Positions 1-32,657 of a DNA stretch of 32,657 nucleotides are shown one piece after another. The notes under the pieces were generated by a model. It saw nothing but the letters and a program-made list of their open reading frames with translations, ran no database searches and was not told the DNA's origin. Origin of the DNA: Lactobacillales bacterium (lineage in GTDB: Bacteria > Bacillota > Bacilli > Lactobacillales > Streptococcaceae); NCBI GenBank assembly GCA_031288715.1, contig JAITQW010000035.1, forward strand, positions 1 to 32,657, given 5' to 3'. The translations under genes were made by a program, and so were the position numbers. Positions within the stretch are counted from its first letter, which is position 1. Each line of letters begins with the position of its first letter.

Positions 1-121
1 TTGTTTAGAACTTCAATAATACACGAATTTCACTATGGCGTCTTTGTTTAATTTCTTAAAGTAAGTTTTAAATAACTTTAATTTTAATATGCTTTATGGG
101 TGGCTAAATTCATTTTACAAT
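1..121. other. Left edge, no gene supported
   Basis: This AT-rich stretch lies downstream of the last glycosyltransferase gene. On the minus strand I find only very short open frames and no good ribosome binding site followed by a recognisable protein start. The next gene of the locus probably begins beyond the window. No convincing terminator hairpin is visible. Confidence 0.4.
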
Positions 122-1636
122 TCACCTTTTATTAAAATTATAATATCTTCGTTTTATTTCATTATAAAAATAATTTTTATCCTTGTATTCATATTCGGGA
201 ACTGCAATACTTTTAAAATTGGAATTTCCTTCGGATAATAATTCAATATAAATTTTAATTCTCCAATGCCTAAAACCTTCGTTAAATGCATTTACGAATA
301 AATTTTGTGAATAACTATTATTACCAAAACTAAGCAATCCACACCAATATAGTAGTAAAAAATCGTTAGGAAAATATCTCAAATAATGAAAAGCACTGCC
401 TTTTGATTTACTTTTCATTTCATACGAAAGTCGAGCAATATGAAAATCAGCTTCTATCAAATCCTGGATATCTGAAGCAAATATACTTTTTTCGAAATAA
501 AAAGAATATTTCCCTAAAAAAGTTAAAAATATCCGTGCTCCAATAGGAACAAAATATTTATTTATTCTGTAATCTATTTCAAAATTTCTTTCTTTTTTAC
601 CTTCTCTTAAAATTTCATCATAAATTTCATTAAAGGCTGAAGCATATTTTGATAAATTAAGTTTTTCACTAGCATATTTTTTAGCATTTTTAGAAAGTTT
701 TTTTCTTATATTTTTATTATTATATAAAAATTCTATAGCTTTAACATACTCAGACTCATTGCACACGATCAGTCCATTTTGATTGTTAATAACAATGTTA
801 CGTTCACAACCATTATTAAATACCACTGGAACTACACCAGCAGACATCGCTTCAAGTATAACTTGTTCCCCTGTACCATAGTGCTTTTCATTAAGTGGAT
901 ATCCAAACACATCCGCCATAGCTAAAAAATCTCCAACATTATCTACAAATCCATGAAATTCAAACAAATTTTCTTTGCCTAAAACTTTTGCTTGTTTTTT
1001 TAAGACATTTTGCATTTCACCACCACAGACGTGAATTTTAAGTCCAGGTATTTTGATAGATGAAGACATTGCAACAAAATTTGGATGCATTTTAGAAAAA
1101 TCCACAGTTCCAACATACAAAACATTAAAATTATTATGTTTAATAGAAACAATCTCCCTCATATCAATGATACTGTTTGATAATGAAGGAATAACTTTAA
1201 TCTTATTTTTCGATTTGTTTAAGGTATTTTTAATCAATTTATGTTCCAAAGAAAATCTAGTGGATAAAACAAATTTATCAGCATAATTAATTATACTATC
1301 ATTAAAAACAGAAGGAGGAAAAAATCCAGCTATATGAGAATAAATAATTATTCTTGCTGCACCTAATTTATTACTAAAAATAAATTTATTGATCAACGGA
1401 TGATTCCACCATTCAATTTGAATAATGTCAGAATTATGACATATTTCATGTAAACTACAATTACCTTGAACTTCAATATTATTTAATTGTATTAGTCTTT
1501 TTGAAAAATCACTTATTTCATCTAAACATATTACAGAATGATCATAATTTCCAAATTTTCTGGATTCATTTATTAAAGTAGTAACTGCTTTTCCAACACC
1601 ACCACCCAAGTGAGAAATAATATGTGTTATTTTCAT
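122..1636 (-). CDS. GT4-type glycosyltransferase with C-terminal extension
   Basis: Predicted cytoplasmic retaining glycosyltransferase of the GT4 (GT-B) type that should add one sugar of the repeat unit. The N-terminus (MKITHIISHLGGGVGKAV) has the glycine-rich loop typical of these enzymes. The central part has the LYVGTVDFSKMHPN and HGFVDNVGDFLAMADVF segments of the donor-binding domain, and GTGEQVILEAMSAG is the conserved acidic nucleotide-sugar motif. At 504 residues it is over 100 longer than a usual GT4 enzyme. The extra part, after about residue 350, is not recognised and could be a second domain or a membrane/partner contact. The ATG overlaps the stop of the radical SAM gene upstream (ATGA), so the two are translationally coupled. 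The sugar specificity cannot be read from the sequence. Confidence 0.85.
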   Translation of the reverse strand: MKITHIISHLGGGVGKAVTTLINESRKFGNYDHSVICLDEISDFSKRLIQLNNIEVQGNCSLHEICHNSDIIQIEWWNHPLINKFIFSNKLGAARIIIYSHIAGFFPPSVFNDSIINYADKFVLSTRFSLEHKLIKNTLNKSKNKIKVIPSLSNSIIDMREIVSIKHNNFNVLYVGTVDFSKMHPNFVAMSSSIKIPGLKIHVCGGEMQNVLKKQAKVLGKENLFEFHGFVDNVGDFLAMADVFGYPLNEKHYGTGEQVILEAMSAGVVPVVFNNGCERNIVINNQNGLIVCNESEYVKAIEFLYNNKNIRKKLSKNAKKYASEKLNLSKYASAFNEIYDEILREGKKERNFEIDYRINKYFVPIGARIFLTFLGKYSFYFEKSIFASDIQDLIEADFHIARLSYEMKSKSKGSAFHYLRYFPNDFLLLYWCGLLSFGNNSYSQNLFVNAFNEGFRHWRIKIYIELLSEGNSNFKSIAVPEYEYKDKNYFYNEIKRRYYNFNKR

Positions 1637-2628
1637 ATTTCACCAACACTTCTTATCATTGGTATAGTCTTATTATTTCTAGAATTAATCACATTACAAT
1701 CGGCACAGTATTTCAAAGTGTTTCCACCACCTTTTAACCAAATTTTTCTATAATTATTAAAAATTTGATGGTTAAAAATATTATGAATTTCATCGTCCAA
1801 AATATTTGGAAAATCAAAATATCCATCTTGATCTGTTGAACAAAAACCAATAGAAGCATCCGAAAATATTATGAACCTTTCAAAAAGATCTGGACAAACT
1901 TTAACCTTAGATGAAGAGATAAAGTTGCTATTACATTGCAAAGATTCTGGCAAGCTCATTTCAGCATATTCTTTTACTTTACCTCCACAATTATGAATAT
2001 CAAACCTTATAATATCATCTCCTTTATCTTTACTAATATAATTAGACCAATACTTATAGTAATCATCCCATTGCTCATAATTTAATTTTTGCCTAATCAT
2101 TCTTATTAAAATTCTACTCTTATAATTCTTTGAATTTCTAATTTTGATATAATTTTTAACATTATCGTATATTTTCTCAAAGCTTCCTGCGTTTAATCTA
2201 ATTTTTTCTTGTACTTCTTTTGAAAAACCATCAATTGAAAATATTAAAGTATCAACCCCTGCTTCCAATAAATTTTCAGAAATTTTTGAAGTTAATAAGC
2301 CCGCATTTGTAGAAAAACCAATTCCTTTAAATCCATTCTTTTTAGCGTAATTAATTTTTTCACTCAACGTTTTATCCAATAAAGGTTCCCCGCAACCATG
2401 TAAAGTCAAGAATTCTATTACCTCTTTATATGGCACAAATTTATCAATAATTTTTTTAAATGTTTCTAAATTCATTATTTTAGCTTTTCTTTTATTTGTA
2501 AAAATAGTACACATAGCACATTTAGCATTACATAATTTATTTACTGTCTCGATTTGTAAATGTTTAGGAGAATAAAATGCACTTTCCTCTATTTTTTTTA
2601 TTGATTGTTTCTTAATTACATTACCCAA
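1633..2628 (-). CDS. Radical SAM/SPASM-type protein of unknown substrate
   Basis: Radical S-adenosylmethionine enzyme. The CNAKCAMC motif near residue 35 is the CX3CX2C ligand set for the 4Fe-4S cluster that cleaves SAM. GCGEPLLD follows as the usual GGE-like SAM-binding strand. C-terminal cysteines (VCPDLFER, GFCSTD, YCADCN) look like a SPASM/twitch auxiliary cluster domain. Radical SAM enzymes in polysaccharide loci are sometimes sugar dehydratases, epimerases or methylases; the substrate here is unknown. The open frame extends upstream to a TTG at 2643. I prefer the TTG at 2628 because a perfect GGAGG lies 7 bases before it, whereas the first TTG overlaps that GGAGG. Its stop overlaps the start of the downstream glycosyltransferase. 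The upstream gene is a wreck, so this gene now relies on read-through transcription. Confidence 0.8.
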   Translation of the reverse strand: MGNVIKKQSIKKIEESAFYSPKHLQIETVNKLCNAKCAMCTIFTNKRKAKIMNLETFKKIIDKFVPYKEVIEFLTLHGCGEPLLDKTLSEKINYAKKNGFKGIGFSTNAGLLTSKISENLLEAGVDTLIFSIDGFSKEVQEKIRLNAGSFEKIYDNVKNYIKIRNSKNYKSRILIRMIRQKLNYEQWDDYYKYWSNYISKDKGDDIIRFDIHNCGGKVKEYAEMSLPESLQCNSNFISSSKVKVCPDLFERFIIFSDASIGFCSTDQDGYFDFPNILDDEIHNIFNHQIFNNYRKIWLKGGGNTLKYCADCNVINSRNNKTIPMIRSVGEI

Positions 2629-3326
2629 ATCTATTTCCTCCAATTATATCAATATCATCTAAAGCTGAATCCAAATCATAGATAAACCTATAATTAACTT
2701 CATTTCCTTCAATTTCAAAACCACTTGTGATTAACTTCTCCCAAAAGTAACCATTTCCACAACCTATCTCTAATAAATTTTTCTTTCCTATATATTTCTC
2801 AATAAACATAGCTACATTTAGTAAATGATCTTGAAAAACATAACTATTCTCCTACTCATTATGATAATTAGCAGAGTATACAACTTTTTTTGAATCGAAT
2901 TTAATATTATGAATAATCCCCGTTCTTTCATCTTGAACTAACATAATATCACCTTTAGAACCTGTTAACGATCTCTCTATTGATGAATTCCTGTTATACA
3001 AGTTGTAAATCAAGCAAAGCTTGAAACAACTTGTAATAACCCGATAAGTTTTTTTGAGAAATTTTTCTGCATTTTTAGGAAAAAAATGCAGAAATAGTGG
3101 TACTATTTCGAGGATTTTTGACGCTAGAAGCACAGCTTTTAGGCAACGAATAAAAGAAAATGAGCATTTGCGAATTTTCTCTCAAAAGGCAAAAAATTGC
3201 CAAAAAAGTCGCAATTATGGAGATCGTTAACAGGTTCTTAGGAAAATTCAAAGCTTCTTCATGAGTATCACACACAATATTCTGAAATGTAGGATAGTTA
3301 CTACCCTCAAAAATTACATTACTCAT
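2621..3326 (-). pseudogene. Class I SAM methyltransferase, broken and chimeric
   Basis: The start is clear: ATG at 3326 after AAAGGA, encoding MSNVIFEGSNYPTFQNIVC. The frame is cut by the 280-bp element at 2958-3237. Removing the element and one TTA copy restores ...ALNFPK-GDIMLVQDE... in frame. An in-frame TAG at 2854-2852 then stops translation after YHNE, where relatives usually have glutamine (NEQ). Beyond it the frame continues through ENSYVFQDHL to the SAM-binding loop LLEIGCGNGYF. At about 2705 the methyltransferase ends abruptly and is fused to NEVNYRFIYDLDSALDD. That segment resembles the C-terminus of the neighbouring reductase (NEVGYKFRYDLSSALND). The gene therefore has three independent lesions: insertion, nonsense codon and 3' recombination. 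It cannot give an active enzyme as it stands. Confidence 0.8.
2958..3237. mobile_element. 280-bp MITE-like element with 18-bp terminal inverted repeats
   Basis: The ends are GAACCTGTTAACGATCTC at 2958-2975 and its exact reverse complement at 3220-3237. TTA flanks both sides (2955-2957 and 3238-3240) as a 3-bp target duplication. Removing the element plus one TTA rejoins the methyltransferase frame perfectly, which proves it is an insertion. No transposase is encoded. Inside are a long hairpin (ACAAGTTGT paired with ACAACTTGT near 2998-3034) and a shorter one around TGCATTTTT/AAAAATGCA. The size, absence of an ORF and perfect ends fit a miniature inverted-repeat element mobilised in trans. I cannot assign the parent IS family. 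Confidence 0.8.
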
Positions 3327-3343
3327 ATCTAATCCTTTTCTTA

Positions 3344-4213
3344 TTATTTATAGATCATATCATTTAAAGCAGAACTTAAGTCGTATCTAAATTTATAGCC
3401 GACCTCATTTAACAATCTACCATTATCACCAACAATTATAGAAAATTCATTATTTTCCTGAAAAACAAGATATTGCGCTTTATTAAGCTTTTGAGCTATC
3501 ATTTTCGCATACTTTTTTAAAATAATTCCTTTCCCAGAGCATACATTAACGCTCCCTTTTACGTCAGAAAACAATAATTTTATAAAAGCTCCTGCAACAT
3601 CCTTGACATATATATAATCTCTAATTGCATTACCATTATTAATAATAACTTTTTTATTTTTGGATAAATTTTTTATGAGATAGGAAGTTAAACACGTTTC
3701 CCTTTCATTACGACCAAATGCATAAAAAATTCTCCCCCAAACAAATGAAACATCGTTTTGCAAAGAGTAATATTCTGCAATTTCTCTAAGAGAATTTTTA
3801 CACTTTGCATAAGTTGTTTCCGATTCTGTAAGATCTCCTTCTTTCAACGGAGTACTTTTATATTTATATTCTGCACACGTACCTGCAAAAACTACTCTTT
3901 TCCCACCATTTAATTTAAAATATTGCAATAAACTGATACTAGTTTTCAAAAAATCAAAATTATAATTAGCTATCCAATAATTTTGAGAAATTCTCCAAGC
4001 TAAATTTAATAAATATTGAGGTTTAACTTCTTGAAATACTTTTTTTAGTTCCATATCATTAAAAATATCACACTTAATCCAATTAATATTGTTATCTTGA
4101 TCCTGAAAATTTTTCTTATTTTTAATAGCATAAATCTCAATATTTTGATTTCTAATAAGCTTTAGTATTTCTTCTCCTATAAAACCAGTTCCTCCAATTA
4201 TAAGAACTTTCAT
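3344..4213 (-). CDS. NAD-dependent epimerase/reductase, probable CDP-4-keto-hexose reductase
   Basis: Extended short-chain dehydrogenase. The N-terminal GGTGFIGEEI is the NAD(P)-binding TGXXGXXG-type loop and TYAKCK supplies the YxxxK catalytic pair. At 289 residues it is short for the family, as 4-ketoreductases of deoxysugar pathways often are. It is the last gene of the CDP-sugar module and overlaps the C-methyltransferase by ATGA. In that position it most likely reduces the 4-keto group of the methylated CDP-6-deoxyhexulose, though a 4-epimerase role is possible. A second, diverged copy of its C-terminus is fused to the methyltransferase pseudogene just downstream (2621-2704), showing that a related reductase gene once lay there. 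Confidence 0.82.
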   Translation of the reverse strand: MKVLIIGGTGFIGEEILKLIRNQNIEIYAIKNKKNFQDQDNNINWIKCDIFNDMELKKVFQEVKPQYLLNLAWRISQNYWIANYNFDFLKTSISLLQYFKLNGGKRVVFAGTCAEYKYKSTPLKEGDLTESETTYAKCKNSLREIAEYYSLQNDVSFVWGRIFYAFGRNERETCLTSYLIKNLSKNKKVIINNGNAIRDYIYVKDVAGAFIKLLFSDVKGSVNVCSGKGIILKKYAKMIAQKLNKAQYLVFQENNEFSIIVGDNGRLLNEVGYKFRYDLSSALNDMIYK

Positions 4214-5406
4214 AAAACTTTCACCTCAGGAATAACCACTATAAATTTACAGTCCCACTCTTTAACGTATTCCAATTGCTTCATAATTTCCTCTCTCAAG
4301 TTCCAAGGAGTAATAATAACATAATCAGGTTTTGTCTTCAATATCTCTTCTGGTGCTTTTATTTCTATATGAACTCCAGGAAGATACTTTCCTTGCTTGT
4401 GCGGATTTAAATCCGCAACATAATCAATAAAATCATTTTTTATACCACAATAATTAAATAAAGTATTTCCTTTAGCCGCAGCTCCATAAGGAACGACAGA
4501 CTTCTGCTTGTTTTTTATATCAATCAATAATTCCAAAAAATCTCTTTTAATTTGTTTTACTCTAGCACTAAAATTGGTATAAATTGACATATCACTAAGA
4601 ATCTTTTTTTCCTTATTCAAGATAATCGAGACATTATCAGAAATATTCATAAACCCTTTATGACATCCATACACTCTTAAAGATCCACCATGTGTCTTCA
4701 ATTCTTCCACATCATAAACGTCTAATCCATGAGAATCAAAAAGTTTTTGAACAAAACTTAATGACAAATAAGAATAATGTTCATGATAGATCGTATCAAA
4801 CTGATTTTTATCAATTAAATTAAGTAAATGAGGGAATTCAAATGTAACTGTCCCAGAGTGTTTCAAAGCAATTTTTACACCACTAACAAAATCATTAATA
4901 TCAGGCACATGTGCCAATACATTGTTTCCAAGAATAAGATCTGCTTTTGGCAATGCTTCTGCACAATCTTTCCCAAAAAAATGAATACGTGTATCTATAC
5001 CTTTTCTCATAGCTACTTTTGCCACACTTTCACATGGCTCTATACCAATAGACGGAATATTTTTTTCACTAAAATATTGCAATAAATACCCATCATTACT
5101 AGCTAACTCAATCACCTGAGATGATTCATTTAAATTCAATTTTTTTGTGATCATATCAACATATTTTTTGGCATGTTCCAACCACGATTTAGAGTATGAA
5201 GAGAAATAAGCATAATCTTCAGTAAAAAGTTCCTCACTAGAGTTAAAATCTAAAGTTTGCACCAAACCACAATTTTGACACACATATGTTATAAGCGGAT
5301 AAAAAACTTCCTGTTGAAGATAATCAACATAATTATTAGAACATGGTTGAGTCCCCAAATCTAAAAATTCCGTTTTCAACTCATTTTGACAAAATCGACA
5401 ATTCAT
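4210..5406 (-). CDS. Deoxysugar C-methyltransferase (TylC3-like)
   Basis: SAM-dependent methyltransferase of the three-part NDP-hexose C-methyltransferase type (Methyltransf_13 / SAM domain / Methyltransf_14). Residues 3-6 (CRFC) and about 43-46 (CQNC) form the N-terminal zinc knuckle. VIELASNDGYLLQYF near residue 100 is the SAM-binding loop. HEHYSYLS and KTHGGSLRVYG are typical of the family, and the C-terminal third (YGAAAKGNTLFN) is the conserved Rossmann-like domain. The 398-residue length is normal. Characterised members methylate C3 of 4-keto-6-deoxyhexoses after deprotonation by His/Glu. Here the substrate should be CDP-linked because rfbF and rfbG lie directly upstream. Both ends overlap their neighbours by ATGA, implying translational coupling. 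Confidence 0.87.
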   Translation of the reverse strand: MNCRFCQNELKTEFLDLGTQPCSNNYVDYLQQEVFYPLITYVCQNCGLVQTLDFNSSEELFTEDYAYFSSYSKSWLEHAKKYVDMITKKLNLNESSQVIELASNDGYLLQYFSEKNIPSIGIEPCESVAKVAMRKGIDTRIHFFGKDCAEALPKADLILGNNVLAHVPDINDFVSGVKIALKHSGTVTFEFPHLLNLIDKNQFDTIYHEHYSYLSLSFVQKLFDSHGLDVYDVEELKTHGGSLRVYGCHKGFMNISDNVSIILNKEKKILSDMSIYTNFSARVKQIKRDFLELLIDIKNKQKSVVPYGAAAKGNTLFNYCGIKNDFIDYVADLNPHKQGKYLPGVHIEIKAPEEILKTKPDYVIITPWNLREEIMKQLEYVKEWDCKFIVVIPEVKVL

Positions 5407-5954
5407 AAATTCACCCCTTCATAATCATCGCCCAACAAAGGGTGATTTTTATCACGTTCTGAAACATATGTTACAGGTAATTTCCAATTAACTCCTATTT
5501 TTGAATCTGAAAATCTTAGTCCGCCTTCCGCATCTTTATTATAAAAATTATCGTGAAAATACAACATTTCGCAATCATCTTCTAAAGTCTGAAATCCATG
5601 TGCAAATCCTTTGGGAATCAACAATGACTTCATATTATCTGCAGATAAAATCTCACCATGACATTTTAAAAAGGTTTGAGAATTTTTTCTTAAATCTACT
5701 AGCACATCAAACACTTTCCCTCTGATACATCGCACAATTTTTGCCTCTGAATAAGAAGAATTTTGAAAATGCAATCCTCTAATCGTACCTTTTTGTTTTG
5801 TCAAAGTTTGATTTATTTGTACTATCTTAAAATTCCCACTAAATTTCACAATTTCATTCAAACAAAAGCTACGAACAAGAAATCCTCTTTTGTCCTTTTT
5901 GGGTTCCAATTGAATCAAATATGCTCCCTGCATATCTAACGGTGTAAATAACAT
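5403..5954 (-). CDS. RfbC-type nucleotide-sugar 3- and/or 5-epimerase (cupin)
   Basis: Cupin of the dTDP-4-dehydrorhamnose 3,5-epimerase family: TIRGLHFQ carries the catalytic histidine and IPKGFAHGFQTL is the second signature. The length of 183 residues is usual. No RmlA/B/D genes for dTDP-rhamnose are present, and the neighbours are CDP-glucose enzymes. The substrate is therefore probably CDP-4-keto-6-deoxyglucose or its C-methylated product. Whether it epimerises C3, C5 or both cannot be told from sequence, and this decides the final sugar. It starts 17 bases after rfbG and its stop overlaps the methyltransferase start. Confidence 0.87.
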   Translation of the reverse strand: MLFTPLDMQGAYLIQLEPKKDKRGFLVRSFCLNEIVKFSGNFKIVQINQTLTKQKGTIRGLHFQNSSYSEAKIVRCIRGKVFDVLVDLRKNSQTFLKCHGEILSADNMKSLLIPKGFAHGFQTLEDDCEMLYFHDNFYNKDAEGGLRFSDSKIGVNWKLPVTYVSERDKNHPLLGDDYEGVNL

Positions 5955-5971
5955 ATTTCACTTATTCTCCA

Positions 5972-7054
5972 TTATGTTTTACTATTTTCGATCTCTAAAA
6001 ACTCTTCAATCTGCTGGTCCATCACTTTAACAACATCATTTTTTGCAAAATATGCTTTTGTCCAATCAACTGTTTTTTCAACAGCTTCGTTAATATTCCA
6101 ACAAGGCTGCCAACCAAATTTCATTTTTAGCCTGGAACAATCCAATTTTAAAAAGTTTGCTTCATGGGAATTTTGTATATCATTTTTAATTTCTCGCTGC
6201 GGACCATCATCCCCCCATTTTTCACAAAATAAGTTTACTAAAGATTCTGTTGAAATACAATCACATTCATCTGGACCAATATTATAATAATCAGCTAACT
6301 TTTTGTTTTTATACTGTTTTTCAACAATTAAAAGGTAAGCATATATTGGTTCTAATACATGTTGATATGGTCGAATCGAATGTGGATTGCGAATAATAAT
6401 CTTCTCATTATTTTCTATCGCTCGAACGCAATCTGGAATAATACGATCTTTTGAAAAATCGCCACCACCAATCACATTCCCTGCTCTAGCAGTAGATATT
6501 GCAATCCTATTATCAGCAAAAAAAGAAGACTTATAACTATGAGTAGCTAATTCTGAACAAGATTTAGAATTCGAGTAAGGATCAAAACCATCTAAAGGAT
6601 CGATTTCCCGATAACCCCATTCCCATTCATTATTTTGATAAACTTTATCAGTAGTAACATTTAAAAATGATTTAACAAATGAAGAATTTCTAATACATTC
6701 AAGAATATTAACCGTCCCCATCACATTCGTTGAATAAGTTTCCACAGGATTCGCATAACTTTTCCGAACCAACGATTGCGCTGCTAAATGAAAAACTACC
6801 TCCGGTTTAGATTCTAAAAAAGCTTTTCTTAAAGAATCTAAGTCTCTTATATCTCCATTAATGGAAATCATATCTTGCTTAATATTAGCCAATTTAAAAA
6901 GACTAGGTGAAGTTGGTAAATTTAAAGAATAGCCCGTAACGTTTGCTCCAGCTTTAATTAACATTCGACACAACCAAGATCCCTTAAACCCCGTATGCCC
7001 AGTAACAAAAACATTTTTCCCTTTGTAAAACTCCAACATTGACTTATTTTTCAC
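5972..7054 (-). CDS. rfbG: CDP-glucose 4,6-dehydratase
   Basis: Converts CDP-D-glucose to CDP-4-dehydro-6-deoxy-D-glucose, the branch point of CDP-deoxysugar pathways. VFVTGHTGFKGSWL is the diagnostic N-terminal NAD-binding signature of RfbG. DPYSNSKS holds the YxxxK pair and RAGNVIGGGDFSKDRIIPD is another family hallmark. Three starts are possible. The far upstream ATG at 7078 lies well inside rfbF and gives an unusual N-terminus. GTG at 7054 follows GGAAGG by 9 bases and is my choice. ATG at 7039 fits the family length but has no good ribosome binding site. It overlaps the end of rfbF, so the two genes are coupled. Confidence 0.93.
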   Translation of the reverse strand: MKNKSMLEFYKGKNVFVTGHTGFKGSWLCRMLIKAGANVTGYSLNLPTSPSLFKLANIKQDMISINGDIRDLDSLRKAFLESKPEVVFHLAAQSLVRKSYANPVETYSTNVMGTVNILECIRNSSFVKSFLNVTTDKVYQNNEWEWGYREIDPLDGFDPYSNSKSCSELATHSYKSSFFADNRIAISTARAGNVIGGGDFSKDRIIPDCVRAIENNEKIIIRNPHSIRPYQHVLEPIYAYLLIVEKQYKNKKLADYYNIGPDECDCISTESLVNLFCEKWGDDGPQREIKNDIQNSHEANFLKLDCSRLKMKFGWQPCWNINEAVEKTVDWTKAYFAKNDVVKVMDQQIEEFLEIENSKT

Positions 7055-7829
7055 AACTCCATACCTTCCATGGGGCATTGCCTTTTTCCCATATTTGTTC
7101 TAACTGTTGCTTATCTCGTTGAGTATCCATACACTGCCAAAACCCATCATGAATATATGCCTTTAATTCTCCATCATTAGCAACCATTTCTAAGGGGCCT
7201 TGCTCAAAAACAGTTTCAGTATCTTTAATATAATTAAAAATCTCTGGATTTAAAACCATGAAACCACCATTGATAACACTGCCATCATCATTTCTTTTTT
7301 CACGAAAAGAATGAATCGCATTTCCCTCTTGAATGTCAAGCACCCCAAAACGTTGACCAACATTAACAGCTGTTAATGTTGCAATTTTACCATGATTTTG
7401 ATGAAAATTAACTAGTGATTTAATATCTACATCGCTAACTCCGTCACCATAAGTTAACATAAATAGCTCATTTTCAACGTACTTCTCAATTTTTTTAATC
7501 CGTCCACCAGTCATTGTATCCAGTCCAGTATCAACAAGTGTCACTTTCCAAGGTTCAGCAAAGTTATTATGAACTGTCATACAATTATCTTTGGCAAAAT
7601 CAAATGTAACATCACTCATGTATAAATAATAATTGGTAAAATACTCTTTAACCATATGTGCTTTATAACCGCAACAAATAATAAATTCGTTATAACCAAA
7701 ATGAGAGTAAATTTTCATAATATGCCATAAAATTGGCTTACCACCAATTTCAATCATTGGTTTTGGTTTTAAATAACTCTCTTCAGAAATTCGTGTCCCA
7801 AAACCTCCCGCTAAAATAACAACTTTCAT
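7044..7829 (-). CDS. rfbF: Glucose-1-phosphate cytidylyltransferase
   Basis: Makes CDP-glucose from CTP and glucose-1-phosphate. LAGGFGTRISEESYLKPKPMIEIG holds the nucleotide-binding GGxGTR and the KPKPM motif specific to RfbF. YGDGVSDVD provides the metal-binding aspartate, and DGFWQCMDTQRDK is the typical C-terminal signature. The 261 residues match the family. GGAGG stands 9 bases before the ATG. This is the first gene of the five-gene CDP-sugar module. About 235 bp upstream contain only a gene remnant, so a promoter may lie there, but I see no clear -35/-10 pair. Confidence 0.95.
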   Translation of the reverse strand: MKVVILAGGFGTRISEESYLKPKPMIEIGGKPILWHIMKIYSHFGYNEFIICCGYKAHMVKEYFTNYYLYMSDVTFDFAKDNCMTVHNNFAEPWKVTLVDTGLDTMTGGRIKKIEKYVENELFMLTYGDGVSDVDIKSLVNFHQNHGKIATLTAVNVGQRFGVLDIQEGNAIHSFREKRNDDGSVINGGFMVLNPEIFNYIKDTETVFEQGPLEMVANDGELKAYIHDGFWQCMDTQRDKQQLEQIWEKGNAPWKVWSCEK

Positions 7830-7972
7830 ACTTTTGCAACCTCCAAATTGCTAACATAATCATAGCAAAAACAAGCATAGTGGAACTTCAACATCCCAAA
7901 AATAAGTAACCTTCATTACATCTTATATATTTTACCTATCAAGCTAATTAAAGTTCTTTGTTTCTTTAGACA

Positions 7973-8093
7973 TCATTTTAACAAAGCTTGTTTCCATTCT
8001 CTATCAAATTCTTTAACTGCTGTTTCATAATCAAATTTTTTTCATTTGATAATCCCATAAATGTTTAGAGAATTGAACATAATAATCTATTTT
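7973..8093 (-). pseudogene. C-terminal remnant of a lost gene, probably a glycosyltransferase
   Basis: Below the aminotransferase stop, two minus-strand reading frames give a protein-like tail: YVQFSKHLWDYQMKK, then after a one-base shift in an A-run, FDYETAVKEFDREWKQALLK and a stop at 7975-7973. The composition and the FDYE...EFDREWK pattern look like the last residues of a GT4-type enzyme, but I cannot prove the family. The first part overlaps the end of the aminotransferase in another frame, so a deletion joined the two genes here. The remainder down to the rfbF ribosome binding site holds nothing I recognise. Confidence 0.5.
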
Positions 8094-9210
8094 CAATTAT
8101 AGCACACCCAACCTCAACATCCTCTTCCGTTAAATACGGATGTATTGGCAAAGATAAAACCACTTCACATAACTTCTTGGAAATCGATAAATCTCTCGCC
8201 GTTATTACATCTAAATCTTTATATGCTGTTTGATCTGAAATTGTTTTTGGATAATAAATCATCGTTGGTATGTCGGCAGTTTTTAAATTTTTTTTCAATT
8301 CGTCTCTTTGTTCTTTATTTTTTAATTTAACTGTATACTGAGCCCAACTAGAATAAAATCCTTGTGGCACAGTTGGAATATCAACGATATTTTTCAATCG
8401 CTGATCATACCATTTAGCTACCCTATTTACTGCTTTAAGCTCATAATCTATAAATGCTTTCAACTTCACTTGCAAAATCGCTGCCTGAATTGTATCAAGT
8501 CTTGAATTCATTCCTAATCTAATATTATCATATAGGTCTGATCCGTTTTTACCATGAACTCTAATCGATCTTAGATAATCCGCATAATCATCATTATCTG
8601 TAAAAACAGCTCCACCATCTCCATAACAACCTAATGGTTTAGCAGGAAAAAATGATGTCGTAGAAATATCACCAAAACAACAAGCTCTCTTACTGTTTAT
8701 ACTACCACCAAAACCTTGCGCAGCATCTTCAACTATCTTTAAATTATATTTATTTGCTATTTTTCTTATCTTAATATAATCAGCAGGTAGACCAAATAAG
8801 TCTACAGAAATAATCACTTTTGGAATCAATCTTCCTTCTGACAATGTATCTTCTATAGCCATTTCCAATTTCTGCGAATCAATATTGAACGTATCTTCAT
8901 CGACATCCACAAAAATAGGTGTCGCTCTGCTAAAAGACACTGCTTCAGCCGTTGCAAAAAAGGTAAAATTAGGAACAAAAACAGCGTCTCCTTTTTTTAT
9001 ACCTAAAACCATTAAAGCCATTGTTAGTGCGTCTGTTCCATTTCCACAAGTAATACAATGCTTCACACCAACATATTCAGCTAAGGAATTTTCCAACTCT
9101 ACAACTTGCCTTCCTGAAATATAATTTGATTTATCTAAAACAAACGAAATAGCATTATCAATATCTTTTTTTAATATTTGATACTGTTTTTTTAAATCTT
9201 TAAATTGCAC
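8065..9210 (-). CDS. wbpE: WbpE-type PLP aminotransferase for UDP-3-keto-uronic acid
   Basis: DegT/DnrJ/EryC1-family sugar aminotransferase. ITCGNGTDAL, VEDAAQ (Asp about 162) and SFFPAKPLGCYGDGG (PLP lysine about 191) are the cofactor-binding signatures. The stretch through NIRLGMNSRLDTIQAAIL and SLPIHPYL matches my memory of Pseudomonas WbpE/WlbC closely. That enzyme transaminates UDP-2-acetamido-3-keto-glucuronic acid at C3. The matching WlbA-type dehydrogenase lies upstream in the same run of genes, and a WbpA-type 6-dehydrogenase at 16175, which supports the assignment. The start is GTG with a weak, rather distant AAAGG. The last residues after GCAIIE differ from the usual ending and sit on a recombination scar. 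Confidence 0.88.
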   Translation of the reverse strand: MQFKDLKKQYQILKKDIDNAISFVLDKSNYISGRQVVELENSLAEYVGVKHCITCGNGTDALTMALMVLGIKKGDAVFVPNFTFFATAEAVSFSRATPIFVDVDEDTFNIDSQKLEMAIEDTLSEGRLIPKVIISVDLFGLPADYIKIRKIANKYNLKIVEDAAQGFGGSINSKRACCFGDISTTSFFPAKPLGCYGDGGAVFTDNDDYADYLRSIRVHGKNGSDLYDNIRLGMNSRLDTIQAAILQVKLKAFIDYELKAVNRVAKWYDQRLKNIVDIPTVPQGFYSSWAQYTVKLKNKEQRDELKKNLKTADIPTMIYYPKTISDQTAYKDLDVITARDLSISKKLCEVVLSLPIHPYLTEEDVEVGCAIIENRLLCSIL

Positions 9211-9227
9211 AATATTTTTCTACCTTT

Positions 9228-10205
9228 CTATCGCGAAATTTTTTCAATATATTCATTCGCTTCCTGAATAACTATTTCTGGATTATACACTTTTCTAACT
9301 CTAAAATATGACTTTTGAATTCCACCAAATTCCCTATAAGATCTATTTATTTTTGAAATAACACTGCCTTCAAAATCGTATGCTAATCCCATCTTGCTAG
9401 CCATTTTTATACTTTCAAAAATGAGCATCGAATATGAATTACTCCAAGAAAATTGCGGCATGCTGCCGCCCAAAAGTAAATAAACTGACTCACTATCCCA
9501 AATCATAAATAAAATCGAATGAACATTGTCATTGTTGTCTCGTGCGCAAAGTATTTTACAACAATTATATTCTTTACAAACTCTGTACAAACGGAACCAT
9601 AAATCATATGAAATAGGACACTCCATAGACTGTTTTAAATATATTTTTTTATGCTCACTATAAAAATCATCAATACTTATATCATCAATAAATACTGATG
9701 TTTCTTTTCGACCCTTTCGTACACAATTTTTCATTTTTGAATCAAAATTATTAAAAATTTTTTCAATATCTGTTGTATCTTCTATAACAAATGTATATCT
9801 CGTCAAAGCAGAAAAATTATTCCAATAAAACGGAACAAAATTATCAAATGTATATCTATATTGTTGCTCATACACATCTACATCTAAATTATCAATAAAT
9901 TCAACTGCACTATTAATTATTTCTTCTTCAAATGATAGACGTCTAGTATATTTTTGATTTGATGGATAAAAAAAAATAATTCCATTATTTTGCGTTAAAA
10001 CTGGACGCGTAATATACTTATATTTACCCCTTTGTTCCCAATAATATGGCATCACAGCAAATACTGTTCCAGATTTTTCATAAATCCATACATCCCAATT
10101 ATCACTTCCACAAACAGTATCCATCCACCAATACTTAGAAAATATCGGTATTTGCTTACCTTTATCAGATTCACATATTTGTACATACTTTTCTTTACTA
10201 TTCAT
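9228..10205 (-). CDS. FemAB/GNAT-like N-acyltransferase
   Basis: 325-residue protein of the FemAB-like / Acetyltransf_6 type (tandem GNAT folds). Visible features are MKNCVRKGRK, where the basic helix before the second GNAT half usually lies, YLLLGGSMPQFSWSNSYSMLIFESI, and AYDFEGSVISKINRSYREFGG. The DFEGS...FK/RxFGG pattern is characteristic. Relatives in polysaccharide loci are thought to acylate amino sugars, in some cases with an amino-acyl group. The gene starts within the frame-restored end of the formyltransferase (ATGAATAG overlap) and is followed by the aminotransferase, so an acylation of the new 3-amino group is plausible. The acyl donor is not visible from sequence. Confidence 0.75.
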   Translation of the reverse strand: MNSKEKYVQICESDKGKQIPIFSKYWWMDTVCGSDNWDVWIYEKSGTVFAVMPYYWEQRGKYKYITRPVLTQNNGIIFFYPSNQKYTRRLSFEEEIINSAVEFIDNLDVDVYEQQYRYTFDNFVPFYWNNFSALTRYTFVIEDTTDIEKIFNNFDSKMKNCVRKGRKETSVFIDDISIDDFYSEHKKIYLKQSMECPISYDLWFRLYRVCKEYNCCKILCARDNNDNVHSILFMIWDSESVYLLLGGSMPQFSWSNSYSMLIFESIKMASKMGLAYDFEGSVISKINRSYREFGGIQKSYFRVRKVYNPEIVIQEANEYIEKISR

Positions 10206-10961
10206 TTTTATAAAACCTCGATAAACGTTTTAATATCTTATCATTAATTAATGTATAATGCTTACCATCAATCTCCACATAGGCTCCTTCATAAGGTGGA
10301 TAAAAAAAGCATCTATCTTTTTATCAATTTCTTGATTTTTATCATTCATACATATTTTCTTTTTCTGTTCAAAATCTTTTCTACTAATATATTTTCCATA
10401 ATTATCTTGTTTTTCTATTGGTAGTGGAATTTCATTCTTTATATTATTTATAACTTTGACAGCTAAATAATACAATTGATTTTGCGTTTTTTCCTGAATA
10501 CTATTTACATCGTCCTCAATATCCAGTTTAAATTTTTCACAATAAATTATATTTCCATTATCAAATTTTTCATCAACAAAATGCACCGTCGCTCCCCAAT
10601 AATCAATTTGATCATATATTGCAAAATTAATACCAAAAACACCTTTATATTCAGGTAAAGGTCCTGGATGAAAATTTATAATATTTCCATCGAAATAATT
10701 TATAACTTTTTTAGAAATTAACCTACCGAAATTCCAAGAAAAAGCATAATCTACTTTCGGTATTTTACTTTCTAATACTAAATGCTCAAATGTATCATAA
10801 TCAAAAATTTCTATATTTAAATTATGGCAAAGCTTCTTTAATATAATGTCACCCTGTTCTTTACATACCACAAATGAAATATCTAGCCCTATTTCATTTA
10901 AATAATTTACAAACAAATTCACATATTTCTTACTCTTTGTAAAAAGAGCAATTTTATTTAT
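10198..10961 (-). pseudogene. N-formyltransferase with displaced start and C-terminal frameshift
   Basis: The core (open frame from a GTG at 10922 to a stop at 10248) is a 10-formyl-THF-dependent formyltransferase: IINFHPGPLPEYKG holds the Asn and His, and KFDNGNIIY the Asp. Two lesions are visible. (1) The natural N-terminus (INKIALFTKSKKYVNLF) lies upstream of the GTG and is preceded by ATA, not ATG, directly against the G10 tract at 10963-10972. (2) A T7 run at 10302-10308 shifts the frame. With one more T the protein would end FYPPYEGAYVEIDGK...KNE, the normal ending, and its TAG would overlap the next ATG. As written the last 40 or so residues are replaced by IHLMKEPMWRL and a stop. It could be degenerate, phase-variable or affected by sequencing error. 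Confidence 0.75.
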
Positions 10962-11617
10962 ACCCCCCCCCCTGTATTAGTTCTTTTTAAAGATAAATTA
11001 TTCTTTCCATAACGATAAGCATCATATTCGTTAGTACTTTTTGTTATTGTACAACCAGCTCCAACACATGTTAACGGCTCCATCGTTAATGAATTTCCAA
11101 CCACACTACCAGCGCCCAAAAAACAATTATCTTTAATATTTGTATCTCCACAAACAGTAGCACCAGGCGAAAAATAATTAAAATTGCCAATTTGTGAATG
11201 GTGAGCAATAGTCACCGAACTTTCAAAAAAATTACCTTTCCCTATTCTAACAAAAGGTTCAATAACAACTCCGGGAAAAATAATAGTTCCTTCTCCTACT
11301 TCGTCGGTAAATACATGAGCTTTATTACTAATAAATGATAATATTTTATACCCCAAGTTTCTAACCTGTTCAAATTTCTTTTGACGATTTCGAACCATAT
11401 TTTTGTATCCGAAAGAAATTATAATAGAATATTTATCTTGTGGATAAACCTGAGTAATATTTTCAAACTCTATCACAGGAAGTCCAAGTAGAGTTTTTGT
11501 TTTCATATAATCACGATCTACAACAAATGCAACAACTTTTTTTTGTTTTTCTAAATCTAAGTAATATTTTATCTGTTGCGCCTCTTGACTAATACCATAT
11601 ATCAGTATATTTTCCAT
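10958..11617 (-). CDS. NeuD/PglD-type left-handed beta-helix acyltransferase
   Basis: The N-terminal 80 residues form a small Rossmann-like domain (MENILIYGISQEAQQIKYYL), followed by hexapeptide repeats (GEGTIIFPGVVIEPFVRIGKGNFF, IGNFNYFSPGATVCGDTNI, NCFLGAGSVVG) that fold as a left-handed beta-helix. The AHHSQIG histidine is the usual catalytic residue. Relatives N- or O-acetylate sugars using acetyl-CoA. With the WlbA- and WbpE-type neighbours it could acylate the C3 amino group, in place of WbpD/WlbB. The start overlaps the upstream stop (TAATG). The C-terminus is unusual: it runs into the G10 tract and ends TNTGGGV, so its stop position depends on the tract length. With 8 or 11 G it would be fused in frame to the formyltransferase. 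Confidence 0.83.
   Translation of the reverse strand: MENILIYGISQEAQQIKYYLDLEKQKKVVAFVVDRDYMKTKTLLGLPVIEFENITQVYPQDKYSIIISFGYKNMVRNRQKKFEQVRNLGYKILSFISNKAHVFTDEVGEGTIIFPGVVIEPFVRIGKGNFFESSVTIAHHSQIGNFNYFSPGATVCGDTNIKDNCFLGAGSVVGNSLTMEPLTCVGAGCTITKSTNEYDAYRYGKNNLSLKRTNTGGGV
10963..10972. repeat. Homopolymer tract of 10 C (G10 on the coding strand)
   Basis: Ten consecutive C on the plus strand, exactly at the junction of the acyltransferase stop and the formyltransferase N-terminus. On the minus strand, 10 G gives GGG-GGG-GGG-GTA-TAA (stop) and 9 G also stops two codons later. 8 or 11 G would give GGT-ATA-AAT-AAA and join both proteins. G runs of this length slip readily during replication. 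Confidence 0.9.
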
Positions 11618-12690
11618 TAAAACTCTCCCACTATATCCAAAGTCGAAAAATTATCCAAAGGCAACTCCACAGATTTTCCTTCCTTTTGACTTTTATAGAT
11701 TGCCAAAACTAACTCGACTGCATCCTTTCCAGCATAAGCATCGACATAAGGTTGCCGATTATTTTCCATCGCATCAATCATATCTGCATATAAACTAGTA
11801 TGTCCATTGCCGTAAACATTACTCATCTTTTCTACTAAATTCTTATTTTCATCATCTAAGTTTGTTTTGCCTGAAAATTGCCAAATATCAATAGTATTTG
11901 TTGAAGTGCCACCCACTTTTACTGTACCTTTTTCTCCAAACAAATACAATGTCTCTTCCAAGTTTTGAGGATATACATTTACTGTTCCTTCAATTGTAGC
12001 TACAGACCCATTTTCAAATTCAACAACTGCCATCCCTAAATCTTCAGCTTCTAAATAATTATGAAATTGCTGCTTCGTAATGCCATAAACCTTTTTAATT
12101 TTTCCACCCATCATCCATCTTAGTAAATCAATTCCGTGAATACACTGATTCATCAACGTGCCACCATCTTGAGACCATGTTCCTCTCCAAGCAGCTTGAT
12201 CATAGTAATTTTTACCTCTATTCCAACGAACACTAATCGAACCATGTGAAAGCTTGCCGAATCGTCCCACCTCTAGCGCTTTTCTCGTCTCTTGAATTGC
12301 TTTATTAAACCGATTTTGATGACAAACTGAGACTTTAACTTTCTTTTCTTCAGACCTTTTGATAATCTCATTGGCATCATCCATACTCATAGCCATCGGC
12401 TTTTCAATAATTACATTAATCCCCTTATAAATACAATACAAAGCTATTTCAGCGTGCTTTCCGCTTTCAGTAGCTATTCCAATAAGATCTATATTGTTAT
12501 CTGCTATCATTGTCTTATAATCTGTGTATTTTCTCACTCCATCTTTATTTGGTACACCATCGTTATCTAACAAATTTTCCATTCTCTCAGGGACAACATC
12601 ACAAACTGCAATCAGCTCTAATTCATTATTTACCACTGCTTTTATATGATTAATTGCAATTCTCCCACAACCTATTAATGCATACTTCAT
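11617..12690 (-). CDS. wlbA: Gfo/Idh/MocA oxidoreductase, WlbA/WbpB-like
   Basis: NAD-dependent dehydrogenase. YALIGCGRIAINH is the Rossmann nucleotide loop, IIEKPMAMS holds the conserved EKP lysine, and SVCHQNRFN and CIHGIDLLRWMMGG are hallmarks of UDP-2-acetamido-2-deoxyglucuronate 3-dehydrogenases (WlbA, WbpB). It would oxidise C3 of UDP-GlcNAcA to supply the 3-keto substrate for the aminotransferase at 8065. I start at the ATG at 12690, which has AAAGG 9 bases upstream, rather than at the preceding in-frame TTG. It is the first gene of the 12.7-8.1 kb block. A role on another sugar acid is possible, but the neighbours favour this one. Confidence 0.85.
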   Translation of the reverse strand: MKYALIGCGRIAINHIKAVVNNELELIAVCDVVPERMENLLDNDGVPNKDGVRKYTDYKTMIADNNIDLIGIATESGKHAEIALYCIYKGINVIIEKPMAMSMDDANEIIKRSEEKKVKVSVCHQNRFNKAIQETRKALEVGRFGKLSHGSISVRWNRGKNYYDQAAWRGTWSQDGGTLMNQCIHGIDLLRWMMGGKIKKVYGITKQQFHNYLEAEDLGMAVVEFENGSVATIEGTVNVYPQNLEETLYLFGEKGTVKVGGTSTNTIDIWQFSGKTNLDDENKNLVEKMSNVYGNGHTSLYADMIDAMENNRQPYVDAYAGKDAVELVLAIYKSQKEGKSVELPLDNFSTLDIVGEF

Positions 12691-12783
12691 CAATATTGAC
12701 CTTTCTTATAATTCAATAAAATTTCCGTGATTCAACCTGCTGCATCCCCATTTACAAAAAGTATGTCCCCTAGATAGCTAACT

Positions 12784-13941
12784 TTATTGGAAAATCTCTC
12801 TTTTTCGGATTATATCTATTTCTTCTAATGCTTTTGATCCTCTTACTCTCAAATTAATCAAATCTTTCTTATTAAAAATACTACAATACTGATGTCTTAA
12901 AATATCATTATTATAATAACCAGATAAAGTGCCTTGTGCATAAATTCCATATAACCCATAACCAACAAAATAAAACAAAAAAGTAACTAAATATACAAAA
13001 TTAGCTTTTATTCTTTTTTGATGTGTTAATAAATATGGTAACAAAAACATTTCAACAGATTTAAAATAAATAGCTAAGCGAGATGATAAAAATTCATTAT
13101 TAACAAGCAAAAAATATACTAAAATACTTAATAAATAAATCTGAAATAAAATTTTTATATTTTTATTTATATAAGTTGAATTTTTATACATAAAAAATAT
13201 AAAACAGAAAATAATAATCCTAAATACAAATGATTGCCAAAACATTCCTGTTGATTTGTATACGACAAAATTATTTATAAAATTTGATGAAATAAAATCA
13301 AATCCAAATACTATAACATATAGACAATATATTATGACAATACAAAATAATAAAAACTTATATTTAAGATATATTTTTGAATTTATTATTAATAAAAGAA
13401 TGAGTACTAAAGAACTTTTGTGAAAACCACAAGCAATCAAAAAATAGAAAAAAAATTTTATCCATTTTTTTTCTAAAAATGAAGGTATAATCAGACAAGA
13501 AGTCATGGCTAAAACTAAGCCCCCTCTAATTCCAGAATTAATATACATAAAATAATAAAAGCAATATACATACAATATATAACATCCCCTATAATCTTTT
13601 ACTTTTCTTAAAAAATTGAAATAAATTAATCCTGTTAAAAATGCAAAAAAAGCCATAAAAGCACAAAATGATAATGCAAATTCATTAAAAATTTTTGCTA
13701 TTATGCGAAACAATAACTCTCCATGACTATTAGGGTCAAATATAACATTATGCCAATTGTCGATTCCTATCATATAATAGATCCAATTATAACCAAACCA
13801 ATCTGCTCCAATACCATATCGCAACATGGCAACACCAAATATCACAAACAACAAAATCATTGATGTAAATCTATCTCGTCCAGGAAATTTTAATCCATAG
13901 ATTGCATTAATTACTAATGGCAACATTAAAATTGTATACAT
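12784..13941 (-). CDS. wzy: EpsG-family polysaccharide polymerase (Wzy function)
   Basis: Integral membrane protein with about ten hydrophobic segments. RYGIGADWFGYNWIYY after the second segment and NSGIRGGLVLAMTSC in the middle correspond to the R-x-G-x-D...Y and IRxxLA motifs of EpsG-type polymerases. GFHKSS matches the conserved H-x-S in a periplasmic-side loop. It should join lipid-linked repeat units outside the membrane in a Wzx/Wzy pathway. It is the only polymerase candidate in the window, and no flippase accompanies it. The gene is very AT-rich. The upstream 107 bp up to the glycosyltransferase contain no gene. Confidence 0.8.
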   Translation of the reverse strand: MYTILMLPLVINAIYGLKFPGRDRFTSMILLFVIFGVAMLRYGIGADWFGYNWIYYMIGIDNWHNVIFDPNSHGELLFRIIAKIFNEFALSFCAFMAFFAFLTGLIYFNFLRKVKDYRGCYILYVYCFYYFMYINSGIRGGLVLAMTSCLIIPSFLEKKWIKFFFYFLIACGFHKSSLVLILLLIINSKIYLKYKFLLFCIVIIYCLYVIVFGFDFISSNFINNFVVYKSTGMFWQSFVFRIIIFCFIFFMYKNSTYINKNIKILFQIYLLSILVYFLLVNNEFLSSRLAIYFKSVEMFLLPYLLTHQKRIKANFVYLVTFLFYFVGYGLYGIYAQGTLSGYYNNDILRHQYCSIFNKKDLINLRVRGSKALEEIDIIRKREIFQ

Positions 13942-14048
13942 AAAAAATCCTCGCTTTTTTAACTAATACTATTTTCAATAAAGATAAAAATGAATTATTA
14001 GTAAATTTTTATAATTTTACCCTGGAATTTATACAATACTAAATAATT

Positions 14049-15194
14049 CTATTCATACAATCTAGCTGCTAATTTTCTATAATCCAAGAGATTCTTTGCG
14101 ATATCAAAAGAATTCTTCCTCATCTCAACCAAACAATTTGGATTATCTATTATATTTTGCACGCAAACAACCATATCATCAACTGTTTTTATAAAATAAC
14201 CATTATCTTTCACGAAAGGCTTATAAGAATCATACGGATAAACCATAACAGAACATCCACAACATATAGATTGTTGTAACGATGCTGACATACTACCAAA
14301 TTGTACATAAACATCACTTGCACACATGTATTCTCTCAATTCATCAAATGTTTTCCAACCCAGAAATCTAACCCTTTCATCTTTATCAACCAACGACATA
14401 ATATCTTTTTCTAAGTCATATGGAATAGCACCAATCAAAATAATTTTTGCATTATCATTTTCAATTTTCTGAAAAGCTTTTAAAACATCTTTTGTTCTTT
14501 TTAGTGAATCCATTTTCCCTGAATGTAAAAATAGGATATCATTATTGGATAAATTCAATTCTCTTCTTCGTATTTCTCTGCACCTTTTCCATTTAACTTC
14601 GTCAAATAACACCCCTCCTAACGGATAAAATTCTAATATCTCATAAGGGATTTTATACATTTTTTGTAGATAGTTTTTCGAAGAATCACAAATGTAAAAT
14701 AATTTATCCAAATATGGCAATGCCTTTTTTATAAAATATAACCACATAAACTTATGAAAAATGTATAAAAATAAATTTTGCGCAGAATTATTAAAATCCG
14801 CATGATTATCAACATATAATTTAACATACATATTTTTTTTCTTATACTTCAATACCGTATTTAATTCCCAGCTACATAAACCATGAAAAAAGATAACATC
14901 TGGCTTAATTTTATAAATCAAGTCCTTAACATCATAAAACTTTCTAATATTCCTATTTGTTACATTTGATTTAAGTCTATAAACGTTCACACCTTCTTTG
15001 GTAATGATTAAGCCCGGTTTAGTTTTTACTAACTTATTTCCTCTTCTTATCACATTTGTAGATATAACTGATGTTTTCTTGCCATCCAGTGCATTTTGTT
15101 TTGACAAAACCACCTCTTGATATCCACTACTTTCTGTGTATCCCGCAGTTAAACATATATGCAAAATATTATTTCTCTTCATTTTTTTACTCAT
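14049..15194 (-). CDS. GT4-type glycosyltransferase
   Basis: 381-residue GT-B fold enzyme. The N-terminal ILHICLTAGYTESSGYQE is the acceptor-side loop. LFLHSGKMDSLKRTKDVLKAF and VRFLGWKTFDELREYMCASDVYVQFG are donor-domain signatures. The C-terminal motif is degenerate (GSMSASLQQSICCGCSVMVYP), with Ser/Gln where the usual EX7E glutamates stand, so catalytic details may differ. It lies just upstream of the polymerase. The ribosome binding site is unusual: a run of six G, 8 bases before the ATG, instead of AGGAGG. It is the first intact gene after the transposase remnant. Confidence 0.82.
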   Translation of the reverse strand: MSKKMKRNNILHICLTAGYTESSGYQEVVLSKQNALDGKKTSVISTNVIRRGNKLVKTKPGLIITKEGVNVYRLKSNVTNRNIRKFYDVKDLIYKIKPDVIFFHGLCSWELNTVLKYKKKNMYVKLYVDNHADFNNSAQNLFLYIFHKFMWLYFIKKALPYLDKLFYICDSSKNYLQKMYKIPYEILEFYPLGGVLFDEVKWKRCREIRRRELNLSNNDILFLHSGKMDSLKRTKDVLKAFQKIENDNAKIILIGAIPYDLEKDIMSLVDKDERVRFLGWKTFDELREYMCASDVYVQFGSMSASLQQSICCGCSVMVYPYDSYKPFVKDNGYFIKTVDDMVVCVQNIIDNPNCLVEMRKNSFDIAKNLLDYRKLAARLYE

Positions 15195-15202
15195 TAATTA
15201 AT

Positions 15203-15208
15203 CCCCCC
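15203..15208 (-). promoter_or_regulatory. G6 run acting as ribosome binding site
   Basis: Six consecutive G on the minus strand stand 8 bases before the glycosyltransferase ATG, at Shine-Dalgarno distance. No AGGAGG is present nearby. Pairing with the anti-SD sequence is partial, so translation may be modest and could alter if the run changes length. Confidence 0.4.
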
Positions 15209-15242
15209 ATGAACAATACAAAAATTCATAATCGAGCAAAAT

Positions 15243-15852
15243 TCACAACATGCCACTGAAAAAATTAGCAAATTTAAAAAATAAACGCAGAAACTTAGCC
15301 CTCATCTTATCAATATTCATGGCTAAAACAGCTAATAAAATCGTTGATATTTGATGTTTTGTGGTGCACATGTTGCGTCTAAAATCAGCGTTCCAGAATT
15401 GTTCGATTCATCATCATTGTCGTCATCTTCTGTTGTAGCAGATATATCAATCAGCAATGTTGAAATTCTTTCATTGATTTTTATAAGTGTTTCTTCATCT
15501 AAACGTTTGCGAAAGTAAACCATGGTTGAAGAATCAAAGGGCTTCTTTTCTTGATAACCTGGTAAACACCAATAAAGAACTGAAAATATGGATTCTCTTA
15601 AATTTGAAGGACAATTTCCTCATCAGAAAAATTGTATTCTCGTTGAATAAGCAGCGAACTTAAAGCCATACGAAGAGGTTTTGCGACATTTCCTTTTTTG
15701 TTTTTAAACTTCTTTGCGTATTCAGATTCAAGTTCTAGCCATGGAACGAGCTCTGCTTTTTTTACCCAACGATTATTGGGATTTAGGGAAAGACCCATTG
15801 GCTGACCAAAATCTTCTAAAGTAATTTGAACGTTTTTCTGAATTTTGTACAT
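15243..15852 (-). pseudogene. DUF772-type (IS1182/IS5-like) transposase, internally deleted
   Basis: The N-terminus is clear: MYKIQKNVQITLEDFGQPMG with DUF772 segments PLRMALSSLLIQREY and FSDEEIVLQI. A TAA then replaces what is normally a lysine codon before ENPYFQFF. A frameshift at about 15555 is needed to continue into GYQEKKPFDSSTMVYFRKRL and LILDATCAPQNIKY. Directly after that the frame jumps to STILLAVLAMNIDKMRAKF, which looks like the C-terminal end of such a transposase, with a stop at 15245-15243. The whole catalytic core between DATCAPQ and the C-terminus is missing. The element therefore has a nonsense codon, a frameshift and a large internal deletion. It marks an old insertion inside the locus. 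Confidence 0.8.
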
Positions 15853-16174
15853 GGATTATTGCCTCCAAAATTTTTAAAAGTGCACGTTTTTTTCTGCAAT
15901 TTGATGATATGTTCTGCATTTATTTTACGATATTGACAAGTAAATTAATCTTACATGTTTATTCAGGGAACACTAATTAAAACCTCCGAATAACTTTAAG
16001 TTTCAATGAAAATATATCAACTCACCTAGAAATTACGATAATTAGGCTAATTCTGGGTTGGACGCTTAAATATTTTATTAGAATTTTGATAACTTGTCTT
16101 TTTTTCTATTCAATGGACAGTTTTAAATTACAATTTGCCCCCAATCAGACAATGAGCATACGAACCTCATCTAT
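15853..16174. other. Gene-free spacer, probably old IS end plus scar
   Basis: About 320 bases with no supported gene, between the transposase remnant and the 6-dehydrogenase stop. The part next to the transposase is presumably its former upstream end; a possible terminal sequence, TTATTCAGGGAACACTAA, lies near 15960, but no matching inverted copy is found on the other side. The rest (for example GGGTTGGACGC near 16055) is unassigned. I see no RNA gene or convincing promoter. Confidence 0.4.
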
Positions 16175-17488
16175 TCACAATATCTCTATATTCTTTCTTT
16201 TTATTATACTTTTCATTGCATTTTTGGTATCAAATATCATTTTTGAATTTTTCTGAACAAAATCATAATCAATATTCGTATGTGCTGTAAGTATTACAGT
16301 TAAATCCGCTTGTTGCAATAACTCTTCTGTTAGTTTAACCTCTGTTTTCAACATTTTATTGTTATATTGAAACTCTTTTACCCAAGGATCAAAACATTTA
16401 ATATCCGCATCTTTATTTTTCAATAACTCTATTACTTTAAGTGCAGGACTCTCTCGATAATCGCTAATATCCTGCTTATAAGCCACTCCTAGAATCAAAA
16501 TATTCGATGCATTTAATGATTTTTGAAATCTATTTAATATTTCGCTCATTCGCTCAATACAATATTCAGGCATTTTATCATTGATAATCATAGAACTTTC
16601 AATCATAGATGTGTGAAAGTTATACTCTCTAGCCTTCCAAGATAAATAATACGGATCTAATGGTATACAATGTCCACCAAGACCTGGACCCGGATAAAAA
16701 GCCTGAAAACCGTACGGCTTCGTCTTAGCAGCTTCAATCACTTCCCACATATCGATCTTCATTCTATGACACAATATTGCTAATTCATTTACCAATCCAA
16801 TATTAACATTTCTATAAATATTCTCCAGTATTTTCTCCATCTCAGCAATTTCTGGAGAAAACACTTTATAAACGTTGTCATCCAAGATAGTTCGATACAT
16901 TTCAGAAATGACTTCTGTTGCATCTCTTCCTATAGCACCAACCACCTTTGGCGTATTCTTAGTATTATAAACTAAATTCCCTGGATCAACTCTTTCGGGA
17001 GAAAAACCCAGATAAAAATCCTCTCCACATTTAAGTCCAGAACCTTCCTCTAAAATTGGTTTTATCAATTCTCTTGTCGTTCCTGGATAGGTTGTACTCT
17101 CTAAAACTACCATAGTTTCTTTTGCTAAATACTTAGAAATAGTTATCACAGATTCTTTAACATAACTTACATCTGGTTGCTGATGTTTATCTAGAGGAGT
17201 AGGAACACAAATAGCTATAAAATCCATATCTTTGATAAATGAAAAATCTGCTGTAGCTGATAAAATTTCATTTTTTACCAAATTTTTAATGTCAGCATCA
17301 ACAACATCTCCAATGTAATTTTTACCCTCATTTACCATGTTTATTTTTTCTTTTTGAATATCAAAACCAATTGTTTTGAAGCCAGTTTTTGCTTTTTCAA
17401 CTGCCAAAGGAAGTCCTACATAACCTAAACCAATAACGCCTACTATTATTTTTCTATCTTTTATTTTTTTCAACAATTTATCTTTCAT
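16175..17488 (-). CDS. wbpA: UDP-HexNAc 6-dehydrogenase (WbpA/TviB-type)
   Basis: Nucleotide-sugar dehydrogenase of the UDP-glucose/GDP-mannose family, oxidising C6 of a UDP-N-acetylhexosamine twice to a uronic acid. IGLGYVGLPLA is the NAD loop, FSPERVDPGN and EMEKILENIYRNVNI are family signatures, and PGPGLGGHCIPLDPYY holds the catalytic cysteine in the form typical of the WbpA/TviB branch. I start at the ATG at 17488 because AAAGGAGG lies just before it and inside the longer open frame. Its product UDP-GlcNAcA would feed the WlbA- and WbpE-type enzymes downstream. With the 4-epimerase at 25357 it could also yield UDP-GalNAcA. A UDP-ManNAc dehydrogenase is less likely. Confidence 0.88.
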   Translation of the reverse strand: MKDKLLKKIKDRKIIVGVIGLGYVGLPLAVEKAKTGFKTIGFDIQKEKINMVNEGKNYIGDVVDADIKNLVKNEILSATADFSFIKDMDFIAICVPTPLDKHQQPDVSYVKESVITISKYLAKETMVVLESTTYPGTTRELIKPILEEGSGLKCGEDFYLGFSPERVDPGNLVYNTKNTPKVVGAIGRDATEVISEMYRTILDDNVYKVFSPEIAEMEKILENIYRNVNIGLVNELAILCHRMKIDMWEVIEAAKTKPYGFQAFYPGPGLGGHCIPLDPYYLSWKAREYNFHTSMIESSMIINDKMPEYCIERMSEILNRFQKSLNASNILILGVAYKQDISDYRESPALKVIELLKNKDADIKCFDPWVKEFQYNNKMLKTEVKLTEELLQQADLTVILTAHTNIDYDFVQKNSKMIFDTKNAMKSIIKRKNIEIL

Positions 17489-17555
17489 AGAACCTCCTTT
17501 ATAAATTGTAAAATTTATTTTCATTAACCAACATTTATCTTACCATCCTTTCAAA

Positions 17556-18347
17556 CTACTGCAAAGAATCCAAATCGACTAACTCTTTAATTTCTCCGTT
17601 TTTTACCCACTTACAAATATTTTCATAATCTTTATTTGTATCAAATTCCAACCAACCTTTTTTAAATTTTTTCGCTTTTACAACATACCCTTCATCAACA
17701 ATAGCTTGAAATAAATCCGTCATGTATGCTTGTGATATTATGTTCCCTGAGTACTTCCAAGGCTTATCACTATATTCCTTGGAATCTCTATCAATTATAG
17801 AACATATAATATCTAAGCCTTTTTTAGAAATTTTCAATAAACCAATGTATCTTGCATCGATATCTTCAAATATAGGATTACTTTCACCCAACTTAACAAT
17901 ATTCGCCTTTTCTATTTTCAAACTCTCTAAATCATACTGCACTAAGCCATATCTTTTTTTCCAATAATTTTGCCAATCAACATCTACTGAAACCACAAAA
18001 TCATCGCTTGCTTCAACTAATTTTTCTAAAATTCTTTTTTCAAACCATAAATCAGAATAACTAACAATGATATCTGTGTCAAATTCTGATTTAGCAGTCA
18101 TTAAAGACTCTACCATATTGGTTGTCAAAAAATTCTTATTTACAAAATATTTTACACCATTATAGGTTATTTTCTCTTCACAAAATCCTTTAATGATAAT
18201 AATATCATTGATTCCACATTCTCTATATCTCTCTATTTGCCATTCAATAAGAGTTTTACTATTAAACTCTAACATCCCTTTTGGCAAGTCTTTTGTATAT
18301 TTCTTAAGTCTTGTCCCTTGACCTGCCGCCAAAATAATTGCTTTCAT
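17556..18347 (-). CDS. LicC-like nucleotidyltransferase, probable CTP:phosphoglutamine cytidylyltransferase
   Basis: 263-residue nucleotidyltransferase of the LicC/RmlA-like fold. MKAIILAAGQGTRLKKYTKDLPKGM carries the GxGTR loop and the lysine at about 23. IVSYSDLWF holds the metal-binding aspartate and GWLEFDTNKDYE the second acidic site. The open frame begins 11 codons earlier, but AAAGGA lies 9 bases before the ATG at 18347, so that is the start. Viewed alone it could be a phosphocholine or sugar-phosphate transferase. Next to a class I amidotransferase and a PEP-synthase-like kinase it matches C. jejuni Cj1416, which makes CDP-L-glutamine from CTP and L-glutamine phosphate. No choline kinase or choline transporter is present to favour the choline reading. 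Confidence 0.78.
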   Translation of the reverse strand: MKAIILAAGQGTRLKKYTKDLPKGMLEFNSKTLIEWQIERYRECGINDIIIIKGFCEEKITYNGVKYFVNKNFLTTNMVESLMTAKSEFDTDIIVSYSDLWFEKRILEKLVEASDDFVVSVDVDWQNYWKKRYGLVQYDLESLKIEKANIVKLGESNPIFEDIDARYIGLLKISKKGLDIICSIIDRDSKEYSDKPWKYSGNIISQAYMTDLFQAIVDEGYVVKAKKFKKGWLEFDTNKDYENICKWVKNGEIKELVDLDSLQ

Positions 18348-18391
18348 GTATGATTTCCTTTCACTAAAATTACCAAACAAAACATCCTATT

Positions 18392-18997
18392 TTATTGCCC
18401 AAATAACTCTTTGATCATATCAATATCATCACCACAATATGGAAAACATCTTTCGGGATGCCACATAGTACATAATATCAAATTATTTTCGTGTTTCATC
18501 GCTTCAATAACGCCATCTGAAGCTCTTGCAAGCTCTATTAATGGTGATTTTACTTGTAAAATTCCCCTGTGATGATAACTATTGACTTCCCTATTCTTAA
18601 AGCCATTCTTCCCATAAATCATATGTCTCTTTGTAACATGACCTGTAACATACTGTAATTCATTATTAAAATAATCTGCAACCATCTGCATTCCTCGACA
18701 AAATGCATACAATGGAATATTATTACTCAAAGAATACTTTATTAATTTTCTTTCTACCTCATCTCGTTCAGAAGCATTCCCACCATACTTAGCAAGATCA
18801 TTCCCACCAGATAAAATAATCCCCTGAGGACGAATAAAAGCAATAAAATCATCCACCTTTTCTGAAATATTATTAATAGCTACAGGAAAATATCCACAAT
18901 CCCAAATAAATTTAACCAGTCTTTCATCAATACAATCCCTACGTTCACCATATTCTGAAACTAAATCTATTCTTTGAGAAAAAATAATTTTTTTCAT
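18392..18997 (-). CDS. Class I glutamine amidotransferase-like hydrolase, probable gamma-glutamyl-CDP-amidate hydrolase
   Basis: 201-residue class I amidotransferase / peptidase C26 fold. LSGGNDL is the oxyanion-side loop, AFCRGMQ holds the nucleophile (about Cys100) and MWHPER the His180/Glu182 pair, so the triad is complete. TGHVTKRH and SYHHRGI are conserved in the gamma-glutamyl hydrolase branch. No synthetase domain is attached, so it acts as a free hydrolase. In the C. jejuni phosphoramidate pathway Cj1417 hydrolyses CDP-L-glutamine to CDP-amidate and glutamate. This gene lies between the cytidylyltransferase and the kinase, as that model predicts. The alternative is a gamma-glutamyl-GABA hydrolase (PuuD-like), which would make little sense in a capsule locus. 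Confidence 0.8.
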   Translation of the reverse strand: MKKIIFSQRIDLVSEYGERRDCIDERLVKFIWDCGYFPVAINNISEKVDDFIAFIRPQGIILSGGNDLAKYGGNASERDEVERKLIKYSLSNNIPLYAFCRGMQMVADYFNNELQYVTGHVTKRHMIYGKNGFKNREVNSYHHRGILQVKSPLIELARASDGVIEAMKHENNLILCTMWHPERCFPYCGDDIDMIKELFGQ

Positions 18998-19049
18998 GTT
19001 TGTCTTCCTAATTTCTTAACATAATAAATAGAACTAAATATCAAATAAA

Positions 19050-20261
19050 TTATACACTCAAATATTCTTGCAATACATCAGAAATAATATGATTACCTTT
19101 AGTACTGTGATGACCAAATTTATTCACAAATAAGCTTTCAATAACATCTAAGTTCATGAATCGCCAGGATTTATCATACATGTCAATAATATTTAATTTT
19201 GGGCAAGAAATTTTAATATCTCTTATTACATCATGATATAATTTATTACCTTCTCTCATAAACAATATATGATCATAAGTAGGAAGTATCAATAAATGAG
19301 GTACAAATTTGTGAATTTCTGAAAAATTAATAAAACGTTCAATAAGTTTAATAAACAACTGTGCTTCTGTTCTATATAAATAAGCTAAATAAATTGTTTC
19401 TTTTCTTTTTTCCTCTTTGATGTAGCTTTGAGATGCTTTTAAAAACACCTCTTCTTTAACTGCTAAAATATGATTTTTTCTAATTCTTTTAGCAATTTCA
19501 TATGATATCCTAGTAAACTCAAAATCTCTTAAAGATTTATTAGTAGCTAAATAAAGTAAACTTGATAAGTTTTGTTTTTGTTTTTGTTTTAAAAAATGTC
19601 TATAATTCCCATCATTTTGATGTAAAAATTTTTCTTTTTTTTTTATCCTTAAAAATTCATCCGGACATTGAATAAAATTTGGAATTAATTTTAATCCACC
19701 ATTTTGTAAAACAAATCTTGGCTTTGCTCCTAATACATTTCCTGGCTCAGAGTAATGTTTCCATACACTCAAAATACGCTCAATGGTTAATGGTGTAATA
19801 GCTATAATCACATGCTTTGTTTTGTCTTTCAAAAATTGTGATTCCATTCTTAAAAGAGCTTGATCTAAACCATAGTTACCTACTCCATAGTTGCTTACAT
19901 AAGAATGTGTTCGTTTAGATAAAAACGCTTGAAAAGTGGCATTTTCTGGAGCTTCTCGACATAAACAAAATGAATCACCATAAGTTGAAACAAAACCACG
20001 TTCAAACGGAATATTAAGCAAACGACTTCCATAAGCATCAATAGAATAAATATCTGCAAATGGAACTCCTGTATAGATGCTTACATTCTTTTTATGAGAA
20101 TTAGGTATAGGACACCATCCTAATTGTGCATCAAATGTTGTAAATTTTTTTATCATCTTCTTAGTTATACGCGGAAATTCTATTAAATAGTACCCTTTTT
20201 TAGAAAGTTTCCTTTTGATTAAAATATCTAAAAACAACAAAACAATAACTATCCATTTCAT
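19050..20261 (-). CDS. Membrane-anchored SGNH/GDSL-like protein
   Basis: 403 residues. The N-terminus (MKWIVIVLLFLDILI) is a single hydrophobic anchor or uncleaved signal. STYGDSFCLC gives the GDS nucleophile motif (Ser about 97), SNYGVGNYGLDQ the block with conserved Gly/Asn, and GHHSTKGNH near the C-terminus the catalytic histidine block. Where relatives often have Asp before this His, I read Asn-Lys-Phe-Gly, so the triad may be altered. SGNH proteins in polysaccharide loci add or remove acyl groups. Because it sits inside the predicted phosphoramidate block, a role in transfer or trimming of that group is also possible. That is speculation. It starts 35 bp after the kinase gene. Confidence 0.65.
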   Translation of the reverse strand: MKWIVIVLLFLDILIKRKLSKKGYYLIEFPRITKKMIKKFTTFDAQLGWCPIPNSHKKNVSIYTGVPFADIYSIDAYGSRLLNIPFERGFVSTYGDSFCLCREAPENATFQAFLSKRTHSYVSNYGVGNYGLDQALLRMESQFLKDKTKHVIIAITPLTIERILSVWKHYSEPGNVLGAKPRFVLQNGGLKLIPNFIQCPDEFLRIKKKEKFLHQNDGNYRHFLKQKQKQNLSSLLYLATNKSLRDFEFTRISYEIAKRIRKNHILAVKEEVFLKASQSYIKEEKRKETIYLAYLYRTEAQLFIKLIERFINFSEIHKFVPHLLILPTYDHILFMREGNKLYHDVIRDIKISCPKLNIIDMYDKSWRFMNLDVIESLFVNKFGHHSTKGNHIISDVLQEYLSV

Positions 20262-20296
20262 TAAATTTCCCTCTATCTCTCAATAAATTAAATATA

Positions 20297-23089
20297 CTAA
20301 TATTTTTTATTGATCTTCTCATTTTTACAATCTATCTGAATACAATTTTGCTGCAAAACAAAGTTATAAATATTTTCGCCACAACCAATCGCTGCAGGAA
20401 CTTCAAATTCTGAACAACGAATCGCCATATGTGAAGCGGCTCCACCATATTTTGTTATCAAACCTTTGATATTTTTAGTGAATAACCAATCATATCCAGG
20501 ATCTGCTTTTGAAATAACAACGATCTTACCCTCTACAGAAAAATCAATATCTTTGCCATCTAACACAACCACTTCACCTGATACACTTTTATCGGTAATA
20601 AAATTAGGTCTAGATTCTCTAATCTCAATAAAATCGAAATCCTCTTCATTCATCACAACTTCTGACAAAACTAAACGAGAATACTCCTCATGTTCTCTCT
20701 CCCTTTGTTTGATAATAGTAATTAAAAATTTTCTTAACTCATATTCTGTTGAATAATGCTTTGCAGCTAAAATTTCTGGAAATTCAAGATATGATAATTT
20801 TTCTTTATCTAATCCTATTTTTTCCCCTATCAAAACCAACATCTCTAATGCTAGACTTAGCGCTTTTGTAAATTCGAATTTAAAATACTCTCGATGCTCT
20901 AAAGCACCTTTTAAAAATCCTATAAACTCATTTACATCAATATCAAAACCTATATCTACAATCGCTTGTTCTAATATTTCTTTATTCAAATCATAAATCT
21001 TATTTTGCACATCTTGATAAACATTTTTTAATTCGTTAGTTTGGAAATCCATTTGCTCATAATTAGGTACCCTAATATTATACGTTCCCGATCTCAAATG
21101 ACCATATTTTTCTTTAAATTCTGACTCTGTCATCTGTTTATTGGAATATTTCTTAAAATCATGTTCAAACTCTGATGCTACCGTAAAAATCGATCTTAAA
21201 AACTTATCCATTTCTTCATTTGTAAAATAGCCTTTTTCCACTAAAGTTTTCTCTAACGCTCTGGCTATAAAAGCATATCGAGCCTGTCTTGCAAATTGTG
21301 GCGTTCCATATTTTTTTATACTTCGTATTAATTTCTCAAATTTAGAGATTAAATAATGAACACTATATTCTTGAGTCAATCCTTCATTTTTTATCTCCTT
21401 AGCAATGCCTCTCAAAATATTTAAATCTTTGAGGTCCTTTTCTAAAACTTTATTATAATTAAAAATTAACTCATTCGTAAGTTTAAATAGCTGTACTGAT
21501 ACTTCTTGAACTTCCTCCAGAGTAAAATTTGCATCTAATAATTCTTTTATTCTATTTTCGATGGAAAAATCATAGCAACTATAGACAATTTCAAACTCTA
21601 TTTTATCATGTGCCGTTAAATTACTTTTTAATTTATTACAATAAAAATCTATTAACTTTTCAGACAAATTATTATTTATTTTAGCTGGGATTAAACTCAT
21701 AAATGAATATTCCACTGAAATATATGGCTTATTCCCCAAGCGATACATTAAATCTTTCTGTACCTTTTTGTAACCCATACTAATTAGACCACCATTCCAA
21801 GTGGTACTAGTAATAATCTCTTTATATAAAGAATAATCTAAATTTCTAGGATTTGAGCCTATCATTTCAGATGGATTCCAAAAAGCCATGTCTGATAAAA
21901 TCATTAAATCATTATTTACAGAATTGCACATAACTACATAATCATTTTTTATCTCATTTTTTAACTTAAAAAACTGATCATCGTCAACATATTTATTGAA
22001 TTTATAGTTTGAAGCTAACGGTCTAACTTGAAAAATAACAATATCACCATTAAACTTTATTGCAAATTCAATATCTAAAATCATTCCATTTAAAATTTGT
22101 TCTATTTCTTTAACTGCTAAAATTAGATTCTTCCACTCACCATTTAATTTTTTTACATCATTATCTCTAGACACCCATAAAGTATTTCCTCCTTGGCCAC
22201 TTGTTACTAGATCAGTAGAACCTTCCGCATCATAATTAATAAAATAGTATGGTCTATTTTCATGTATATCTCTTGTAAATAAAACCCCACTTTTAGAAAT
22301 ATCAGTCGTCTGAGTTTGAATTAAAATTTGTTCATTATGCAAACTTCTAACATCTTTTTTATAGGAATTCATAACTGCAGTAATCGCTTCTTTTACTTTG
22401 TACTCACTGCCTGAATCAACATTCAAAATACTTTCATAACAACCAGCATTTGACTTTATCAAATTATCTTCATCAGTACAGGAACTTCTAACTACAATTT
22501 TTTTTCCATCAAATTGCTTCTTTATTGTATCTAATACAAACTTTTCATCTAATAGATATTCTCCTATATTTAAGACAAAAATATCTTCTATAAATGATCT
22601 GGTTAACCGAGATTTCAATGATAATAATGTACCAGCTTTAGTAGAAATTAAATTGCTAATAGAAATTTTACTCTCTATCTCATTATTCATTGCTTTCAAA
22701 ACATTCTCTGGTGACATTTTCTCATAATAATCAATGGAAATTATTGTTGCATTTATATCATTCAACAATTCATCCATTATCACCAATTCACAATCATTTC
22801 TATGATAAATCAATATTTCAGCATCTGGATATTGCATATGAATTTCTTTTAAATTATTTGTTGGATCTAATGTCTTTTGATAAATAATTTGATCAATGCA
22901 TTTTATTTGTTCTAACACACTCCGCCTTTCATCAAAACTTGATAACACATTACCCATCCAATTCATCGAGGTAGATTCTCCAACTAATCCAAAAATATGC
23001 ATGTCACACTCTTGTTTTGCATTCAATAATGCATGTATATGACCATAATGTAAAAAATCTATTACTCCAAAACTATATGCTATTTTCAT
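20297..23089 (-). CDS. PEP-synthase-like kinase fused to nucleotidyltransferase domain; probable L-glutamine kinase
   Basis: 930-residue fusion. Residues 1-130 are a small nucleotidyltransferase domain: MKIAYSFGVIDFLHYGHIHAL carries HxGH (14-17), as in glycerol-3-phosphate cytidylyltransferases, but I find no second RTxGISTT-type motif. Residues about 145-370 are the ATP-grasp domain of PEP synthase/PPDK: VVRSSCTDED (Arg about 201), SNAGCYESILNV, GVLFTRD, FQVRPLAS. After a long middle region the C-terminus (about 830-930) is the swivelling phosphohistidine domain: YGGAASHMAIRC, catalytic His about 887. The PEP/pyruvate-binding barrel is absent, so it phosphorylates another acceptor. C. jejuni Cj1418 has this ATP-grasp plus His design and phosphorylates the amide nitrogen of L-glutamine. 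The AGGAG-preceded ATG is clear. The extra N-terminal domain is the oddity. Confidence 0.8.
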   Translation of the reverse strand: MKIAYSFGVIDFLHYGHIHALLNAKQECDMHIFGLVGESTSMNWMGNVLSSFDERRSVLEQIKCIDQIIYQKTLDPTNNLKEIHMQYPDAEILIYHRNDCELVIMDELLNDINATIISIDYYEKMSPENVLKAMNNEIESKISISNLISTKAGTLLSLKSRLTRSFIEDIFVLNIGEYLLDEKFVLDTIKKQFDGKKIVVRSSCTDEDNLIKSNAGCYESILNVDSGSEYKVKEAITAVMNSYKKDVRSLHNEQILIQTQTTDISKSGVLFTRDIHENRPYYFINYDAEGSTDLVTSGQGGNTLWVSRDNDVKKLNGEWKNLILAVKEIEQILNGMILDIEFAIKFNGDIVIFQVRPLASNYKFNKYVDDDQFFKLKNEIKNDYVVMCNSVNNDLMILSDMAFWNPSEMIGSNPRNLDYSLYKEIITSTTWNGGLISMGYKKVQKDLMYRLGNKPYISVEYSFMSLIPAKINNNLSEKLIDFYCNKLKSNLTAHDKIEFEIVYSCYDFSIENRIKELLDANFTLEEVQEVSVQLFKLTNELIFNYNKVLEKDLKDLNILRGIAKEIKNEGLTQEYSVHYLISKFEKLIRSIKKYGTPQFARQARYAFIARALEKTLVEKGYFTNEEMDKFLRSIFTVASEFEHDFKKYSNKQMTESEFKEKYGHLRSGTYNIRVPNYEQMDFQTNELKNVYQDVQNKIYDLNKEILEQAIVDIGFDIDVNEFIGFLKGALEHREYFKFEFTKALSLALEMLVLIGEKIGLDKEKLSYLEFPEILAAKHYSTEYELRKFLITIIKQREREHEEYSRLVLSEVVMNEEDFDFIEIRESRPNFITDKSVSGEVVVLDGKDIDFSVEGKIVVISKADPGYDWLFTKNIKGLITKYGGAASHMAIRCSEFEVPAAIGCGENIYNFVLQQNCIQIDCKNEKINKKY

Positions 23090-23143
23090 TATTTCTCCTA
23101 ATTTAATTCATCGCACTTTAAATATAAAATCACACAAAAACAT

Positions 23144-23953
23144 TTAGAATTTAATATCTACTATTGAGTGACCAGTTCTTTCCATTTTTGGTGGTAATTG
23201 CATGTAATTATTACCGTAAGCTATTTTTAAATATTCATCATAATTTTTTAAAGATTTAAACATTAAGTTCTCAAAAGATAAATCCATAAACTCATTTAAC
23301 CACATTCTTTTAAACGATTTCCTATAATAATCACCAAATGAACAAACATACTCCGTATTAAGAAAATTATACTGCCTCATCATCTTATCAAATTTTTTTA
23401 TCAGAAAATTTCTTGAAAAAAATACCACAAATAATCTAATTGGAAGGTACATAATATATTTTTTGATATTTATACCTTTCTTTTCTAACCACGGATAGAC
23501 CTTACACTTAATAAGCAACATTCTTGCCACAACATATATGAATTTCTTTTGCTTTTGATTACTCACAATTACATTATCATAAGGTAATACATCAACATAG
23601 ATACCTTGTTCACTCGCTCTTTTGCTTGCACTTTCCAACGCTAGTGTCCCTTTTTTCATTACTTTTGCAAAACATAAGTGGTATGTTTCATCATTAAACC
23701 AATGTTTTAAAACATACTGAGAATCTAATTCTTTATCTGCTATTTTTAAAAATTTTTCATAATCTTCTCTTAACATTCCAATGTCCATATCATCATCCCA
23801 AGGTATAAAACCTTTATGTCTTACCGCTCCCAATAAAGTTCCATATGCTAAAAAATAATTTATATTATGCTTATCACAAATTCGTTTAATTTCCTTTGCA
23901 ATATCCAACTCCACTAACTGTAGCTTCCTCAATAAATCACAATCTATGTCCAT
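23144..23953 (-). CDS. licD: LicD-family phosphotransferase
   Basis: 269 residues. YGTLLGAVRHKGFIPWDDDM followed by DIG (about residues 37-59) is the LicD/fukutin nucleotidyltransferase-fold signature, with aspartates 53, 54, 55 and 57 as metal ligands. EQGIYVDVLPYD is the second conserved block. Known LicD enzymes move phosphocholine from CDP-choline to a sugar. No choline pathway genes are present here. Directly downstream lie enzymes expected to make CDP-amidate, so this LicD may transfer phosphoramidate from CDP-amidate to the glycan; that is inference. GGAGG stands before the ATG. It is the first gene of the block. Confidence 0.87.
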   Translation of the reverse strand: MDIDCDLLRKLQLVELDIAKEIKRICDKHNINYFLAYGTLLGAVRHKGFIPWDDDMDIGMLREDYEKFLKIADKELDSQYVLKHWFNDETYHLCFAKVMKKGTLALESASKRASEQGIYVDVLPYDNVIVSNQKQKKFIYVVARMLLIKCKVYPWLEKKGINIKKYIMYLPIRLFVVFFSRNFLIKKFDKMMRQYNFLNTEYVCSFGDYYRKSFKRMWLNEFMDLSFENLMFKSLKNYDEYLKIAYGNNYMQLPPKMERTGHSIVDIKF

Positions 23954-24102
23954 AGTTATCCTCCATTTGATATAATTTCATTTAGAATCACTTCTTTCTT
24001 TATCTGATGGTTGGGTTTGTCAAAAAATGCTACCAGATGTTTTATGTGGGATATGTTTCACCTCGAAGCAGATTTCTCGGTGCTGTTCTATTTTTTCAAA
24101 TT
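23954..24102. other. Spacer with possible IS-end scar
   Basis: About 150 bp between the GT4 stop and licD, less AT-rich than its surroundings. On the minus strand one frame reads HREICFEVKHIPHKTSG before a stop, which looks like a broken coding or IS terminal sequence. TTTTTTGACAAACCC next to it resembles the kind of end seen in ISL3-type elements, but no second inverted copy is in the window. Uncertain. Confidence 0.3.
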
Positions 24103-25311
24103 CTACGATGATTGGTACAGTCTCATATATTCTTTAAACATCTTTTCTTTGCTATATTTTTGTTTAGCAAAATCTTCACATTCTTTTTTCGATTTTAATT
24201 TTATATCTCCATTAAAATAATTTAAAATTTTCCTTCTCAACATTTGAGTATCACCATACCTTACAAATAAACCATAATAACCTGGCGCTGTTTCAGCTGT
24301 TCCACCTTCAGCAAATCCAACAATGGGCGTACCGCATGCTAAAGATTCCAAACAAACAGTAGGAAAATTCTCACATTTACTTGTTATCACCATAATATCA
24401 GCCATAGAATAATATTGTGCTAACAAATCTTTATCATATATTTCCCCAATTTGGATAATGTTCATTGGCAAATCAGTAATATTTGCTTTTTTTCCCACTA
24501 CTATAATTCTAATATCTTCATTTTCGATTTTTCTAGCCAATTCAATAATATATCTTCCACCCTTATAATTATCTAGCAAACCGTCTGATGAAACAAAAAG
24601 TAACAGCTTTTCATCTTTATGGATTTTTAAACTATTTCTCAATTTATTTACATTGCTATGACAAAAGGCGTCCACATCAATTCCATTGGGTACAACTTTT
24701 ATTTTTTTGTCCTTTAAAAAAGACAGTTTAACCTTATTAGCTAACCATTGGGAAGGAGTAACAATTATGATATTTTCAAAACCTATCATTGCTTCTTTTT
24801 TTCTAAGAAACATATGTTTAGTAAAATCAAAAAAACAACTTTTAGGCCACTTTTTTTTGTATGGACAATTTCCACATTCTCTCATCCATCTATCACAATC
24901 CAAAGAATTTCCACACTTACCTGTATAATGTTGCTCACTATGCAAAGTAAATACTGTTTTTATATTATTATCTTTTAAATGCCGAAAAAGAGTTATTTCG
25001 TTAATGGAATACGCATAAAATTGATGTAAATTAATAACATCTGGTTGAAATTTTTTAATAAATTTTATAAGTTTTTTAGTAGCAAAATATGAATAACAGC
25101 CATGTAAACCGGTTATTCTGGTAAGAATGGCATGTAAATACACTTCCCAATTACTGCTAAACTTAAAAATATTACGTTCCTTTATTTTTGAACCTCTACT
25201 ATAGCAAATTGCTGCTTCATGTCCATTTTTATTTAATTCCGTATACAAATCATATACAATTTTTCCTGTACTTCCCATTTTACAAACAACATTTATCAAT
25301 AATATTTTCAT
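24103..25311 (-). CDS. GT4-type glycosyltransferase with cysteine motif
   Basis: 402-residue GT-B enzyme. MKILLINVVCKMGSTGKIVYDL is the acceptor-side glycine loop and TLHSEQHYTGKCG is followed by a cysteine cluster (CDRWMRECGNCP). That cluster occurs in one GT4 subgroup of capsule and colanic-acid transferases and may bind zinc. CENFPTVCLESLACGTPIVGF is the EX7E-like donor motif. The open frame starts with GTG two codons earlier. I choose ATG at 25311 with AGAGAGA about 8 bases upstream. It follows the 4-epimerase by about 45 bp, suggesting that it uses the epimerase product (for example a UDP-GalNAc-type sugar), but the specificity cannot be read directly. Confidence 0.87.
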   Translation of the reverse strand: MKILLINVVCKMGSTGKIVYDLYTELNKNGHEAAICYSRGSKIKERNIFKFSSNWEVYLHAILTRITGLHGCYSYFATKKLIKFIKKFQPDVINLHQFYAYSINEITLFRHLKDNNIKTVFTLHSEQHYTGKCGNSLDCDRWMRECGNCPYKKKWPKSCFFDFTKHMFLRKKEAMIGFENIIIVTPSQWLANKVKLSFLKDKKIKVVPNGIDVDAFCHSNVNKLRNSLKIHKDEKLLLFVSSDGLLDNYKGGRYIIELARKIENEDIRIIVVGKKANITDLPMNIIQIGEIYDKDLLAQYYSMADIMVITSKCENFPTVCLESLACGTPIVGFAEGGTAETAPGYYGLFVRYGDTQMLRRKILNYFNGDIKLKSKKECEDFAKQKYSKEKMFKEYMRLYQSS

Positions 25312-25356
25312 AAACACAATTCTCTCTATCTACTACCATTTCTGGTTTTTCTTTAC

Positions 25357-26322
25357 TTATTCGAATATATACCCATTGGAAGATGTTAGATATTTAATAT
25401 ATTTATCTATTCCTCTACTTATCGTGTTTGCAGGCTTATATCCAAGTGTTTGGAGTTTAGAAATATCTGCAAGCGATTCACTAATATCACCAAGACGTAG
25501 GTCTTCATAAATCACTGGCAATTTAAATCCAAGAGTTTTCTCTATTATTGATATTAAGTCAAGTAAAGTGACCGCATGCCCTGTGCCTACATTATATACT
25601 TCTCCAATAGCACTATTACTTTTAGAAACTAACATTAACGCTTTAAGCACATCCTCTACAAAAACAAAATCTCTTGATTGTTTGCCATTCCCAAATAAAG
25701 TAAATTTTGCTTCAATATTAGTCTGTATCTTAAGAAAACAATCCATCATAATTGAAATAACACCAGAATACGGTGAAGATGGATTTTGCTTTGGTCCATA
25801 AACATTGAAAAAACGCACAACTGAAGTCGGAACTTTATATAGATTGCTATACATTAAAACAAATCTTTCTGCTGCAAATTTATCAATAGCATACGCAGTT
25901 AAAGGACGAATAACTGATTTTTCTTTTTTAGGCAAACTAACTTCATCCCCATAAACTGCCGCCGATGAAGAAAATACCAAGCGCTGCAAAGATTTTTGAT
26001 ATTTTCTAATTAACTCTAATAACAAAAATACACTATCAAAATTTACTTTATGAGTTTTAATAGGATTTTCAACAGAATCAGCTACTGAAGCAATAGCTGC
26101 TAAATGAAAAATATAATCAAAATGTTTTTCTTTTAAAAGTTTTTTCATTAAAATATTATCAGTCACACTACCTTTTATAAACTCAATATTAAAAGATTTA
26201 TCTAAATTTTCAATCTTTCCCATTGATAAATCATCTATTACCACCACTTGATTTTCTGAAGCTAAGAAATTTACCAAATTGGAACCAATAAAACCTGCTC
26301 CACCAGTCACCAATATCGTCAT
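25357..26322 (-). CDS. UDP-sugar 4-epimerase (extended SDR)
   Basis: 321-residue extended short-chain dehydrogenase. VTGGAGFIGSNLV is the NAD loop, SSSAAVYGD holds the catalytic Ser, and TAYAIDKFAAE gives YxxxK. RFFNVYGPKQNPSSPYSGVIS and DFVFVEDVLKA are typical of UDP-Glc(NAc) 4-epimerases of the Gne/WbpP/TviC type. With the TviB/WbpA-type dehydrogenase at 16175 it could give UDP-GalNAcA. Alternatively it simply supplies UDP-Gal or UDP-GalNAc for the next glycosyltransferase. A good GGGAGAGAGAG ribosome binding site precedes the ATG. Confidence 0.87.
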   Translation of the reverse strand: MTILVTGGAGFIGSNLVNFLASENQVVVIDDLSMGKIENLDKSFNIEFIKGSVTDNILMKKLLKEKHFDYIFHLAAIASVADSVENPIKTHKVNFDSVFLLLELIRKYQKSLQRLVFSSSAAVYGDEVSLPKKEKSVIRPLTAYAIDKFAAERFVLMYSNLYKVPTSVVRFFNVYGPKQNPSSPYSGVISIMMDCFLKIQTNIEAKFTLFGNGKQSRDFVFVEDVLKALMLVSKSNSAIGEVYNVGTGHAVTLLDLISIIEKTLGFKLPVIYEDLRLGDISESLADISKLQTLGYKPANTISRGIDKYIKYLTSSNGYIFE

Positions 26323-26548
26323 TCTCTCTCTCCCACTTTATACTTTAAAAACTCCGCCAACATTTATTACTAGAAACTTTGGAATTCTCAACATATTCTA
26401 CAGATTTGAACTCGATCGAGAAGTGTTGGACAAATTTGAAACAAACATTAATATAGTAAATCAATCAACTTCCTAAATTTCCTGACAACCATCCGCTGTA
26501 CAATATTATTATTCAGCTTACTCGATATAACACTTTCATAAAATAAAC
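26323..26548 (-). other. Spacer with possible degenerate coding remnants
   Basis: 226 bp between capG and the epimerase. One minus-strand frame, overlapping the end of capG, reads LGLFYESVISSKLNNNIV and on through RKFRKLIDLLY to a stop at 26450-26448. Another short frame reads MLRIPKFLVINVGGVFKV just before the epimerase. Neither has a good start and I recognise neither. They look like pieces of a gene lost when the right-hand cassette joined the next one. Confidence 0.3.
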
Positions 26549-27676
26549 CTAGTTTTTCCTCCAAACAACTCGATCCAAAATTCCTGTATAACTCTGAATC
26601 ACTTTTACAACCTTTATACCAACATTTTCATCTACATAATCGGGAACATTCACTCCAAACTCTTGTTCTTCATTCATCTTGATAGCCATCTCTACCGATT
26701 GCAACAAACTTGTAGTTGAAATCCCACCTAAAATAAAATTCCCTTTATCAATCGCCTCAGGGCGTTCCGTGCTTGTACGAATACAAACAGCTGGAAAACC
26801 AAAATAAGAAGCCTCTTCTGGTAACGTCCCACTATCTGAAACCACACAACTCGCATTTAATTGTAACTGATTATAGTCCAAAAAGCCAAACGGCTTTAAA
26901 CTGCGAACCAACGGATGAAATTGAAACTGTCGTTTCTCAATAAATTTTGCACTTCGCGGATGCATACTGTATATAACTGGTAATTGGTAACGCTCCGCCA
27001 TTGAATTTATTGCATTCATTAATTCAAAAAAGTTAATCTCATTATCAATATTTTCTTCACGATGTGCAGAGAGCAAAATATATTGATTTTTCACTAAACC
27101 AAGCTTCTCCAACACCTTACTATTTTTTATCCCATCTAAATTCGCAGATAAAACCTCCGCCATCGGAGAACTTATAACATATGTTCTTTCTTTCACAACG
27201 CCCTCTGCATTCAAATACCGCCTAGCATGCTCACTGTAGCACAAATTTACATCCGCAATATGATCCACAATTCTGCGATTCGTCTCTTCTGGCAAATTTT
27301 CATCAAAACAACGATTCCCTGCCTCCATATGAAAAATTGGCACTTTCAATCGCTTCGCAGAAATCGCCGATAATGCTGAATTTGTATCACCTAATATTAA
27401 TATTGCATCGGGTTGAACCTCCGAAATTAATTCATAGGACTTAGCAATAATATTGCCAATCGTTTCTCCTAAGTTTTTCCCCACCGCATCCAAATAATGA
27501 TCAGGTTTACGCAAATTTAGCTCTTCAAAAAAAATCTGATTCAGTTCGTAATCATAATTTTGCCCTGTATGCACCAAAGCATGCTCAAAATATTGATCAC
27601 ATTTCTTGATCACCTCTGACAAGCGAATAATCTCCGGACGAGTACCAATAATCGTCATCACTTTTAACTTTTCCAA
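26549..27676 (-). CDS. capG: UDP-N-acetyl-L-talosamine 2-epimerase (CapG/FnlC-type)
   Basis: Non-hydrolysing UDP-HexNAc 2-epimerase fold. VMTIIGTRPEIIRLSEV, HTGQNYDYELNQIFF, FHMEAGNRCFDENLPEETNR and VSDSGTLPEEASYFGFP are the family landmarks. The variants IIRLSEV and NRCFDENLPEE fit the CapG/WbjD/FnlC branch better than WecB/CapP. It would turn UDP-L-TalNAc made by CapE and CapF into UDP-L-FucNAc. Two TTG codons can start it; I take the one at 27676, 8 bases after GGAGG, giving MEKLKVMT. It follows a broken formyltransferase rather than capF directly, which is unusual. Confidence 0.9.
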   Translation of the reverse strand: MEKLKVMTIIGTRPEIIRLSEVIKKCDQYFEHALVHTGQNYDYELNQIFFEELNLRKPDHYLDAVGKNLGETIGNIIAKSYELISEVQPDAILILGDTNSALSAISAKRLKVPIFHMEAGNRCFDENLPEETNRRIVDHIADVNLCYSEHARRYLNAEGVVKERTYVISSPMAEVLSANLDGIKNSKVLEKLGLVKNQYILLSAHREENIDNEINFFELMNAINSMAERYQLPVIYSMHPRSAKFIEKRQFQFHPLVRSLKPFGFLDYNQLQLNASCVVSDSGTLPEEASYFGFPAVCIRTSTERPEAIDKGNFILGGISTTSLLQSVEMAIKMNEEQEFGVNVPDYVDENVGIKVVKVIQSYTGILDRVVWRKN

Positions 27677-27697
27677 CAATTAAACCTCCAAATATAC

Positions 27698-28612
27698 TTA
27701 CAACAATACATCCATTGCCCATTGTTCTGGCTGATTTTCTTCTTGCACACGAAGTAATTTCAATAGCTCTCCGTTTTTTACCGCAACATAAACTCCTCCA
27801 TCTTTGTCAGAAGGCAAAAACTCTCCTGGGGCTAGTTTCGTTTTTTCTTTCGTTCTTTCTGCACTCCAAACAATAACTTTTTGCCCATTATACATAAAAA
27901 AAGCTCCTGGGTAGGGTTTTGTTTGAGCACGCATAAAATTATATAGCTCTAAAGCTCCTAAATTGAACTCAAATTCTCCATCTTCTGGTTTGCGCTTGCC
28001 ATAATAAGTTGCCTTTGATTCATCTTGAACAATTTCATTAAAAAAACCACTAGTCCAATCAACTATATTCTCTTTTATAATAGTTGAAGACGATAATGCT
28101 ATCTTGTCATATACAGTAGAAACATCATCATACATAGTAATATCAAATAATTTTTGAGCATAAATCTCTCCCTCATCATAGCGCTCAACCATTTTAAAGA
28201 AAGTATCCCCCCATTTTGTTTCTCCTGTCAAAATAGCCCAATTTACACAAGCTGCACCGCGACCTCTAGGTAAAGGAGCAGGATGTTCTCCTATACATCC
28301 ATATTTGGGAAGCAAAAGTAATTCATTTCCGAATTTTTGCGACCATCCAGATTGAATAATGATATCCGGCTCTTTCTCTCGAATCCAATTCAAAGTAACT
28401 GGATTATTAACATTCTCACAATAATGAATGGGTAAATTAAAATTTAACGCCAAATCAGAATAACTATCATAATTGGCTTTATTTAATGCAGCTGAAAAAC
28501 TAAGATTAACTACCCCGCACAAATCAACTTCTAGCAATTACGGATCTTTAAGCAATGTTAACATCATATAACGTGCCACAGGTGTACAAGCAATAAACAA
28601 AACTTTACCCAT
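27698..28612 (-). pseudogene. Second N-formyltransferase, interrupted by an early stop
   Basis: The natural start is ATG at 28612, with AAAGGAG about 7 bases upstream, encoding MGKVLFIACTPVARYMM. After LLKDP an in-frame TAA (28540-28538) interrupts the gene at codon 25. The same frame then continues uninterrupted as LLEVDLCGVVNLSF to the normal end, so a single base change such as CAA or GAA to TAA is enough to explain it. The body has the formyltransferase signature EHPAPLPRGRGAACVNWAI and RYDEGEIYAQ, plus the C-terminal FMT-like domain. The Asn usually found two before the His is Gly here. Reinitiation at the TTG just after the stop is possible but would lose the first beta strand. Confidence 0.8.
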
Positions 28613-28662
28613 TAAATTACTCCTTTAAAAAATAACTATAAATAACTTTTCATTACTTACAT

Positions 28663-29271
28663 TTACATTAAAGTTTTAATCGGTACAAAACTTTCAGCAT
28701 ATTCTACTTTATTTGCATATCCCCAAATTTTATTGCGTTCCATTACTATTTCAAATAATTTACCAAACCGATTATGTTGATTTCCATAATTTTTTAATGC
28801 TTCATATTTTTTAGAAGCAAATTCCGAAATATCTAAAAATATAGAAGGATAGTATGGAATCGATAACTGATAACCATTACTTTGATACATCAATAAATTT
28901 TTGCAATGACGAGCTGCCGTTTTACACAATGTATGCGCTGCTACATGATCTTGGTTGTAATCATCATTAAAATGCATAAAAACTGTATCAATTTTCTTTT
29001 TAAAAATAATTGCTTCTATTTCTTGATTCTAGTTTTCCAATTGCAACTTTACTAAATGAAATTTCTTCCACTCCAAGAATTTTACATGCTTTAATACTTT
29101 CCTGAGCACTGCTTTCTTTAGAAATACTCAATCCTAAATAATCGGAAAACGTCTCATTATCAGTTAAAGTAATTTTATATACTTCCTTTCCTTGGGCAAC
29201 TAATTTTGCTGCACTCCCCCCCCGAGTTCTGTATCATCATAATGAGCTCCTACCATTAAAATTTTATTCAT
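28663..29271 (-). pseudogene. PIG-L/LmbE-type N-deacetylase, frameshifted at a G8 tract
   Basis: From ATG 29271 the protein reads MNKILMVGAHYDDTELGG, the LmbE zinc motif AHxDDxE. The G8 run (29216-29223) then throws it out of frame, ending six codons later. One more G (or two fewer) restores SAAKLVAQGKEVYKITLTDNE and so on. A second one-base shift near 29021-29033 is needed to reach IEAIIFKKKIDTVF and NDDYNQDHVAAH, which holds the third zinc ligand, and the normal end at 28663. Members of the family deacetylate N-acetylated sugars. The formyltransferase downstream could then formylate the free amine. Both genes are broken in this sequence. The SD (GGAGG in the capF stop region) is rather distant. 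Confidence 0.78.
29216..29223. repeat. Homopolymer tract of 8 C (G8 on the coding strand)
   Basis: Eight C on the plus strand near the start of the deacetylase coding frame, inside the zinc-binding segment. 8 G is out of frame; 6 or 9 G would be in frame to the second frameshift. It is a candidate slippage site. Confidence 0.9.
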
Positions 29272-29281
29272 ATCCAATAGC

Positions 29282-30394
29282 TTATACCTCCATAAAATAC
29301 GTATCTGACTGATTTGGATCAAACGCTTCATTCACCCACATTATCGTAACCATATCTGTTTTTCCTAAATTTTCAATATTATGCACATATCCAACAGGAA
29401 TATCCACTACTTCCAATTTTTCACCTGATACATAATATTCTATCACTTTTGCTTCATCATCAACATGCCTAAAACGAATTAATCCCGTTCCACTAACCAC
29501 CAAAAATTTTTCATTTTTCGTATGATGCCAATGATTTCCTTTGACAATTCCTGGTTTTAAGACGTTAATCGACACCTGCCCACGCTCAGGAGTACGGATA
29601 AATTCCGTAAATGAACCACGATCATCTGTGTTCATTTTTAATTCATAGCTGAAATCATTTTCAGGCAAATAACTCAAATAAGTGCTATATAAATTCTTCT
29701 CCAATAAATGATCCAGTTTCGGTAACTCAAAATCTTTACGAATTCCTTTAAACTTCATCAACAAATCATAAATTTCACCGACTGTTGTAATCTCCACTTC
29801 GGGAACTTCATAGAAATTTCCACTCTTTGTTCCTTTTCCATCCAGCAAACGCAACATTTCTTTCAACACATCGTCAATATACATCAATTGCACTTCATAA
29901 TTTCGATCATGAACAACCACTTCTTCCCCGCGAGCAATCCGATGACAAAATGTCGCTACCACTGAATTATAATTCGGTTTCGACCACTTTCCATAAAGGT
30001 TTGGAAAACGATAAATATATACTAAATTTCCCGTTTCCTTCCCATATGCACGAAGCAACTCTTCGCCAGCTAGTTTGCTTTTCCCATAAGGATTATCCAA
30101 TTCCGCCTGAATCGAAGACGAAAGCATTATCGACGCTTTACTTCGATATTTTTTCAGTAAATCCAGCAATTTTGACGTGAAGCCAAAATTTCCCGTCATA
30201 AACTCTTCTTCAGTTTCAGGTCGATTAACTCCAGCTAAATGAAAAACAAAATCCGCTTTCTTGACATATTTTTCTAACAACGCAGAATCCGTATCCACAT
30301 CAAAAACCATCACATGTTCATATCCCTGATTTTTTAATTCCATTGTCAAATTTCTGCCAACAAATCCCTTTGCACCAGTAACTAAAATTTTCAT
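29282..30394 (-). CDS. capF: CapF: SDR reductase with C-terminal cupin
   Basis: 370-residue two-domain enzyme of the UDP-L-FucNAc pathway. MKILVTGAKGFVGRNL is the NAD(P)H loop and NPYGKSKLAGEE gives YxxxK. From about residue 245 a cupin begins, with GNHWHHTKNEKF carrying the metal-binding histidines. In S. aureus the cupin epimerises C3 of the CapE product and the SDR domain reduces C4 to give UDP-L-TalNAc. The start is ATG 30394, which overlaps the capE stop (ATGA) and has GGAAGA 7 bases upstream; the ATG five codons earlier has no spacing for a ribosome binding site. The length matches CapF. Confidence 0.95.
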   Translation of the reverse strand: MKILVTGAKGFVGRNLTMELKNQGYEHVMVFDVDTDSALLEKYVKKADFVFHLAGVNRPETEEEFMTGNFGFTSKLLDLLKKYRSKASIMLSSSIQAELDNPYGKSKLAGEELLRAYGKETGNLVYIYRFPNLYGKWSKPNYNSVVATFCHRIARGEEVVVHDRNYEVQLMYIDDVLKEMLRLLDGKGTKSGNFYEVPEVEITTVGEIYDLLMKFKGIRKDFELPKLDHLLEKNLYSTYLSYLPENDFSYELKMNTDDRGSFTEFIRTPERGQVSINVLKPGIVKGNHWHHTKNEKFLVVSGTGLIRFRHVDDEAKVIEYYVSGEKLEVVDIPVGYVHNIENLGKTDMVTIMWVNEAFDPNQSDTYFMEV

Positions 30395-31416
30395 ACTTTG
30401 ATCTTCCATGCCTTCAATTCCTCTTGTACATACTCAAGTTCAAGCAATTTATCTTTGATTTGTTTCACCGTTAAACGCTTTGTATTATTTGAATTATATT
30501 CTTTTTCAGTAGACAGTTCCTCATAGCCTGAATCTAAATATTTTTCATAATTCAAATCACGAGTATCAACAGGAACACGATAAAAATCACCCAAATCCTC
30601 TGCAACTGCATACTCCTCACGCGTCAATAAAGTCTCATATTTCTTCTCTCCATGTCGTGTGCCAATCACACGAACCTTATTCTTCGCACCAAATAATTCA
30701 TTCACTGCTTGTGCTAAATCACCAATTGTTGAAGCAAGCGATTTTTGCACCATAATGTCTCCAGGTTTCGCCTCACGAAAAGCAAACATCACCAACTCAA
30801 CTGCTTCTTCCAAATTCATCAAAAAACGCGTCATCGAAGGATCAGTAATGGTCAACGGTTTACCCGCTTTAATCTGTTCAATAAACAACGGAATCACTGA
30901 TCCCCGTGAAGCCATCACATTTCCATAACGCGTCCCGCAAATCACTAATCGACTCGAATCCACAATTTTGGAACGAGCCACAAACGTTTTCTCCATCATC
31001 GCTTTGGAAATCCCCATTGCATTGATCGGGTAAGCAGCTTTATCCGTTGAAAGACAAATAACTTTTTTTACATCTGCGTTATTTGCTGCATTTAAAACAT
31101 TATCCGTTCCTAAAATATTTGTTTTCACTGCTTCAACCGGAAAAAACTCACACGATGGGACTTGCTTTAACGCCGCTGCATGAAACACATAATCAACCCC
31201 GCACATCGCACTCTGGATCGAAGTTAAATCACGCACATTACCAAGATAAAACTTCAACTTTTCATGATTGTACTTCTTACGCATGTCATCTTGCTTTTTC
31301 TCATCGCGCGAAAAAATGCGAATTTCCTTCACATCGTAATTCAAAAAACGTTTCATCACTGCATTTCCAAAAGAACCAGTTCCGCCGGTAATTAACAAAG
31401 TTTTATCTTTAAACAT
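30391..31416 (-). CDS. capE: CapE: UDP-GlcNAc 4,6-dehydratase/5-epimerase
   Basis: 341-residue SDR of the inverting 4,6-dehydratase branch and first enzyme of UDP-L-FucNAc synthesis. MFKDKTLLITGGTGSFGNAV is the typical start and NAD loop, HAAALKQVP the active-site loop, and CLSTDKAAYPINAMGISK holds the atypical Met-x-x-x-Lys of CapE/WbjB enzymes in place of Tyr-x-x-x-Lys. ATG 31416 follows GGAG by 6 bases and gives the family length; the ATG four codons upstream is less likely. This part of the window is visibly less AT-rich than the 1-16 kb part, suggesting a separate origin. Confidence 0.95.
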   Translation of the reverse strand: MFKDKTLLITGGTGSFGNAVMKRFLNYDVKEIRIFSRDEKKQDDMRKKYNHEKLKFYLGNVRDLTSIQSAMCGVDYVFHAAALKQVPSCEFFPVEAVKTNILGTDNVLNAANNADVKKVICLSTDKAAYPINAMGISKAMMEKTFVARSKIVDSSRLVICGTRYGNVMASRGSVIPLFIEQIKAGKPLTITDPSMTRFLMNLEEAVELVMFAFREAKPGDIMVQKSLASTIGDLAQAVNELFGAKNKVRVIGTRHGEKKYETLLTREEYAVAEDLGDFYRVPVDTRDLNYEKYLDSGYEELSTEKEYNSNNTKRLTVKQIKDKLLELEYVQEELKAWKIKV

Positions 31417-31448
31417 TCTATTCTCCATTCAAAACATCACCACTTTCG

Positions 31449-32501
31449 TTAATATTCTTTTTGATATTTTGAAAATCTCTCTAATGTCGCAGAAATAATG
31501 TTTTTCTTCCCACGGATAAGTAAATCAAGAACAATCTCCCCTGATTGAAATCTTCGTAACAATAGCACAAAGATAAAACTCAAAAATGTAATTATAGCAA
31601 CACCTGGAATATAATGTACTAGAAATAACTTTCTAAAAAATACAACAAAATAAAAATGCGAAAAATAAATAAATACACTCAGGTCATGAAATTCTTTTGA
31701 ATACTTATCAAAAAAAATAATTCTGATATTATATACACTTAAAAATATTAATACTACGCAAATCAAAGTAAAAACTAATAAAAGAGGTTTATTTATTTTC
31801 ATGATCTTAAAATTAACACAAATGCTATATTCTATACAGGACAAAGATAGGCCTAATAATAACATAAACAATCTATTAATATTTGTTAAAAATTTACTAA
31901 TTTTTTCTTTTTTCTCAGCAATATAAAAAGCACAAGCGATTACTGGAATTGCCATAAGATTTATAGGAATCTTTCCAATAAACCTCATAATAACAAAGGA
32001 ATAGACAGACAAACAGACAAACAGATAGATAGATAGATAGATAATAAAGCATATCATTTTATTATGAATAACACTATTTATTATTAAAACAACAAATAAT
32101 GCCATTACTAAAGCAAAAAGAAAACCAGAGCCAGGTAAAAAGGGACAACCCCTTTGAAAAATAAATATAAAGTTTAAAGGTAATTCAAATATCTTGTCTT
32201 TATGCGTCATATATAAAATTATAGTATATGGAATATATAAAATTAACCAATTTATAAATAAATTGGTTAATTTATACAAAATTTTATGAAATTCACTATA
32301 TCTATTATCGTCCGTTGTTTGACTAAAAAAATAAAATCCTGAAATAAATATAAAAAATGGCACTGCTAATCGACATAAAGAATTTCCCAAAATGTTTAAA
32401 AAATAATTTCCTGCATTAGTAATATTAAAATGAAGTAAAACAACTAATAATGAAAAAATAAATCTACAAAAATCTAATGTTCCATTTCTTATTTTTTTCA
32501 T
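31449..32501 (-). CDS. Membrane acyltransferase, family 3
   Basis: 350-residue polytopic protein with about ten membrane segments. The first segment carries R13-X10-H24 (CRFIFSLLVVLLHF), the arginine/histidine signature of acyltransferase family 3. These proteins O-acetylate or otherwise acylate sugars at the membrane. AAGG lies about 8 bases before the ATG. Codons about 153-167 are encoded by a tetranucleotide-period tract (32001-32043), so gain or loss of one unit would truncate the protein halfway. In this sequence the frame is open. It precedes capE by about 30 bp. Confidence 0.88.
   Translation of the reverse strand: MKKIRNGTLDFCRFIFSLLVVLLHFNITNAGNYFLNILGNSLCRLAVPFFIFISGFYFFSQTTDDNRYSEFHKILYKLTNLFINWLILYIPYTIILYMTHKDKIFELPLNFIFIFQRGCPFLPGSGFLFALVMALFVVLIINSVIHNKMICFIIYLSIYLFVCLSVYSFVIMRFIGKIPINLMAIPVIACAFYIAEKKEKISKFLTNINRLFMLLLGLSLSCIEYSICVNFKIMKINKPLLLVFTLICVVLIFLSVYNIRIIFFDKYSKEFHDLSVFIYFSHFYFVVFFRKLFLVHYIPGVAIITFLSFIFVLLLRRFQSGEIVLDLLIRGKKNIISATLERFSKYQKEY
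32001..32043. repeat. Tetranucleotide tract, five perfect AGAT plus degenerate units
   Basis: On the plus strand, 4-base periodicity runs through ATAG ACAG ACAA ACAG ACAA and then five perfect AGAT copies (32023-32042). It lies inside the acyltransferase coding frame. Since 4 is not a multiple of 3, any change in unit number shifts the frame. Confidence 0.85.
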
Positions 32502-32554
32502 ATCATAACCTTACCTTTACAATGCGGGATTTTTTAAACAATAATTTTTTTGGC

Positions 32555-32587
32555 GGGCTTTGTGAAGCACTTTTCTTCACAAAACCC
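32555..32587 (-). promoter_or_regulatory. 13-bp stem-loop in the leader before the acyltransferase
   Basis: On the minus strand GGGTTTTGTGAAG, a 7-base loop and CTTCACAAAGCCC form a 13-bp stem with one G-U wobble; on the plus strand the same position is a C/A mismatch. That favours function in the minus-strand RNA. It is followed by an A-run, not a U-run, so it is not a classical terminator. It may be a processing site, attenuator arm or element end. Confidence 0.45.
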
Positions 32588-32657
32588 TTGACTGTCTATT
32601 TACTTTTAAGGAATTCTAAGCCACATATGCTTCATTGGCCGAAAGATAGCTCAAGAG
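32588..32657. other. Right edge, no gene supported
   Basis: The last 70 bases contain no open frame that I can support. The upstream gene of the locus, or its promoter, is presumably just beyond the window. Confidence 0.3.

Follow-up and report, generated by a model that had tools for sequence, protein, structure and literature searches.

The question raised by this locus is whether a tetranucleotide repeat in the middle of a membrane acyltransferase gene is a phase-variable switch, as the first-pass annotation proposed, or a by-product of the codons in which it lies. The window analysed is the entire contig C38, 32,657 bases of a 1.27 Mb genome (G000; 53 contigs, 88.6% complete), and is filled by a polysaccharide gene cluster in which nearly every gene is on the minus strand. 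The acyltransferase (AT3) gene, running from 32501 to 31449, is the first gene at the high-coordinate end (Table 1). It is followed by a gene whose product is presumably CapD-like, and is preceded by the end of a multicopy element, of which 97% identical copies or parts are found on contigs C35, C48 and C17, together with shorter matches. Because the assembly stops in this repeated element, 156 bp upstream of the gene, the AT3 promoter may be out of view; a promoter scan around the gene had a yield no higher than that obtained in shuffles.

Table 1. Positions of the features discussed, in the window unless a relative's genome and locus are named.
Feature	Position	Strand	Remarks
AT3 gene (Acyl_transf_3 membrane acyltransferase)	31449..32501	-	350 aa, reading frame intact, PF01757 match
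Presumed CapD-like nucleotide-sugar epimerase/dehydratase, polysaccharide cluster	30391..31428	-	next gene downstream of AT3 gene; relatives 65-84% identity
End of multicopy element, directly upstream of AT3 gene	32520..32657	.	contig stops inside element
Perfect tetranucleotide tract, (AGAT)5.25 on + strand, (ATCT)5.25 on coding strand	32023..32043	-	unique in genome
Five diverged units	32003..32022	-	unit table; period-8 row of Tandem Repeats Finder
Predicted helix holding whole tract, codons 147-171	31989..32063	-	AlphaFold2 model and homologue alignment
(ACGA)23 after start of DUF6625 gene	G024, L173 909-1001		
(GCAGA)8.4 after ATG of AT3 gene	G024, L173 2127-2168		leaves gene off-frame (read by hand)
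(AGAGC)20 after ATG of second AT3 gene	G024, L173 17171-17271		

The perfect part of the tract consists of five full AGAT units, as annotated, and spans 21 bp of exact period 4. Since the AT3 gene is on the minus strand, these units are read first and the diverged ones after them. The diverged units are indeed present, with the same 4-base period, but only five are clear (AGAC AGAC AAAC AGAC AAAC on the plus strand, GTTT GTCT GTTT GTCT GTCT on the coding strand) instead of the six originally counted; the block beyond them (31999-32002) matches the unit at only 2 of its 4 bases. All five can be derived from ATCT exclusively by A-to-G and C-to-T transitions. At the protein level, the perfect units encode I154-L160 and the diverged units F161-S168 (IYLSIYLFVCLSVYS).

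Identification of the host gene as an acyltransferase is supported. The 350-aa product scores 50.1 bits with PF01757, above the cut-off of 31 (E 2.8e-13), in a match that covers profile positions 3-325 of 326, and contains an R-X10-H motif (R13 and H24), the histidine of which is kept in the aligned homologues. This motif, located in helix 1 and represented in OafB by R14 and H25, has been called absolutely conserved in AT3 acyltransferases (PMC9833829). A second motif, RXXR, which lies in helix 3 on its cytoplasmic side, has been called highly conserved (PMC9833829); no R..R was seen anywhere in the translation when it was read by eye, and the motif was treated here as typical of the AT3 family, not as defining it. 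The product is presumably an O-acyltransferase for a surface polysaccharide, a substrate suggested by the gene neighbourhood. Matches to the acyltransferase are at the family level (21-28% identity); no close relative was found in the genome contig collection or among the four further genomes of the genus, and a fold search of the PDB gave no match at E up to 0.001. A 301-bp stretch around the tract was found only in its own genome when searched across the genus, and the tract DNA had no match in viral contigs.

An AlphaFold2 model places residues 147-171 in one helix, with a local pLDDT of about 64-75; the confidence is middling, given a mean pLDDT of 72 and an alignment of ten sequences. Residues 154-168, encoded by the tract, fall wholly within this predicted helix, in agreement with the suggestion that the repeat encodes part of a membrane segment. 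In alignments with homologues (19-24% identity), the tract helix is paired with a helix of the homologues, and any gap there is no longer than 2 residues. Taken together with the one-helix model, this indicates that the tract is the coding sequence of an expected helix and not an extra insert.

The frame is currently open across the tract (gene ON). In each of the other frames a stop follows soon after the perfect units, 11 codons beyond them in one and 34 in the other. If a single unit were added or lost, about half of the protein would therefore remain, with the last helices missing, which bears out the mid-protein truncation foreseen from the sequence. Both R13 and H24 are encoded before the tract, and a truncated product would still have an incomplete domain.

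The repeat could in principle reflect composition only, with the hydrophobic codons of an AT-rich genome falling into period 4 by accident, and numerous short runs do sit in helix codons. This explanation is made highly improbable by the null models. For 1.27 Mb, composition predicts about 3e-4 runs of period 4 that reach 21 bp or more, and no run above 16 bp arose when a 355-kb sample was simulated 10 times under an order-3 Markov null. When codons were re-sampled 20,000 times with the local peptide kept the same, no trial yielded a run as long as 21 bp, and the longest run in 5,000 trials with shuffled proteins was 19 bp. The tetranucleotide tract is thus far beyond chance and is not due to composition alone. 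In the whole genome, the pattern AGATAGATAGAT has a single location, the AT3 tract, which is also the only place where AGAT is repeated three or more times. In stretches of G000 covering about 62% of the genome (785 kb), from which its repeat background was taken, no period-4 run besides the tract exceeds 13 bp, the length of the second longest, and there are no other tetra- or pentanucleotide runs above 17 bp.

The tract is probably a microsatellite that arose by replication slippage in T-rich membrane-helix codons and has half decayed, rather than an evolved high-rate switch. T-rich codons for hydrophobic residues may seed short runs, a few of which would be lengthened by slippage; the AT3 tract may have settled at a length that fits the helix and then half decayed through transitions. 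The gene would be read through the tract to give the full-length protein, and rare slippage could still knock it out. We infer both the slippage origin and the low present rate, the latter presumably applying at five units by a figure borrowed from other species, and the transitions-only changes in the diverged units appear as expected from ageing of a slipped run. Support comes from a comparison of in-gene runs (at least 13 bp for tetranucleotides and at least 15 bp for pentanucleotides) in two genomes of the genus, G000 and G004. Seven of these 16 runs lie in 19-aa windows with a Kyte-Doolittle mean above 1.6, compared with 3.5-4.2% of windows overall (binomial p about 8e-7), although this enrichment depends on n=16 runs and on thresholds chosen by the analyst. 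The closest parallels within the genus, both in helix codons and in frame, are (TTTCT)6, which lies in the gene of a DUF6020 protein, and (TTAT)4.5, which lies in that of a membrane protein in or near the polysaccharide cluster of G004. Counter to the by-product reading, no period-4 run as long as the AT3 tract was seen elsewhere in the genome, and the tract is found in a surface-modification gene. Genes of that kind are the class in which contingency loci are usual.

Contingency-like loci are found in other members of the family, mostly with 6-29 units at or near the gene start, and some of them are off-frame. The tracts (ACGA)5 and (GAGCA)4 have many matches in three relatives from the same family (G024, G055 and G017), with ACGA at several places each in G024 and G055 and GAGCA likewise in G024 and G017; neither occurs in G000 or G004. 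Judged by appearance, these relatives' tracts look like real switches. The AT3 genes of G024 (loci L007 and L173), which belongs to another genus, resemble the present gene in matching PF01757 and in coming from the same family, the L007 gene being one homologue at about 24% identity. However, they differ in having 8.4 and 20 GAGCA units directly after the start codon, with the shorter tract leaving its gene off-frame.

Similar arrays were encountered elsewhere in the family. In G055 (L247), (GACA)11.5 is present at the start of a hexapeptide transferase (8292-8337) and (CAACC)17 inside a Caps_synth gene (6436-6520). In two further family genomes (L204 and L208, about 1500-1577), (ACGA)6 and (ACGA)19 occur close to where long reading frames begin; by eye, these frames look like type III DNA methyltransferases. 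An (ACGA)-type array of about 23 units lies at 24-116 of L018, a contig filed as 'Bacteroidales Cd354_bin6', which also has a gene 84% identical to the CapD-like protein of the window; this would point to a wrong bin or to gene transfer. (AGAT)5 was also considered as support from elsewhere, and matches were found in five of 295 family genomes, this one included; those in the other genomes give no support, because they are situated either away from clear genes or within frames that are short or doubtful.

Phase-variable O-acetyltransferases are already known. Haemophilus influenzae oafA is described as a phase-variable AT3 O-acetyltransferase gene acting on a surface glycan and containing tetranucleotide repeats (PMC9558356 and the title of its reference 73). 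The present gene is likewise an AT3 gene with tetranucleotide repeats, and its surface glycan role is presumed; however, switching is established for oafA, whereas here there is only a candidate, with a short interrupted tract, in a low-GC host from another phylum. In Streptococcus pneumoniae wciZ (15B/15C), an in-gene tandem repeat shifts the frame and the serotypes interchange (PMC5028725). This gene is also a capsule-cluster O-acetyltransferase with an in-gene tandem repeat in a low-GC Gram-positive species, but the repeat is a TA dinucleotide and its variation is documented in isolates. In Streptococcus suis modS, a GAGCA(n) tract at the 5' end, with 18-28 units in tested strains, has been shown to vary (PMC6265453); it too is a simple sequence repeat with a unit that is not a multiple of three, in a low-GC Gram-positive gene, but it is a 5'-end tract of 18-28 units and not a five-unit tract in the middle of an AT3 gene. 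The earlier statement that loci of the tetranucleotide type are little known in low-GC Gram-positives is corrected by wciZ (PMC5028725), by modS (PMC6265453) and by the three relatives described above.

These comparisons bear on the proposal of a working low-rate contingency locus, in which slippage in (AGAT)5 toggles the AT3 gene and so varies acylation of the surface polysaccharide. The unit length is not a multiple of three, the frame is open with early stops in both others, the host gene modifies the surface, and there are precedents both in the pentanucleotide tracts of relatives' AT3 genes and in oafA (PMC9558356) and wciZ (PMC5028725); nevertheless, we consider it unlikely. The tract has only five perfect units in an interrupted array at the centre of the gene, and a GAGCA[6] tract has been called highly stable in S. 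suis (PMC6265453), although five units is above the floor of an H. influenzae survey, which listed tetranucleotide repeats from 3 units up. The motifs used by the relatives, (ACGA)5 and (GAGCA)4, are absent from the genome, and the 785 kb covered has no other tetra- or pentanucleotide run above 17 bp, so that no set of contingency-like loci was seen in G000. Two heptanucleotide tracts on contig C21 look intergenic. A genome-wide set of such loci is usual, but not strictly required. With five units, an interruption, a mid-gene position and an in-frame state (ON), the AT3 tract is unlike a contingency locus, and the view of it as a working phase-variable tract is not supported; phase variation is possible but not favoured. 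A variant of this proposal, in which a live low-rate switch lies inside the helix and the repeat is itself part of the AT3 domain, is distinctly improbable; if it were true, three-unit changes would keep the frame and alter the helix by four residues, and other changes would turn the enzyme off.

A related explanation is that the tract is the relic of a once-long tetranucleotide switch that has decayed and become locked ON. What would recommend it is the array itself, in which half of the ten blocks of period 4 are mutated, and the view of the repeat as an old expanded tract is upheld to the extent that the sequence suggests past slippage. However, the helix is about as long as that of repeat-free homologues, so that there is no sign of a formerly longer tract, and most long tracts in the family sit at the gene start and not in the middle. 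A relic is accordingly quite unlikely.

As it stands, the AT3 tract is of little weight. If it is a slippage by-product, T-rich membrane-helix codons of AT-rich genomes would generate short microsatellites liable to be taken for phase-variable loci; a literature search yielded nothing on microsatellites in membrane helices. If switching were true, tetranucleotide-controlled surface acylation would be added to the few cases known in low-GC Gram-positives. More weight attaches to the wider context: long (ACGA)n and (GAGCA)n tracts form sets in several family members, and some lie in glycan-modifying genes.

Other repeats and frame breaks were observed in the same genome. On the coding strand, ten consecutive G (10963-10972) form the longest G/C run in the genome. 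They lie at the 3' terminus of a hexapeptide-transferase gene (11617-10958), and are followed by a formyltransferase frame (to 10248) with no ATG start in view and an offset across the run. Given that missing ATG and the offset, whether the two frames are joined could depend on the length of the run, which is a better candidate for phase variation than the AGAT tract, although an assembly error in the run is possible. A deacetylase-like gene (28538-29280), named by eye and without a Pfam match for its 3' part, has two frame breaks, one of which coincides with eight consecutive G (29216-29223); the adjoining formyltransferase gene has an in-frame stop; from such lesions, the polysaccharide cluster seems to be decaying. 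A second AT3-like stretch on another contig (L265, G000:C22:12561-13223) is below the Pfam cut-off and has two internal stop codons. On contig C21, (GGAAGCA)9 and (GGAAGCA)6 occupy two apparently intergenic places with similar flanks (L125 7275-7338 and 11343-11385). On contig C26 (L130 3976-4007), (ATATCC)5 is in frame and encodes a tyrosine-rich tail (YGYGYG) in a protein that looks like a CpsD-type kinase. Finally, a frame-keeping hexanucleotide, (TTTTGT)3.5, is present in the window at 19570-19590, within the gene at 20261-19050.
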